Position numbers and translations under genes: made by a program. From Bacteroidetes bacterium OLB9 (GTDB lineage: Bacteria > Bacteroidota > Bacteroidia > Chitinophagales > Saprospiraceae): a stretch of DNA of 64,000 nt. The DNA lies in contig LNBW01000024.1 of the NCBI GenBank assembly GCA_001567255.1, positions 1-64,000 of the forward strand, read 5' to 3'. Of the stretch, positions 1-64,000 are shown one piece after another (within the stretch, counting starts at the first letter, position 1; every line of letters begins with the position of its first letter). Under the pieces are notes generated by a model. That model was not told the DNA's origin. It saw only the letters and a program-made list of their open reading frames with translations, and did no database searches.

Positions 1-128
1 CAAAGGTTATATTGAAATACTCACCATTATCTAATAAGGAAAAACATATGAGCAACGAAGGTTTACCACGGATAATGGAATCAATAAGCATTAAAATTTA
101 ATCATTTGTGCAATTATTGATCTTACCT

Positions 129-165
129 TTTCTTTTGTCTTGACACAAAAGAAACAAAAAGTCAA
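129..165. repeat. Hairpin-forming intergenic repeat
   Basis: Bases 129-138 and 145-154 form a perfect 10-bp inverted repeat around a 6-base loop (cttgac). The loop's ttgac can alternatively pair with gtcaa at 161-165, so two mutually exclusive folds are possible. From general familiarity, motifs of this type (TTGACACAAAAG...AAAAAGTCAAGGC) recur in Bacteroidota intergenic DNA; that recollection was not checked here. Its function is unknown. Confidence 0.5.
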
Positions 166-243
166 GGCTGTACCGACTCAGCCTAAAATCACTGCACAAA
201 AACTAAATCTGACCCAAATTACCCATTAGAAATTGACTACATG

Positions 244-336
244 AAAATGCTACTTCATATCTATTTCGGTACTCGTTTTTCTGTCCTCGACATAGTAAAA
301 CGATGCCTGCGGAATAAAAACTCCGAGCCTCATAGC
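244..336 (-). repeat. Dispersed ~93-bp repeat, copy 1
   Basis: The reverse complement aligns along its whole length with 29485-29577, by eye roughly three quarters identical. Its tail, containing gtaccgaaatagatatgaag, also matches 39552-39610. A stem-loop at 273-303 (tcgtttt / aaaacga) is kept in copy 2. It is short, AT-rich and lies between genes, consistent with a miniature mobile element or a structured RNA repeat. No terminal inverted repeats or target duplications were identified. Confidence 0.6.
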
Positions 337-571
337 AATTTTGCATCAATTCTCTTCACAACAGAGTCTAATGAGTATTATGGGGTAAGCACGTTAGTAA
401 AAACATATTATTATAATATAAAATGTGTTACGGCATCAAAAATATGAACTTACGAGCAAGGGTTACTTGACAAAAATGAAGTATAGATTTTTTTTTACAA
501 TTAATAATATATTATAATTTTTTTTAATTTTTTTTTATTGAAATATGATACTACATATTATATATTATTTA

Positions 572-579
572 TATATTTG
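572..579 (+). promoter_or_regulatory. -7 promoter box for the first giant adhesin
   Basis: TATATTTG matches the Bacteroidota -7 consensus TAnnTTTG. Transcription would start near 586 and leave a leader of about 200 nt before the ATG at 783. No clear -33 TTTG is seen in the very AT-rich upstream sequence. Confidence 0.4.
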
Positions 580-782
580 TGCTTAAATATCGTATTTTCA
601 TATATTGTGTGTTGAAAATGAGGTATTTATCCCGTAGAAACAGTAAATGATTTGATTGAAAATCAGTTGTTATTTCGGTTACGCAATTGATGGAAGATCG
701 ACCCTAAAGAATCATTATTTATATCATTTGGCATAAATAATAATCTTTAAAACATTTTACTTTTCAAAACTAAGGTCTTAAA

Positions 783-3700
783 ATGAAAAACAGTATCTCT
801 CAATGGAGTCGTGTGTCGACTCGTAACTACTATTATGTAGCTATTGCCTTTGTATTTGCATTATTTACAAAGGCTGATATGTCTGCTCAATGCATCCCTG
901 CAGACGGAACGATCCAAGGCATAGTATTTAGCGATGTTAATAATGATGGCGTTAAAGACGCAGATGAGATTGGTTTGTCTGGTGTCCTAGTGCGTGTTCA
1001 TGGTAGTGATGGCTCAGAATTAGGCACATCAACAACTGACAATCATGGTGCATTTGCGATAAGTGGCCTGATCAATGGACAGAAAGTAAGAATTCTATTT
1101 TCTTATAGCAATGAGTTGTATCCATCCAGATTTGGAAAGGACAATGCAACCTCTGTTCAATTTGCGACTGTACCACAGTGTAATATTGGCTTAGGACTTA
1201 TTTCTGACGCAGATTTATGCAATTCTAAAACAGAAATCCTGACGACTTGTTTCGTTCAAGGTACTGTGACAGAGCGACCAAATATGCCTACCATTGTTGG
1301 AATTCCTTACGGATTTAATAGTGCCACACCTGCGCGCAAGTTTGCTATGCATGGCGAAACAGGCTCCATCTGGGGATTGGCGTATAAGAGTAGAACAAAA
1401 GAGATATTTTCATCAGCACTTGTTAAGCAATATTCCGGCCTTAAAGCAGGTCATGATGCTATCTTTAAGTCCACCTTTAATGGAACCATGTATGTCACTT
1501 CGCTTTATACCAGATTAGGAGATTTAGGTCAGAGTGTAGGAACATTGTCCATAACAGATGTGGCAGATTGTGACTATGGCAAGCAAGTAGGAAAGATAGG
1601 TCTGGGCGCTATTGTGATTTCACCTGATGAAAAATTCCTATATGTAGTTAATATATATAATAATACACTGGTTAGAATTCCTACTGTCAATCCTACGGCT
1701 GCAAATACAGTGGCTTACCAGATACCGGGCACTGATATTCATGCTTTTGCACTTAAATATCATAATGATAAAATTTATGTAGGTACTACTGAACCGGGAA
1801 AGTTTGTGTATGTGTGGGAATTTGATCCGGCTACTGGTTCATTTACAGATACCGGAGTCAGCACTTATGCCGGAAACGACTGGGAGACCATACCGGTTGT
1901 AGGCGGGGCGCCAGCACACTGGCTTACAGATATAGATTTTACGGATAACGGTGATATGTTGCTCTCTCTGTCTGACAGATTAGGACATGCTTACTGCAAT
2001 GATATAACTAACAGGTTGGATGATCAACATGGTGATTTGCTGATTGCACATAAAAACCCAGGTGGAGGATGGACAATGGAAAATAGAGCCGAAGGCGAGT
2101 TTTTTAGCGATGATTACTGGATTGCTAATCCTACCTACCATCCTGAAATAACCACAGGAAGTATTCTGGCATTGCCTGGCACGGGATCAGTTGTGTCAAC
2201 AGTATTTGATCCTGAAATTAATTCTTATTCAGGCGGTTTACACAGATATAGCACCATCACAGGTAAGAAGCAAGCCGGAAAGGAGTTATATACAAGAGAA
2301 ACAGTAGCACTTTTTGGTAAAGCAACAGGTTTTGGAGATATTATTCCATTATGTGGCATTCCTGAAATAGAAATAGGAAACCTAGTTTGGATAGATACCA
2401 ATGAAAATGGCATTCAGGATGCTGACGAAGCAGGTGTTGCAGGCTTGCCCATAGAATTACGAGATGAAAATTGTGATGTCATAGCAACCACCACTACTGA
2501 TAGTAAAGGTAATTACTTGTTTAACAGTAGTAATGTCACAGATGGCCTTTATGGCAATACGCAATATTATGTAGGCATTGCGCCTTCTATCATTGATGCG
2601 GGTACAGGGCTTTATGCTATTGATGGAAAGCTGTATAACCTATCATTATCAAATCCTTCATTTCCTGCAATCAATAGTGATGGAGGAAGTGTAGCAGGTT
2701 GTAGCGAAGCATCCATTTCCGTAGTTACGGACTACACTAGCCATCTTTTTGATCTTGGACTTATAGAAGGTAGCGATTGTAGAATAAAGATAACCAAAAA
2801 TGCTTTAAATGGCCCGGGAGTTAAATATACTGATCTTGCTGTTTTTGAAATTAAAATTCGAAATAATGGCAATCAACCTGTTTCAGATATAGAATTGGAA
2901 GATGTATTCCCTCCAACTTATGTGTTTGTTCAAGCCACTAATCCTGAATGGACAGCAAATGGCAACAAGTTGAAAACAACACTTACGGGAATCTTAGGCC
3001 CTAAGAGTGAAAGAACCATATATCTCAAATTGAATTTTGCAGCTGTTACACCTATTTCATACATATACACTAATCATGTTAAGGTCATAGCGATCAAAGA
3101 TGCTTCAGGTCGTGCAATTCCAGATATAGGAGTTTGTGCGGAAGGAGTAAATGATTTATCTTCCATGAGCTTTCCAAATATCTGTGATCTGGCACTTATT
3201 CATAAAGTAGATAAGGAAGTGATAACTGTGCCTGATTATAAAGTAAACTTTACTACCATCGTCTGTAATCAAGGCACAAATAATGCGACCGGATTTACAG
3301 TCGTTAATTATCTAAATCCTGAATTTCTCTTTAATCCGGCTGATAATCCGGGATGGACTATATCAGATGATGGAACAAAATTGTTTTACACTGTTCATTC
3401 AACATTGATTCCGAGTGACTGTAAGTATATTAAATTAGCTTTAATTGTTAAGGATCCTAAGCGTGTTGAAAAGATTATTAATTATGCTGAAATAGCAGAA
3501 AGTGCATGTGGAAGTGTAATTGCAGATTTTGACTCTACTCCGGATACTGATCCTGATAATGATAATGGTGCCGAGCCTTTCACATTTACTGATAATCTCA
3601 TTACCAGTCATGGTGAGACAGATGAAGATGACCATGACGTAGCAGTAGTGAATTTTCATTATGTAGATTTGAATATACAGAAAGTAACTAGAGTGAGGAG

Positions 3701-6700
3701 AGCTAATCCTGGTGACGAAGTCAAGTTTAATATAAAAGTAACGAATATTGGAAGAACGCCTATTTCTAAGATTAAATTGGTAGATTATCTACCAAATCAT
3801 ATGATTCTGCATGATAAAGAATGGATATCAGTCAGTGGCAATGCCGAAAAAACAATAGTGTTTGATCCAGCTTTACAGCCAGGCCAAAGCTATCCAACTA
3901 CTATCACTGTATTAATTGATAAGCAGGCTGAGCCTCCAATTTTGTTGACTAATAACATAGAGATCAATGAAATTTATGATGATTTAGGCAATGATGTCTC
4001 AGATCCTAACAAGAAACTTGGTGAACTCCCTGATGGAGGAGGTAGTGGTTCTGAGTCTGATGATATCTACGAAGATGATGTTGCAGAAGCTGCACTAGCG
4101 GTGATCACGCCTCTTGAAGTTAATCCATGTGTTTCATGTATTCAAGGTACTACTCCAACAAATGGACAATTTGTTACTACAATGAAACTGGAGAGCCTTT
4201 CAGGAGAAACTTGGACAGTAGAATCTTCTGTTGGGTTATATGATGCAGGAAGTGCAGCGCCACCGGCAGCCCCGACACCATTGGTTGATGGTTTTGTCTT
4301 AACAGAAGTCCCTATTGTATCTAGACCTGGGTTTAGTGAGTACAGACTTACTGCTATCCATCTGGATGGTCAAGGATTTTCTATCAGAGTAACCAACGAA
4401 TATGGTGATCTTGAGCAGACTTCAAGAAGTGGTGGTGTATGTAGATTTGATAAGTTAGCTATTAATGGTATCCAATCATTATGTAGAGGTACTATTACAG
4501 AATATACAGTGACAGGAGCTCCTGCTGGGACTTTATTCACTTGGTACATTGACGATGCAGAGGTGCTAGGAGTCACTGATGATGAGCATGAGATAGACTG
4601 GTCCAGTTATGCCGACGGAGAGCATACTATTAAGGTTATTATTAATAGTGATTGTGTAACACCTGCTGAACTAACGATTGCGATTGGAGAAGCTGACAGA
4701 AGCGCAATTTCATGTCATGGAACTATTCAAGTCTCACTTGATGGCAACTGTTCAAAAACAATCACACCTCAAATGTTGGCAGCAGGTACATTGCACTCAA
4801 ATTATCCATATATAGTCACTTTGACTGATGCAGAGGGTAATGTCATACCTAATGCTACCTTGACAAAAGTACATATTGGTACGATGGTGATGGCTACTTT
4901 ATTAGAAGGTTGTGGAGGTAATTCTTGCTGGACAAATATCGTTGTGGAAGATAAAACACCACCTGTATCTATTTGTCAAGACATCACATTGCCTTGTTAT
5001 AAGATTGATGAATATGAGGGGCCATTTGAAACAGATAACTGTGGTGGTAAAATCACCAATAAGATAGTCGAAGAAACTTATACAGCACTCGAATGTGATC
5101 CTGATTATATTGCATTTATAGATAGGTCTTATAGAGCAGTAGATCAGTATGGTAATGAGTCTCCAGTCTGCAGGATGAGAATACGAGTGGCACGTCCTGA
5201 TTTGTCTTTGATCAAGTGGCCGGAATCATTCCAGACATCAGCAGGTACAGCCCTTCAATGTAACACATTTGAATTGAATGATGAAGGACATCCCGATATA
5301 TCAGTTACGGGTATTCCTTACATTGCTAATGTACCAATGTACCCTTCAATTCCTGGACTCTGCAATCTATCTGTAGGGTATGTGGATAGAGATCTAGGAT
5401 ACATTAAATGTACAAGAAAAATTATAAGAACCTGGTATGTGTATGAGCAATGGTGTTCATCCACTGATTTTATAAAATTTGACCAGATGCTGGAGATAGT
5501 GGACAAAACAGCTCCTATCATTGCACCGATTGAAGATTTTTCTGTTACTGTAAATGGAAACAAAATATGCGAAGCAGACATTCAGCTTCCACAGGCAGTA
5601 GTGACGGATGATTGTAACAATCAAGGTCTAACAGTTACTGTTACATACCCTGGTGGCTTCATTGATAATTTTGATGGAACACAGAAAATTAGATTGGGTC
5701 TTGGAGATCACATTATAACCTATAGAGCCTATGACTTGTGTAAAAATTCAAGTTCTGTTAGCTTTATCGTATCTGTGATTGATGAAACACCTCCTGTAAT
5801 GGCATGTAAAGGTATTGTGGTTGTAGGACTGAATTCACTTGGTGTTGCAGATTTATACCCACGACACATTGATGACGGAAGCTATGACGGTTGTGGCATT
5901 GATTACTTTGATGTAGCACGTATGCCAGAACAAGGCCCTGTAGTTGATAGTCTTTTTGGACCATTTGTTACCTTTAATTGTGCAGATGTAGGAAAAGAAA
6001 ATATCGTTATCCTAAGAGCATGGGATATCAGCGGAAATAATAATTCCTGTATGATGACTGTAGAAGTTCAAGATAAACATGCTCCTAAAATTGCATGTCC
6101 TGCCGATCTTACGATAGATTGCTCAGAAGTGTTTGATGGTATGGATTTGACACAATATGGCAGTGCAACAGCAATTGATGTATGTGGTGCTGAGGTTGCA
6201 GAATTGAATCCTGAATTTAGCCTCAATGCTTGTAGAGTTGGTACCATTCTTAGACATTTTACAGCATCAGATAATGCAAATACTGTTATGTGTACACAGA
6301 CTATAACCGTTGAAAATAATTATGATTTTGATCCTGAAAAGCACGTGATAAAACCACAAGATTATATTGTGACTAACAATGCTTGTTCAGTGGAAGATTT
6401 AAAACCTGAGAATTTACCTGATGGATATGGAGCGCCAGTGATAACACAGACACCTTGTAGTCTTGCAGCTGCCTCTTATAAGGACGAGATATTTGATATT
6501 GTGACAGGGGCTTGTTATAAAATTTTAAGAACTTGGACGGTAATTGACTGGTGTGAGATGGAGGCAGCAGGAAGTAATTATGTGCCTTATAAATTCCAGC
6601 AAACGATCATGGTTAATAATACAATACCTCCTATTTTTGTGGATCAAGAACCTATAGATACCACTTTCTATACTGACAAAGGAGTTTGTGATAAAGGTAG

Positions 6701-9700
6701 AGTTCGACTCACTTTTGTAGGAAGAGATGATTGTACTCCGGACAATAAATTGAAGTGGAGCTATTATTTAGATTACTTTGACGAAGGTGTTGAAACGGTT
6801 ACTAATATTGGATCCGGTCCGATAGCATCTCTTGATGCAGATTTGCCAGTGGGTACACACCGTATATTGTGGTCATTTGAAGATCAGTGTGGAAATATAG
6901 TTACTAAAGGACATCTGGTGACAGTTGTAAATAATGATGCACCTCAAGCAGTTGCTCTTGATTCAATTGCAGTAGCAATAGTGCCATGTGATACTGATGG
7001 AGATGGTCTGCCTGACTTAGAAAAAGGATGTATTACAGCGGAAAGCCTTAATGTGAGTAGCTCTAGTTTGTGTTGTACAGATCCTTTAATTTTTAGTTTC
7101 TCTGAAGATATTACGGATACGGTACGATGCTTTACTTGCCTTGACGTCAACTATCCGACTTTTGTCGAACTTTGGGTTACAGATTGTAATGGGAATACAG
7201 ATAAAGTGATTGTAGAAGTAGATGTCCAGGATAATAATGACTCAGATATATGTGAGAAAATATGCGAAAACTTCCCAGCAGTTGCAGTGATTTCTGGTGT
7301 TGATGAGGTTTGTATTGGCGAAGAGGTGACGCTCACAGCTAGCGGCGGTGGTACTTACCACTGGAGTACTGGCGCCACTACACCATCCATCACGGTTCAA
7401 CCAAACACTACAACAACCTATTCTGTTACTGTGACTAATGAATACAGATGTACGGATTCTGAAAGTATCACAGTAACTGTTCATCAACTACCTGTCATAT
7501 CTATAGCAGGTGAAGATATTTGTTTAGGAGAAAGTACAACTTTGACAGCATCAGGTGGCAGTACTTACATATGGAGTACAGGCGAAACAACTCCATCTAT
7601 CACAGTGAGTCCACTTGATACGACGACGTATTCTGTTACAGCAACAGATGATAATGGATGTGAGGCATCGACTTCTAGAGAAGTCATTGTTTTCCCACTA
7701 CCTGAACCAGAGATTACCGGGAATATGTTTATTTGTGTTGGAAGTAGTACTACATTGACAGCGAGTGGTGGTGTGTCTTATGTATGGAGTACCGGCGAAA
7801 GTACGCCTTCTATTACGGTGAGTCCTTCTACCACAACTACGTATTCTGTGACTGTAACAAATGACTTTGGGTGTACAGCCAGTACTTCAAAAACTGTAAC
7901 TGTCAATGGAATTGCTTTGCAAGCTTCTATAAACGGTGATGATGTGATATGTTCTGGTGAAAGTACGACACTCCAGGCTCAACTTAATGGAGGAAATCCG
8001 GTGAGCTATGCCTGGAATACTGGAGCTACATCAAGTACTATTACTGTCTCACCTAGTTCGAATACAACTTATGTGGTGACGATAACCGATATAAATGGCT
8101 GTACGTCATCAGCATCAAAATTAGTGACGGTCAATCCATTGCCAGCCGTTAGTATTGATGGTCAAGACGTTTGTCTTAACTCCTCTACTACATTGACTGC
8201 ATCCGGAGGGACTTCTTATGTGTGGAGTACAGGTGAAACAACTCCATCTATTACAGTCAGCCCACTGATGAACACGACTTACACAGTTACTGCAACTAAT
8301 AATTTTGGTTGTACTGCCGCAGCTTCTAAAACAGTTAATGTCTTACCTTTGCCAGTAGTAACTATCACAGGAGATCTTCAAATTTGTCTGAATGAGGTTA
8401 CAACATTAACCGCTTCAGGAGGTGTGAGTTATGTGTGGAGTACAGGAGAAACCACCAGCTCAATTGATGTGTCCCCTGTAGTAAACACCACCTACACTGT
8501 GACTGCTACAGATGCAAATGGTTGTTCAAATACTGCATCTGCAACAGTAATTGTAAATGGATTGAGTATTAATGCTAGCATTACAGGTGATGATGAGATT
8601 TGTTTAGGTGAATCTACAGTTTTAACAGCTGAGCTTTCTGGAGGTACTCCTCTATCTTATCTTTGGAATACTGGTGAAACAACAGCTTCTATTACTGTTA
8701 ATCCTTCTGTTACTTCTACTTTTAGCGTTACTATTACAGATATTAATGGTTGTGAAGGTCGTGCTTCGATTACCGTGACAGTACATCCTCTACCTGATAT
8801 CACTATAGTAGGAGACGATGAAATTTGTATTGGAACATCTACAACATTAACGGCTTCAGGAGGTGTGAGTTATCTTTGGAGTACAGGTGATAGCACACCT
8901 GAGATCACAGTGAGTCCTACAAATACAACGACTTATACAGTAACCGTAACAACAGACTTTGGTTGTACAGCATCGGCATCAATAACAGTGAATGTACTAC
9001 CACTACCTGTGGTTTCGATATCCGGTGATCAGGAGATCTGTATCGGTGATACTACAACTTTGACGGCCTCAGGAGGGTCTAGTTATGTATGGAGCACAGG
9101 CGAAACAACCAGCTCTATCGATGTAGCACCAGTATCTGATACAGAATATACTGTAACAGCAACTGACACAAATGGTTGCTCAAATACTGCATCTGTAACA
9201 GTCGTCGTTCATGGTGCTAATCTTGCTGCATCTATCACGGGTGATGATATAATTTGTGTAAATGAATCAACTGTATTATCAGCTCAATTAACTGGTGGAA
9301 CCGCTGCCACTTATCTTTGGAGTACAGGCGAAACTTCTGAAAGTATTACTGTCAACCCAAGCGTAACTACGAGTTATAGTGTTACAATCACAGATATTAA
9401 TGGGTGTAGCGCAGAAGCATCAATAGACATTACGGTAAATCCACTCCCTGTGGTGATAATTACTGGAGGTTTTGAAGTATGCCCTGGAGATTCAACGACA
9501 TTGACAGCAAGTGGTGGTTCAGCTTACGTGTGGAGTACAGGTGAAACTACGGCTTCTATTACTGTTAGTCCTACCCAAAATACAACATACACTGTGACTG
9601 CAACAGATCAGAATAGCTGTTCAAATACTGCAGAGGCAACTGTGATAATTTTGCCACTACCAAATGCGGATATAAGTGGGCCTGATACAATTTGCTCAGG

Positions 9701-9869
9701 TGTTGCGACAGAGTTGATAGCAAGTGGAGGCGTAAGTTATGAGTGGAGTACAGGTGAGACAGGAACAACTATAACCGTTTCACCAACAGAGGCTACAACT
9801 TATGTTGTGACTGTTACAGATGATAAAGGATGTGAGAATACTGCCTCACATACTGTTGAAATTTTTTGA
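783..9869 (+). CDS. Giant T9SS-type adhesin, N-terminal part (frameshifted)
   Basis: This encodes a secreted cell-surface protein, probably an adhesin or matrix protein. A signal peptide covers residues 1-36 and ends near MSAQC. Modules in order: an SdrD-B/Cna-B-like domain (~43-145); a region resembling a beta-propeller (~150-520); a second SdrD-B-like domain (~533-660); three DUF11-type repeats (~664-1115); an Ig-like region; several HYR-like domains (~1310-2165) starting with a CHGTIQ motif; then twelve Ig-like repeats of ~70-77 residues (~2165-3028) with the signature LTASGG-x-YxWSTGET. The frame ends at TGA 9867-9869, directly after a T6 run at 9862-9867. The same repeat pattern continues without a gap in another frame (next entry), so the two parts were probably one gene of about 3,950 codons (783-12633). 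The core is paralogous to the protein at 49070-53908. The ligand is unknown. Confidence 0.9.
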   Translation: MKNSISQWSRVSTRNYYYVAIAFVFALFTKADMSAQCIPADGTIQGIVFSDVNNDGVKDADEIGLSGVLVRVHGSDGSELGTSTTDNHGAFAISGLINGQKVRILFSYSNELYPSRFGKDNATSVQFATVPQCNIGLGLISDADLCNSKTEILTTCFVQGTVTERPNMPTIVGIPYGFNSATPARKFAMHGETGSIWGLAYKSRTKEIFSSALVKQYSGLKAGHDAIFKSTFNGTMYVTSLYTRLGDLGQSVGTLSITDVADCDYGKQVGKIGLGAIVISPDEKFLYVVNIYNNTLVRIPTVNPTAANTVAYQIPGTDIHAFALKYHNDKIYVGTTEPGKFVYVWEFDPATGSFTDTGVSTYAGNDWETIPVVGGAPAHWLTDIDFTDNGDMLLSLSDRLGHAYCNDITNRLDDQHGDLLIAHKNPGGGWTMENRAEGEFFSDDYWIANPTYHPEITTGSILALPGTGSVVSTVFDPEINSYSGGLHRYSTITGKKQAGKELYTRETVALFGKATGFGDIIPLCGIPEIEIGNLVWIDTNENGIQDADEAGVAGLPIELRDENCDVIATTTTDSKGNYLFNSSNVTDGLYGNTQYYVGIAPSIIDAGTGLYAIDGKLYNLSLSNPSFPAINSDGGSVAGCSEASISVVTDYTSHLFDLGLIEGSDCRIKITKNALNGPGVKYTDLAVFEIKIRNNGNQPVSDIELEDVFPPTYVFVQATNPEWTANGNKLKTTLTGILGPKSERTIYLKLNFAAVTPISYIYTNHVKVIAIKDASGRAIPDIGVCAEGVNDLSSMSFPNICDLALIHKVDKEVITVPDYKVNFTTIVCNQGTNNATGFTVVNYLNPEFLFNPADNPGWTISDDGTKLFYTVHSTLIPSDCKYIKLALIVKDPKRVEKIINYAEIAESACGSVIADFDSTPDTDPDNDNGAEPFTFTDNLITSHGETDEDDHDVAVVNFHYVDLNIQKVTRVRRANPGDEVKFNIKVTNIGRTPISKIKLVDYLPNHMILHDKEWISVSGNAEKTIVFDPALQPGQSYPTTITVLIDKQAEPPILLTNNIEINEIYDDLGNDVSDPNKKLGELPDGGGSGSESDDIYEDDVAEAALAVITPLEVNPCVSCIQGTTPTNGQFVTTMKLESLSGETWTVESSVGLYDAGSAAPPAAPTPLVDGFVLTEVPIVSRPGFSEYRLTAIHLDGQGFSIRVTNEYGDLEQTSRSGGVCRFDKLAINGIQSLCRGTITEYTVTGAPAGTLFTWYIDDAEVLGVTDDEHEIDWSSYADGEHTIKVIINSDCVTPAELTIAIGEADRSAISCHGTIQVSLDGNCSKTITPQMLAAGTLHSNYPYIVTLTDAEGNVIPNATLTKVHIGTMVMATLLEGCGGNSCWTNIVVEDKTPPVSICQDITLPCYKIDEYEGPFETDNCGGKITNKIVEETYTALECDPDYIAFIDRSYRAVDQYGNESPVCRMRIRVARPDLSLIKWPESFQTSAGTALQCNTFELNDEGHPDISVTGIPYIANVPMYPSIPGLCNLSVGYVDRDLGYIKCTRKIIRTWYVYEQWCSSTDFIKFDQMLEIVDKTAPIIAPIEDFSVTVNGNKICEADIQLPQAVVTDDCNNQGLTVTVTYPGGFIDNFDGTQKIRLGLGDHIITYRAYDLCKNSSSVSFIVSVIDETPPVMACKGIVVVGLNSLGVADLYPRHIDDGSYDGCGIDYFDVARMPEQGPVVDSLFGPFVTFNCADVGKENIVILRAWDISGNNNSCMMTVEVQDKHAPKIACPADLTIDCSEVFDGMDLTQYGSATAIDVCGAEVAELNPEFSLNACRVGTILRHFTASDNANTVMCTQTITVENNYDFDPEKHVIKPQDYIVTNNACSVEDLKPENLPDGYGAPVITQTPCSLAAASYKDEIFDIVTGACYKILRTWTVIDWCEMEAAGSNYVPYKFQQTIMVNNTIPPIFVDQEPIDTTFYTDKGVCDKGRVRLTFVGRDDCTPDNKLKWSYYLDYFDEGVETVTNIGSGPIASLDADLPVGTHRILWSFEDQCGNIVTKGHLVTVVNNDAPQAVALDSIAVAIVPCDTDGDGLPDLEKGCITAESLNVSSSSLCCTDPLIFSFSEDITDTVRCFTCLDVNYPTFVELWVTDCNGNTDKVIVEVDVQDNNDSDICEKICENFPAVAVISGVDEVCIGEEVTLTASGGGTYHWSTGATTPSITVQPNTTTTYSVTVTNEYRCTDSESITVTVHQLPVISIAGEDICLGESTTLTASGGSTYIWSTGETTPSITVSPLDTTTYSVTATDDNGCEASTSREVIVFPLPEPEITGNMFICVGSSTTLTASGGVSYVWSTGESTPSITVSPSTTTTYSVTVTNDFGCTASTSKTVTVNGIALQASINGDDVICSGESTTLQAQLNGGNPVSYAWNTGATSSTITVSPSSNTTYVVTITDINGCTSSASKLVTVNPLPAVSIDGQDVCLNSSTTLTASGGTSYVWSTGETTPSITVSPLMNTTYTVTATNNFGCTAAASKTVNVLPLPVVTITGDLQICLNEVTTLTASGGVSYVWSTGETTSSIDVSPVVNTTYTVTATDANGCSNTASATVIVNGLSINASITGDDEICLGESTVLTAELSGGTPLSYLWNTGETTASITVNPSVTSTFSVTITDINGCEGRASITVTVHPLPDITIVGDDEICIGTSTTLTASGGVSYLWSTGDSTPEITVSPTNTTTYTVTVTTDFGCTASASITVNVLPLPVVSISGDQEICIGDTTTLTASGGSSYVWSTGETTSSIDVAPVSDTEYTVTATDTNGCSNTASVTVVVHGANLAASITGDDIICVNESTVLSAQLTGGTAATYLWSTGETSESITVNPSVTTSYSVTITDINGCSAEASIDITVNPLPVVIITGGFEVCPGDSTTLTASGGSAYVWSTGETTASITVSPTQNTTYTVTATDQNSCSNTAEATVIILPLPNADISGPDTICSGVATELIASGGVSYEWSTGETGTTITVSPTEATTYVVTVTDDKGCENTASHTVEIF

Positions 9870-10090
9870 CCTCATCAATCCGGTGATAACTGGAGATTCA
9901 TTGATATGTATAGGGGATTTCACAACTCTAGTAGCTAGTGGTGGCGTTAGTTACCAATGGAGTACAGGAGACTTATTTGACACTGTAAGAGTTGCACCTA
10001 CAAGTACAACTACTTATACAGTCACAGTAACTGATGAGCATGGATGTACAGCTAGTACGTCTGCTACTGTGCTTGTTGACACAGGCCAGT
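7270..10090 (+). repeat. Thirteen tandem Ig-like domain repeats
   Basis: Thirteen repeats of about 210-230 bp encode domains carrying GxxxIC, LTASGG, WSTGET, TTYTVT and GC motifs. Twelve lie before the frameshift at 9862-9867 and one after it. Repeats 4, 7 and 10 are a longer variant that starts with ASI-x-GDD and has AQL/AEL-x-GG in place of ASGG. Equivalent alanine codons sit at 7923, 8574 and 9228, giving a three-domain higher-order unit of about 652 bp. Confidence 0.85.
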
Positions 10091-12633
10091 TTACTTGTGA
10101 AACAGTAGATATTACTGTTTACCTTGATGCAACAGGCTCGGTAACTATAACACCTTCAGATGTAAGTGCTGGAGTAATAGGAGCTTGTGTAGATGTCGAT
10201 GCTAGTGTAAGTCCTTCTATGTTTAATTGTAATGATGCAGCAGCAGGAACCCCAGTGACCGTTACATTGACACTCATTAATCTTAACACCGACGATACAC
10301 TTACTTGTACCGCACTAGTGACAGTGCTAGATACACTACCACCTACATTAACGTGTCCACCAAATGTAGATGTAAGTTGCGCCGATTTTGACCCTGATGC
10401 ACCACTTTCTATATATGGCAATGCGTCTGTAACAGATAATTGTCCAGCAGGCTTAACACTGGATGAGATTGTAATTTCAGATCTAGACGAATGTAATCAA
10501 GGTATGATAACCAGAACATTCATTGGTACCGATGTTTCAGGCAATGAAACCAGTTGTGTTCAGTTGATTACCATTGAGAATCCAGATCCATTGACAATAG
10601 GAGATATAACATTCCCTGCGGATATAACCATTGACAATTGTACATCAATAGATCCTAGTGTATTAGGAAGTGTTGATCTCGATGTCGATGAATTTGTGCA
10701 ATGTGATGAAATTGTAGTGACCTATACTGATAATTTGCCTTCGCCACTGTGCGCAGGTAGTTTTGAGCGATTATGGACAGTGATAGATTCATGTCAGCTG
10801 ATTCCTGGCACGGATGCGGGTATTTGGAATTACACTCAATTTGTGGATGTGGTAGTAACACCTCCTGTTATATCAGGTCCTGATACGGTCACCATCCAAA
10901 GGGATTCATTGACGTGTATAGCTGAGCTAAAAGGTAGCACCCTTCATACTGTAGCAGGATGTAATAATTCACTTTTTGTAAACGGTAATCCTGTTAATGA
11001 TTTCAATTTGAACGGTGAATATACAGATGGAGAACATGATTTCGAATTAGTAGCTGTTTCAAACTGTGACAATACACTTGTCGATACATTTAACTTTAAA
11101 TTAATTGTAGAAGGACGCCATGATTCATTACACTGCAATAAGACGTATCCGGAACTGGATGATAATTTAGAGGTCACAGATAATGTTTATGACCACGTGG
11201 AAATCTTCCAAGGATGTGATGGCATGGGAACTATAATAGCTTCATTTGATAATATTAATCAGTATGACACAGTTAGACATTATACGTGTGCTGACTTGCC
11301 GGGAGCTCCATATTTGTTACAAGTTTACTTCTGGAGAGAAGGAGCCTCATCTCCATACTATAGTTGTGATGTATTAGTAGGTTTGAAAAACGAATATGCA
11401 CCTTTCTGTACAACACCTCCTATGAGAATTAGTGGTGAAGTGTTTACAGAAAATCAGCAGGCTGTTCCTGGAGTTGAAGTGAAGTTAGATGGCAGTGAAA
11501 TGCCACTTGAGTACACCTCTGATTCAGGAAAATATGCATTCCCTGCAATGGGTGATGGTGGAACATATGATGTAATACCGACTAAAGATGTAAATCCACT
11601 AGAAGGAGTATCGACACTAGACTTGATTAAGATCCAAAGGCATATTTTGCAGATTGAGGAATTGAATTCTCCATATAAGATCATAGCAGCTGATATTAAT
11701 AAGGATGAAAAGGTAACAGCAAGCGATATTTCACAATTAAGGAAGTTGATTTTGGGTGTTTATGACAGATTCCCTGATAATACAAGCTGGAGGCTTATCG
11801 ATAAGAATTATAAGTTCTTTGATCCTAAGGATCCGTTCCTCGGTTATTTGCCTGAAAGTTACCATATTGAGCTTTTTGATCAGAGCATGAATATTGACTG
11901 GGTTGGAGTAAAAATAGGAGATGTTAACAATAGTTATTCATCTCAAGCCAAGGATAACTCATGGCAGTCGAGATCTTCAGAAATAAGTTTTGTTATTCCT
12001 AATCAGGAATTGTTCACAGGTAGAAATGCGATTCCTGTTATTGCAAGCAGTGATGAAAGTATTACAGGATTCCAGATTTCGATTCCAGTACAAATGTTAT
12101 CTAATATTGCTATCACACAAGGTTTATTGGCCTTAGGTGCGGAAAATTATTCTTTCGTTGATAATGTATTGAATATTTCATGGCATAATTCTGAGCCGAT
12201 TGAAATGCATGCAGGTGATGTATTGTTCTACTTACATGCTGATATTGAAAATTCAATTAAAGCGCAACATCTATTCCTGACTAACATTTCGAGAGGATTG
12301 AAACCGGAATACTATGATGGAAGTCAAGCTGTTCATAAATTGTCATGGCGTATCGATGGAGAAGAAACCAGTGATTTAGAGGTATATGGCAATACGCCTA
12401 ACCCATGGAATAATGAAACAGATATTCAGTTCTATATTCCTGAAGATGGTGAGGTCGGATTGAGGGTAACCGATTTAACAGGTAGAATTATTTATTCTAC
12501 TCAGGGTTACTTCAGAAAAGGTGAAAATAGGTTTATTCTTTCATCACATAATATTAATGTTCCTGGTTTATTGCTCTATGAGGTAAGATATGGAGATCAA
12601 ACCAAGACTATGAAGATGTTGAATATCAAATAA
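9820..12633 (+). CDS. Giant T9SS-type adhesin, C-terminal part (frameshifted)
   Basis: This continues the preceding protein in the +1 frame. Removing one T from the T6 run at 9862-9867 joins EIF to DLINPVITGD and completes the thirteenth Ig-like repeat. It is not a credible independent gene: it has no signal peptide and its ATG at 9820 lies inside the coding sequence of the first part. After the repeat come HYR-like domains (CPPNVDVSC), a carboxypeptidase-regulatory-like beta-sandwich near 11430-11600, a dockerin-type calcium motif (AADINKDEKVTASDISQLRK, 11688-11747), a cohesin-like beta region (~11980-12330), and a type A T9SS sorting domain (~12378-12633; TPNPWNNETDIQFYI, then TGRI and KMLNIK). 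As the sequence stands, the sorting signal is cut off from the secreted N-terminal part. Confidence 0.88.
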   Translation: MIKDVRILPHILLKFFDLINPVITGDSLICIGDFTTLVASGGVSYQWSTGDLFDTVRVAPTSTTTYTVTVTDEHGCTASTSATVLVDTGQFTCETVDITVYLDATGSVTITPSDVSAGVIGACVDVDASVSPSMFNCNDAAAGTPVTVTLTLINLNTDDTLTCTALVTVLDTLPPTLTCPPNVDVSCADFDPDAPLSIYGNASVTDNCPAGLTLDEIVISDLDECNQGMITRTFIGTDVSGNETSCVQLITIENPDPLTIGDITFPADITIDNCTSIDPSVLGSVDLDVDEFVQCDEIVVTYTDNLPSPLCAGSFERLWTVIDSCQLIPGTDAGIWNYTQFVDVVVTPPVISGPDTVTIQRDSLTCIAELKGSTLHTVAGCNNSLFVNGNPVNDFNLNGEYTDGEHDFELVAVSNCDNTLVDTFNFKLIVEGRHDSLHCNKTYPELDDNLEVTDNVYDHVEIFQGCDGMGTIIASFDNINQYDTVRHYTCADLPGAPYLLQVYFWREGASSPYYSCDVLVGLKNEYAPFCTTPPMRISGEVFTENQQAVPGVEVKLDGSEMPLEYTSDSGKYAFPAMGDGGTYDVIPTKDVNPLEGVSTLDLIKIQRHILQIEELNSPYKIIAADINKDEKVTASDISQLRKLILGVYDRFPDNTSWRLIDKNYKFFDPKDPFLGYLPESYHIELFDQSMNIDWVGVKIGDVNNSYSSQAKDNSWQSRSSEISFVIPNQELFTGRNAIPVIASSDESITGFQISIPVQMLSNIAITQGLLALGAENYSFVDNVLNISWHNSEPIEMHAGDVLFYLHADIENSIKAQHLFLTNISRGLKPEYYDGSQAVHKLSWRIDGEETSDLEVYGNTPNPWNNETDIQFYIPEDGEVGLRVTDLTGRIIYSTQGYFRKGENRFILSSHNINVPGLLLYEVRYGDQTKTMKMLNIK

Positions 12634-12656
12634 CAAACTGATTCATTCAAATATCA

Positions 12657-12700
12657 ATGGGTATCTTATTGTAGAATAGGATACCCATATTTTTATTTTT
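12657..12700. terminator. Bidirectional intrinsic terminator
   Basis: A perfect 9-bp stem (atgggtatc 12657-12665 / gatacccat 12680-12688) is followed by a T-rich run on the + strand. It lies between the adhesin and the convergent hydrolase gene, whose stop codon is inside the T-rich part. Confidence 0.8.
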
Positions 12701-13538
12701 TCAGCCAGTCAACGATCTCTTTTCGAACTGTCTTGCTACCATAAAAGTAGCGGTGGTGCGTTATAGTGCCTGCAAAACTTTTATCATCATCAATATCGCT
12801 AGCATCTCTTACAGTGCAGTTAGAAGGTTCTGTTCCTATTTTTGGACCTGTGAGGCCGAGCCTGGTGTAGTGATTTAGTGATGTCGCAATTTTGAGTGTT
12901 ACATCTTGATTTTTGTGATATACTATGATATCTTCTGTGTGTTTTTCTATATTCTTGAATGCGGTTTCAAAAATATCATTTTCTAGGTCAGCAGCCATGA
13001 AAAGTACTTTGTTCAGCTTCAATTCAGGCTCTATTTGTACCCAAGTTTCGTATATTGACTGAAATACTCTATTGCCCATAGAATGACAAATGAAACTCAC
13101 TGGTGCTGCAGGGTGATATTTCCTCAATACTTGATAAATATCTTGTAATCTATAGGCAAATTTTTCACCTGATGCTAAAGCCTTTACATAAGCTCCTCCA
13201 TACGGAATCACTGTTTTCCATTGCAGGGACAGTGCCATCCCATATCTGGTAGTTGCATTGCCCATGATTTGGGTATGTAAAACATATCCACTTTTCTCCA
13301 TAAAGAATTCATTATCACCTAGATATCCGTGTATATAGATGATGAGTCCATTTTTATCCGGTCTGAGTCTTTGGATGACGGCTTCTGTTTGCAGGAGAAA
13401 ATCATCATACTCATTGATGATGGTCGTCTTTTTCAATGATTTTTCGATGATATTCATCTCGCCATAAGTAAAATAGTCCTTATTTTGGGCAGTACCTTCG
13501 TCGTAAATAAATAAATGTGGTACGTTGGAATTGTTCAT
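12693..13538 (-). CDS. Alpha/beta hydrolase
   Basis: A 281-residue protein of alpha/beta-hydrolase type. IIYIHGYLGD (residues 66-75) is the oxyanion-side HG motif, and CHSMGN (151-156) is the nucleophile elbow with Ser153 as probable nucleophile. The layout recalls the DUF900 group of esterase-like hydrolases. There is no signal peptide, so it is probably cytoplasmic. The substrate is unknown. The ATG at 13536-13538 starts the frame. The gene is convergent with the adhesin and shares its terminator region. Confidence 0.75.
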   Translation of the reverse strand: MNNSNVPHLFIYDEGTAQNKDYFTYGEMNIIEKSLKKTTIINEYDDFLLQTEAVIQRLRPDKNGLIIYIHGYLGDNEFFMEKSGYVLHTQIMGNATTRYGMALSLQWKTVIPYGGAYVKALASGEKFAYRLQDIYQVLRKYHPAAPVSFICHSMGNRVFQSIYETWVQIEPELKLNKVLFMAADLENDIFETAFKNIEKHTEDIIVYHKNQDVTLKIATSLNHYTRLGLTGPKIGTEPSNCTVRDASDIDDDKSFAGTITHHRYFYGSKTVRKEIVDWLKK

Positions 13539-13657
13539 TCATCAATCCGTGAAAAAGTTTGAAAAATATACTGGCTCAACAATGTGATAAATAATATGTT
13601 TTGATACGTCGCTCTTTTTCTTCACCTTTACTTTGATCCGTATAATAATATGTTTTC

Positions 13658-14839
13658 TTATGATTGTGGTGGATTTGATATTCTAATTCTCCATAATTTA
13701 ATTAATAAAGTGATTGAAATAATGGCCACAACAGGGTGGAAATATTGGGGCAAAATTTGAAACGTAGGAAGGCTGTTGATGATAGAGATGACTAAACAAA
13801 TGCAGATGAATAAGAGTATAAATTTAGATGATTTGATAAAATGACGAGTACAATACCAGAAAGGTATCAACAGATTTGCCCAAAGAATATTCAAGTTGCG
13901 AGTAGTGGGTATGTGATCGGTACCAAACCACATGAAAAGCATCAATAATGCACCTAAAAAAATTACGACCATCCAAATGATATCATAAATTTTTATCAGT
14001 TTGTTTTTACTTAAAGGAGAAAATCTAAAGAAAAGCACGATTTCAAGCAGTAAAAGCAAAGAAAATAAAAAATAGGGCGTAAGCAGAAAGTTAATCTTAC
14101 CTATAGGATTATCAAAACTCAGTAGCTCATATTTTGCCATCTGCAGACGAGTTGCCGGCTCACGGCCTAAAGTAGCTTTCTCAACAGCATGCTCAAGGTA
14201 GTCAGGCAAGAACATCTCTTGACTTAATGTCGTTTTGTTGTCTGCAGGAGCCCCAATAATCAGATCTATTCCAAAATTAGTCCATGGCTTGTTAATCTGA
14301 TACTCCTTTATCAGCTGACGAAAAGTTTTGCCTGACGCTGCAGTAGTGTCCCAGGTCAGATTTTGAATGTTTTTTTCTAAAACGTCACGGAGTCTGGTAG
14401 CACAATTATCCATAAAAAAATCATACTTATAGGCTCTGTTTTCTGGCAACATATTTTCATTTAGATACTGAATTATGGATATTTTTTCCAATGAATCAAG
14501 CTGCAATATCTGTTCTCTTACTGATCTGTGGAAGTAATCATATTCGAGCATAAAGTCTTCAAATGTAGCTGTGCTGAGTAGGTATGGTAGCTTGCCTCGC
14601 ATGAATTTCAATGCAAATCCAGGTGTATTAAAGTCAAATGTTCCATAATTGTAAACAATGTCTGTTTGCGTGATGCTATTACGGATACGGAGAGCATTGT
14701 GACCATATATGGAGTACAATTCATCGCCGGGACTACACGTCAAAAGAGAAATTTGTACTTCGGGATACAAAGCGTCTTGGCTACTACCACAGGGTAGAAG
14801 GAAGATCCACCATAAGAATATCGAAATCCATTTTTTCAT
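13658..14839 (-). CDS. DUF4105 membrane protein, possible lipoprotein N-acyltransferase (Lnb-like)
   Basis: A 393-residue envelope protein. A signal peptide or N-terminal membrane segment covers residues 1-22. The DUF4105-type domain follows (~28-200) with the characteristic YSIYGHNALRI (conserved His) and MDNCATRLRD (conserved Cys), a pair expected of a papain-like transferase or protease fold. About five membrane helices make up residues ~250-385. DUF4105 proteins of Bacteroides have been linked to N-acylation of lipoproteins (Lnb); assigning that activity here rests on domain resemblance only. A -7 box lies at 14844-14851, so the transcript may have almost no leader. Confidence 0.65.
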   Translation of the reverse strand: MKKWISIFLWWIFLLPCGSSQDALYPEVQISLLTCSPGDELYSIYGHNALRIRNSITQTDIVYNYGTFDFNTPGFALKFMRGKLPYLLSTATFEDFMLEYDYFHRSVREQILQLDSLEKISIIQYLNENMLPENRAYKYDFFMDNCATRLRDVLEKNIQNLTWDTTAASGKTFRQLIKEYQINKPWTNFGIDLIIGAPADNKTTLSQEMFLPDYLEHAVEKATLGREPATRLQMAKYELLSFDNPIGKINFLLTPYFLFSLLLLLEIVLFFRFSPLSKNKLIKIYDIIWMVVIFLGALLMLFMWFGTDHIPTTRNLNILWANLLIPFWYCTRHFIKSSKFILLFICICLVISIINSLPTFQILPQYFHPVVAIISITLLIKLWRIRISNPPQS

Positions 14840-14843
14840 GCTT

Positions 14844-14851
14844 CAAAGGTA
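14844..14851 (-). promoter_or_regulatory. -7 promoter box for the DUF4105 gene
   Basis: On the minus strand this reads TACCTTTG, a perfect TAnnTTTG. It ends only five bases before the ATG at 14839, implying a leaderless or nearly leaderless mRNA. It diverges from the rsmG promoter at 14913-14920. Confidence 0.5.
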
Positions 14852-14892
14852 ATGGGATTTAATAAAAGTATGATATGCATCCGGTGATATTA

Positions 14893-14920
14893 TTTGCCTC
14901 GATTCTTTTTTGTACATTTG
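14893..14920 (+). promoter_or_regulatory. Promoter for rsmG
   Basis: The -7 box TACATTTG is at 14913-14920 and a TTTG lies at 14893-14896, 16 bases upstream, which is slightly short for a -33 element. The start of transcription would be near 14926, downstream of the ATG at 14875. Confidence 0.5.
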
Positions 14921-14952
14921 CACGTCCATTTATAAACCAAATTCAGAGCACA

Positions 14953-15576
14953 TTGGAATACATTCTTAAATATTTTCCACAACTAACTGATGTTCAGATC
15001 AGACAATTTGAAGCTTTGGAGGGATTATATCGTGAATGGAATGAGAAAATTAATGTCATTTCGCGCAAGGATATTGACAATTTATACCTGCACCATGTTT
15101 TACATTCTCTAGCTATTGCTAAGTTTATGACTTTCCAGCCTACAACAAAAATTGTTGACCTGGGTACCGGAGGAGGCTTCCCCGGCATTCCATTGGCTAT
15201 CTTATTTCAGGAGTGTAGTTTTACTTTGGTGGACAGTATTAATAAGAAGATCACAGTTGCCACTGCGGTAGCAGCATCCATTGGCCTGAAAAATGTGAGT
15301 ACTAAACACGGCAGGATGGAAGAACTGAAAGAAAAATATGATTTTGTGGTTACACGCGCAGTGGCTAAAATTGATAAACTTTTACCATGGAGCAGAAGAG
15401 TGTTGTCAAAATCACATAAGAACATGTACCCTAATGGATTAATTGCGCTTAAAGGTGATCTTTCAGAAGAATTAAAAATGCTTCCTAAGTATGAATATCG
15501 AGAGTCACAACACATTTTTCAATACTTCAATGAGCCCTACTTTGAAGAAAAGTATATTCTGTATGTTCAAGGATAG
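14953..15576 (+). CDS. rsmG: 16S rRNA (guanine527-N7)-methyltransferase RsmG
   Basis: This methylates G527 in 16S rRNA using S-adenosylmethionine. NVISRKDIDNLYLHHVLHSL is followed by the SAM-binding motif VDLGTGGGFPGIPLAI and by VTRAVAKIDKLL, all typical of RsmG/GidB. The open frame extends to ATG 14875, but a -7 promoter box at 14913-14920 lies after that ATG and family members begin near LEYILKYF. The in-frame TTG at 14953 is therefore preferred and gives 207 residues, the usual family length. A small membrane-protein gene follows within about 30 bases. Confidence 0.93.
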   Translation: MEYILKYFPQLTDVQIRQFEALEGLYREWNEKINVISRKDIDNLYLHHVLHSLAIAKFMTFQPTTKIVDLGTGGGFPGIPLAILFQECSFTLVDSINKKITVATAVAASIGLKNVSTKHGRMEELKEKYDFVVTRAVAKIDKLLPWSRRVLSKSHKNMYPNGLIALKGDLSEELKMLPKYEYRESQHIFQYFNEPYFEEKYILYVQG

Positions 15577-15608
15577 ATGGAAGCTAATCATTAAATCACA
15601 TATTGCCG

Positions 15609-16073
15609 ATGCAAAATAAATACCAGTTTGAATTATTATCTGTGCTGTTTGCAATGGTGTTTAGCGCATTGTTTATGCTACCTATCTATCTGAAATCAGG
15701 CGATCATTATAATTTTTATATAAGCAACACAATCAATATTATACTATTCATCACGCTGACACGGTGGATTTTTATGCTGCGCTATTCTCCGTTTTCTCGG
15801 TCGAAGTGGATACGTTTTGCATTGGTTTTTATACCGATTCCTTTATTGATGTACCAGATGGACCGATTTTATGAATTTCGGTTTTTTGTGGATGATATTG
15901 GCGTATTGAGCTTCTTTGGCAATGAGCAAACCATAGAAAACTTTCATTTTGGTCGGTTTATTAAGTATCAGTATTTTTTCTTTAGCACCGGTGCGATGGT
16001 GACTACAGTTTTGCTGCCGGTACGCATGATTATTTCCTTCTGGCGTACTTATAATACAGAAGATAAAGTTTGA
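15609..16073 (+). CDS. Small multi-pass membrane protein of unknown function
   Basis: A 154-residue protein with about four hydrophobic helices (~8-27, 38-52, 66-82 and 121-140) and basic or aromatic loops (RYSPFSRSKWIR). No family was recognised. A TTG two codons upstream could also start the frame, but the ATG at 15609 is preferred. It lies 32 bases after rsmG on the same strand and is probably co-transcribed. Confidence 0.6.
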   Translation: MQNKYQFELLSVLFAMVFSALFMLPIYLKSGDHYNFYISNTINIILFITLTRWIFMLRYSPFSRSKWIRFALVFIPIPLLMYQMDRFYEFRFFVDDIGVLSFFGNEQTIENFHFGRFIKYQYFFFSTGAMVTTVLLPVRMIISFWRTYNTEDKV

Positions 16074-16141
16074 GGTTTGCGTTTCGGTATTTCCATATTT
16101 TCTAATCATTGTTTTTCAGATCTAAATATCAATAGGTTTTT

Positions 16142-16149
16142 TATTTTTG
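16142..16149 (+). promoter_or_regulatory. -7 promoter box for the DoxX gene
   Basis: TATTTTTG fits TAnnTTTG and ends five bases before the ATG at 16154, suggesting a nearly leaderless transcript. Confidence 0.4.
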
Positions 16150-16153
16150 CGTA

Positions 16154-16513
16154 ATGAAAGATGTAGCAGAACTTCTAGCCAGGATATTGATTGCTTTTGT
16201 TTTTATTTACGAAGCACTGGATTCACTTGTCTTTTTTAATAAGGCCAAGGCAACGCTTGTGGCTTATGGTATTACATGGCAGCCTAATTTAATAATGTAT
16301 ATGCTTATTACCATTTTGCTCGTAGGAGGCGTTCTTGTGCTAATTGGGTATCAGGTTAGGTTTGGTGCTGCACTATTATTGATTTATTGGTTGCCTTATA
16401 CATTGATAGTGTATTCATTCTGGGATGATGCACCTGAATTTAAGCGACTGCACACATTGTACTTTATGCGTAATCTGGCACTTTGTGGAGGACTTTTTTT
16501 TACTGATAGCTAA
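16154..16513 (+). CDS. DoxX-family membrane protein
   Basis: A 119-residue integral membrane protein with four predicted helices. The pattern ARILIAFVFIYEALDSL at the N-terminus and RFGAALLLIYWLPYTLI mid-protein is that of DoxX/DoxD-like proteins. The family is loosely linked to redox and quinone-related membrane functions; the specific role here is unknown. Confidence 0.7.
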   Translation: MKDVAELLARILIAFVFIYEALDSLVFFNKAKATLVAYGITWQPNLIMYMLITILLVGGVLVLIGYQVRFGAALLLIYWLPYTLIVYSFWDDAPEFKRLHTLYFMRNLALCGGLFFTDS

Positions 16514-16628
16514 TGGGGCCGGTCGATATAGTGTAAAGAGAATGTTGTATATTATGAAGCTTCCTAGGTAAATGCTTTTGGATGATTTAGGTAAACTTTG
16601 CTTTTGGGAATAAATATGTCGAATTAAA

Positions 16629-18128
16629 ATGAGTTTGAAAAATTTTGCCATCATGAAGGCAGCCCACTTTACTGCTCGGGCTGTACAGAAATGGAAGGAA
16701 ACTGCTGTTGATGACCAGATGAAGGTAATGACCGGATTGGTACGCAAGGCTAGTCATACGGTTTTTGGCAAGGAGCATCATTTTAATCAGATAAAGACCT
16801 ATGAAGATTATAAAAATGCGGTGCCTATCAGAGATTATGAAGATTTTCGATCTTATATTGATCGAATTATCCATGGCGAACAGGACGTATTGTGGCAAGG
16901 AAGGCCAAAGTATTTTGCAAAAACATCGGGCACGACCAGCGGTATAAAATATATCCCGATCACTAAAGAAAGTATGCCTAACCATATTCTTACTGCAAGA
17001 ACAGCCTTGCTCAATTATTTTCACCAGATAGGCAATGCTAACGTTTTTAATGGGAAAGTCATTTTTCTATCTGGATCACCCGAATTGGAATTTAAAGGAG
17101 GCATTCCTACTGGTCGGCTTTCAGGTATAGTCAATCATGAAGTGCCCAAATGGGTTAGAACTAATCAGTTGCCTTCATACTCAACAAATTGCATTGAAGA
17201 TTGGGAACAGAAGCTGGATAAAATTGTAGATGAGACCATCCATCAGGATATGACGCTGATCAGTGGCATACCGCCATGGGTTCAGATGTATTATGAAAAA
17301 ATCCTGGAACGATCCGGTAAAAGTACGGTTCATGAAGTGTTTCCTAATTATAGTCTGTTTATGTATGGTGGTGTCAATTTTGAACCCTATAGGACTAAAC
17401 TGGAGTCACTCGTAGGTAGAAAAATAAATAGTATAGAAACCTTTCCTGCATCTGAAGGATTTATGGCTTTCCAGGATGATGTTAATGATGAAGGCTTACT
17501 ATTAAATACGAAATCAGGTATCTTTTTTGAGTTTGTCCCTGTGGAACAAATAGGTTGGCCTGATGCTGAGCGAATTCATCTAGCAGAGGTGGAATTGGGT
17601 AGAGACTATGTTGTGATCATCAATAGTAATGCAGGGCTTTGGGGTTACAATATTGGCGATTGTGTGCGTTTTGTCCAGCTTAATCCATATAAACTAATAG
17701 TGAGTGGACGTGTCAAGCATTATATTTCTGCTTTTGGTGAGCATGTTATAGGCAAAGAAGTGGAAGCAGCTATCCTTGAAGCCAATCAAAATTCAAAGGT
17801 GGAAATCATTGAATTTACAGTAGCGCCTCAGGTAAATCCTTCAAATGGTGGCCTACCTTTTCATGAGTGGTTTGTAGAATTTGATAAGGTGCCTTCAGAT
17901 CTGGATCGCTTTGCTGCTCAGGTCAATGATGCCATGTGCCGTCAGAATATCTACTATGATGATCTCATCAAAGGTAAGATTTTGCAACCACTGATCATAA
18001 GGCCATTAAAGAGTGGTGCTTTCAGAGATATGATGAAAGCACAGGGTAAGCTAGGTGGGCAGAATAAAGTACCTCGATTAAGTAATGACCGAAAACTAGC
18101 CGATCAACTTTGTGATTATATATTGTAA
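16629..18128 (+). CDS. GH3-family acyl-acid-amido synthetase-like protein
   Basis: A 499-residue protein of the GH3 family, an ANL-type adenylating fold that in plants conjugates amino acids to auxin or jasmonate. The ATP-binding motif TSGTTSG is at residues 99-105, preceded by FAKT. Later motifs LFMYGGVNFEPY, FPASEGF and the hinge-type YNIGDCVRFV are all present. The bacterial substrate is unknown; Bacteroidota commonly carry one copy. It stands alone, with cvpA about 70 bases downstream. Confidence 0.85.
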   Translation: MSLKNFAIMKAAHFTARAVQKWKETAVDDQMKVMTGLVRKASHTVFGKEHHFNQIKTYEDYKNAVPIRDYEDFRSYIDRIIHGEQDVLWQGRPKYFAKTSGTTSGIKYIPITKESMPNHILTARTALLNYFHQIGNANVFNGKVIFLSGSPELEFKGGIPTGRLSGIVNHEVPKWVRTNQLPSYSTNCIEDWEQKLDKIVDETIHQDMTLISGIPPWVQMYYEKILERSGKSTVHEVFPNYSLFMYGGVNFEPYRTKLESLVGRKINSIETFPASEGFMAFQDDVNDEGLLLNTKSGIFFEFVPVEQIGWPDAERIHLAEVELGRDYVVIINSNAGLWGYNIGDCVRFVQLNPYKLIVSGRVKHYISAFGEHVIGKEVEAAILEANQNSKVEIIEFTVAPQVNPSNGGLPFHEWFVEFDKVPSDLDRFAAQVNDAMCRQNIYYDDLIKGKILQPLIIRPLKSGAFRDMMKAQGKLGGQNKVPRLSNDRKLADQLCDYIL

Positions 18129-18199
18129 ATCTAAGAACCCCAAAATCTATCATATTAAATAATTATTCAATACATAGTGATATATAAAAACCAATAATT

Positions 18200-18742
18200 A
18201 TGATATTAGATTTGATAGTAGCTATCGTGATTGCTTTGGGGTTTTACCTGGGCTATTCGCGCGGACTAATTAAGACGATATTTGACTCCTTATCCATCAT
18301 TGTGGCTATACTTGCTGCGTTGAAGTTGTCACCGATTATGATCAATCTGATACAGAGTGTTATCAAAGCATCTCCGGCTATTTCATTTCTGCTGGGTGTT
18401 GTCTTCACCTTTATAGGTATGATTGCATTGATCCGTTTTATCGGTAGAAAGATGGAGGATCTATTAATAGCTGTACATATTAATTTTATAAATAAGATAG
18501 CAGGGGGCACCCTACAGGCTTTAGTCTTTGCTTACATTTTAAGTATGGGCATCTGGCTGATTAATAATCTGCACATTCTTAAAGAAGAAACTAAGGCACA
18601 ATCCATCACTTATACGCTCCTGGAGCCGTTACCTGAAAAGGGCAAGGCGGTTTTTGCAGCTATCAAGCCTTTGTTTAAGGATTTTTGGGATAAAACCATT
18701 GAAGTAATGGATGGAGTCAATAAAGAAAATCCTGAAAAATAA
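18200..18742 (+). CDS. CvpA-family membrane protein
   Basis: A 180-residue protein with four membrane helices. The N-terminal MILDLIVAIVIALGFYLGYSR, with the conserved GYxRGLI turn, and the helix-loop SPIMINLI are typical of CvpA, a colicin V production and envelope-homeostasis family. A charged cytoplasmic tail ends the protein. Confidence 0.78.
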   Translation: MILDLIVAIVIALGFYLGYSRGLIKTIFDSLSIIVAILAALKLSPIMINLIQSVIKASPAISFLLGVVFTFIGMIALIRFIGRKMEDLLIAVHINFINKIAGGTLQALVFAYILSMGIWLINNLHILKEETKAQSITYTLLEPLPEKGKAVFAAIKPLFKDFWDKTIEVMDGVNKENPEK

Positions 18743-18806
18743 ACCATTCTTTGGCCTACTGCTGATGGCATAGTGTAATTATAGTGTTCTATAGGTATAA
18801 ATTTCC

Positions 18807-18814
18807 TATCTTTG
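18807..18814 (+). promoter_or_regulatory. -7 promoter box for the cysteine-synthase-like gene
   Basis: TATCTTTG followed by CC is a perfect TAnnTTTG box. Transcription would start near 18821, leaving about 27 bases before the ATG at 18848. Confidence 0.55.
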
Positions 18815-18847
18815 CCAAATAATCATTAAGCCGAATTCATTTATAAT

Positions 18848-19828
18848 ATGCATTATCAAAACAATATTTTAGAAACTATTGGTAATACACCTCTGGTTAA
18901 GCTCAATAGGGTAGTAGAGGACATTCCCTGTCTAGTACTGGGCAAAGTAGAAACTTTCAATCCCGGCCACTCCACAAAGGATAGGATGGCGCTTAAAATG
19001 GTAGAAGATGCCGAAAAAGCAGGATTGATCAAACCAGGTGGCACACTGATCGAATGTACGTCCGGCAATACAGGGATGGGCATCGCACTAGCTGCTGTTG
19101 TTAAAGGATACAAGTGTATTTTTACGACCAGCGATAAGCAATCTAAAGAAAAGATAGACATGCTTAAGGCGTTAGGTGCTGATGTTATCGTTTGCCCGAC
19201 CAATGTTGCTCCTGAAGATCCGCGTTCTTACTATTCTGTGGCTGAGCGGCTCAGTAAGGAGATTCCTAACTCTGTATGGCTTAATCAGTATGATAATCTT
19301 TCTAATCGTCAAGCACATTACGAGTCCACCGGTCCGGAGATATGGAGGCAAACGGATGGTAAAATCACGCATTTTGTAGTAGGTGTGGGTACTGGTGGCA
19401 CGATTTCGGGAGTAGCTAAATACCTCAAAGAACAAAATCCAAACATCAAAGTATGGGGTATCGACACTTATGGTTCTGTGTTTAAAAAATACCATGAGAC
19501 AGGTGTCTTTGACCAAAATGAAATCTATTCCTACATCACCGAAGGTATCGGCGAAGATATCCTTCCAAAGAATGTGGACTTTAGTCTAATTGATCATTTT
19601 GAAAAAGTGACGGATAAAGATGGAGCGCTGGCAGCCCGAAGGCTAGCACGGGAAGAAGGGATTTTGCTAGGCTATAGTGCAGGATCAGCGCTTGCAGGGC
19701 TTCGCCAGATGAAAAATCAACTCAAACAAGACGATGTTGTTGTCATTCTCTTTCATGACCATGGTAGCCGTTATATTGGAAAATTGTACAATGATGACTG
19801 GATGAGGGAAATGGGATTTTTGGATTAG
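18848..19828 (+). CDS. PLP-dependent cysteine synthase / cystathionine beta-synthase-type enzyme
   Basis: A 326-residue fold-type II PLP enzyme acting in cysteine or cystathionine formation by beta-replacement on an activated serine. GHSTKDRMA holds the PLP lysine (Lys44); TSGNTGMGIA (71-80) and the phosphate loop VGTGGTISG follow. The C-terminal GYSAGSAL is also typical. The GIGEDILPKNVDF region fits the cystathionine beta-synthase-like branch, but there are no CBS domains, so CysK-type activity is equally possible. Confidence 0.85.
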   Translation: MHYQNNILETIGNTPLVKLNRVVEDIPCLVLGKVETFNPGHSTKDRMALKMVEDAEKAGLIKPGGTLIECTSGNTGMGIALAAVVKGYKCIFTTSDKQSKEKIDMLKALGADVIVCPTNVAPEDPRSYYSVAERLSKEIPNSVWLNQYDNLSNRQAHYESTGPEIWRQTDGKITHFVVGVGTGGTISGVAKYLKEQNPNIKVWGIDTYGSVFKKYHETGVFDQNEIYSYITEGIGEDILPKNVDFSLIDHFEKVTDKDGALAARRLAREEGILLGYSAGSALAGLRQMKNQLKQDDVVVILFHDHGSRYIGKLYNDDWMREMGFLD

Positions 19829-19836
19829 TTTGATAC

Positions 19837-19871
19837 AAAAAAAGTGCTGCTCTCATTAAAGAAAACAGCAC
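19837..19871 (-). terminator. Intrinsic terminator of the PKD-like membrane protein gene
   Basis: On the minus strand the stem gtgctg / cagcac (19866-19871 with 19844-19849) is followed by a run of seven T (complement of 19837-19843). It serves the minus-strand gene at 19896 and sits just after the end of the convergent cysteine-synthase-like gene. Confidence 0.65.
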
Positions 19872-19895
19872 CTTATGGGATTATAATTTGATTCT

Positions 19896-20390
19896 TTATT
19901 TCACTTTTATTTTCTTCGTACCGATGATGTGAAGTAAGCCATCTTTGATCTCTTTAAGTTCGATGACGTACTTACCTGGTTGCTCATAAGTGTACATCAG
20001 ATTAGGTGTGGTGACAATAAGCCGTACACCATCGCCCATTTCCATAACATATCTTGAGGCGTTCTCGTCTTGCAAAAACGTAAAAAAGAATGGTTGGCCT
20101 GCAGTGATTTTTCCTTTCATCTGTACATATTTATCAAAATCATTGGCTGCAACCTCTTCTACATTGAAGATAGGTGCAAATGAAGCTATATTAGGATTAT
20201 TGCTGTTTCCTATCGAGGTAGATGCATGATCGGATAATATTGCCTTCTGGCCAAAAAGATAAATCGAACCTATAATTCCTGTCAATATCAACAGGCTGAG
20301 GAGTAAGGGTTCGATATGAATAGCAAAAAATTGAAAAGCACTGGTATGCTTCTTATTCAGATGAACAGGAGTGTAATGTTCAATATTCAT
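19896..20390 (-). CDS. Single-pass membrane protein with a PKD-like domain
   Basis: A 164-residue protein. A cytoplasmic basic segment precedes one membrane helix (~30-50; LLLSLLILTGIIGSIYLFG). A C-terminal exported domain (~90-164) carries VMEMGDG and YTYEQPGKYVIEL, the core strands of a PKD fold. The frame extends to 20477 through a non-ATG start, but the ATG at 20388-20390 is preferred. The function is unknown; a binding or scaffolding role at the cell envelope is an inference. Confidence 0.6.
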   Translation of the reverse strand: MNIEHYTPVHLNKKHTSAFQFFAIHIEPLLLSLLILTGIIGSIYLFGQKAILSDHASTSIGNSNNPNIASFAPIFNVEEVAANDFDKYVQMKGKITAGQPFFFTFLQDENASRYVMEMGDGVRLIVTTPNLMYTYEQPGKYVIELKEIKDGLLHIIGTKKIKVK

Positions 20391-20650
20391 AAATATCGGA
20401 TTTGGGTTAAAAATAAATCGGTTGTTATCCCATCGAATAATCTTTATTACCTCAATGGAAGTGTAAAGGTATGACATATTGATGAAATAAAAAATATAAT
20501 TTAACTTTTATGTAACATTTTTTTGATGTATAAGTGCTTAATTATGAATTATTAATATTTTTAAATATACTAATAACTGAATATATGAAGATTATATAAC
20601 CATTTATTTTATATCAAAAAATAAAAATATGAATCTTTAAACCAAATAAA

Positions 20651-20681
20651 TTGATTTTCGAATGTTTTGGCCATACTTTTG
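20651..20681 (+). promoter_or_regulatory. Promoter for the hydrolase-YhiN pair
   Basis: The -7 box TACTTTTG (20674-20681) has a TTG at 20651-20653, 20 bases upstream, in the -33 position. Transcription would start near 20688. Confidence 0.55.
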
Positions 20682-20741
20682 CCTTGTATTATTGCTGCTT
20701 ATTTCAGCATTCAATATTCATTATGATAATAGTATCAAATT

Positions 20742-21521
20742 TTGAAGCAAGCCATTAAAAATTTTCTACACCAATTATTGTTGCCACGTGGTCGTCAATT
20801 TGTGATGAATGACGCACTACACATAGAGTGGTCTTCCGATGTGATCTCAGATAATAACAGAAAAATTCATATTTTTTATAACAGTCGGCCTCGAGCCTCT
20901 ACTACAGTGATTTTATGCCATCCTTATCTTGCAGAGGCACATCAGTTTTTCATGAGGAGCGGCCATGCTGACATGTACTTAAAGCTAGGTTGCAATGTTG
21001 TCTTGCTTGATTTCAATGGATTTGGTTTGAGCCCTTATCAAGATTTTAATTACCATATCGATTTGAGATTAGTTTCAGAATATTGCGCGGAGCATTTTCC
21101 TGGTACTCGACTGATTGCGCATGGGATTTCGTTTGGAGGAAGCCACACTGTCAATGCGGCTAGTCTTCATCACCACAAATTAGAGCGACTGATTGTAGAA
21201 AATACTCTGGACAGTAATCTTTCTTACTATAAAAGTCGGAGCAAGAAGCTGTACTATTTTATGAGGTTTCTGATGCTTTTTTCTTCAAGAATCAATGCTA
21301 ACCACGATTATATTAAAGGATGTAGCAATATTCGAGATATTGAGAAGGTACTATTCATTTATAATGAAGCAGATATGCTGACCACCATAGAGATGGGCAA
21401 AAAGCTTTATGCGGGTTGCGCTGTTCCGGCACAGTTAGTTATAATGCAGGGCAAGCACCTGGAAGCTATTGAGAAAAATCCTGAACTTTATCAGGATACT
21501 ATTAAAGAATTTATCTTGTAA
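20742..21521 (+). CDS. Alpha/beta hydrolase
   Basis: A 259-residue hydrolase. ILCHPYLAEAHQFF (57-70) is the oxyanion region, VVLLDFNGFG (87-96) a strand-turn, and HGISFGG (127-133) the GxSxG-type elbow with Ser130 as likely nucleophile; a late His lies in MQGKHLEAI. The substrate is unknown. The frame begins at TTG 20742; no in-frame ATG lies between the promoter at 20674-20681 and the conserved region. The flavoprotein gene follows 9 bases later, suggesting co-expression. Confidence 0.72.
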   Translation: MKQAIKNFLHQLLLPRGRQFVMNDALHIEWSSDVISDNNRKIHIFYNSRPRASTTVILCHPYLAEAHQFFMRSGHADMYLKLGCNVVLLDFNGFGLSPYQDFNYHIDLRLVSEYCAEHFPGTRLIAHGISFGGSHTVNAASLHHHKLERLIVENTLDSNLSYYKSRSKKLYYFMRFLMLFSSRINANHDYIKGCSNIRDIEKVLFIYNEADMLTTIEMGKKLYAGCAVPAQLVIMQGKHLEAIEKNPELYQDTIKEFIL

Positions 21522-21530
21522 TATCAATCT

Positions 21531-22751
21531 ATGACTGGGTATGATGTTGTGGTAGTTGGCGGTGGCGCAGCAGGTTTTTTTGCTGCAATCAATATCTGTG
21601 AGCTTCGACCTGAAATGAAGGTTTTGATTCTAGAACAGAGCAAGGAAGTACTCAATAAAGTAAGGATATCTGGTGGCGGGCGATGCAATGTCACGCATGC
21701 TTGTTTTGATCCCAAAGAATTAACGACTTACTATCCACGTGGTAATCGGGAGTTGCTTGGGCCTTTCTACAATTTTGGAGCCGCTGATACCGTAAACTGG
21801 TTTGACCAGCATGGTGTGCAGCTGAAAACGGAACGTGATGGAAGAATGTTTCCTGCCACAGACAACTCAGAGACTATTATCGCATGCTTTAAAAAATATA
21901 CTCTAAAATATGGTATAGAAGTAAAGTTAAATACTAAAGTCAAGGATTTTACTTACAATACTGCTAACCGTGACCGCTTTACTATTCATACAGATAGTGA
22001 AATTTATTCTTCTCAATACCTGATAATATCCACTGGCAGTAGTCAGTTTATTTGGAATATGATACAAGCTAAGGGTTTTGAAATTATTACTCCCGTACCA
22101 TCACTTTTTACTTTCAATATGCCCGGACATCCACTCTGTAAGTTAATGGGTGTGGTGGCACCTTATGCTAAAGTCTATATTGAAGGTACGTCTATTACAT
22201 CTGAAGGTCCTGTATTAGTGACACACTGGGGCTTGAGCGGTCCTGCCGTACTCAAAGCATCTGCATGGGGTGCTGTGCAACTTGCAAAGATGAAGTACGA
22301 TTTTCAAGTATTAATAGACTGGATACCAGCAGTTCCTGATACGGAGATTACAGCTTTGCGCAATGCGATGGCTAAAAAGAAGGTGATCTCTAATCCTAAG
22401 TTTGATGTGCCAGCACGACTGTGGGAATTTCTTATAGATACCGTTTTGAATGATAAAGATAAGAACTGGGCTTCGCTATCGAAGTCAGAGTTAAGTGCCA
22501 TTATCACTCAGTTGAAGGCATATCGAGTTCATATCAAAGGAAAAACAACCTTTAAGGAAGAGTTTGTCACCGCTGGTGGTGTCGCACTACATCAGATCAA
22601 TTTTAAAACTTTTGAGACAAAAAAAATTGCAGGACTTTACATGGCAGGCGAGGTGCTAGACATAGATGCGGTGACAGGTGGATTTAACTTTCAGGCCGCA
22701 TGGACAGGAGGATATCTTGTTGCCAAAGATATTGCGTCAGCCCATTTTTAA
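21531..22751 (+). CDS. YhiN/HI0933-type FAD-dependent oxidoreductase
   Basis: A 406-residue flavoprotein of the HI0933/YhiN group. The dinucleotide-binding motif VVVVGGGAAGFFAA is at residues 6-19, and VRISGGGRCNVTH, characteristic of this group, follows. The C-terminal FAD motif LYMAGEVLDIDAVTGGFN with NFQAAWTGG closes the fold. The physiological substrate of the family is not established. Confidence 0.85.
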   Translation: MTGYDVVVVGGGAAGFFAAINICELRPEMKVLILEQSKEVLNKVRISGGGRCNVTHACFDPKELTTYYPRGNRELLGPFYNFGAADTVNWFDQHGVQLKTERDGRMFPATDNSETIIACFKKYTLKYGIEVKLNTKVKDFTYNTANRDRFTIHTDSEIYSSQYLIISTGSSQFIWNMIQAKGFEIITPVPSLFTFNMPGHPLCKLMGVVAPYAKVYIEGTSITSEGPVLVTHWGLSGPAVLKASAWGAVQLAKMKYDFQVLIDWIPAVPDTEITALRNAMAKKKVISNPKFDVPARLWEFLIDTVLNDKDKNWASLSKSELSAIITQLKAYRVHIKGKTTFKEEFVTAGGVALHQINFKTFETKKIAGLYMAGEVLDIDAVTGGFNFQAAWTGGYLVAKDIASAHF

Positions 22752-22763
22752 ATTGTATATTTG
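22732..22763 (+). promoter_or_regulatory. Promoter for the DUF3817 gene
   Basis: The -7 box TATATTTG is at 22756-22763, and a TTG at 22732-22734 lies 21 bases upstream, inside the end of the preceding gene. The ATG at 22792 is about 22 bases past the predicted start. Confidence 0.5.
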
Positions 22764-22791
22764 TCCTCATTTTTAATCAATAATAATTTTT

Positions 22792-23121
22792 ATGTCATCA
22801 AATTTATGGTCTGATAGCCTGGGAAGATTTAGAATCGTAGCATTTTTGGAAGGTTGTTCCTATTTGTTGCTGGGATTTACTATGGTTTTAAAATATAAAT
22901 ATGCTAATCCCGGCCCCAATGTAGTAGTAGGTTATGCTCATGGCTTTTTATTTATTCTATATGTGATTTTGCTTTTTGGAGTGTATAGAAAATATAACTG
23001 GAGCCTAATGAAAACGTTTCTAGCTTTTGTTGCTTCATTGATACCTTTCGGCACTTTTATCGCAGAATATAAGTTGTTTAGGCAGGATGTAGATGCAACA
23101 GAAAATGAATTGCAAATGTAA
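22792..23121 (+). CDS. DUF3817 membrane protein
   Basis: A 109-residue protein with three hydrophobic helices. FRIVAFLEGCSYLLLGFTM near the start and VVVGYAHGFLFILY mid-protein are the hallmark segments of DUF3817. The function is unknown. A strong bidirectional terminator follows. Confidence 0.75.
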   Translation: MSSNLWSDSLGRFRIVAFLEGCSYLLLGFTMVLKYKYANPGPNVVVGYAHGFLFILYVILLFGVYRKYNWSLMKTFLAFVASLIPFGTFIAEYKLFRQDVDATENELQM

Positions 23122-23128
23122 ACCTTAA

Positions 23129-23166
23129 TAAAAAAAGCCTCGGAAATTTTTCTGAGGCTTTTTTAT
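23129..23166. terminator. Bidirectional intrinsic terminator
   Basis: The stem aaaaaagcctc / gaggctttttt is A-rich on one side and T-rich on the other, placed between two convergent genes so that it can stop both. Confidence 0.85.
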
Positions 23167-23186
23167 TTGATGATAAGTAATTCAAC

Positions 23187-24230
23187 TTATTCATTTACTT
23201 TGATTAATTCTACTTCAAATATCAAGTCACTTTTAGGTGGAATGGCACCTGGATAGCCACGCTCGCCATACGCCAATTGATAAGGAATGTAAAACTTATA
23301 GACACTACCTTCATTCATGAGCTGTACACCTTCAGTCCATCCCGGAATGACTTGATTCAAACCAAACTCAATAGGTTCTCCTCTCTGTACACTAGAGTCA
23401 AAGACCTGACCATTTAAAAAAGTACCAGTATAATGAACAGTGACCTTGCTCGCTGCCGATGCAGGTTTTTTGCCTGTTCCTTCCTTGATGATGTCGTATC
23501 TCAAACCACTCGGAGTCGAATGCGTGAACTGACTCTTGATTTTTTGAGCCTCAGCTTCTAGTCTAGCAGCTTCTTCAGCTGCTTTTTGAACAGCTTTTAC
23601 TTGCTCTTCTTCAAATACCTTAGGCGTATCAAATGCTTCAGCTTCAGCTCCTTTTCTGAGTATGGTTATGCTAATGATAGAGTCATTCTGTACAATAGCA
23701 TCTACAACATCCTGGCCTTTAATCACATGACCAAATACTGTATGCTTATTGTCCAACCATGGAGTCGCTACATGCGTGATGAAAAATTGTGAGCCATTTG
23801 TACCGGGACCTGCGTTGGCCATACTGAGGATGCCAGGTCCTGTATGGCGAAGTGTCGGATCAAATTCATCTGCGAATTTATATCCCGGGCCACCGGTACC
23901 ATTACCCAGCGGACATCCACCTTGAATCATGAAATTAGGAATCACTCTATGAAATTTCAATCCATCATAGTACGGCGTGCCATCAGGTCGGGCAGTATTT
24001 TTTATCTTTCCTTCAGCTAGGCCAATAAAATTGGCTACAGTCATAGGCGTTTTCTTAAATTCTAGTACGGTGTATATATTGCCTTTGTTTGTTTCAAACT
24101 TAGCATACATTCCATCTACTTGGTTTGCTAAAAATTCATTGTCCATATTATTTTTCTGTGTTTTGTTTTGCGCATAAGTAGTCAATTGCATGCTGGCAAC
24201 CAGTAGCAATAACATCAATTTAGACCTCAT
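23187..24230 (-). CDS. Cyclophilin-FKBP fusion peptidyl-prolyl isomerase
   Basis: A 347-residue exported dual-family prolyl isomerase for proteins folding in the periplasm. A signal peptide (1-20, ending TTYAQ) precedes a cyclophilin domain (~40-205; [34 protein letters not shown]). A Glu/Ala-rich helical linker (~208-236) follows, then an FKBP domain (~240-345; [42 protein letters not shown]). Such dual immunophilins are known in Bacteroidota. The key FKBP residues Y, D, F, W and Y appear to be in place. The promoter is at 24282-24289. Confidence 0.92.
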
Positions 24231-24281
24231 ATGTTGAATTAAAATGGTTAAAAATATTATTCATTAACATTGTCGAAGACG

Positions 24282-24289
24282 CAAAAGTA
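24282..24289 (-). promoter_or_regulatory. -7 promoter box for the cyclophilin-FKBP gene
   Basis: On the minus strand this reads TACTTTTG. Transcription would start near 24276, about 45 bases before the ATG. Confidence 0.5.
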
Positions 24290-24361
24290 ACGAATAACGT
24301 GGAGTTACACATTGCAAATAACTTAAATTTAACTTTTTATGCTGTGGTGAAAGATCCTTCT

Positions 24362-25480
24362 TTATAAGTTGGTGACTTCTTCTGCCAGTTGCTCTCCCAG
24401 ATAACTGCCTATAGCAACACCCATACCTCCAAGCCGAACGCCTGCCAGTACACTATCATCTAACCATTTGATGATAGGATATTTGCTTGGGCCTACACCC
24501 ATTATACCACTCCACCAATGATCGATTTGTGTCGAAGCACCTGGATAAATAGAATCCAATATATCAAGAAGATAATGCTGGATTTTGTCAGTTAGCCCAA
24601 AATTGTCCGTCATTTCACCATCTAAGTCGAGATTTCGTCCACCACCGATTAAAATGCGGTTTTTATATTGCCTAAAATAGATATAACCTTTATCATAATG
24701 GCAGGCAGCAGCTAGCGGATTGTTAGCCAATGGCAAGGTCATCAGTACTTGATTTCTTGCCGGGAAAACAGCCAATTCTGGCATAATCCGCTGCGTAAAG
24801 CCATTAGTACACAATATAAGTTTTTGATAATTGATGTGTAAATTATCTTTCGTAATAAGCAGATGATCATCCATACGAATATCATTGATTTCGATACCAA
24901 AGATAATGGTTATGCCTAGACTAATCGCTTTTTTATACAACTCCTGCATCATTTTGACTGGATTGATCGTGCCCTCATACGGATTGAAAATAGTGGTAGA
25001 GTCAAATGCGGACAAAGTCGTATTGGGTTTTGACTGATAGCAATTTTTTATGCTGAGATAACCTTCCATCAGTTCATTAAGATGGGGTATAGCCTGGGTG
25101 CACACTTCGATGGTTTCGACATCCGTTTTTTTAAAAAATTCTATACCACCACACGCTTGATACTCCATTATCTCTGGATGTACTCTTTCTTTGAGTTTAC
25201 TCAGACCTTGCCATCTCATTTTGACGATGTCCATGCACATTTCTTCACCATTGGCCTGCATATCATCCAATATTTCGGATACTGAACCAAAGCATGAAAA
25301 CCCGGCATTCTTAGTGCTGGCACCGTAAGACAGATGACCTCGATCCAGAACTTTTATTGTCAAATCCATGTTTCTCTCTGCAATAGAAATCGCTGTGCTA
25401 AGACCGACAATGCCCGCACCAATAATCGTGACTTGAGCAGGTGATTCTATAAAATATTTTTCCCAAAAACTATAATTCAT
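24362..25480 (-). CDS. FAD-dependent oxidoreductase (DAO family)
   Basis: A 372-residue flavoprotein of the D-amino-acid-oxidase-like (DAO) fold. The nucleotide-binding motif VTIIGAGIVGLSTAISIAE is at residues 18-36, followed by SYGASTKNAGFSCFGS, a stretch typical of DAO enzymes that oxidise amino acids or related amines. IYFRQYKNRILIGGGRNLD and the C-terminal GGMGVAIGSYLGEQLA fit the FAD-closing segment. The substrate is not known. There is no signal peptide. Confidence 0.82.
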   Translation of the reverse strand: MNYSFWEKYFIESPAQVTIIGAGIVGLSTAISIAERNMDLTIKVLDRGHLSYGASTKNAGFSCFGSVSEILDDMQANGEEMCMDIVKMRWQGLSKLKERVHPEIMEYQACGGIEFFKKTDVETIEVCTQAIPHLNELMEGYLSIKNCYQSKPNTTLSAFDSTTIFNPYEGTINPVKMMQELYKKAISLGITIIFGIEINDIRMDDHLLITKDNLHINYQKLILCTNGFTQRIMPELAVFPARNQVLMTLPLANNPLAAACHYDKGYIYFRQYKNRILIGGGRNLDLDGEMTDNFGLTDKIQHYLLDILDSIYPGASTQIDHWWSGIMGVGPSKYPIIKWLDDSVLAGVRLGGMGVAIGSYLGEQLAEEVTNL

Positions 25481-25526
25481 TATCTTGCACCATTATTTAT
25501 TAGATAATTTATTTTCGTTAACAATA

Positions 25527-25534
25527 CAAATATA
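25527..25534 (-). promoter_or_regulatory. -7 promoter box for the DAO-family gene
   Basis: On the minus strand this reads TATATTTG. Transcription would start near 25521, about 40 bases before the ATG at 25480. Confidence 0.45.
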
Positions 25535-25544
25535 AGATATACCT

Positions 25545-25982
25545 ATGATACAGAGAATTCAAAGTGTTTTTTTACTACTTAGCGGTATTGCACTTTTTAG
25601 TTTATTTGGTTTACCTTTTGCTACAAGTACAGTTGCTATTCCCGATTTATTTAGCGATTTAGTGTATAATATTCAGGACAGCCCAATATTAATGATACTG
25701 ACTGTTCTTGGAGGTGTATTGAGTCTTATTTCGATATTTTTGTTTAAGAACAGAGGCCTTCAGGCTAGAATGTCATACATGGTCAGTGTATTTTCTATAT
25801 TGTTGTTGCTGACCTCTTTCTTACTCGTATTTAACGAGTGCACCACTGATGCCGGTGCAGAAAGCATTTCTGAAAGTATAGGCATTGCAATGCCGGTACT
25901 CAGCCTTATATTTTCTTTGTTTGCAGCAAAGTTTATCAATAAGGATGAAGCCACAGTTTCATCTATGAATAGGTTGAGATAA
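25545..25982 (+). CDS. DUF4293 membrane protein
   Basis: A 145-residue protein with four hydrophobic helices. The MIQRIQSVFLLLSGIAL start is the signature of DUF4293, a Bacteroidota-specific family of unknown function. It is divergent from the DAO-family gene and convergent with the AhpD-like gene, whose stop codon is immediately adjacent. Confidence 0.8.
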   Translation: MIQRIQSVFLLLSGIALFSLFGLPFATSTVAIPDLFSDLVYNIQDSPILMILTVLGGVLSLISIFLFKNRGLQARMSYMVSVFSILLLLTSFLLVFNECTTDAGAESISESIGIAMPVLSLIFSLFAAKFINKDEATVSSMNRLR

Positions 25983-26327
25983 TTAACCCTGATTGCACAA
26001 TTCGTCCCAGTATTCTACAGCTCTTCTTGTGTGCGGAATGCAAATAGAACCGCCTACAATATTGGCTACAGAAAATACTTCATATATCTCATCTGTTGTC
26101 ACACCCAATTCATGACAAGTACCTAGGTGGTATTTGATACAATCATCACACCTAAGAACCATAGATGCTATTAGGCCAAGCATTTCCTTGGTTTTTACAG
26201 ACAAAGCACCGTCCTGATAAGTCTGGTTGTCTAAGCTAAAAAACCGCTTTAAGACCTTGTTATCCTGCTGCATGATGCGTTCGTTCATCCTAGTGCGGTA
26301 TGCATTAAAATCATTAATGAGGGACAT
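25983..26327 (-). CDS. Carboxymuconolactone decarboxylase / AhpD-like protein
   Basis: A 114-residue protein of the CMD/AhpD-like helical fold. The redox motif RCDDCIKYHLGTCHELG holds the CxxC pair plus the following His seen in AhpD-type peroxide-defence proteins. The frame is open to 26423, but the perfect -7 box at 26373-26380 lies inside that extension, so the ATG at 26325-26327 (MSLINDF) is taken as the start. It may act as a small thiol-disulfide or peroxidase partner. Confidence 0.8.
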   Translation of the reverse strand: MSLINDFNAYRTRMNERIMQQDNKVLKRFFSLDNQTYQDGALSVKTKEMLGLIASMVLRCDDCIKYHLGTCHELGVTTDEIYEVFSVANIVGGSICIPHTRRAVEYWDELCNQG

Positions 26328-26372
26328 GGTATTGTATTTTAAATGACGAAGTTTTATGTATATTAAAGTTTG

Positions 26373-26380
26373 CAAAGATA
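26373..26380 (-). promoter_or_regulatory. -7 promoter box for the AhpD-like gene
   Basis: On the minus strand this reads TATCTTTG followed by C. Transcription would start near 26367, 40 bases before the chosen ATG. Confidence 0.55.
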
Positions 26381-26485
26381 TATTTTTTGACTGACCACTG
26401 CATATTTTTAATACGGCTATCATCTATTCTGATGTAAAAAAGATGACTTGATGGGTTCTAGTATTTTTGTGATGAAGATTCCAAC

Positions 26486-26515
26486 TTGGATAATAGGCTT
26501 TTTTGCTTATCTTTG
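26486..26515 (+). promoter_or_regulatory. Promoter for acyl-CoA dehydrogenase
   Basis: The -7 box TATCTTTG (26508-26515) has a TTG at 26486-26488, 19 bases upstream. This supports the ATG at 26556 over the earlier in-frame starts at 26448-26451. Confidence 0.6.
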
Positions 26516-26555
26516 CACATCATTTAAAAAAAAGATTATAAACACTGAAACACTT

Positions 26556-27701
26556 ATGCACACTGACAGCTTTGACAATTTAGAGATGATTGAAGAGTCC
26601 GCGAGGACATTTGCCCAACAGCACATCTTGCCCCATGTCATGGAATGGGATGAAGCGCAATACTTTCCGGTAGAAACGATGCGCGCTTTAGGTGAGTTGG
26701 GATTCATGGGCGTACTTGTACCTGAGGAATACGGAGGTTCAGGACTTGGATATCAAGAGTATGTGTCAGTGATTGTCGAAGTGGCAAAAGTTTGTGGATC
26801 AGTAGGATTGAGCCTAGCAGCACATAATAGTTTATGTACAGGACATATTCTTGCTTTTGGCAATGAAGATCAAAAGAAAAAATATCTGCCTAAACTGGCT
26901 ACTGCGGAGTGGATAGGAGCATGGGGCTTGACAGAAGCAAATACTGGATCAGATGCTATGCGAATGAAATGTGTAGCAGTGCAAGATGGGGATGACTGGA
27001 TTATCAATGGTTCGAAAAACTGGATTACTCACGGTATTTCAGGCGAGGTAGCCGTAGTTTTGGCACGTACAGGTGAGCTGCTGGATAGTCATGGCATCAC
27101 TGCTTTTATTGTAGAGAGAGGCACACCTGGTTTTCTTGCCGGAAAGAAGGAGAACAAGCTCGGTATGCGTGCATCAGAAACTGCAGAAATGATTTTTGAC
27201 AATTGTAGAGTGCATAAATCTCAGGTACTGGGTGAGGTAGGCGATGGTTTTATTCAAGCCATGAAAGTGCTTGATGGTGGTCGTATCAGTATTGCTTCTC
27301 TCGGCTTGGGTATTGCCAAAGGCGCTTATGAAGCAGCAGTAAAATATGCAAAAGAAAGGGAGCAGTTTGGACAGCCGATTGCTAATTTTCAAGCTATTTC
27401 ATTTAAGCTGGCAGATATGGCTGTTAAAATCCAGGCTGCTGAATTGCTCATCAGAAAAGCTGCTTATTTAAAGAATACAGGTCAACCGGTCACAACAACG
27501 TCAGCCGAAGCAAAGTATTATGCTTCTGAAATAGCAGTGCAAATTGCCACTGATGCTGTACAGATATTTGGTGGTTACGGATATACTAAAGACTTTCCGG
27601 TAGAGAAGTATTACAGAGATGCTAAGCTTTGTACAATAGGAGAAGGTACATCAGAAATACAAAAATTGGTCATCAGCCGTAATATCCTGAAAGAATTCTA
27701 A
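26556..27701 (+). CDS. Acyl-CoA dehydrogenase
   Basis: A 381-residue FAD enzyme that oxidises acyl-CoA to trans-2-enoyl-CoA, using electron-transfer flavoprotein as acceptor. The ordered domains are an N-terminal helical domain, a middle beta-domain ([25 protein letters not shown]), and a C-terminal helical domain with [18 protein letters not shown] followed by [10 protein letters not shown], which carries the usual catalytic Glu. Family and length fit short- or branched-chain acyl-CoA dehydrogenases; the chain specificity cannot be read. The open frame extends upstream to 26448, but the promoter at 26486-26515 excludes that part. Confidence 0.92.
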
Positions 27702-27708
27702 TAGACTA

Positions 27709-28710
27709 TCAGTCGTGGTGAGTATTCATCACTGACCACAGAGCATCCTTCAACTCTGTTAATCCACGCCCTGAAACTGAAGATATAAAGTAGAAGGGCA
27801 CATCTACATTGATATCATTTTTTAATAATGATATGTATTCATCATCTATGATATCACACTTAGTGATGGCCAGTATTCGAGGCTTATCCATGAGTTCGGG
27901 ATTGTATAGTTTCAATTCATTAACTAGAATATTGTAATCTTTTGTGATATCTTCAGATTCTACAGACACCATAAAAAGTAAAACAGCGTTTCGTTCAATG
28001 TGCCTAAGAAACCTTAACCCGAGACCTTTGCCCTGGTGTGCATTTTCAATGATGCCCGGTATGTCAGCGATTATAAATGACCGCCCATCACGATATTTGA
28101 CGATGCCCAGATTAGGTACTAAAGTCGTAAATGGATACTGAGCGATTTCTGGTTTTGCTGCCGTAATAGATGCGAGAAAGCTAGATTTGCCAGCATTGGG
28201 AAAACCCACTAACCCTACATCAGCAAGCACTTTAAGCTCTAAGATTTTCCATAGTTCCTTTCCGGATTCCCCGGGTTGTGCATATTCTGGTGCTTGACGT
28301 GTAGCAGTCTTAAACCAACTATTGCCCTTGCCGCCTCGACCGCCACTCACAAGGATACGGGTTTCGTCGTGTTCTGTAATTTCAAAGTCAATTTCACCAG
28401 TTTCAAAATCTCTAGCTACCGTACCTAGAGGAACTTCAAGGATGATGTCCTGACCATCTCTTCCGGTACTATTATTTTTAGAACCGTTCTCTCCGGCAGT
28501 TGCTACTACGTGTTTTCTATATTTGAGCGCAAGCAGTGTCCATACATTGGAATTGCCTCTTAGGATGATATGACCACCCCGACCTCCATCGCCGCCGTCA
28601 GGACCTCCTTTACTAGTTTTGTTATCCCGAAAAAAATGACTCGAACCCGCACCTCCGCTACCGGATCTACAGCATATTTTTACGTAATCTACAAAGTTTT
28701 GTTCTGCCAC
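27709..28710 (-). CDS. obgE: GTPase Obg
   Basis: A 333-residue Obg/CgtA GTPase involved in 50S ribosome assembly and stress control. The glycine-rich Obg domain (residues 1-158; GGPDGGDGGRGG and SGGRGGKGN) precedes the G domain: G1 GFPNAGKSS (169-177), G3 DIPG (216-219), and G4 TKCD. There is no long C-terminal extension. adk lies 35 bases upstream on the same strand, so the two are probably co-transcribed. Confidence 0.96.
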   Translation of the reverse strand: MAEQNFVDYVKICCRSGSGGAGSSHFFRDNKTSKGGPDGGDGGRGGHIILRGNSNVWTLLALKYRKHVVATAGENGSKNNSTGRDGQDIILEVPLGTVARDFETGEIDFEITEHDETRILVSGGRGGKGNSWFKTATRQAPEYAQPGESGKELWKILELKVLADVGLVGFPNAGKSSFLASITAAKPEIAQYPFTTLVPNLGIVKYRDGRSFIIADIPGIIENAHQGKGLGLRFLRHIERNAVLLFMVSVESEDITKDYNILVNELKLYNPELMDKPRILAITKCDIIDDEYISLLKNDINVDVPFYFISSVSGRGLTELKDALWSVMNTHHD

Positions 28711-28745
28711 TTTTCAATACTCATTGAAAACTTAAATTACGAATC

Positions 28746-29324
28746 TTAACAATATACTTCGTCAAGAACTGCAACCAACTTGTCAAAAATCTCTTCTACG
28801 GTGCCTACACCTTGAATGCGCTTGGTTTTGCCCGCACTTTCGTAATAATCAAATACTGGTGCAGTTTCGGTATTATAAACATTGATTCTATTGCAAATGA
28901 TTTCTTCGTTCTGGTCATCAGCACGCCCGGATGTAGTACCTCTCATGAGTAGTCTTCTGATTAATTCTTCTTCAGGAACTTCAAGCGCAAGTAAAGCTGT
29001 AACTTCTGTACCTTTTTCAGCCAGATATGCGTCCAAGGCTTCTGCCTGTGCAATCGTGCGAGGAAATCCGTCAAAGATGATTCCATTGACACCAGGGTTA
29101 GCTTCTACTTTGTTTTTAAGCATACCTATGGTGACTTCGTCTGGTACAAGCTCTCCTTTAGCCATATATTCTTTAGCTTTTTGCCCCAGAGGTGTATTAT
29201 TTCCCATTTCATATCTGAATAAATCACCAGTACTGATGTGTAGAATGCCGTACTTGTTGATGAGGTTTTCTGCTTGCGTACCTTTCCCCGAACCCGGAGG
29301 TCCAAATAAAATCAAATTTAACAT
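28746..29324 (-). CDS. adk: Adenylate kinase
   Basis: A 192-residue enzyme interconverting ATP, AMP and ADP. The P-loop GPPGSGKGTQ is at residues 8-17, the AMP-binding segment is STGDLFRYEM, and FDGFPRTIAQAEAL and the short LID of the small-variant type follow. An upstream in-frame start (29357) lies within the promoter box 29355-29362, so the ATG at 29322-29324 (MLNLILFG) is used. It is the first gene of an adk-obgE unit. Confidence 0.96.
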   Translation of the reverse strand: MLNLILFGPPGSGKGTQAENLINKYGILHISTGDLFRYEMGNNTPLGQKAKEYMAKGELVPDEVTIGMLKNKVEANPGVNGIIFDGFPRTIAQAEALDAYLAEKGTEVTALLALEVPEEELIRRLLMRGTTSGRADDQNEEIICNRINVYNTETAPVFDYYESAGKTKRIQGVGTVEEIFDKLVAVLDEVYC

Positions 29325-29354
29325 GTTGGAATTTAAAGTTTCTAAAAAAGACCA

Positions 29355-29362
29355 CAAAGGTA
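29355..29362 (-). promoter_or_regulatory. -7 promoter box for adk-obgE
   Basis: On the minus strand this reads TACCTTTG, a perfect TAnnTTTG box, placing transcription start near 29349, 25 bases before the adk ATG. Confidence 0.55.
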
Positions 29363-29484
29363 GTGTTTTATTATTGTTTAATGGTAATTTGTTATCATAA
29401 ATATTGTACTATTAGTAAATATTCTTGCTGATTTTAATCAAATAACTCATTTGGCCTTGTTATAAATGAAAATGATACAAAATA

Positions 29485-29577
29485 GCTAGCAGACTCGACG
29501 TTTTTATTCTAAAGACATCGTTTTATAATGTTGAAGACAGAAAAGCGATTATCGAAATAGATATGAAGTAACATTTA
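29485..29577 (+). repeat. Dispersed ~93-bp repeat, copy 2
   Basis: This matches the reverse complement of 244-336 over its whole length. Its conserved stem-loop is at 29517-29549 (atcgtttt / aaaagcgat), where one base change still permits a G-T pair. The first part (actcgacgtttttatt) recurs inverted at 60717-60732. It is the main content of the gene-free stretch 29363-29670. Confidence 0.6.
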
Positions 29578-29670
29578 CCTTTTGTAAATTTGTAATGTGT
29601 AATTTATGTTTAATAAAAATGACAGAACTAATTTATATAATCAATCGTTTTATATCAAAGACGTTATTCA

Positions 29671-30273
29671 ATGGCAAAAGTGATCTGGCTTATGGGCTTT
29701 GTAATCGGTATTCCTGCATTTTTGACAAGTTGTATAAAATCTTCCAAGGTAGCTGCAGCTGGAGATAAATTAAAATCTGTGATGGTAAATTCTTCATTTT
29801 ACAATCTTGAAGCCACTTCTTTAGATGGTAGGACTGTGTCCATGTCAGCCTATAAAGGTAAAAAAATTGTAGTACTGAATGTAGCCTCAAAGTGTGGTTA
29901 TACTCCTCAATATGCAGATTGGCAGGCTTTTTACGAGCAAAATAGGGATAGTATTGTAGTGCTAGGATTCCCTTGCAACCAGTTTTTGGGTCAGGAACCG
30001 GGTACATCGGCAGAAATTGCTGAATTTTGTACATCGCAATATGGTGTCACTTTCCCTGTGTTTGAAAAAGTCAATGTCAAAGGCGCTGATCAACACCCCG
30101 TATATAAATGGCTGACCAGCCCAGCTGAAAATGGCTGGAATAGCGATGAGCCGAGCTGGAATTTTTGTAAGTACCTGATTGATGAAAAAGGTAGGCTAAC
30201 ACATTTTTTTGGTTCTAAGATAAAGCCTGACCACCCTGCATTTGTCTCAGCGATCAAAGAGACTAAGGGATGA
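29671..30273 (+). CDS. Glutathione peroxidase-like lipoprotein
   Basis: A 200-residue peroxidase of the GPx family, probably anchored in the envelope: residues 1-21 form a lipoprotein signal with lipobox LTSC (Cys21). The active-site motif NVASKCGYTPQY has Cys75 in place of selenocysteine. LGFPCNQFLGQEPG and WNFCKYLID supply the usual Gln and Trp. It would reduce hydroperoxides with thioredoxin-type reductants; that specificity is inferred from the family. Confidence 0.9.
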   Translation: MAKVIWLMGFVIGIPAFLTSCIKSSKVAAAGDKLKSVMVNSSFYNLEATSLDGRTVSMSAYKGKKIVVLNVASKCGYTPQYADWQAFYEQNRDSIVVLGFPCNQFLGQEPGTSAEIAEFCTSQYGVTFPVFEKVNVKGADQHPVYKWLTSPAENGWNSDEPSWNFCKYLIDEKGRLTHFFGSKIKPDHPAFVSAIKETKG

Positions 30274-30279
30274 ATAAAA

Positions 30280-31563
30280 TTAGATAGATTTTGGGTGGAT
30301 GATGGTTTTGTACATGAAGTAAAATCCTACCACAAATAATAGCGCCAATGCAAGTACGGAGTAACGCATATTATGAGTGAGATTATCGACAAACCCAAAA
30401 ATAAAAGTACCACTGACAATAGAGGTTTTATATACGACATCATAGAAACTGAAGTAGGAAGTAGTGTGATGATTTTTCTCCGGGATCAGCATAGAATAAG
30501 TAGCGCGGGAGACAGACTGAATGCCACCCATTACCATTCCAACCAGACTGGCAATGGAATAAAAATATAATTTTTCAGTGATGAAGTATGCATTGATACA
30601 GATAAATATCCAGATGGCTATCATAATGAGAATAGCAAAACGATTTCCTTTTTTATTGCCTATCATCGAGAATAAATAAGCACCACCTATCGCAACTAAC
30701 TGCAAAATAAGCACCAGTAAAATCAGTTCAGCAGTTTCAAAATTGAGTTCTACCTTAGCAAAAATAGTGGCTAGGTAGATGACAGTTTGTACACCTGCAC
30801 TGTAAAAAAAGAATGCAATTAGAAAGTTGCGAATATTGGGCATGACCTTGACGCTGAGCCATGCCTGGTAGATTTCTTTATAACCGTTTTTCAGTACAGA
30901 CCAGTGAAAAAATGCTTTCTTGTCCTTAGGCAGGTGGTAAAAAGTGTATTGTGCAAAACCCAACCACCAGATACCGACTAATGCAAATCCTATTCTAGCA
31001 GCATGTTGTCCACCACTAATATTGAACCATTCGGGTTTTTGAATCATAACAAGGATACCGATGAGTAAAATTACGCTACCGATATAACCTAAGGTATAAC
31101 CTTTGGCCGAAACGGTATTGTACTTATCTTCTGTTACTATTAGTGGTAGGTAGGAGTCATAAAACACAAGACTTCCCGCAAAACCTATAGTGGCTAAGAT
31201 AAATGCCGATGTCCCCAACCATAATTGTGGTGCTCCTTCAAACCAGTATAGAGCGGTACAGGATAGTGATCCGATTAGTGTAAATATTCTCAAAAAAAAC
31301 ATTCGCCTGCCACTGAAATCAGCAATACCTGACAGCAAGGGTGATAAAGCAGCTATTATTAAATAAGAAAAGGATACTGCAAATGAATACAAAGCAGTAT
31401 TCGAAAATTCAAAATGACCTATATTTAAAATATCAGGTGTAAATTCTTCATAATAACCTGGAAAGATTGCTGTAGAAATCACCAGAGCATATGCAGAATT
31501 AGCCCAGTCAAAAAGGGCCCAGGCATTGATGGTCTTTTTATTGTTAAGCTCGTGAGCTGGCAT
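30280..31563 (-). CDS. UMF1-family MFS transporter
   Basis: A 427-residue membrane transporter with about twelve helices. TINAWALFDWANSAYALVI near the start is the hallmark of the UMF1 (YxiO-like) branch of the major facilitator superfamily; GGIQSVSRATYSMLIPE later is also typical. The substrate is unknown. The frame extends seven codons further to a TTG at 31584, which overlaps a possible promoter box (31582-31588, CTTTG-type), so the ATG at 31561-31563 is preferred. Confidence 0.87.
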   Translation of the reverse strand: MPAHELNNKKTINAWALFDWANSAYALVISTAIFPGYYEEFTPDILNIGHFEFSNTALYSFAVSFSYLIIAALSPLLSGIADFSGRRMFFLRIFTLIGSLSCTALYWFEGAPQLWLGTSAFILATIGFAGSLVFYDSYLPLIVTEDKYNTVSAKGYTLGYIGSVILLIGILVMIQKPEWFNISGGQHAARIGFALVGIWWLGFAQYTFYHLPKDKKAFFHWSVLKNGYKEIYQAWLSVKVMPNIRNFLIAFFFYSAGVQTVIYLATIFAKVELNFETAELILLVLILQLVAIGGAYLFSMIGNKKGNRFAILIMIAIWIFICINAYFITEKLYFYSIASLVGMVMGGIQSVSRATYSMLIPEKNHHTTSYFSFYDVVYKTSIVSGTFIFGFVDNLTHNMRYSVLALALLFVVGFYFMYKTIIHPKSI

Positions 31564-31677
31564 TGGTTTGTTTTGATGTGCCAAAGTAGGAATATTATCT
31601 GTTGTCTTAAAGAAAAATAAAAGAATTATTTCCTAATAGTAAGATTATATTAATTTTACAATTGCAAAATCAGATGA

Positions 31678-32553
31678 ATGAATATCGTTATTTTATCCCG
31701 TAATGCGGCGTTATACAGTACACAAAGTTTAGTAACTGCGGCAAGAAGGCGTAATCATTATGTAAGAGTTATTGATTACATGGCTTGTGATTTGATTATT
31801 GAATCAGGCAAGTCAATGATTTATTTCAACAATCAGCCCGTCATCAATGTTGATGCTGTTATACCGAGGATAGGGACGTCAGGCACTACTTACGGAGCTG
31901 CGGTCTTGAGACAGTTTGAGCATCAAGGTGTTGTCCTCACTTTAAATGCTGAACCCTTACTTAATGCTAGGGACAAGTTGTCATGTCTTCAGATTTTGGG
32001 AAGTAAAGGTATAGGTGTACCTAAAACCATATTCATCAGTAATTTATATACAATTCCTTATTTACTAGATCAAATGGATTCTTATCCGGTGATTATAAAA
32101 TTGCTTTCCGGAACTCAAGGTATGGGGGTTATTTTAGCAGAAAACCGAAGCAATGCAGAGTCTGTATTAGAAGCATTTCAGGTCGTAAAAGAAAAAGTGC
32201 TGCTACAAAAGTTTATTAAAGAAGCTAAAGGAGCAGATATAAGGGCTTTTGTTGTTGATGGAGAGGTAGTCGGGGCGATGAAAAGACAAGCTCGAGAAGG
32301 TGATTTTAGATCTAATTTGCACAGAGGAGGCACCTCAGAGAAAATCAGGCTTACAGCTGCTGAAGAAGAAACAGCTTTGAGATCTGCTGAGATTTTGGGT
32401 TTAAAGATTGCAGGTGTAGATATGCTGAAAACGCATAACGGTCCTGTAGTAATGGAAGTAAATGCATCACCCGGACTAGAAGGTATTGAAGGAACAACAG
32501 GGGTTGATATTGCAGGCAAGATTATAAAATTTATTGAAAGGCAAAGAATATAA
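31678..32553 (+). CDS. rimK: RimK-family ribosomal protein S6--L-glutamate ligase
   Basis: A 291-residue ATP-grasp ligase adding glutamate residues to the C-terminus of ribosomal protein S6 or to a related substrate. The N-terminal RimK domain (ILSRNAALYSTQSLV, VIPRIGTS) precedes the ATP-grasp core: YPVIIKLLSGTQGMGV, ADIRAFVVDGEVVGAMKRQA, and the metal-binding VVMEVNASPGLEGIE. The downstream aspartoacylase-like gene starts 4 bases after the stop. Confidence 0.88.
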   Translation: MNIVILSRNAALYSTQSLVTAARRRNHYVRVIDYMACDLIIESGKSMIYFNNQPVINVDAVIPRIGTSGTTYGAAVLRQFEHQGVVLTLNAEPLLNARDKLSCLQILGSKGIGVPKTIFISNLYTIPYLLDQMDSYPVIIKLLSGTQGMGVILAENRSNAESVLEAFQVVKEKVLLQKFIKEAKGADIRAFVVDGEVVGAMKRQAREGDFRSNLHRGGTSEKIRLTAAEEETALRSAEILGLKIAGVDMLKTHNGPVVMEVNASPGLEGIEGTTGVDIAGKIIKFIERQRI

Positions 32554-32557
32554 TACC

Positions 32558-33553
32558 ATGTCAGAATTGTTTGATTTTACCAAAGAATACGAAAAAGAGC
32601 TCATCCTAGATGATGAAATTATTATTCCGGAAAGCATACAGACTGTAAGAATCAATGCAGGCAAAATTCCTTCAGGAAACAGAATTAATGTGTTTGCACA
32701 TGTGCTCAGAAAGAATGAAGCAGGACCTACAATGCTGATTCTTGGAGGCGTGCATGGTAATGAAATCAATGGAATAGAGATAGTTAGGAGGAGCCTTGAG
32801 CAAAATATATATGACAATCTAAAACGAGGAACAGTGATAGTAGTGCCTTTGCTCAATGTATATGGTTTTATAAATTTTAGTAGGTATGTTTCTACGGATG
32901 GAAAAGATGTCAATCGGTCATTTCCCGGACATCTTAATGGCTCACTAGCTTCAAGAGTAGCCCGGATTATCACCAGAAAAATTTTACCTCATGTGGATTT
33001 TGCTATAGATTTTCATACAGGTGGAGATACCAGATACAATTTTCCTCAGATTCGATATGCAAAAAAGGATGTTCGTGCAGCTACTTTAGCGCGATTTACG
33101 GGTACAAAGTATATGATGGAACAACCTTATATCGCACACTCATTCAGAAAATCTGCCTCCGATGTAGGTATTCCTGCACTTGTTTTTGAAGGAGGAGAAT
33201 CCATCAGACTGGACCAACTATCTATTGATACCGGATTAAGTGTGATACAGAATGTTTTGAAAGGTCTAAATATGCTAGACGGAGAGCCCCAGTTTAAAAA
33301 TCAAGACCAATACCTGATTCATAAGTCAACATGGTTACGTGCCTCGACACCTGGCTTGTTTATTTGGGAAAAACGATCCGGTGACTATGTGAATAGAGGA
33401 GATAAACTCGGAGAGATAAAGGATCCTTACGGAAATCGGTCAGATGATGTCATTGCAAAGTATTCAGGCCATATCATAGGCCACAATAATGGTTGTGTGG
33501 TATCACTGGGTGATGCTTTGTTTCATATTGGTAGGGATTATACTAAGTTATAA
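32558..33553 (+). CDS. Succinylglutamate desuccinylase / aspartoacylase-family zinc hydrolase
   Basis: A 331-residue M14-related zinc hydrolase. GGVHGNEINGIE supplies the zinc-binding His and Glu, DVNRSFPG the substrate-carboxylate Asn/Arg pair, and AIDFHTGG the third ligand His; the catalytic Glu is probably in VFEGGE. The C-terminal beta domain (~250-331) resembles a biotinyl-like fold. Family members cleave N-acyl amino acids. Coupling to rimK suggests a role around glutamyl modification, but that is inference. An upstream TTG at 32534 overlaps rimK and is not used. Confidence 0.82.
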   Translation: MSELFDFTKEYEKELILDDEIIIPESIQTVRINAGKIPSGNRINVFAHVLRKNEAGPTMLILGGVHGNEINGIEIVRRSLEQNIYDNLKRGTVIVVPLLNVYGFINFSRYVSTDGKDVNRSFPGHLNGSLASRVARIITRKILPHVDFAIDFHTGGDTRYNFPQIRYAKKDVRAATLARFTGTKYMMEQPYIAHSFRKSASDVGIPALVFEGGESIRLDQLSIDTGLSVIQNVLKGLNMLDGEPQFKNQDQYLIHKSTWLRASTPGLFIWEKRSGDYVNRGDKLGEIKDPYGNRSDDVIAKYSGHIIGHNNGCVVSLGDALFHIGRDYTKL

Positions 33554-33561
33554 GAGGCAAT

Positions 33562-33590
33562 AAAAAGTATAGCTATATCTAGCTTTTTTT
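33562..33590 (+). terminator. Possible weak terminator after the rimK pair
   Basis: The A-rich aaaaag and the matching cttttttt flank a small tag/cta stem and end in a T run, just downstream of the aspartoacylase-like gene. Confidence 0.35.
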
Positions 33591-33721
33591 GTAACTTTTA
33601 AAAACATTGTTCGTCTCCATCTTGAAATACATTTAATTTGTGTAGGTAATTTAATACCGTGATATTCAAATAGTTAAATCATATTATAATTTTGTGTAAT
33701 ATTAATTTTTTCAATAAAATA

Positions 33722-33753
33722 TTTGTTTAATATATAGGTATTGTATTACTTTG
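33722..33753 (+). promoter_or_regulatory. acpP promoter
   Basis: TTTG at 33722-33725 and the near-consensus -7 box TTACTTTG at 33746-33753 are 20 bases apart, a good Bacteroidota -33/-7 arrangement. The upstream in-frame start at 33741 lies inside it. Confidence 0.6.
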
Positions 33754-33779
33754 CACTTCATTTAGAAAACATTAGTAAA

Positions 33780-34016
33780 ATGTCAGAAATCGCAGAAAAA
33801 GTTAAAAAAATTATCATTGACAAATTAGGCGTTGATGAGTCAGAAGTTACAAATGAAGCCAGCTTCACCAATGACCTGGGTGCTGATTCACTGGATACTG
33901 TTGAGTTAATCATGGAATTTGAGAAAGAATTTAAAGTTCCTATTCCTGATGATCAAGCAGAAAAAATCCAGACAGTAGGTCAGGCTATTGAATTTCTTGA
34001 AGCGAATCAGGCTTAA
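33780..34016 (+). CDS. acpP: Acyl carrier protein
   Basis: A 78-residue acyl carrier protein carrying growing fatty-acid chains on a phosphopantetheine arm. The attachment serine is in [14 protein letters not shown]. The protein is acidic and of usual length. The ATG at 33780 ([10 protein letters not shown]) is chosen because the upstream extension overlaps the promoter. A strong terminator follows, so it is probably also transcribed alone; the fabF-rnc operon comes next. Confidence 0.97.
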
Positions 34017-34033
34017 GATTATTCATTATTATT

Positions 34034-34077
34034 AAAAAAAGTCTGCATAGATTTTAATCTGTGTGGACTTTTTTTTT
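34034..34077 (+). terminator. Intrinsic terminator after acpP
   Basis: The stem agtctgcatagatt / aatctgtgtggact (with G-T pairs) is followed by eight or more T residues. Confidence 0.8.
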
Positions 34078-34239
34078 CGGTTGAAATTATGCTTACTGTA
34101 TGATGGAAGCAGGCATTGATTGTGTCTCTGTTATATTAAAAGAACTATATAGTATGATTTGTCAAAAACTTATTAGCTTAAAATAGATAATATTTGCAAA
34201 AATAAAACGATTTTTGCCAAATCTAATGAAATCTTTTGT

Positions 34240-35490
34240 ATGAGACGTGTAGTAATAACTGGAATAGGGGCTTTAACTCCTATTGGAAATAATTATAAGG
34301 CCTATATTGATGGCCTCAGAAATGGTGTTAGTGGTGCAGGCCCCATTACAAAATTTGATGCTTCACGCTTTAAGGTGAAGTTTGCTTGTGAATTAAAAAA
34401 TTTTAATGTAGAAGATTTTATACCTCGCAAAGATGCTCGACGACTTGACCCTTTTGCACAATATGCTCTAGTCGTTGCTGATGAAGCCATTCAAATGGCA
34501 GGGCTGGATCCTACAAAACTCGATTTGGACAGAGTGGGTGTAGTCTGGGGGACAGGTATCGGAGGATTTGAGACTATTGAGCATGATATTTCGGAAGCTG
34601 CACTTTGGGGACCTGATGATGAGCCTCGATACAGCCCTTTTTTGATACCCAAATTAATCGGCGACATTGCTCCTGGCCACATTTCCATTAAATATGGATT
34701 CAGAGGTGTTAATTTTGGGACGGTTTCAGCATGTGCGTCTTCGACACACTCCATCATCACATCATTTGATTTTATTCGTCATGGCAGGGCTGATGTTATG
34801 GTGACAGGTGGTTCTGAGGCAGCTATAACCAAGGCCAGTGTAGGTGGATTTTCAGCCATGAAAGCCATGTCTGAGCGCAATGACAGCCCTGAAACTGCCA
34901 GCCGACCATTTGATAAAGACAGAGATGGTTTTGTACTAGGCGAAGGAGCAGGCGCATTAGTGCTGGAAGAACTCGAGCATGCTCTAAAGCGTGGCGCTAC
35001 GATATACGGAGAGGTGGCCGGTGCAGGTATGACTGCTGATGCATATCACATGACTGCGCCACATCCTGAAGGACTGGGTGCTAAAAACGTGATGGTATTG
35101 GCTATTAAAGATGCTGGCCTTCAACCCGAAGATGTGGACTATGTCAATGTTCATGGTACCTCAACGCCACTTGGCGATGTTGCGGAGACTAAAGCTATAC
35201 AATCTGTTTTTGGAGATCATGCTTATAAGTTAAATATCTCAAGTACTAAGTCTATGACTGGGCACCTACTCGGTGGCGCTGGTGCTATTGAGGCCATTGC
35301 TTGTGTTGCAGCTATCAATGATGGATTTATCCCTCCGACCATTAATCATTTTACAGATGATGAAGCTTTTGATCCTGGTTTGAATTTTACTTTCAATAAA
35401 GCACAAGAAAGGAAGATTGATGTTGCGCTGAGTAATACTTTTGGCTTCGGTGGTCATAATGCTTCTGTGATAATCAAAAGGTATAAGTAA
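34240..35490 (+). CDS. fabF: 3-oxoacyl-ACP synthase II (FabF)
   Basis: A 416-residue condensing enzyme elongating acyl-ACP with malonyl-ACP. The active-site cysteine is in SACASSTHS (near residue 165), with the two catalytic histidines in VNVHGTSTPLGD and GHLLGGAGA. The C-terminal NTFGFGGHNASV is typical. It follows acpP and precedes rnc with only 5 bases between, the standard Bacteroidota order. Confidence 0.96.
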   Translation: MRRVVITGIGALTPIGNNYKAYIDGLRNGVSGAGPITKFDASRFKVKFACELKNFNVEDFIPRKDARRLDPFAQYALVVADEAIQMAGLDPTKLDLDRVGVVWGTGIGGFETIEHDISEAALWGPDDEPRYSPFLIPKLIGDIAPGHISIKYGFRGVNFGTVSACASSTHSIITSFDFIRHGRADVMVTGGSEAAITKASVGGFSAMKAMSERNDSPETASRPFDKDRDGFVLGEGAGALVLEELEHALKRGATIYGEVAGAGMTADAYHMTAPHPEGLGAKNVMVLAIKDAGLQPEDVDYVNVHGTSTPLGDVAETKAIQSVFGDHAYKLNISSTKSMTGHLLGGAGAIEAIACVAAINDGFIPPTINHFTDDEAFDPGLNFTFNKAQERKIDVALSNTFGFGGHNASVIIKRYK

Positions 35491-35495
35491 TTGTT

Positions 35496-36254
35496 TTGGA
35501 CTTTGTAAGACGCTTTTATAATCTTTATTTTTCCGATGATAGGGAATTAGCATTGCGGTTAAAACCGATCTTGGGTTTTACTCCGGCTAGACTTAGTATA
35601 TTCAAAACTGCATTTTATCATAAATCTATGTCCAATGAAACACCGGATAAACCCACCAATGAAAGACTGGAATATCTAGGTGATGCTATTCTTTCTACCG
35701 TTGTGGCCGAGTATCTTTTTAACAAATATCCTAATAAAAATGAAGGATTTCTGACGAAAATGCGGTCGAAAATAGTCAAAAGAAATACACTCAACGAGAT
35801 TGCGGATAATATGGGGCTGGATATGATTCTTTCAGATTACAGTATGGGCAAGCTCAGTAGCAGTATGCTAGGTAATGCACTGGAAGCGCTGGTGGGTGCG
35901 ATTTACATTGAATTTGGTTATGAGAAAACTAAAAACTATATAATTAAGAATATCTTGATGAAATATCTGGATATCAATGACCTTGAAACCAGAGATGACA
36001 ATCATAAATCTATCTTGCTTGAATGGTGTCAAAAAAATGGGCATGAAGTCAGTTTCAATACTTTGGCTAAATTTAAAATGGATAAGAGAGATTGCTTTAA
36101 GGTAGGTGTGGTGGTAAACGGTGAACTCGTGGCTACTGCTGAGGATTTTAATAAAAAATCAGCTGAGCAAACAGCTGCACATAAGGCTATTGAAAAACTC
36201 AATATCAATGAAACTGCTGATACAGAATCAAATGCCCAACAATGGATTCACTAA
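35496..36254 (+). CDS. rnc: Ribonuclease III
   Basis: A 252-residue double-strand-specific endoribonuclease for rRNA and mRNA processing. The catalytic signature NERLEYLGDAIL is followed by NALEALVGAIYIEFG with the second acidic pair. A double-stranded-RNA-binding domain fills residues ~168-235. The start is TTG at 35496, 5 bases after fabF; the encoded FVRRFYNLYFS fits family N-termini. The end overlaps the next gene by 13 bases. Confidence 0.95.
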   Translation: MDFVRRFYNLYFSDDRELALRLKPILGFTPARLSIFKTAFYHKSMSNETPDKPTNERLEYLGDAILSTVVAEYLFNKYPNKNEGFLTKMRSKIVKRNTLNEIADNMGLDMILSDYSMGKLSSSMLGNALEALVGAIYIEFGYEKTKNYIIKNILMKYLDINDLETRDDNHKSILLEWCQKNGHEVSFNTLAKFKMDKRDCFKVGVVVNGELVATAEDFNKKSAEQTAAHKAIEKLNINETADTESNAQQWIH

Positions 36255-37441
36255 CTCAAATCGTCCTGGGTGCGTCGGTAGCTGAAGCAGCGCTCGGTAA
36301 GAAGATTGGGAATAGAGCTATGATTTGGGGTGCCATCGCTGGTACGATTCCTGACCTTGACGTACTTTCTAATTTTTTTCTTTCGCCGATTGAGGCACTC
36401 GCATTTCATAGAGGTATTACGCACTCTTTAGTTTTTGAGGTTGTGCTGGGCATTATCATGGGTTTTACCGTCAAATGGCTGTATGCTCAGCACTGGCATC
36501 GATGGGCAGGAATCATAGGATGGAGTTTAGTGGCGACCTTTGTTGTTGGATTACTGATTTACAGATTAGATTTTTCATGGAAGTCTGTCTTGGTTGCAAT
36601 ATTCGTTCTCGGATTGGCTATTTATATTATCTTCAAAAGATATTTTCGCTCTAGTTACACCACCCCGGAAGCACACTTGACCGGATGGATTTGGATGTTT
36701 GCTCTGGCGCTTGTGACCCATCCGATTCTAGATAGTTTTACGACTTATGGCACTCAGATTCTGCTCCCTTTTACTGACATGAGGGTTGCTTTCAACAACA
36801 TTGCTGTGGTAGATTTTTTTTATACCATTCCATTTTTGATTTGTGTATGGATTGCATCCCGTTTTGATAAGAACAATATTAGACGGTCGCAATGGAATTA
36901 TGCTGGACTCGCCATTAGTTCTTTGTACATGTTGTTGACCATTTATAATAAAATACAAGTCGATCACATATTTGAGAGTTCATTAGATGAAGCTGGTGTA
37001 AGGTATGAGCGGTATATGACTTCGCCCTCTTTGATGACCAATATTTTATGGAGTGGTGTTGCAGAAACAGATACTTCATATGTATTTGGGTCTTATTCTT
37101 TTTTTGATACTGAAACTCGATTTCTATTACACACGATCAAAAAGGACAGAGCAAATCTAAATGATCAATTAAATTCTGATTCTACACTGAAAACACTGCG
37201 TTGGTTTAGTGATGATTATTATATTATGGAGCGAGAGAGCGATCAGAAGATTAAGTATTATGATCTTAGATTTGGTGCTTTTAAATTGTCACCCGAACAA
37301 CCGGAAAAATTTATGTTTAATTTTGATCTTGAAGTTGACGGAGATGGTAACGTTATTTTGTTAGGGCAAAATAGGAATCGAAAAGAGATGGATGTACGCA
37401 AAGTGATGAAGGTTTTTATCGATCGAATTGCAGGTATTTAA
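36242..37441 (+). CDS. YdjM-type membrane-bound metal-dependent hydrolase
   Basis: A 399-residue protein of the LexA-binding, inner-membrane-associated hydrolase (YdjM) family. The N-terminal MDSLTQIVLGASVAEAALG, GTIPDLDV, and AFHRGITHS (His56, His61) are hallmark motifs with likely metal ligands; LVTHPILDSFTTYGTQ follows. About five membrane helices fill residues 60-230, and a soluble C-terminal domain follows. The function is not established. It overlaps rnc by 13 bases, so translation is probably coupled. Confidence 0.82.
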   Translation: MDSLTQIVLGASVAEAALGKKIGNRAMIWGAIAGTIPDLDVLSNFFLSPIEALAFHRGITHSLVFEVVLGIIMGFTVKWLYAQHWHRWAGIIGWSLVATFVVGLLIYRLDFSWKSVLVAIFVLGLAIYIIFKRYFRSSYTTPEAHLTGWIWMFALALVTHPILDSFTTYGTQILLPFTDMRVAFNNIAVVDFFYTIPFLICVWIASRFDKNNIRRSQWNYAGLAISSLYMLLTIYNKIQVDHIFESSLDEAGVRYERYMTSPSLMTNILWSGVAETDTSYVFGSYSFFDTETRFLLHTIKKDRANLNDQLNSDSTLKTLRWFSDDYYIMERESDQKIKYYDLRFGAFKLSPEQPEKFMFNFDLEVDGDGNVILLGQNRNRKEMDVRKVMKVFIDRIAGI

Positions 37442-37452
37442 TTATCGAGATC

Positions 37453-37944
37453 ATGTTACCAAAGTACAAAAATCTATTAGATAATGCACAGCGCGAAAGA
37501 AAAGCCAATGAACACTGGGCCAGGAGTCAAACGCATCTCAAGGGTGAAACTATGTTGAATGAACTCAAGGCTGCTCATCATGCTGCATTTGAGCAAATTG
37601 ACTGCCTTCAATGTGCCCATTGTTGTAAAACGATACCGCCACTGGTTACTTCTAGTGATATAAAAAGGATCGCTTCTTTTCTGAAAACTACACCTAAGCA
37701 ATTCACTCGTAAATATGTGATTACAGACATTGATGGTGAGCAAACATTTTCAAATGTACCGTGTGTTTTTCTAGGTGCTGATAACAAATGCACTATTTAT
37801 GAGGTTAGACCTGAAGCCTGTCGCCGGTATCCGCATACGGATGAGGTAGCCTACTTTCAGCGCCCTACACTTAATATTGCCAATACGCTAGTATGTCCTG
37901 CCGCTGCCTTGGTGGTAAATACCTTAAAAGATAAAAATATATAA
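37453..37944 (+). CDS. YkgJ-family cysteine-cluster protein
   Basis: A 163-residue protein. CLQCAHCCKTIPP, PCVFLGADNKCTIYEVRPEACRRYP and a further VCPAA cysteine form the conserved cysteine cluster of the YkgJ/UPF0153 family, thought to bind zinc or iron-sulfur. The role is unknown. It lies 11 bases after the YdjM-type gene and 2 bases before the next gene. Confidence 0.85.
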   Translation: MLPKYKNLLDNAQRERKANEHWARSQTHLKGETMLNELKAAHHAAFEQIDCLQCAHCCKTIPPLVTSSDIKRIASFLKTTPKQFTRKYVITDIDGEQTFSNVPCVFLGADNKCTIYEVRPEACRRYPHTDEVAYFQRPTLNIANTLVCPAAALVVNTLKDKNI

Positions 37945-37946
37945 GC

Positions 37947-38534
37947 ATGATTTACGAATTCAATGGATATATTCCGGTTGTCCACGAGTCTGCATTTGTA
38001 CATCCTCAGGCAGTCATAACTGGCAATGTCATCATAGGAAAAAATGTATATATTGGTCCGGGAGCTGCATTGAGAGGAGACTGGGGCGAGATCATCATAC
38101 ACGATGGATGTAATGTGCAGGAAAACTGCACCTTGCACATGTTTCCCGGCAAGTCTGTCATCCTACACGAATCGGCACATATCGGTCATGGAGCCGTCTT
38201 ACATGGAGCAGTCATAGGACGTAACAGCATGATAGGTATGAATAGTGTAATCATGGATGATGCAGTCATTGGTGAGGAATCTATTGTAGGCGCTATGGCT
38301 TTTGTTAAGGCAGGCGAGGTTTTTGAACATCGCAGTTTGATTGTCGGCAACCCTGCAAAAGTCATTAAGAAAGTGAGTGATGAAATGATGGCCTGGAAAA
38401 CAGAAGGAACAGCATTGTATCAACAACTCCCTGCAGAATGTAAAGCGACACTTCGCCCTTGCGAACCACTCCGAGAGATGCCTTCTGATAGGCCAAAGCA
38501 GCAAGAGATTTATAAGTTTTTTGGTAGAAAATGA
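37947..38534 (+). CDS. Gamma-carbonic-anhydrase-like hexapeptide-repeat protein (PaaY/CaiE type)
   Basis: A 195-residue left-handed beta-helix protein. Hexapeptide turns such as GNVIIGKNVYIGPGAALRGD and HIGHGAVLHGAVIGRNSMIG carry the metal-type histidines (AHIGHGAVLHG). The C-terminal PCEPLREMPSDRP resembles the tail of PaaY/CaiE proteins more than plain gamma-carbonic anhydrases. It may be a thioesterase or carbonic anhydrase; neither is proven. It is the last gene of the fabF operon and converges on aat 9 bases later. Confidence 0.78.
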   Translation: MIYEFNGYIPVVHESAFVHPQAVITGNVIIGKNVYIGPGAALRGDWGEIIIHDGCNVQENCTLHMFPGKSVILHESAHIGHGAVLHGAVIGRNSMIGMNSVIMDDAVIGEESIVGAMAFVKAGEVFEHRSLIVGNPAKVIKKVSDEMMAWKTEGTALYQQLPAECKATLRPCEPLREMPSDRPKQQEIYKFFGRK

Positions 38535-38543
38535 GGATGATAA

Positions 38544-39218
38544 TTATGGATTGCTAAGCCATTCAAGACGATTTTTTCTAAGTATCTCGTGGAATTGTTC
38601 GCCCTGTATAAACTCACCACCTAAGCTCTCAAGATGGGCATTGGGTTGCTGGCAATCTATAACTTTATAGCCTTCTTTTTCCAATCTGCGCGCCAGAGTG
38701 ATAAAGCCAAATTTAGAGGCATTACTCTTGAGACTAAACATCGATTCGCCATAAAAAACTTTACAAATTGACATACCATATAAACCACCGGCTAGCTCAT
38801 CACCATCCCATACTTCTACTGACCAGGCATACCCTAGATGGTGCATCCGAGTATATGCTGCTATGATGCGGTCATCTATCCAGGTGCTGGTCTGTCCTTT
38901 GCGTTTTATTTTCTGGCACTGTCTGATGACTTCGTCAAAACACGTATTGTAAGTCACTCGGTATTTATTCTGATTAAAATAAGAATGCATACTTTTAGCC
39001 ACTTTTACTTTAGAAGGGAAAATGACATATCTAGGGTTAGGACACCACCAGATGATGGGTTCATTAGGATTGTACCATGGGTAAATACCATAGTGATATG
39101 CAAGCAGCAGCCTATCTACAGATAAATCACCAAATAGTGCTAAAATGCCTTCGGCACTTACTGTGGCAGGATGAGGAAATTGAAGATGATCTGTGTCTAA
39201 AAAGAGAAGGTTTTTCAT
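38544..39218 (-). CDS. aat: Leucyl/phenylalanyl-tRNA--protein transferase
   Basis: A 224-residue enzyme transferring Leu or Phe from tRNA to the N-terminus of proteins with basic N-termini, marking them for ClpS-ClpAP. GIYPWYNPNEPIIWWCPNPR is the family signature; SVEVWDGDELAGGLYG and ESMFSLKSNASKFGF complete the GNAT-like fold. The ATG at 39216-39218 is chosen over the TTG one codon upstream. Its pathway partner clpS is 4.4 kb away on the same strand. Confidence 0.94.
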   Translation of the reverse strand: MKNLLFLDTDHLQFPHPATVSAEGILALFGDLSVDRLLLAYHYGIYPWYNPNEPIIWWCPNPRYVIFPSKVKVAKSMHSYFNQNKYRVTYNTCFDEVIRQCQKIKRKGQTSTWIDDRIIAAYTRMHHLGYAWSVEVWDGDELAGGLYGMSICKVFYGESMFSLKSNASKFGFITLARRLEKEGYKVIDCQQPNAHLESLGGEFIQGEQFHEILRKNRLEWLSNP

Positions 39219-39289
39219 CAAAAAAATTAAAAAGGTGACTTTAGATGAATAGCTTTTGATTCAACCTGACAGTAAAAGGCTAAGCCTGA

Positions 39290-39297
39290 TACATTTG
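39290..39297 (+). promoter_or_regulatory. -7 promoter box ahead of the IS481-type remnant
   Basis: TACATTTG fits TAnnTTTG and precedes the ATG at 39341 by about 40 bases. It is probably the relic promoter of the transposase. Confidence 0.4.
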
Positions 39298-39340
39298 TGT
39301 GCGAAACAAAAATAAATTTAACCTTTAAAATACTGTCAAA

Positions 39341-39560
39341 ATGAATATAGAGACAAAATTAATCAAAACAAGTTAGGATTACATGGATTAGCAGAAGAAT
39401 TAGAAAATGTATCCTTATCCTGCAAATATATGGCTTATAGTAGAGATACGCTTTATAGGTACAAAAGCGCTTTTTGAAGCCATAGGAGAAGAAGGACACT
39501 GAAAACTGAGTCGCAAGAAACTCATTATCAACAACAGAATCGAGGAGTAGATTGAAAAAA
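39341..39560 (+). pseudogene. IS481-family transposase remnant (N-terminal)
   Basis: Translated across frames, this reads MNIETKLIK, then NKLGLHGLAEELENVSLSCK and YMAYSRDTLYRYKSAF, then ALFEAIGEEGH, KLSRKK, NNRIEE and IEKRV. That order matches the helix-turn-helix start of IS481-type transposases (typically KNKLGLL-LAEELGNVSQACKVMGYSRDTFYR..GGEEAL..RRKPNLKNRV). At least two frameshifts and in-frame stops are present and the integrase core is absent, so it is dead. No inverted-repeat ends were found. Confidence 0.6.
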
Positions 39561-39622
39561 GAGTACCGAAATAGATATGAAGTACCATTTTTATGTTGTC
39601 AATTTCTGATGTAAAATCTGGG
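39552..39622 (+). repeat. Dispersed repeat tail, copy 3
   Basis: gtaccgaaatagatatgaag with its flanks matches the reverse complement of about 215-275 (roughly nine tenths identical by eye over 54 bases) and in part 29545-29577. It adjoins the IS481-type remnant, hinting that the dispersed repeat could be derived from, or inserted beside, such an element. Confidence 0.5.
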
Positions 39623-39963
39623 TTTAACAAAATCAAGTAAAAACCAAATATAATATTAAAACCAACACTATAAGATTAGGATGGAGCAGAATAATGTGTT
39701 TAATATGCGTTTAGTTCGAGTTAATATTTTTTAAAATCCGATAAAAAAGAATTATTAATTTATGTATATGACAAATATGCAGTAAAAAAATAGTGTTTAT
39801 TATTTGGATATACTAAAATGTATATCTATCTTTACAAGTGACAATGATGCTGTTTAAAGTTTTAGTGTTTGCTTTTATCTATTCATCTACGGACAAATGA
39901 CATATGGCAAAATGGCTTAAAATTAAAACACATCATGTATTTTTATAATTTAAAATGTTAATT
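39623..39963. other. AT-rich upstream region of the phase-variable surface gene
   Basis: No gene is seen. A near-consensus -7 box (TATCTTTA, near 39824-39831) could drive the gene beginning at 39964, with a leader of about 125 bases. Confidence 0.35.
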
Positions 39964-42900
39964 ATGATGAAAAATAGAATGTTATTATTTAAAAAACGGG
40001 GGGGGGCAGAATTTAATTTTAACAATTGTTTTCATGCTTAGTGTTGTATTATGCCAGGTGAAAGGGCAGATACTTCTGTTAGATTTTAATGTAGGGAGCG
40101 AAGCGAATTGCAATGCTTACACGGATTGGATTGAAAATGGACAAGTCTATGTAAAATATCCGGAGATTCCGGTTAAGTCATTGTCTAATCAAACTGATGT
40201 TCACAACTTCTTGACTAATGATCAATGTGATACTTGGATATATGCTCCGAGCATTAACCATGGAAGTGTCCGGATAAGCAGTGGAAATGATAGAAAGTTG
40301 ATAGTACAAAAAGGCGCTGATGTCGCACCTTTCGATCAAACTTCTCCTACCACATCATTACAAGGTCAATTAGGTATCTTGTTGGATATTCCTGATAGTG
40401 AGTTGAAAGATAACTATTTTTATCAGATAAAATATGATATGCATCAGCTTTTTGATACCAATTGCGTAAAAGTTTTGGAAACAATTCCACCTCAAATACA
40501 GGAAGCAGTAGGTACACCGACGATAAGCCTTTATTATAAGTTTAAGTACGATAGCTCTGATGATATGTATGGGTTTATTGAGAACAACCATGCTCATAAC
40601 TTGGCTATAAGCTCTAATTCGGATCTGCGCATAGGAGAGTTTACAACTCAAGGTTTAGGGGCAGGTATATATCATTCTGATATATTCAAATTTGCTGTAC
40701 CCGATAATCCATTGCCTACATCCATACACCAGATAGCTATGTTCGTAACTGCAAATTTAGCAGGGGTATGTGATATGGATTTAATAGGAGAAGGAGGAGA
40801 GAGACAAACTTTGCAAGAATCTCCTATGGCTGCATTAGTGGACAATGTAGAGATAGATTGCGATCAGAAAAATATCGCCTTTTTCTTAGATGTGACACTT
40901 TTGCAACCACACGAGTTGACATCATGTGCATATAGTCGTGTATATAAAGCGGAATTGAGTACATCTTGCCCTAATGTGGACTATAATAACTTCTCGTATT
41001 GGATAACAGTGACAAACGAACAAGACGAGGTAGTAAGATATGTCCATAACACCGGTAAAACTACATATATAGATTTAGATGGGCTTCCTGATGGTACATA
41101 TAAATTCAAAGTCGACTACGATGATTCTGGTGGATATAATGCGGATGTTATTGAGTATATTCCGGATGATAGCCGACAAATCCAAACCGTCAATCATATC
41201 AATGAACCATATGTCGTGACTGGTACTGAGGTGTTTTCAGATGATGCATATATGGCAACAGATATGATCATCATGTCAGGTGGACATCTTACAGTATCCG
41301 CAACACTGTACATGAAAGACAACCACAAAATAGAAGTGCAGGAGGGTGGAAAATTGGATATAACCTTTACAGGTCATATCACGGCTTGTGAAACGCAGTG
41401 GTTTGGGGTAGTGGTCAATGGAACAGGAGAGGTCTATAGTCAGGGTACGCTCAGTAAGTCAAAAACTGGAATCAGGGCACTTTCAGATGCTTCTGGAAAG
41501 ATACATACAGAGGGGGCGCATTTCTTTGATAACGAGGTAGTGAATATCCACGTGGAAGGCCCAACAGAGATCAGTGTAAAAAATACGGATATATTAGGGG
41601 GCATACGAGGCGTACATCTTGTTAATAGTACAGGAGGTACTACCTCCAATGGTGTGTTTTTTGAAGGGAATCAGTTTTCATACCAGACCAATGAGGGCAT
41701 TTTGGCTATAAATACAACTATTAATGTCCGCGGTGGCAATCAGTTTGTAGGTTGCCATGAGGCTATCGCCATGAGGAATTTATTTGGATCTAATGTCGAG
41801 TCTTTTATAGGTGGAGATGCTAGTTTTCCTATATCCAATGAATTTTTAAATTGTGATATAGGCGTATATGCCAATGGCAGCACACAAAAAATAAAGAATA
41901 ATATTTTTAACTACTGCAATAACGCTACGTGGATGTCCGGCTTAAATGGGTATGAATCAGAATTCAACAGCTTTACCGGCGGATATAATGCAGAAGGTCT
42001 TTTTGGTGCAGGAAGCGAATCCAATATATCAGAGCATAATGACCATAGTAGTTCAGTTTATGGTATCAGAGCATATTTTGAAAATAATTACTATACTTTC
42101 CTGTCCAATTGCTTCAATAGTGCCGGGACAGATGTCGAGGCCTACGGTACGATTAGTGGCGCCCAGGGTAATGAAAATGTAGCGGCTTCCAATTGCTTTA
42201 CACATGCGAATTATGTACAAGATCTTGTGCTCAATACGAATCATGTTTTGTATTATGTGCCAAAACCAAATATTACCTACCCGCCATGTTTAGATCCTGT
42301 GATGCAGGGTAGCTATATAGTCGTAGATAAATCGGAAGCACATCAAAGTAATCAATGTGGCACGTCTCTTAGTAACCCTCCTATCAGGGAGTATGATTAT
42401 ATCAAAGCGTTGGGGTGTGACAGTGTGCGGCTTCACAATATGATATTGGACTACCGGAGGCAGCTAAAAACACTGCTAGTGAAATCTACACCGCTATCCC
42501 AAACAGAAAAAGCAATGGTTGCCTGGCTGAATCGCCACATACGCTATCTTGTCAATCAGTGGGCAAGGTGTCTTCGCAAGCATGGGAAATGGACTGAGTT
42601 ATATACATGGTACAGGGAACAGGAAGATAAAGCGTATGACATCAAAGCAGCAGAAGTGAAAGTAATCATGGGACAGTACAATGATGCGATTTCCTTATTG
42701 GAAGATATCCAGGATACGTATAGCATGGACGCGTCCGTCATGGATGCGATACTGCTCAATATCGCATATGTCCGCAATGACATAGCAACACCGGTATTCA
42801 CGCCTACACAGCTAAACCTGCTGCGTAGTGTAGCATCCATGTCCGACCCTTATGCAGCTTATGGGAGAGCGTTACTGTATGTATTGACAGACGAGAAGAT

Positions 42901-43207
42901 AGAGCCTGCGTTGCCGGAAAGTAATGTATATAGGAGTGCACCGGCTTCGGCAGAAGAAATCGATGAAATATATACTATTAAGCCTAATCCTGCATCAGAT
43001 ATCATCAACATAACAATTGATAATAGCAAAGAAAACAGTACTTATGAATATGGCATCATGGATCTTGCTGGGAAAGTAATGCTACGTAATGTTATTGATG
43101 CACAATCTGGAATAGATATATCATCGATGAAACCGGGTATGTATTTTGTACAAATCCTAAAAGACAATATCCCTGAATGTGTCCGTAAGATAGTAATCTT
43201 AAAATAA
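39964..43207 (+). CDS. T9SS-secreted beta-helix surface protein with poly-G tract in signal peptide
   Basis: A large surface protein of about 1,080 residues if read from ATG 39964. The frame is continuous only from ATG 40034 (1,057 residues), which has a truncated signal peptide. From ATG 39964 the codons give MMKNRMLLFKK, then a G9 run at 39998-40006. With one G fewer the frame runs into QNLILTIVFMLSVVLCQVKG, completing a normal signal peptide. As given (G9) the gene is out of frame. Downstream are an N-terminal beta-rich region, a fibronectin- or Ig-like part (~300-390), a right-handed beta-helix (~430-720), a helical TPR-like stretch (~790-900) and a type A T9SS sorting domain (~980-1057; IKPNPASD, MDLAGKV, KIVILK). 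The ligand is unknown. It lies between aat and clpS. Confidence 0.85.
39998..40006 (+). repeat. Homopolymeric G9 tract in coding sequence
   Basis: Nine consecutive G follow A6C, within the signal-peptide codons of the surface protein. G8 would restore the frame. Long G runs are rare in AT-rich DNA and are typical of slipped-strand phase variation, though they are also prone to sequencing error. Confidence 0.8.
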
Positions 43208-43208
43208 G

Positions 43209-43595
43209 ATGACTTATGAGACGAATAGTAAGGATAATGATGATTGTTCTGTCTTTGTGTGCCATTTTGGCACAGAAGGGTATAGGATAGACATGAAAGT
43301 ATTGTTATGGCAAAATCCCGATGCAAACATGGAAAGAAAGCCTCCATCTTGCACGAGAAAAATGCTAAACGCTTATTATCAAATTGTTGTATCTTTACCT
43401 ATGTCAGATGAAGAAGAAGTGGGCAATGCTGAGGAGCAACCCTTCATATATAATCTAATGGAATGGTCTGAGGGAATTTTTCCCTACTCATATCGAGAAG
43501 ATCATTCCAAGAAATTAAGTCTCAGAAAACTTATTAGAAACATTGTAAAAAATATGTCTTGTGTCAGATTAAGACATACCTATTACACTTTATGA
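43209..43595 (+). CDS. Small hypothetical protein, probably a frameshifted secreted protein
   Basis: The frame at 43209-43595 encodes 128 residues without a recognised family. Seven bases inside it, in another frame, ATG 43216 opens MRRIVRIMMIVLSLCAILAQ, a good signal peptide that ends at TAG 43288. Adding one G to the GGG at 43278-43280 would fuse that signal to the rest (GYRIDMKVLLWQNPDANMER), giving a secreted protein of about 126 residues. It starts a few bases after the large surface protein, so it may belong to the same transcript. Whether it is a gene, a fragment or decay is uncertain. Confidence 0.35.
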   Translation: MTYETNSKDNDDCSVFVCHFGTEGYRIDMKVLLWQNPDANMERKPPSCTRKMLNAYYQIVVSLPMSDEEEVGNAEEQPFIYNLMEWSEGIFPYSYREDHSKKLSLRKLIRNIVKNMSCVRLRHTYYTL

Positions 43596-43665
43596 GGCCA
43601 CCTTCATTATATAATCTACAATAATATTGTTAACCTTTGATACCGATGAGCAACGCTCAAGATGC

Positions 43666-43965
43666 TTATTCGGCAACGGTAGTTTCGATGACGGCTAAAA
43701 GTCCACGATCTATTAATGCCTCTTTCATTGGCTGCAAAACTTCCAAAGAAGCTGTTTTGACAGTAGCTTTCCCTTTGAAATGTACAAGGAGGGAAAGCTG
43801 CTCTGATTGCTCGAGAGTATGCTTGCAGATTTCCATAAAACACTGAATAACCCAGTCAAAGGTGTTTATATCGTCATTATAGACTATCAACTGCGCATGG
43901 AGACCAGACGTAACATCTTCATCGACTAGTATGTCTTCCGGTTCATCAAATTTTACGTTCGTCAT
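43666..43965 (-). CDS. clpS: ATP-dependent Clp protease adaptor ClpS
   Basis: A 99-residue adaptor that delivers proteins with destabilising N-terminal residues to ClpAP. LIVYNDDINTFDWVIQCF is the conserved pocket region, and CKHTLEQSEQLSLLVHFKGK and the late LIDRGLLAVIE match ClpS. It lies about 40 bases downstream of the peroxiredoxin gene on the same strand. Its substrate-marking partner aat is in the same window. Confidence 0.9.
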   Translation of the reverse strand: MTNVKFDEPEDILVDEDVTSGLHAQLIVYNDDINTFDWVIQCFMEICKHTLEQSEQLSLLVHFKGKATVKTASLEVLQPMKEALIDRGLLAVIETTVAE

Positions 43966-44004
43966 CTGATTAAATGAATGGTTATTTAAAACTAAAATAT
44001 ATAA

Positions 44005-44475
44005 CTATGATAATTGATGTAAAGTTTCATTAATGGCTTCAAAATTTGGCAAATCACCTGCATTTTCCAATACTTCTGCATATTGAATGTTGCCTGTTTT
44101 GTCGATTACAAAAGCAGATCGTTTGGCCACACCTTTCATCCCAAATACAAACTCATCATAGAGTGCACCATAGGCAGCTGCAGTTGTTTTGTTCCAGTCA
44201 GAAAGCAAAGTAAAGTTGTAATTTTCTATTTCCTTAAATTTCTTTAAGGTAAATAATGAATCAACTGATATAGCTAGAATTTGTGCATCCAATTGGTCAT
44301 ACTGAGCACGAGTGTCACGAATTTCACACAATTCTGTGGTGCAAACACTTGAAAATGCTAGTGGGAAAAACAAAACCACTACATTTTGGCCATGAAAATC
44401 TGCCAACGATACATCATTTTTGTCCGTGTCTTTTAGCGTGAAAAGCGGAGCTTTATCTCCAATTTTTAAACTCAT
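44005..44475 (-). CDS. Peroxiredoxin (AhpE/BCP-like)
   Basis: A 156-residue thiol peroxidase. The peroxidatic cysteine is Cys45 in FFPLAFSSVCTTELC, and Cys50 is in the position of a possible resolving cysteine as in BCP. The sequence FFPLAFSSVC is closer to AhpE-type members. It begins 21 bases after the predicted transcription start from the -7 box at 44502-44509; clpS follows. Confidence 0.9.
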   Translation of the reverse strand: MSLKIGDKAPLFTLKDTDKNDVSLADFHGQNVVVLFFPLAFSSVCTTELCEIRDTRAQYDQLDAQILAISVDSLFTLKKFKEIENYNFTLLSDWNKTTAAAYGALYDEFVFGMKGVAKRSAFVIDKTGNIQYAEVLENAGDLPNFEAINETLHQLS

Positions 44476-44501
44476 AATTTTTTAATTTTTATTGTTTACT
44501 A

Positions 44502-44509
44502 CAAAGTTA
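44502..44509 (-). promoter_or_regulatory. -7 promoter box for the peroxiredoxin-clpS unit
   Basis: On the minus strand this reads TAACTTTG, matching TAnnTTTG; transcription would start near 44496. Confidence 0.5.
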
Positions 44510-44729
44510 TACTTTCTTATGATATTCCAAAACCAGTTTTGAGTCATTAACTGGATTTTAAATTTTTAATGCATCATTTGGAGTTAAAATACCATAGGGG
44601 ATGAGAACCATAGTTATTTTTTATCTCCATTACAGTCGCCTCAGGTTTATTCTATTTTGAGCTTGACCATTTTAAATATATTGTTTCTGTTATGAAAAGA
44701 ATACGATTTGAATCACTTGGTAGCATTAT

Positions 44730-45050
44730 TTACATTAGCTTATAATTATACTTAGTTGTTCTTTTGTCTGAATATTTCATGGTTTGTTTTTTGTATGTCC
44801 AATAACTGAGACAACTATTATTTTCAAACCACTCAAACCGATAAGCAATTGGTATATCATACTTGGTGATCATTTTATCATCCTTTGCAAATTTTAATCT
44901 AGAAATACTTTGTTGTTCTTGTGCTTTTTTTCAGCAAAAGGATATCTTGTTCAAGCTATCTTAGAGGTGCCTTTCGGCTACATGATCAATCTCCTGCTCA
45001 CATCCTAGATTTATGAAGCGTGTCAGTATCAACGTCAAATAGCACTTCAT
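44730..45050 (-). pseudogene. Decayed lipoprotein-like gene
   Basis: One minus-strand frame of 107 codons runs from ATG 45048-45050 to TAA 44730-44732 and is interrupted only by two in-frame stops (TAA at 44961-44963, TGA at 44931-44933). The start MKCYLTLILTRFINLGCEQE resembles a lipoprotein signal ending LGC, and the rest contains DIPIAYRFEWFENNSCLSYW. No family was recognised. This is the only coding-like signal in the 800-base gap 44510-45322; the remainder shows nothing else. Confidence 0.35.
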
Positions 45051-45322
45051 TTGAACTATTTTGAAAAAGGTAAGATGAAGGCCAATTAATGTATCTGTCT
45101 TACATTACTGGATTGTTTTAATCTTAATAAATAGATATCGAATGGTGGATCAACAAGAAATGGAAAAATTTAAATTTGAGTTGAAAACGGAATGTAGAGG
45201 CATTTTATATTCAGTTTTTTTTAAAATAGTAAAGAAAAAGCCAAATAACTGTCTATTTGTAACCATTATGTGGGAACTATAAGAAATACAATTTTGTTAA
45301 TATTATAAATAATTGAAGCAAT

Positions 45323-45535
45323 ATGGATGTTGAAAATTTTGTAACAATACGCTCTTACAAGGACAGAGTTCAGGGTGAAGTAATGTTAGCAGCATTGCAT
45401 AATGCAGGAATCAAGACATTTCTTCGAGATGATGGTAATAATGTGCTCCCATTTGAAAATGAGCTTGTCATCATGGTGCATGAATCCGATGTGGACGCAG
45501 CACTTGAGTTACTTGAAAAAGAAGAAGACTTGTAA
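45323..45535 (+). CDS. DUF2007 domain protein
   Basis: A 70-residue protein. FVTIRSYKDRVQGEVMLAAL, then AGIKTFLRDDG and the C-terminal VHESDVDAALELLEKEE match DUF2007, a small ferredoxin-like domain proposed to act in signalling. Its length equals the family norm. The real function is unknown. Confidence 0.8.
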   Translation: MDVENFVTIRSYKDRVQGEVMLAALHNAGIKTFLRDDGNNVLPFENELVIMVHESDVDAALELLEKEEDL

Positions 45536-45718
45536 GTCGGCGGTAGATTTACCTTTTTAATTATTACAATAGTACTGGACATATTTATTGCTCTGTGCTG
45601 GACAAAATAGTATAGTCGCAGAGCAATTTTATTTATTGATTGAAAAAAAAAGCATCATACATTCATATTATTCTAAAAGGAATTATTAATATTTGTAGTT
45701 TAGAAATTTTTTTGAACC

Positions 45719-47971
45719 ATGCCGATAGGGGTATCATATAGTGAGAAAGAATTAGTAAAGGTACGTGAGAGGTTTGATCATTTGCTTCAGGTTATGGATA
45801 AGAGCCTGCAAGAAAATGACAGAGAAATGCTAGAAAAAGCATACGAACTGGCAGTAGATGCACATAAATTTCAACGCAGGAAATCAGGCGAACCCTACAT
45901 TTTTCACCCTATAGAGGTAGCACGTATTTGTTTTGAAGAGATTGGTCTAGGACCTACCTCAGTGATCTGTGCTTTATTGCATGACGTCGTTGAAGATACG
46001 CCGATCACACTGGAGCAAATCAGCGAGATATTTGGCGAGAAAGTAACCATTATTGTTGACGGACTCACAAAACTGGATGGTTCTTATAATACTGGTGATG
46101 TGGAAAGTCCACAGGCTGAAAACTTCAAAAAGGTACTAAGTACCCTTGTGGTCGATGTGCGTGTTGCCTTGATTAAGATGGCTGATAGACTACATAATCT
46201 CCGGACTATTGACGCACAGCCTAAACATAAACAACTGAAGATAGCTGCAGAAACAGATTATATCTATACACCACTGGCACACCGACTGGGATTGTACAAT
46301 ATCAAGAATGAGTTTCAAGATATATGTCTGAAAATTACTGATCCTGAGCTCTACAGCGAAATTAATAATAAACTGACAGAATCTGATCAAGAACGCAACA
46401 CCTATATTGAGCAGTTTATCAAACCATTGATGGAGGAATTACATCAACTAGGCATAAAATATAGGGTGCTGGGCAGGAGCAAAGCGATTTCTTCTATAGC
46501 TAATAAGATAAAAAATAATAATGTCACCTTTGAGGAGATATATGATATTTTTGCGGTGAGGATTATTATAGATGTCCCTATTGAGAAAGAAAAAATATAC
46601 TGCTGGCAGATATACTCTATCATCACTGATGTGTATAAACCTATACCTGAAAGATTAAAAGACTGGATTACGGTGCCTAAGAGCAATGGATATGAGTCGC
46701 TGCATACCACTGTCATTGGTCCTAGAGGTAGGTATGTTGAGGTACAGATTAGAACGGAGCGTATGGATGAGATAGCCGAACGAGGCTTTGCTGCCCACTG
46801 GAAGTATAAAGGGGTGAGAAAGCAGGATAACGTATTTGATAAATGGCTGGATAATATCAGGGAGATTCTGGAAACTAAGCACTCAGATGCCGTTGACTTC
46901 TTGAGTGATTTTAAGACCAATCTCTTTGATGAAGAGGTCTATGTATATACGCCAAAGGGTGAGATGAGAGTACTACCTAAAGGAGCCACAGCTCTGGACT
47001 TTGCTTTTGAGATTCATACGGATGTAGGCTATCACGCCAGTGCATTAAAGGTCAATAAAAAACTGGTACCCATGGGTTATAAACTCAATCAAGGAGACCA
47101 GGTTCAGGTGATCACTAATAAAAACCAAAAGCCAAACGAAGACTGGCTTAAAATGGTAATCACTGGTAAAGCACGTTCTAAGATCAAATCAGCGCTGAAA
47201 GAAGAACGGCGCAAGATCGGTGAGTTTGGTAAGGAGACACTAGAACGAAAATTTAAAAATCTCAAGATTGATTTTGAAGATAATGTGGATATTGTCGCAA
47301 AATATTTTGGGTTTAAAAATCGTGGAGACTTTTATTATGCCATATCTCAAGATGAGATTAAAATGGCTGATATTAAAAATTACGATATTGAAGGCGGCAA
47401 GATTATTTTCAGAAAGGAAACAGACGAACCTTCAGAGGAAACAATACTTCCTACAGCTGATGCGCTTAAGAAGATCCGCCGATCAGGAAAGGTATCTACC
47501 TCTAATATATTGGTCAATGGAGAGCCTGCAGATATGTATCAATATTCACTAGCCACTTGCTGCAATCCGGTGGAAGGGGACGAAATATTTGCTTATTTGA
47601 CATCAAAAGAAGGATTGAAGATCCATCGGACATCCTGTAGTAATGCCACCCATATATTGGCTAATTATAGCTACCGCGTTTTGAAGGCTGATTGGGTTAA
47701 TAACCCTTCATCACACTTCATTGTAGAACTTTTGGTGACAGGTGTAGATTCAGGACCAGGTGTGATCCAGCTGTTGAGCAATGAGCTTTCTAATAAGCTA
47801 GGTGTTAACATTAAGTCATTCAGCATAGAAGGCAAGGAAGGATATTTTGAAGGTAGAATCGGTATCGTAGTATTAAACAAAAGCCAGCTAGATAGCGTTG
47901 TACATGCATTGGAGAAGTTGCCTGGTATTTCTTCAGTAGTAAGAACAGATAAAACATTTACAGATGACTAG
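45719..47971 (+). CDS. Bifunctional (p)ppGpp synthetase/hydrolase RelA/SpoT
   Basis: A 750-residue Rel enzyme making and degrading the alarmone (p)ppGpp in the stringent response. Order: HD hydrolase domain (~50-200; [21 protein letters not shown]), synthetase domain (~240-390; [21 protein letters not shown] and AAHWKYK), TGS domain (~400-465; [21 protein letters not shown]), helical and zinc-finger-like region ([10 protein letters not shown]), and a C-terminal ACT domain (~670-745). The HD and synthetase motifs both look intact, so both activities are expected. It overlaps fur by 8 bases. Confidence 0.95.
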
Positions 47972-48443
47972 TGCTCCTGAAAAATTAGAAAATATTCTGG
48001 ATGAGGTTAAAACTATCTTTTCAACACATCTGGAAAAGTATGCTCTGCGCAAAACGCCTGAAAGATATGCTATCTTAGAAGAAATCTATAGGCGTAATGA
48101 TCATTTTGATGCAGAGGCTTTGTACATTCACATGAAAAATCAAAATTATCGCGTCAGTAGGGCAACTGTGTACAATACACTTGAATTACTAGTGAGTTGT
48201 GATTTAATTACCAAGCATCAGTTTGGTAAAAATCTAGCACAGTATGAAAAGTCCTATGGATTTAAGCAACACGACCATTTGATTTGTCTTGATTGCGGTG
48301 AAGTACTTGAATTTTGTGATCCGAGAGTACAGCAGATAAAAACTATGATCGGTGATATCCTTGGATTTGAGATTACGCATCATTCGCTCAATCTCTATGG
48401 AAAATGCAAGAAAAACAAATGCGATCACAAAAAAGCCGAATAA
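47964..48443 (+). CDS. Fur-family metalloregulator
   Basis: A 159-residue transcription regulator of the Fur/PerR/Zur family. The winged-helix region includes [20 protein letters not shown] and [31 protein letters not shown] carries the metal-binding His and the first zinc CxxC, and KCKKNKCDH the second. The metal specificity cannot be read. Its start overlaps the end of the Rel gene, an arrangement suggesting joint expression. Confidence 0.92.
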
Positions 48444-48742
48444 AGATCTACTGAATTATCGCTGGATAATCGTGATTTAGACTATTTTTTGCTTTTAATA
48501 GTATCGATTATAGATTAACAATTATAATATGAAAAAATACCAACTATAACCCACTATACTACACAGTATTATAGATATTTTTTTGGTATAATGTGAGTTT
48601 TTTTACATAATTTACAGAAATAACGCAAAAATATATTATTATTTTTAAATTTGTATAATACTGAAAATCACATATAAATATGTTATGTAAAAAAATATAT
48701 CAATTTTTTTCACATAATATTTTTTTAATGTTTTAGGCCATC
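48444..48742. other. AT-rich gap upstream of the second adhesin promoter
   Basis: No gene, repeat or RNA is recognised. The sequence is extremely AT-rich. Confidence 0.5.
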
Positions 48743-48750
48743 TATCTTTG
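48743..48750 (+). promoter_or_regulatory. -7 promoter box for the second giant adhesin
   Basis: TATCTTTG followed by CC is a perfect box. Transcription would start near 48757, leaving an unusually long leader of about 310 nt before the ATG at 49070. Confidence 0.55.
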
Positions 48751-48941
48751 CCTCAGAATAGCGTGAGAAACTATTCGGAACCTACAATATTTCACATCCA
48801 ACCGGAATCATTAATAGATTTGCCTAAATTCTATTCTGTATCTGTTCATCACAGACGGGATAATTATTGTATGATTAAGTTCAAACCATTAAATTTTTGA
48901 GCTTAATTCCAACCTAAGAATTGAAATAGATCCAAACGAGA

Positions 48942-48971
48942 AAAGGGCACGTTTGCTCCTTTGTATTTTTT
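48942..48971 (+). promoter_or_regulatory. Terminator-like hairpin in the adhesin leader
   Basis: aaagggca and tgctccttt pair with one bulge around a cgtt loop, and a T6 run (48966-48971) follows three bases after the stem. It lies inside the long leader, about 100 bases before the start codon, and could act as an attenuator. Confidence 0.4.
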
Positions 48972-49069
48972 AACATGTAAGTTACTGGGACTTAGGTGTA
49001 TATGTTTTGTATGACTAATTTCCATAACAGTAAAAAAATTTATTTCATTAAACTCAAAATTTGGATCTC

Positions 49070-52000
49070 ATGAATGAATCAAATTCAACACGCTTTAGTT
49101 CGATACTGAGACTTTTTAGTCTGGTTGTCGCACTACTTACTGGGGCCATGACACAAGTATATGCTCAACCGGCTTGTGCTTGTCATGGTACTATTCAACT
49201 ATCTGTAGATGATCAGTGTGAAGCTGATGTGACTGTCGATATGTTGATTACAAACAGCACAAATAATTGTGATTACGGACCGGGTTCTATTGTAACCTTA
49301 ATGACTTCTCCAACAAGCGGAATCATCAGTTCTGGATTAGGTTCAGCTAAATTGACTAACGGATTTATCTGGATCAATAAAACCATCTATGGTAAAGTAT
49401 CCACTCCTGATGGAAGAAATAGTTGTTGGACGATTATTAATGTAGAAGATAAAATGAAGCCCAATTGGGAAAGTACAGAACCGGATACTCTGGTTGTAAC
49501 TTGTCCTAGTATGGCAGATTTTGTTCCTGTCGCACTTGACAACTGCCATCCTCCTCGGGTTTTTCAGGTTTCTGAAGAGATTATCTTGAATACATGTGAC
49601 AGACCTGACTTATTTGCAGGCCCTGACACATTAAAGATCATCAAAAGAAAGTTTAGAGCCCAAGATGATTTTGGCAATGTATCTGAGACTGATTGTGATG
49701 TTGTATTTTATGTAGTTGCTCTTGATATAGAAAATATTATTGTACCAGGAATGGTTGCTTTAGAATGTGATGGTAATTGGGCTAAGCTTCCGGATGGAAG
49801 ACCGTCACCTACGGATGTGACTATTAATGGTATAACCTACCCTGGTACCGGATATCCTGCCTTGACTCCATGGACTGGATTTACTTCAGGCGCGGGTACA
49901 AAGCAAGTGCTGCTCCACTCTAATAGTTTAATCCTAAATGGAGGAACAACAGGTACTGGTGGCGGAGTAGTTACTGGTGCTCAGCTATGCATTACAGCAG
50001 AGAGAGATGGAAATGTAGAATTTGATTGGTATGCTCAAATGCTAGGACCGGTTCCACCTAATGGAAATTATAATCAAGATCATGCGCAATATACATTAAA
50101 TGGTGTAGTTACAAATTTAACTGTGGGAGGACCAGGATCTGGCGCTACTCCTCAATCAGGAACTGGTGTATCTGTTGCAGTAAGCAGAGGAGATCAATTT
50201 TGCTTCAGAGTACGTACTAATAATGTAGCTAGATGGACTCAACTTACAGTTTCTAATTTGTCAGGACCTTTCCCTGCTAATAGAGCTTTGGAGCCGTATA
50301 GAGAAAGTTGTAATCTGTATATCTCTTATGAAGATACTGATCTAGGTACGATTAAGTGTACTAGAAAGATCATGAGAGTATGGAGAATATTAGAATGGTC
50401 ATGTGAGTCTAGATTTGAAGAATTTATTCAGATGATTGAAATTTCGGACAATAAAGGTCCTGTTATTTCTAAACTTCCTTTAACTGACGAAGCAACTACT
50501 AATGGTTATACTTGCGAAGGTATTTATAGATTACCTAAGCCGACTTTGACAGATAATTGTAGCAATAAATTAACATATGATGTTACTTATCCTGGAGGAT
50601 TCTTAAAAGGACTAAAAGTCACAGATGCTGACGTTTTGATTCCTCTTCCTGTAGGATGTAATGAAGTCAAATATACTGCATACGATGAATGTAAAAATAA
50701 AACAGAGCAAAGCATTACAGTAATTGTAAAAGATAAAACAGCACCGGTTGCTGTTTGCGATCAACATACTGTAGTTGGTTTGACAAATAGTGGAGAAGCA
50801 TGGGTTTATGCTACTTCTTTTGACGATGGAAGTTATGATGATTGCGGAATAGCTAATATAATTGTAAGGCGGATGGATGAAGGCCGATGTGGCCCATGTG
50901 CTGCACCTACATTTGATGATTTTACTTATCTAGGAGAATTTACACAGGTTGGACAAAACCAAAAACCCCATTATTATTACTTCTCTAGAACTAAAGTGAC
51001 TGCTGAGGTTGCATTTAAAACAGCTGCGGCAATGGGAGGTTATGTAGTAGCACTCAATACAAGTGCAGAGGCAGATTGGGTACATGGAAAGGTACAGGAA
51101 TGGAATTTACATGAAGACTATATCATAGGTCTTAGAGGTTACCAAGGTATCTTTGACTGGCAAAGTGGAGAAGACTCTCCTTATAGGAGATGGGAGACGG
51201 GGTACCCTAATAATGTATTATTAAATAAAAACGTTGCCGTAAAAGATACTACCGGACAGTGGTACAACTATGGCGATTATGATTGCGAAAGTAATGAATT
51301 GTATTATGTAGTAGAAATAGATAATCCTTGCGGATTTAGTAATTCTGTGTTATTCTGCTGTACTGATGTAGGTACTTCTCATCAAGTTGTATTCAGAGTG
51401 ATTGACAAATCAGGTAATTACAATGACTGTATGGTCAGCGCAGTGCCACAAGATAAGCTGCCACCATCAATGGTTTGCCCTAATGATGTAACTGTATCAT
51501 GTAGGCATCTATTTGATACTGAAAAACTGACCGCTTCATTTGGTTGGCCTACGACATTTGATAATTGTGATAATATCACCGTCACTACTGATTCAATCAT
51601 TGACTTGAATTCATGTCGTATCGGAACCATCACAAGAAACTTCACAGCAACAGATCCGGGAGGAAGATCAGTTACCTGTCGACAAGTAATTACAGTAGTC
51701 GGAGATGAGCATTTCGAAATGGATGCAACAAGATGGCCTGCAGATGTAACAGTTGCGGCATGTGGCGATCCTTCTGATCCGCAATTCTTGCCGGATAGTA
51801 CAGGAAGACCAGATTTAATAGCTGATAATGTGTGTTCTTTGGTAGGTGCTAGTTATACTGATCAGTTATTCTTATTTAACGATAATAATGGTGAAGCTTG
51901 CTTCAAGATATTAAGACACTGGAAAGTCATTGACTGGTGCCAATATTATTTATCAACAGGAGGTGGAAAAGAGTACCGTACATGGACACACACCCAGATT

Positions 52001-53908
52001 ATCATGGCAATTGACAATATCAAGCCTGTAATTTTATCTGGATGTGACCCAGCATCTACATGTACTTATGATCCACGATGTGAAAAAGGATATATCGAGC
52101 TGACAGCGAGTGCAACGGATGATTGTACTGATCAGATGAGATATTTTGTTAAAGTGTATATAGGCAATGGCAGCTCTTTCGATCCAAGGTTCTCAAAATC
52201 CGGTTTAGCTACATATGACAGTAACACAAGAGTAAATACAATAAATGCAAGTGGTGAATATCCAATCGGCACACATAGAATTGAGTACGCATTTGAAGAC
52301 AGATGTGGAAACCTTACTAAGTGTTCTAAGATCTTCAGTATTGTTAACTGTAAGGCACCTACACCTTATTGTTTGAATGGTCTTTCTACAAGCCTTATGA
52401 AGATGGCAGATGGCGGAATGGTTGAGATATGGGCTTCAGATTTTGATAATGGTAGTTCACATCCATGTGGATATAAAGTGTACCACTCATTTGAACCTAT
52501 TACTCTTGACCAGAATGGAGATCCTGTTCTTAAGTCAGGAAGAATATACACTTGTGATAGTTTAGGAAGAAGAGATGTTAAAGTTTATGTTGGCGTTGTG
52601 GTCGATGGACATGTAGTTCAAGACTTCTGCTCTACATTTATCGACATTCAGGATAACCTTGGTGCTTGTAAGCAGGGTAACAGAATAGTACATGGAACCG
52701 TTACTAATCAGGCAAACCAACCGGTTTCAGACGTATTAGTTGAACTGGGAGGTAGTGAATATACTTCAGTGACGAATCAAAATGGAGGGTATAAATTTGA
52801 GAATATCAATACAGGAGCCTCTTATGTACTGGCACCGTCTAAGACAGATGATTATCTTAATGGCGTATCTACTCTAGACCTGGTAATTATCCAAAGACAT
52901 ATTCTTGGTCTCGATGGTTTGAATTCTCCATACAAGTTGATTGCGGCAGATGTAAATAACGATAAGAATATCACAGCATCTGACCTTTCTGAGATTCGTA
53001 AGTTGATACTAGGTACTACAGATTCATTTAGCAATAATGGCTCATGGAAGTTCTTTGACAATGAATACAAATTCCTTGACCCAACTGCTGCTGAGACTGA
53101 AAACTTGCCAACAACCTATTATCTAGAAAATATTCAGTCTGATATGGCTGTAGATTTCAAAGGAGTGAAGATAGGTGATGTTAACGAAAGTGCGGCAGCA
53201 AATGCAGGCAGTAATCCGATAGAAACTAGAACAGCTCAGCGATTTGAATTGGCCACTACTAACCATAATTTTGCTGCAGGTCAGTCTGTTGAGGTACCGG
53301 TTTATGTGAGTCACGATGTTGATGTAGCAGGGTTCCAGTTTACTGTTAATTTTGATACTGATTTATTCAGCCTTGAAGCTATAAACAGCCCAATGGTAGG
53401 TATTAATGACAGTAACTTTGGTTTGACCAAACTAGCTAATGGTGCGATCACAGTATCTTACAACCGTGATGCCGCCTTTGAAGTGCAAGAAGGTAATAAC
53501 ATTCTAGTCCTTACATTCAAGGCTAAAGCTAATGGAAGTATCGATCAGGCTATGTGGATCAACTCAGCAGTAACTAAAGCTGAAGCATACAATGCAGATC
53601 TTCATGTTATGAATGTATCATTTGAAGTTCAGGAAAGAACTAATGACGTAGTTATATTGCATCAAAACACTCCAAACCCATTCAAATCAGTGACTACTAT
53701 TGCATTTGAATTGCCGGAGGCTGCTGCTGCTACACTTACTGTCTATGATGTTACAGGTAAAGTTGTTAAGGTTATCAGCAATAACTTTAACAAAGGTTAC
53801 AACAGTATCGAGTTAGACAGAACAGATCTGGGAACTAGTGGTGTAATGTATTACACACTGGAGTCAGGCGACTTCAAAGCAACCAGAAAGATGATAGTAA
53901 TAGAATAA
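49070..53908 (+). CDS. Giant T9SS-type adhesin with C-type-lectin-like domain
   Basis: A 1,612-residue secreted surface protein. The signal peptide covers 1-33 (ending QVYAQ). The CHGTIQLSVDDQC domain and the following HYR-like domains are paralogous to ~1310-2165 of the protein at 783. A beta-rich insert (~260-405) follows. A C-type-lectin-like domain (~616-758; FTYLGEFTQVG, WETGYPN, GQWYNYGDYDCESNELYYVV) is inserted among the HYR-like domains. Later come a regulatory-like beta-sandwich, a dockerin-type motif (AADVNNDKNITASDLSEIRK), a cohesin-like domain (~1405-1525) and a type A T9SS sorting domain (~1530-1612; TPNPFKSVTTIAFEL, TGKVVKVI). The ATG at 49070 is preferred over the TTG three codons upstream. 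The target is unknown; sugar or protein binding through the lectin-like domain is plausible. Confidence 0.93.
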   Translation: MNESNSTRFSSILRLFSLVVALLTGAMTQVYAQPACACHGTIQLSVDDQCEADVTVDMLITNSTNNCDYGPGSIVTLMTSPTSGIISSGLGSAKLTNGFIWINKTIYGKVSTPDGRNSCWTIINVEDKMKPNWESTEPDTLVVTCPSMADFVPVALDNCHPPRVFQVSEEIILNTCDRPDLFAGPDTLKIIKRKFRAQDDFGNVSETDCDVVFYVVALDIENIIVPGMVALECDGNWAKLPDGRPSPTDVTINGITYPGTGYPALTPWTGFTSGAGTKQVLLHSNSLILNGGTTGTGGGVVTGAQLCITAERDGNVEFDWYAQMLGPVPPNGNYNQDHAQYTLNGVVTNLTVGGPGSGATPQSGTGVSVAVSRGDQFCFRVRTNNVARWTQLTVSNLSGPFPANRALEPYRESCNLYISYEDTDLGTIKCTRKIMRVWRILEWSCESRFEEFIQMIEISDNKGPVISKLPLTDEATTNGYTCEGIYRLPKPTLTDNCSNKLTYDVTYPGGFLKGLKVTDADVLIPLPVGCNEVKYTAYDECKNKTEQSITVIVKDKTAPVAVCDQHTVVGLTNSGEAWVYATSFDDGSYDDCGIANIIVRRMDEGRCGPCAAPTFDDFTYLGEFTQVGQNQKPHYYYFSRTKVTAEVAFKTAAAMGGYVVALNTSAEADWVHGKVQEWNLHEDYIIGLRGYQGIFDWQSGEDSPYRRWETGYPNNVLLNKNVAVKDTTGQWYNYGDYDCESNELYYVVEIDNPCGFSNSVLFCCTDVGTSHQVVFRVIDKSGNYNDCMVSAVPQDKLPPSMVCPNDVTVSCRHLFDTEKLTASFGWPTTFDNCDNITVTTDSIIDLNSCRIGTITRNFTATDPGGRSVTCRQVITVVGDEHFEMDATRWPADVTVAACGDPSDPQFLPDSTGRPDLIADNVCSLVGASYTDQLFLFNDNNGEACFKILRHWKVIDWCQYYLSTGGGKEYRTWTHTQIIMAIDNIKPVILSGCDPASTCTYDPRCEKGYIELTASATDDCTDQMRYFVKVYIGNGSSFDPRFSKSGLATYDSNTRVNTINASGEYPIGTHRIEYAFEDRCGNLTKCSKIFSIVNCKAPTPYCLNGLSTSLMKMADGGMVEIWASDFDNGSSHPCGYKVYHSFEPITLDQNGDPVLKSGRIYTCDSLGRRDVKVYVGVVVDGHVVQDFCSTFIDIQDNLGACKQGNRIVHGTVTNQANQPVSDVLVELGGSEYTSVTNQNGGYKFENINTGASYVLAPSKTDDYLNGVSTLDLVIIQRHILGLDGLNSPYKLIAADVNNDKNITASDLSEIRKLILGTTDSFSNNGSWKFFDNEYKFLDPTAAETENLPTTYYLENIQSDMAVDFKGVKIGDVNESAAANAGSNPIETRTAQRFELATTNHNFAAGQSVEVPVYVSHDVDVAGFQFTVNFDTDLFSLEAINSPMVGINDSNFGLTKLANGAITVSYNRDAAFEVQEGNNILVLTFKAKANGSIDQAMWINSAVTKAEAYNADLHVMNVSFEVQERTNDVVILHQNTPNPFKSVTTIAFELPEAAAATLTVYDVTGKVVKVISNNFNKGYNSIELDRTDLGTSGVMYYTLESGDFKATRKMIVIE

Positions 53909-53943
53909 TTTTTCTATAAAGAATTTTACTGTTTTTGGGATGG

Positions 53944-53979
53944 GACCCCACTTCGAAAAGTCGGAGGGGGTCTTTTTTT
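53944..53979 (+). terminator. Intrinsic terminator after the second adhesin
   Basis: gacccc (53944-53949) pairs with ggggtc (53967-53972) and is followed by seven T residues. Confidence 0.8.
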
Positions 53980-54060
53980 ATTGCCTTTTATAAAATGATT
54001 CCCAATCACACTCTAAGTTGATGCAATAATAACTTTTTAGGATCATTCAATGATTTTGAT

Positions 54061-54068
54061 TATATTTG
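54061..54068 (+). promoter_or_regulatory. -7 promoter box for the CoA-transferase subunit gene
   Basis: TATATTTG followed by CC; transcription would start near 54075, about 13 bases before the ATG. Confidence 0.5.
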
Positions 54069-54087
54069 CCATCTAAATAATTGCCCT

Positions 54088-54789
54088 ATGATTACTAAAA
54101 AAGTAAATTCAGTTGAGGATGCTTTGTATGATGTGAAAGATGGCATGACTATCATGTTTGGCGGTTTTGGTCTTTGTGGCATTCCTGAGAACTCAATTGC
54201 CTATTTCCGTGATAAAGGAATAAAAGATTTAACATGTATATCTAATAATGCAGGTGTGGATGACTTTGGATTAGGCCTCCTACTCAAAAAGAAGCAAATT
54301 AAAAAAATGATTGCTTCTTATGTCGGCGAAAATGACGAATTTGAGAGACAATTACTAAGTGGTGAGCTCGAGGTAGATCTCGTGCCACAAGGTACACTTG
54401 CTGAAAGATGTAGAGCAGCCCAGGCAGGCATACCTGCATTTTATACTCCTACAGGATATGGAACGGAGGTAGCCGAAGGCAAAGAAACCAGGGAATTTAA
54501 TGGCAAAATGTATGTGATGGAGCAAGCCTTTAAAGCTGATTTTGCCATCATAAAGGCATGGAAAGGTGATCTAGCCGGAAACCTGATCTTTAATGGTACT
54601 GCACGTAATTTTAACCCTGTAATGTGTGGTGCGGCAACAATAACAGTTGTTGAAGTAGAAGAATTATTGCCTGCAGGCGCATTAGATCCTAATTCGATTC
54701 ATATACCTGGTATTTTTGTACAGCGTATATTCGAAGGTAAGCATTACGAAAAAAGAATTGAACAAAGGACTGTAAGACCACGACCTTAA
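54088..54789 (+). CDS. 3-oxoacid CoA-transferase subunit A
   Basis: A 233-residue alpha subunit of a succinyl-CoA:3-ketoacid (or acetoacetate) CoA-transferase. [19 protein letters not shown] (the GGF motif), [13 protein letters not shown], and [20 protein letters not shown] are typical. The catalytic Glu is normally on subunit B, which is not adjacent: the next gene is folP on the other strand, overlapping by 4 bases. Subunit B must be elsewhere for activity. Confidence 0.92.
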
Positions 54790-55622
54790 TCTACTGACTG
54801 AATCATATTGAATAGTTGGATGCATTGCATGGCTTCCTTTACATCGTGTACCCTTAGAATTTTGACCCCTTGCTGTAAAGCATAGATATTTAATGATGTA
54901 GTTCCATTAAGCGCTTCATCAGGAGTAATCTTCAGTGTTTTCCAAATCATAGATTTTCTTGACAAACCAGCTAGTACAGGAACCTCTAAAATATTGAAAA
55001 CACCCAGATGCTTTAATAGACTATAATTATGATAAATCTGCTTTCCAAACCCAAATCCAGGATCTATGATAACATCCTGTATTCCAGCTTTTGTTGCGGC
55101 TAAAACTTTGTTCTTTAAATAGGTTAAGACTTCCAAAACCACATCTTCATACTGAGGATTGTTCTGCATATTTTCCGGCATGCCTTTCATATGCATCATG
55201 ATATAAGGCACCTGTAGTTGTGCTACTTCAGTCATCATTGACTGATCATAATCACCTGAGGTGATATCATTGATAATATCAGCTCCCGCCATGACTGCCT
55301 CTTTGGCGACTAGACTGTGTAAGGTATCAATAGAAATAAATATATCCGGAAATCTTTTTTTTAATTCCTGTACAGTATTGACAATGTAATCAGCCTCTTC
55401 GCTAGGATCGGAGATTTTAGCGCCGGGTTTGCTTGTCATGTATCCTAAATCAATAATCAGAGCACCTTCATTCAACATGTTATCGGTTTTGAATAAAATA
55501 GTATCCATAGTGGTGTACCTGGATCCTTGATAAAAAGACTCGTTATTAAGGTTGATAACCCCCATAACAATAGGGTGATTTAGAGAGAGGATTCTACCTT
55601 TACAATTAATAGATGAGTTCAT
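54786..55622 (-). CDS. folP: Dihydropteroate synthase
   Basis: A 278-residue TIM-barrel enzyme of folate synthesis joining dihydropterin pyrophosphate to p-aminobenzoate. [44 protein letters not shown] and VLAGLSRKS appear in the right order, ending with RVHDVKEA. Two motifs deviate: the usual TPDSF is NNESF, and the usual STRPG is TSKPG. It is convergent with, and overlaps by 4 bases, the CoA-transferase gene. Confidence 0.92.
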
Positions 55623-55642
55623 AGGTTATGTTAAGTTCAGCA

Positions 55643-55650
55643 CAAAAGTA
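55643..55650 (-). promoter_or_regulatory. -7 promoter box for folP
   Basis: On the minus strand this reads TACTTTTG, giving a start near 55637, 15 bases before the ATG at 55622. Confidence 0.45.
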
Positions 55651-56181
55651 AAATAATCAGCAATACTAACAGTTTTTTAAACTTTAATTCTAAGCATCTG
55701 GTTAACAAATTTTAATGGATTATATCATTTTAATTAATGTAAAATTAATCATTTTTAGGTATGGTTAACCTATGATAAAATTGGTTGAGGTCAACTTTAT
55801 TTTATTGTTATTTCAAATGAAATTATTTTTGCTTTAAGAGGTAATAGCTCAATTTAATACAAAAGTTTGCAGGTAATTATCAATTTTTATTATGGAGTTG
55901 AATATAACAGTAATATATTATAACAGTTGTTTATTTAAATGGGTGTATGGATATAATCTAATAATTATTTGTAATTTAAATATAAGATTTTACTCTAATT
56001 TGTTGTTCTATTCTAACATAATCATTTCATAATACTTTGATTATTTATTGAAAATATATTGATTATTTGCAAATATTAACATTTAAATTTTGGTTAGTTA
56101 GGCTATGTAAATTATCTTGCGCTGTCTTTTAGACGAAAGAGAAATTTTATCCGATTTAATAAACCGTAAACCTTAATTATT
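55651..56181. other. AT-rich gap between folP and the first M23 gene
   Basis: No gene is seen. The stretch is very AT-rich and contains the upstream control region of the M23 gene, but no clear TAnnTTTG box was identified. Confidence 0.5.
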
Positions 56182-56427
56182 TTGAAACTTGCAGGTACAA
56201 AACTGAGTAAGAAGGGGAAGCATTTTGCTGACGCGTTATTTTCATTTTTTATTGCTTCATTAGTAATTTTTGGGTACCACGCCGATTTGAAGCAAAATAT
56301 GAGAGAAAGTGCTAACGGAGAAGAGGGTCATGTTAAAGGATTTGAAACGAAATTTGGATATATTCTTGATTCTGTATATATAGAAGAGAATACAGTAAGG
56401 AAGAATGATGTTTTGGTAATATATTAA
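56182..56427 (+). CDS. M23 peptidase, N-terminal fragment (frameshifted)
   Basis: From the TTG at 56182 this gives 81 residues: a basic start, one membrane segment (~20-33; FSFFIASLVIFGY), then FGYILDSVYIEENTVRKNDVL, which matches the region ahead of the LysM-like or helical part of Bacteroidota M23 peptidases. The frame stops at 56425-56427. In another frame the expected continuation ILRANGLTSNMIMLLEHEAK begins at 56421. Adding one base in TTTTGG (56411-56416) restores a single reading frame with the next entry, giving about 435 residues. Confidence 0.6.
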   Translation: MKLAGTKLSKKGKHFADALFSFFIASLVIFGYHADLKQNMRESANGEEGHVKGFETKFGYILDSVYIEENTVRKNDVLVIY

Positions 56428-56450
56428 GAGCCAATGGTCTGACATCCAAT

Positions 56451-57488
56451 ATGATTATGCTATTAGAACATGAAGCTAAAGATGTTTTTAATATTAGGAA
56501 TATAAGGACTGGAGCAAAATATCATGTGATTAAAAAGGATGAATGCGATGATATGCCTATTGCAATTGTTTATGAACCTGATAAATTTCGGTATTTGGTT
56601 TGTGATTTTGGAGACGATGTTAAAGTGAATTTGGTAGAAAAGGAGGTAGAGACATGTGAAGAAATAGTTTCAGGAACGTTAGATGGATCACTTTGGAATT
56701 CGCTAGATAAACTCGGCGTTGACGTCGGTATTATTGATTTGATGGAAGAGGCATTGTCCAGTTCTGTTGACTTTTACCATACACATAATGGTGATGAGTT
56801 TAAGCTTATTTTTGAAAAAAAATATATTGATGGCGAATATGTCGGGATAGGTAAGCTTACAGCAGCGGGCTACGTTACGGATGGTAAGGCGAATTATGCT
56901 TTTTACTATCAACCTACAGATAAGGAAGAGAAAGCTGGCTATTTTGATTTTGAAGGAAGACCAGCAAGACAATCCTTTTTGAAGGCACCGGTTAAATTTA
57001 GCCGTATTTCTTCTAGTTATAATTTAAAAAGGTTTCACCCAATAAAGCGTAAAACCATACCTCACCTAGGAACGGACTATGCAGCGCCTTATGGTACTGA
57101 AATTAGATCGGTTGGTGATGGGGTTGTGACAGCGGCAACCTATGGAAGTGGTAATGGATATTTTGTAAAAATTAGGCATGATAAAGTGTATGAAACTCAA
57201 TACCTCCACATGTCTAGGTTTGCTAAAGGAATTAAGCCAGGCACCAGGGTTAAACAAGGCCAAACAATCGGTTATGTTGGCTCTACAGGACTGGCCACGG
57301 GTCCGCATGTGTGTTTTAGGTTTTGGAAGAATGGTCGACAAGTCAACCATTTGAAAGAAAAACTGCCGCAGGCAAAGCCGATGGATGCAGCAGAATTGCC
57401 TGAATTCTTCGAGTTTAGAGACAAGCTTTTGCTTAAGTTAAACAACATTCCAGATCCAGCCAATCCAGCCCATGCATCTAACCCTTAA
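56451..57488 (+). CDS. M23 family peptidoglycan peptidase, C-terminal part
   Basis: 345 residues in the present frame, which is open upstream from about 56409 and probably belongs to the gene starting at 56182. The helical LEHEAKDVFNIRNIRTGAKY region precedes the M23 core: SRISSSYNLKRFHPI, HLGTDYAAPYGTEI (His and Asp of HxxxD), TQYLHMSRF and GSTGLATGPHVCFRFWKNG. The usual HxH of M23 is HVC here, so one zinc ligand is replaced by Cys; similar forms occur in Bacteroidota. The role would be cell-wall remodelling as an anchored endopeptidase. Confidence 0.85.
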   Translation: MIMLLEHEAKDVFNIRNIRTGAKYHVIKKDECDDMPIAIVYEPDKFRYLVCDFGDDVKVNLVEKEVETCEEIVSGTLDGSLWNSLDKLGVDVGIIDLMEEALSSSVDFYHTHNGDEFKLIFEKKYIDGEYVGIGKLTAAGYVTDGKANYAFYYQPTDKEEKAGYFDFEGRPARQSFLKAPVKFSRISSSYNLKRFHPIKRKTIPHLGTDYAAPYGTEIRSVGDGVVTAATYGSGNGYFVKIRHDKVYETQYLHMSRFAKGIKPGTRVKQGQTIGYVGSTGLATGPHVCFRFWKNGRQVNHLKEKLPQAKPMDAAELPEFFEFRDKLLLKLNNIPDPANPAHASNP

Positions 57489-57950
57489 GTAGGTATTAAG
57501 ACGTCACAATTAACGTTTGGTGGTGTCACCATTTTAAATAGATACAGAAGTGGTTTTCGATTCAAGTTGTGTTCATTTTTACTAATGCTAGGCAAAATAA
57601 ATTTTATATATATCTGAATGTACAGTTGTAAGTATAAATATATTTTGCATGTAGATTTATTTTGAAATATAATTTGTAAGCTTTTAAAAAATTTACTTTT
57701 TATTTTATATTAATTATCAATTTTTATAGTAATGTAAAATACATTGAATATTAGATTTATATTATTAGTATTGATGTATTTTCTATATTTAAAAGCTTGA
57801 TTTTTATAATTAATTATTTGATAAAGTATTGATAATATTTTGTCAATTTGTAGATAGTTTTTAGATTTACACCGTTTTTATAATCCTAATACACTTTCCG
57901 TAGTTCAGACCCTAATTATAAATTAATTCTGGACACTAAACCCTGAAAGA
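57489..57950. other. AT-rich gap between two M23 genes
   Basis: No gene is seen. A weak terminator-like hairpin (tggtg / cacca, 57518-57531, followed by tttt) ends the upstream gene. The remainder is A/T-rich without a recognisable structure. Confidence 0.5.
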
Positions 57951-58934
57951 ATGAAGAATGTAAGGTACGTTTACAATAAGCATACTTTAAAGTATGAAGT
58001 GCATAAGCCAACCCAAAAGGAGATATTAAAAAAGAGTATATATTTTATATCAGCAGTATGTGTAACTGCTGTACTTATTTTTACGATAGCTTATAAATAC
58101 TTTCCTACACCCAAAGAGAGGGTGATGCAACAAGAGTTAGCCACAAATGAATTTTATCTTACTCAGTTACAAGAAGAATTTAAAGTATTAACAGAAAAAA
58201 TTGAATCCCTCCATGAGAAGGACAATCAGATCAATAGGATGATTCTGGGAGTAAAGCCCATAGATGATGGTGTGTGGTATGGTGGTACTGGTGGTCATGA
58301 TAAGTATAAAGGTTTTGAAAATTTTAAAGAGACAGGCCTACTTATAGAGGCTAATTTGAAAAAAGTTGATGATTTAAAACTTAAGGTAGAGATACAGAAA
58401 AACTCACTGGATAGTTTATATAGTGTTGCACTCGCAAGAGAAAAGAAGTTAGCATCAATTCCTTCTATTAAGCCTGTTAAGGAAACAGCACTTAAGAAAG
58501 AGATAAAGTTTTTATCAGGGTTTGGCATGAGAATGCATCCTATTCACAAACTGAAAAGATTTCATAAAGGTATTGATTTTACCGCACCAAAGGGAACTCA
58601 TATTCAGGCAACCGGTGACGGCAAGGTGGTCGGAGTCAATAAGGCTGGTAGTGGATATGGCAAAAATGTGATGATTGATCATGGATATGGTTACAAGACC
58701 TTGTATGCACATATGAATACGATTGATGTCAAAGAAGGACAGTTCGTAAAGAAAGGACAGCGTATTGGACTGGTTGGAAGCACCGGAAGTTCTACAGCCC
58801 CACATCTTCATTATGAAGTGCATCTCAATGGTGTAGCGGTTAATCCTATTGATTTTTGTCTAGATGGACTAACACCGAAAGAATACCAAGAATTAGTCAA
58901 ACGTGCATCAACTGATAATCAGTCACTTGACTAA
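57951..58934 (+). CDS. M23 family peptidase with coiled coil
   Basis: A 327-residue membrane-anchored peptidoglycan endopeptidase or divisome-type activator. One membrane helix (~28-50) is followed by a coiled coil (~60-185), then a complete M23 domain (~190-300): RFHKGIDFTAPKGT (HxxxD), TLYAHMNTI, and APHLHYEVHLNG (HxH). The active-site set is intact, unlike the neighbour at 56451. The basic N-terminus YNKHTLKYE is typical of the Bacteroidota branch. The ATG at 57951 starts the frame. Confidence 0.88.
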   Translation: MKNVRYVYNKHTLKYEVHKPTQKEILKKSIYFISAVCVTAVLIFTIAYKYFPTPKERVMQQELATNEFYLTQLQEEFKVLTEKIESLHEKDNQINRMILGVKPIDDGVWYGGTGGHDKYKGFENFKETGLLIEANLKKVDDLKLKVEIQKNSLDSLYSVALAREKKLASIPSIKPVKETALKKEIKFLSGFGMRMHPIHKLKRFHKGIDFTAPKGTHIQATGDGKVVGVNKAGSGYGKNVMIDHGYGYKTLYAHMNTIDVKEGQFVKKGQRIGLVGSTGSSTAPHLHYEVHLNGVAVNPIDFCLDGLTPKEYQELVKRASTDNQSLD

Positions 58935-59057
58935 TTTTTATTTAATATTGAACAAGGGTTTTCAAAATTTGAATTAAGATCTTGTTAAATTCAAGAAAAT
59001 CATGATACAATGTGCACCTTGTTATCGTCTTTAAATAAATAACTTTTACAAATCTAT

Positions 59058-59546
59058 ATGAAGCAGATATCCTTATTACTAGTTTTTCTATTTAGCTCTT
59101 TATTCCTTTTTGCAGGCAATACTCCATTTCCTTCAGTGAATCTGAAGACATTGGAAGGTAAGTCAGTTAATGTGACTGATTTTACAAATAATGGTAAAAT
59201 CACTATTGTTTCTTTCTGGGCTACATGGTGTACACCATGCAAGAGGGAAATGGATGCTATCAATGAAGTGTATGCTGATTGGGTAGATAAGTATGACGTT
59301 CAGTTTTTAGCTATTACGATAGATGATGCCAGAGGTTTGACAAAAGTACCAGCAATGGTACAAAGCAAAGGCTGGGAGTTTACCGTGCTAGCTGATACAA
59401 AACAGGAACTGCAACATGCACTTAACTTTCAAACTATTCCTCAGACATTTTTACTTAATAATAAAGGAGAGATTGTGTATTCGCATAATGGATATAATCC
59501 AGGCGATGAGTTTGAGCTAGAGAAGCAAATTGCTGCATTGAAGTAA
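59058..59546 (+). CDS. TlpA-like thioredoxin-fold protein
   Basis: A 162-residue exported disulfide reductase of the TlpA/ResA type. The signal peptide is at 1-19. SFWATWCTPCKREM carries the redox pair Cys58 and Cys61, and IPQTFLLNNKGEIV the cis-proline loop. It could act in cytochrome maturation or in thiol balance in the periplasm; the partner is not shown by the context. A terminator follows. Confidence 0.9.
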   Translation: MKQISLLLVFLFSSLFLFAGNTPFPSVNLKTLEGKSVNVTDFTNNGKITIVSFWATWCTPCKREMDAINEVYADWVDKYDVQFLAITIDDARGLTKVPAMVQSKGWEFTVLADTKQELQHALNFQTIPQTFLLNNKGEIVYSHNGYNPGDEFELEKQIAALK

Positions 59547-59573
59547 AGCAATGGATGTAAGAAATAAGATATG

Positions 59574-59606
59574 GGCTTCGAGGAGATAAACTTTGAAGCC
59601 TTTTTT
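59574..59606 (+). terminator. Intrinsic terminator after the TlpA-like gene
   Basis: ggcttc (59574-59579) pairs with gaagcc (59595-59600), followed by six T residues. It also separates the convergent YD-repeat gene. Confidence 0.75.
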
Positions 59607-59607
59607 G

Positions 59608-60426
59608 TCACTCAAAGTAGGTAAGGCGACGATCTATAATATATGTAGGCTCTCCATTATCAAAAATATATTGTCTTACCCAGTTGCCTTTCTCATCAAA
59701 TTCGTATTTATATGTTTCATGGGCCACTAGACTATCCAGTGCATTGAAATAGTCTTCTTCAATTTTGAGTCCATCCGAATTATAACGGGAAATCCACCTT
59801 GCTATCTGATTTCCTTCTGAATTATACATATACTCTTCTGTCTTTTTTCCCTTTGAGTTGTATTTGTAGAAGACCTTAACGCTCAATTTTCCATTATCCG
59901 GAAAATATCTATTTTCTTCAATCTTGTTATCGTGCTTATCATATTTAAAGGTCCACTTGGTAGGGTGTTCATACTTGGGTAAGTATGTATCTTCTTGGGA
60001 GATTCTGCCTTTATCATCATACTTGTAGAGCTTTACACTTTTAAGACTATTATCGGCATTGATAGAGGTGATACGTATATTACGCCATAGAGAATCATAC
60101 ACATAATCACTTTGGTAAAGCAAAGTGCCGCTGTATCTGAAAGTAGCTTTTTGAACAATATGGCCTATTTTGTTAAATATGTAGTATGTATCATTACTCC
60201 AGTACACGCCGGTGCTTCTTCCTTTCTCAATTTTACCGTCAGTGGTAACAGCCTCAAAAGAATTTTCCTTGAGGATTTTAACTCTGCCTTTGATGTCTAA
60301 TGTTGCCCAATCTGTGTTAGGCTCGATTTTCGGACCACAACCAGAAATACTAAATAGTATATTCAGCATCAAGTATATTGAACTGACGAATAGAAATGTC
60401 GGTCTTAACTCTAGTTTTAAATGCAC
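59608..60426 (-). CDS. YD-repeat-like lipoprotein
   Basis: A 272-residue lipoprotein: lipobox SISGC near residue 30 after a hydrophobic segment. The rest is built from tandem beta-strand units such as YKYDDKGRISQEDTY, FKYDKHDNKIEENRY, YKYNSKGKKTEEYMY and SRYNSDGLKIEEDYF, resembling the YD/RHS-type repeat. GTG at 60426 gives a plausible signal with basic residues; the internal ATG at 60369 would leave the signal too short. The function is unknown. Confidence 0.75.
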   Translation of the reverse strand: MHLKLELRPTFLFVSSIYLMLNILFSISGCGPKIEPNTDWATLDIKGRVKILKENSFEAVTTDGKIEKGRSTGVYWSNDTYYIFNKIGHIVQKATFRYSGTLLYQSDYVYDSLWRNIRITSINADNSLKSVKLYKYDDKGRISQEDTYLPKYEHPTKWTFKYDKHDNKIEENRYFPDNGKLSVKVFYKYNSKGKKTEEYMYNSEGNQIARWISRYNSDGLKIEEDYFNALDSLVAHETYKYEFDEKGNWVRQYIFDNGEPTYIIDRRLTYFE

Positions 60427-60853
60427 TATTTGGTATCCTGTTAATTGACAAAATAATTATGACCTGCCAAACATACATAAAATTTTACAGATAATTAAAT
60501 ATACACTCAGTAGGTTTTTTTTAAAACTAAAACAATTGGTGTAACGGGCTCATTATCAAGTATAAATATTTAGGATAAAAGGATCTTTTATATCTAATTG
60601 ACTGTCAGTAAGTATTCACTGAATTCTTTGCTCACTTAATCCATCATAAAAATATATTGCTTGAAACTACGACTTTATACCTATATTGATTTTAGTATTT
60701 CAGTTTCTCCTTGGTTAATAAAAACGTCGAGTTAAAAAGCTACTTTCTTTCATTTTCAATCAAAAAAGGTCTAATGTGAATATTTTTATGAAGAAAGAAT
60801 AAATCTAAATCGAAAATTGTAGCAGATATATAGGTTTTGAATTTATGTTTAAC
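60427..60853. other. Gap holding a fragment of the dispersed repeat
   Basis: No gene is seen. Bases 60717-60732 are identical to the reverse complement of 29493-29508 (part of dispersed repeat copy 2). Nothing else is recognised. Confidence 0.45.
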
Positions 60854-61563
60854 CTATCCTTCAAAATTAAAAGAAATGGTGAAAATCTGGGAAACGACAT
60901 TTTCCAGAATCCGTGCCTCATTTTTTGTACGGTCATACAACAGAATATTACCGAGCCCTCTTGAAAATTTAATTTCAGGTGAGAAAATAAAATAAGGATA
61001 GAACATCTGCATACCAACACCTACTTCATATTGAAAATCGTGTGGGGCGATTTTGATGAGGGACTTGCGAGATTTAGAGTTGGACTGCACATCATAGCTA
61101 TATTTCAGGCCGGCTACTACAAACATTCGCTTGTCTTTGTAAGGATCTGACTTAAACCTGAGGTGAAAAGGCAATTCAAAAAACACAGACTCTACCTTGC
61201 GAGTGTATGTCTTACCGTCTGCCACAGGAGTGTATTCAAAACCTCGCTGCGCAAATGAAAACCCCGGCAAAAACCTGAAATCAAAGTAATCACCAATTTT
61301 AAGATTAGTAACCATGTGCATATTGACGCCAATCTCACTACTGCCTTCGGTTACCCTGATACTGTCATTATTGATAAAAAATCCCGATTGCTGTAATTTA
61401 TAGCCGGAATTGTTAAAACCAATGTTGATCCCAAAATAATATGACTTCCGATTGAATTCAGTAAAATTATAATTACCCGCACCGCGCAGCTGGGCATGTA
61501 GCCATGATGCCGTAAGAAGGAAAATGAGACCCGGTATTATTTTTTGCTTGATATATGCAACAT
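60854..61563 (-). CDS. porT: Type IX secretion protein PorT (frameshifted at start)
   Basis: An outer-membrane beta-barrel protein of the T9SS; PorT/SprT is needed for secretion of proteins with C-terminal sorting domains. GVNMHMVTNLKIGDYFDFRF, LPGFSFAQRGFEY and YYEVGVG-like and FSPEIKFSRGL strands match PorT closely. The continuous ATG frame begins only at 61321, but the frame is open upstream as far as the T6 run (minus-strand A6) at 61540-61545. One extra A there links it to ATG 61563 and creates a normal signal peptide (MLHISSKKIIPGLIFLLTAS, then WLHAQ) and a protein of 236 residues, the usual PorT length. The gene follows ubiE, as in other Bacteroidota. Confidence 0.85.
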
Positions 61564-62273
61564 ATGCCGCCGCTTAATGCCTTATAATTGATATGTCTGT
61601 AACCTAGTTTTTCGAGGATGGATGTAAATCGTTCATAATCAGGGAAGGCCTGAACGGATTCATAAAGATATTTATAAGCTTTCTCATCTTTAGAACGCAA
61701 CTTTCCTATAACGGGTAAAATGTATTTAAAGTATAAATTGAACAATATATTTAACGGAAATACCTTAGGTTTTGAAAATTCTAGGATGATTACTGTACCA
61801 TTTGGTTTTAATACTCGGAACATTTCCGATAATCCCATCTCTAGATTTTCAAAATTGCGCACTCCAAATGCAACCATCACCGCATCGTATGAATGATCTG
61901 CGTACTTTAGATGCTCCGAATCCCCGACGTCCATTGAAATCATTCCACTCAATCCTCTCTTTTCTATCTTTTTCCTACCTATCTCAAGCATTTTCTCAGA
62001 AATATCGGTACCTGTGATATGATCAGGTCGAATCACCCGCGCTGCTTCAAGCGCTAAATCACCAGTTCCTGTTGCTATATCCAGTATGGTTTTAGGGTTT
62101 TCGACTTTGAGCATTTTAATGGCTCGCTTACGCCATAAAACGTCGATACCTAGTGAAAGTACTCTATTGAGTTGGTCATAATAAGGCGCTATTTTGTCAA
62201 ACATTTTAGTGACTTGGCCTTTCTTGGATTCTTCTGGATTGTCGTAAGGTGTTACTTGTTGGTTTTCAAGCAT
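61473..62273 (-). CDS. ubiE: Demethylmenaquinone methyltransferase UbiE/MenG
   Basis: A SAM-dependent enzyme completing menaquinone synthesis. FDKIAPYYDQLNRVLSLGID, ILDIATGTGDLAL (SAM binding), DHITGTDISEKMLEIG and VAFGVRNFENLEMGL are all typical. As the sequence reads, the frame runs on to 61473 with an atypical tail. Family members end near GGI-CIY. Adding one A in the A6 run (61540-61545) places a stop at 61537-61539 right after IYQAKK, giving the expected end. porT starts within the last few codons. Confidence 0.94.
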   Translation of the reverse strand: MLENQQVTPYDNPEESKKGQVTKMFDKIAPYYDQLNRVLSLGIDVLWRKRAIKMLKVENPKTILDIATGTGDLALEAARVIRPDHITGTDISEKMLEIGRKKIEKRGLSGMISMDVGDSEHLKYADHSYDAVMVAFGVRNFENLEMGLSEMFRVLKPNGTVIILEFSKPKVFPLNILFNLYFKYILPVIGKLRSKDEKAYKYLYESVQAFPDYERFTSILEKLGYRHINYKALSGGICCIYQAKNNTGSHFPSYGIMATCPAARCG

Positions 62274-62408
62274 AAAGCTGGTTTTTAGTCATATTTGCTT
62301 TAGCTAAAAAAATAAGCAAAGCAGCAACATGAAAATAGAGCGCAAAATTAAGCAATTTGAAGGGAAATATAAATACTATTTTGAAATTGTTCCGATTGAA
62401 GTGAATAA

Positions 62409-63602
62409 TTAAGCAGGAAATGAAATTTTACCCAAAGTAGTAGGCAATAGGGTGCCATTTTGAGTTGTATTCCAATGATTACCGCAAATGGTTTCGTTTG
62501 CCAGCAGAGCAAAGAGAACTGCTTCTTTTGCATCAGCTGCAATATTTGATATTGTATCGATGGTGTCTATAGTTATATCATGCAAAAGTGCACTGAGCAT
62601 TTTCATTAATATCGGATTATGAACACCACCACCACTAATATACAAGTGTAAATCAGATTGTTGTACAACATTATGGATTGCATCTGCAATAGATTCAGCT
62701 GTAAAAGCACAAAGTGTGGTCATAATATCTGCATCCGATAATGGGTCAGGTATGTCATCAAGTGCAGCGTGTACCCAATCAATGTTGAATACTTCAGGAC
62801 CTGTAGATTTAGGAAATGGCAATGAAAAAAAGTAGTGACGTTTGAGTCGGCTTAGTAATGGCGTGTGGACTTTGCCTACTGCTGCCAATTGTCCATTCTG
62901 ATCAAAGGCCATTCCTTGGGAGTAGTAAGCCCATCCATCCATCAATTTATTACCTGGTCCGGTATCTGTTACAAATACCTTGGATACATCGCCTCCAGCA
63001 GGGAGTAGGGTAAAATTGGCAATGCCACCTATATTAAGTAGTATGCGGTGCTCATTAGGATGTGAATATAGCAGAAAATCACCATAAGCAGCCAATGGAG
63101 CACCTTCACCTCCAAAGGCAATATGTTTTTGCCTGAAATCACTGATAGTGGTCATTCCGGTACCTACTGCTATCTGGTCTCCGTCGCCTATCTGAAGGGT
63201 ACCACTGAGCATATCCTTATAGGAATGCTGGTGATGCGGTACGTGCATGACCGTCTGGCCATGGCTGGCGATAACATCAATGCTAGCTTTGTCTAGCTGG
63301 TGCTTTTGTATGAATTGATTGACAAGTGCTCCATGATATCGCCCCAGCCACTCGTTGAGTAAAACCAGATAAGCAAAATCAACCTCTTGCTGAGCAAAAC
63401 TTTTGTTATTTTTTTCCTTGACATGATCAGGATAGGGTATTGTCTCGAAAATAATAACTTCAACGGCAGTTTTCAAACCATGACCTGTGAATTTACAATA
63501 AGCTATATCTAAGCCGTCAAGAGAGGTTCCTGACATCAAGCCTATGATGTGGCGCTCGTCAGCACGGGCAGCTAAATATAATTTTTCAAGATATGTATTC
63601 AT
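62409..63602 (-). CDS. anmK: Anhydro-N-acetylmuramic acid kinase
   Basis: A 397-residue kinase of cell-wall recycling that hydrolyses and phosphorylates 1,6-anhydro-MurNAc to MurNAc-6-phosphate. IIGLMSGTSLDGLDIA near the start, SHGQTVMHVPHH, LLNIGGIANFTLL, VTDTGPGNKLMDGW and LYISGGGVHNPILM cover the ATPase-like fold signatures. No other recycling gene is adjacent. Confidence 0.95.
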   Translation of the reverse strand: MNTYLEKLYLAARADERHIIGLMSGTSLDGLDIAYCKFTGHGLKTAVEVIIFETIPYPDHVKEKNNKSFAQQEVDFAYLVLLNEWLGRYHGALVNQFIQKHQLDKASIDVIASHGQTVMHVPHHQHSYKDMLSGTLQIGDGDQIAVGTGMTTISDFRQKHIAFGGEGAPLAAYGDFLLYSHPNEHRILLNIGGIANFTLLPAGGDVSKVFVTDTGPGNKLMDGWAYYSQGMAFDQNGQLAAVGKVHTPLLSRLKRHYFFSLPFPKSTGPEVFNIDWVHAALDDIPDPLSDADIMTTLCAFTAESIADAIHNVVQQSDLHLYISGGGVHNPILMKMLSALLHDITIDTIDTISNIAADAKEAVLFALLANETICGNHWNTTQNGTLLPTTLGKISFPA

Positions 63603-63656
63603 ACAGCATCAGGCAAAATCAGAAAATTAACTGTAAATATCGTTTCTTTTTAAAAA

Positions 63657-63691
63657 TAAAAAAGTCTCACCATGATAAGGATGAGACTTTT
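63657..63691 (-). terminator. Intrinsic terminator after tRNA-Leu
   Basis: On the minus strand, aaaagtctca and tgagactttt pair and are followed by a T-rich run, just downstream of the tRNA. Confidence 0.75.
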
Positions 63692-63694
63692 GAG

Positions 63695-63778
63695 TGCCCG
63701 GAGCGGGACTTGAACCCGCACGTCCTAACGAACACATGCCCCTCAAACATGCCTGTCTACCAATTTCAGCACCCGGGC
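63695..63778 (-). tRNA. tRNA-Leu (anticodon GAG)
   Basis: The minus strand folds as a cloverleaf: acceptor GCCCGGG pairs with TCCGGGC, discriminator A. The anticodon stem CATGT / GCATG encloses the loop TTGAGGG, with anticodon GAG. A long variable arm, typical of leucine tRNAs, lies between the anticodon arm and the T-arm (GCGGGTTCAAGTCCCGC). CCA is not encoded. Confidence 0.93.
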
Positions 63779-63795
63779 TTTTAAATTTGCGATTG

Positions 63796-63803
63796 CAAAA
63801 ATA
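63796..63803 (-). promoter_or_regulatory. -7 promoter box for tRNA-Leu
   Basis: On the minus strand this reads TATTTTTG, fitting TAnnTTTG and placing a start about 12 bases before the mature tRNA. Confidence 0.5.
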
Positions 63804-63878
63804 GCGGGATTTTTTTAATTTCCGTATTTATGGCTTTTTATTTTTGTAAAGGTGTGATCAGAAATGGTCAGTCTGCTA

Positions 63879-64000
63879 TCAAACTTGATCAATTTTCATC
63901 CATTCGGGTTTTTCTGGTCCTGTATATTGATCCATTTGAAACAAGAGTTTTTCTACATCTTCTTCTACCAATAAAATTTCTCTGTTTGAACGTCTTAAGA
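63879..64000 (-). CDS. Unidentified gene, 3' end only
   Basis: A minus-strand frame is open from the window edge to TGA at 63879-63881 and ends LLFQMDQYTGPEKPEWMKID with QV. The charged tail looks coding, but the family cannot be recognised from 39 residues. Confidence 0.5.
   Translation of the reverse strand, partial: LRRSNREILLVEEDVEKLLFQMDQYTGPEKPEWMKIDQV

Follow-up and report, generated by a model that had tools for sequence, protein, structure and literature searches.

Does the run of nine G residues at positions 39998-40006 of the 64,000-nucleotide stretch analysed here (the window) switch a surface protein on and off? The earlier note had proposed that it does, and we give a probability of about 0.88 to the reading in which the G9 tract is a translational phase-variation switch, that is, a contingency locus. 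This reading is supported by a G10 tract in an orthologue, a G9 tract in a congener, the recurrence of unrelated repeats in homologues, the intact frames of OFF copies and a one-unit difference in copy number.

The tract, its reading frames and its protein

The only G9 tract in the window lies at exactly this location; the next longest G run has 5 residues and the longest C run also has 5. Furthermore, the 64 kb contain no second strict frame-shifting repeat, a class that we defined as a G or C run of at least 8, an A or T run of at least 10, or at least three perfect copies of a unit whose length is not divisible by three, with a total of at least 16 bp. The features of the 5' end of the gene are as follows:

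39964..40066, plus strand: leader in the ON frame (translated with one G fewer), with n-region MMKNRMLLFKKRGG, h-region QNLILTIVFMLSVVL and the end CQVKG; the tract lies between the n- and h-regions
39998..40006, plus strand: G9 tract, proposed slipped-strand switch, OFF as assembled and ON at G8 or G11 (sequence; G10 at the matching position in the orthologue)
39964..40041, plus strand: OFF product as assembled, 25 codons and then TAG (translation)
40034..43207, plus strand: intact downstream open reading frame, 1,057 codons from ATG 40034 and 1,078 from stop to stop

As assembled, translation from ATG 39964 yields MMKNRMLLFKKRGGAEFNFNNCFHA and meets a stop at 40039-40041. At G8 or G11, translation in silico from the same ATG instead yields MMKNRMLLFKKRGG(G)QNLILTIVFMLSVVLCQVKG and continues into the long frame ending at 43207. 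G7 and G10 leave the window tract out of frame like G9, and the ON lengths are G8 and G11. A Sec signal peptide is visible by inspection in the ON frame only. Translation confirmed in this way that the tract sits inside apparent signal-peptide codons, that it is out of frame at G9 and that G8 joins the MMKNRMLLFKK leader to the long frame.

The earlier note had also argued from the rarity of long G tracts, and here it overstated the case. A first-order Markov model predicts 0.04 runs of G9 or longer per 64 kb, or about 2 in the 3.16 Mb window genome (G000, 80 contigs), and genome-wide we found two G9/C9 runs, the second in a tRNA-Ser gene (L032:1440-1515; G000:C8:30901-30909). Rarity alone is therefore weak evidence, since about two runs are expected and two are found; it is the position of the tract and its conservation that bear the argument. 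When G9 was searched across the genomes of the genus, the other matches were mostly tRNA-Ser genes or in-frame coding runs. Runs similar to the tRNA-Ser G9 are present in G004 and G009 and could be used as a control for errors in tract length.

Downstream of the tract, the gene encodes a protein with the following recognizable parts:

41003..41122, plus strand: DUF3244-like (Ig-like) stretch under the Pfam cut-off (23.2 bits against 25), with DUF3244 structures among the Foldseek matches
41204..41983, plus strand: beta-helix region (AF2 residues 391-650, block pLDDT mostly 75-90; Pfam Beta_helix in homologues)
42389..42889, plus strand: alpha-helical region conserved in the family (AF2 residues 786-952)
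42983..43198, plus strand: T9SS type A C-terminal sorting domain (PF18962 / TIGR04183; domain matches above curated cut-offs)

The sorting domain scored 50 bits for PF18962 (cut-off 27) and 44.4 bits for TIGR04183 (cut-off 23), so the assignment of the protein to T9SS surface proteins held against the curated cut-offs of both Pfam and NCBIfam. The beta-helix fared less evenly: the AF2 model and Pfam matches in homologues support it, but Pfam gives no beta-helix match for the window protein itself. With a mean pLDDT of 49.8 the model as a whole is poor, and we used its beta-helix, helical and C-terminal parts alone; Foldseek searches with it returned mainly beta-helix, T9SS-CTD and DUF3244 matches with weak E-values. 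No recognized peptidase domain was found in the window protein. Elsewhere in the window, HYR, dockerin and cohesin domains occur in a T9SS protein encoded by the frame at 49061-53908, and the frame at 9820-12633 encodes a second dockerin protein; a cohesin-dockerin pairing of these two secreted proteins is possible.

From this anatomy, replication slippage would be expected to add or remove Gs at the tract, at some presumed rate and presumably in a reversible manner. In cells with G8 or G11, the ribosome would read from ATG 39964 through the tract and into the Sec signal peptide, and the resulting ON protein should be exportable and then handed to the type IX system via its C-terminal domain. 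In cells with G9 or G10, translation would end after a short peptide. The assembled genome would then come from a cell in the OFF state or from a population with OFF cells in the majority. Such a switch may pay off by varying how far a surface or secreted protein is exposed to phage, predators, competitors or prey.

Repeats at the starts of related genes

Comparison within the genus gave the tract lengths of relatives at the same leader position, as the earlier note had proposed. The genus of the window genome includes G004 (Chitinophagales bacterium isolate UW1SPNA035) and G007 (Aureispira sp. CCB-QB1 isolate MiH-14oct19-171); Aureispira belongs to the Saprospiraceae. The G004 orthologue, 43% identical over its full length and with an intact frame, carries G10 at the matching codons; translated in silico at G8 or G11, its ATG leads into MNFKILSQKTLGG(G)VNIILYLVFAFSIVSFQMDGQ, and at G9 or G10 into a stop. 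The neighbours of the window gene were searched for around this orthologue and synteny was not found. A further congener, G009, has G9 in a similar leader (MSNQILCFKKMGG / VNLILSIFILLYAVNSIQAQQ at G8), and the protein that follows contains HEIGHALNLFH, a metallopeptidase-type motif. All three members of the genus with a G tract (G000, G004 and G009) are OFF as assembled and ON at 8 or 11. In the G007 homologue (L085:1520-4801, G007:C155), the leader DNA precedes a subtilase / beta-helix / T9SS protein and holds an interrupted GGGGGGAGG of nine bases, out of frame with the ATG. This homologue looks like a possibly locked-off switch, as the interrupted tract is probably not slippery. Comparison of the G004, G009 and G007 genes therefore indicates that the position of the tract is kept while its length and the N-terminal domain change.

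The association extends well beyond the genus. A profile (A3) built from the beta-helix and helical region only of seven proteins, with leader and sorting domain excluded, had matches in 240 of the 298 genomes of the bacterial family, and from the best of these matches we took 60 (L129-L188) and examined their 5' regions. Strict frame-shifting repeats lay near the 5' end in 25 of these 60 homologues (from -60 to +210 nt of the 5' end of the frame, 15.9 kb). The coding bodies of the same genes had none in 156.5 kb and the upstream DNA had 10 in 55 kb, a density from which 2.9 would be expected near the 5' end against the 25 seen. As a control, we took 59 further PF18962 proteins encoded in eight of these genomes and found no such repeat (Fisher p=2.5e-9 against 25/60); by our own tally, 11 of the 17 family members examined in these eight genomes carry one. 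More distant homologues had repeats as well, 10 of 23 within the family and 5 of the 13 that came from elsewhere in the order, giving 40 of 96 for all homologue sets combined (about 58% of the sampled homologues have no strict repeat). The repeats found among the 60 homologues are of several kinds:

Poly-G: L155, L167, L170 and L175
Poly-C: L172, L176, L180, L184 and L185
Dinucleotides: CT in L165, TA in L159 and CA in L131
Tetranucleotides: CATT in L149; TTTC/CTTT in L150, L187 and L188
8-mers in L135, L156, L157, L158 and L161; an 11-mer in L134

AACC units also occur among the family repeats, and the unit sequences are unrelated between homologues. One genome alone (G018) has three homologues with 8-, 8- and 11-bp units. 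A few repeats lie outside the signal peptide, either just after it (L139) or in the untranslated start (L162). A search with the pattern AAAA..G7+..WTAATT as a marker of the family leader was abandoned: its matches were mostly background and nearly as frequent in the control. It did yield L067 (G420:C347:2550), a candidate relative from another genus with MLHKIFFCKKPGG-ALLIFLLG, a G9 tract and DNA like that of the G007 leader. In the homologue L088:130-290 (G016:C57), the frame of the signal peptide differs from that of the body with no strict repeat at the junction, a case of error or of a non-repeat frameshift.

Several Pfam peptidase families are matched by the N-terminal parts of the 60 homologues: 16 of these have M43, 9 have S8, 3 have a trypsin-like domain and 1 has C10, with other matches weaker. 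It is as if different peptidase families were exchangeable on one beta-helix / T9SS chassis.

Phase, copy number and rival explanations

For most repeats, exactly one of the three phases gives an in-frame upstream ATG, and the leader so formed usually begins with basic residues and contains a hydrophobic core. A difference in length is seen between L267 (G286:C32) and L268 (G177:C13): in an alignment of 1,278 bp they differ by one substitution and by one AACC unit (9 versus 8) in the signal-peptide repeat. The two genomes are classed as different species of one genus, and because the gene copies are nearly identical despite this, the pair suggests a recent horizontal transfer of a switchable gene. 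Repeat number thus differs among close relatives in a family member (AACC x9 versus x8), and it also differs between the window gene and its more distant orthologue (G9 versus G10). Related leaders elsewhere in the family have C8 and C11 in G266 and C9 and C12 in G234 and G163.

Homopolymers are prone to error, and other short-run indels had been noted earlier in the window. In addition, the large frames at 783-9869 and 9820-12633 overlap by 50 bp in different frames and could be a single frameshifted gene for a very large SdrD_B/Ig_7 protein or, alternatively, two overlapping genes. Even so, we regard it as very improbable that an assembly or sequencing error hides a true tract of G8 and a gene that is always on. 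G10 and G9 stand at the corresponding place in independent assemblies of the orthologue and the congener, and the 4-, 8- and 11-bp repeats of homologues are not made by base-calling errors. Sequencing error is insufficient because 8-bp and 11-bp units occur at the same spot. Further, the proportion of copies that are ON as assembled (7 of 28, with ambiguous or truncated cases left out and a few others a matter of judgement) does not differ from 1/3 (p=0.43).

Just as improbable is a fixed gene that never switches at the DNA level and is expressed by slippage of RNA polymerase or of the ribosome on the G tract. Runs of G can be slippery, and a gene expressed in this way could tolerate the out-of-frame tracts of three congeners and of G007. 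Yet the interrupted tract of G007 should slip poorly, homologues use 8-mers, 11-mers and tetramers to the same effect, and in some copies the assembled sequence is already in frame. Decay into a permanently inactive gene would also account for the frame as assembled and for the locked-off appearance of G007, but it is less probable still: the window gene keeps its 1,057 open codons, its 43%-identical orthologue is intact, and OFF homologues have full-length frames. OFF copies in general have kept about 1,000 open codons, which therefore argues against decay. Least probable of all is a start at ATG 40034, which lies within the long frame and would leave the tract in the 5' UTR with no coding role, for the resulting MLSVVLCQVKG has no charged n-region and has lost most of the hydrophobic core, and homologue tracts lie, in the ON phase, between ATG plus basic n-region and h-region.

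Comparison with known systems

Phase variation by slippage is known mainly from small-genome pathogens, and the Bacteroidota are known for invertible promoters. Translational switching of the window gene would fit into a broader pattern that we consider likely from the comparison of sequences: in Saprospiraceae and related families, a T9SS family whose peptidase heads are exchangeable would be under stochastic on/off control, and its switches would be gained, lost and replaced often, with unrelated units at the signal-peptide codons, making up an order-wide contingency system in free-living Bacteroidota. Unrelated unstable repeats would have arisen repeatedly at the signal-peptide codons of this family, and an Opa-like gamble on surface proteins seems to be common in the free-living members of the order. 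The spread of slippage switches through Saprospiraceae T9SS proteins appears to be undescribed; searches of the open-licence PMC literature found no relevant account of phase variation by repeats, whether in Saprospiraceae or in T9SS genes, which is weak evidence of novelty. If true, the pattern brings contingency loci into a secretion system and an ecology new to them, namely the secreted peptidase-like proteins of environmental bacteria, and its many natural replicates could be used to ask how switches arise. It also has a practical side: about three quarters of the sampled repeat-bearing members are out of frame as assembled and would be annotated as lacking a signal peptide or as pseudogenes.

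The poly-G contingency loci of Campylobacter, Helicobacter and Neisseria have G tracts of about 8-11 residues in the reading frame. The window gene resembles them in having its G tract inside a reading frame. It differs in that the product is a T9SS substrate and in that the window genome has one protein-coding tract of at least 8 rather than dozens. A closer likeness in position is offered by the opa genes of Neisseria, with CTCTT pentamer repeats in the leader-peptide codons (PMC3960869). As in Opa, which is turned ON and OFF by slipped-strand mispairing, a frame-shifting repeat stands in the signal-peptide codons of a surface-exported protein, and in several of the homologues described here the hydrophobic core is itself encoded by CTTT or CT tracts. 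Unlike in Opa, the proteins are not homologous: the window protein is a beta-helix with a T9SS domain and has no homology to the Opa-type eight-stranded outer-membrane barrel. Moreover, the repeat unit varies by gene, the hosts are environmental Bacteroidota, and switching is here a prediction from sequence. In the excerpted parts of a 2025 review, phase variation in Bacteroides is described as invertase-mediated site-specific inversion, and those excerpts mention no Saprospiraceae case (PMC11868660). Compared with the Bacteroides invertible promoters as the excerpts present them, the window locus would likewise subject a surface product to phase variation, and in the same phylum, but by repeat slippage rather than by inversion.
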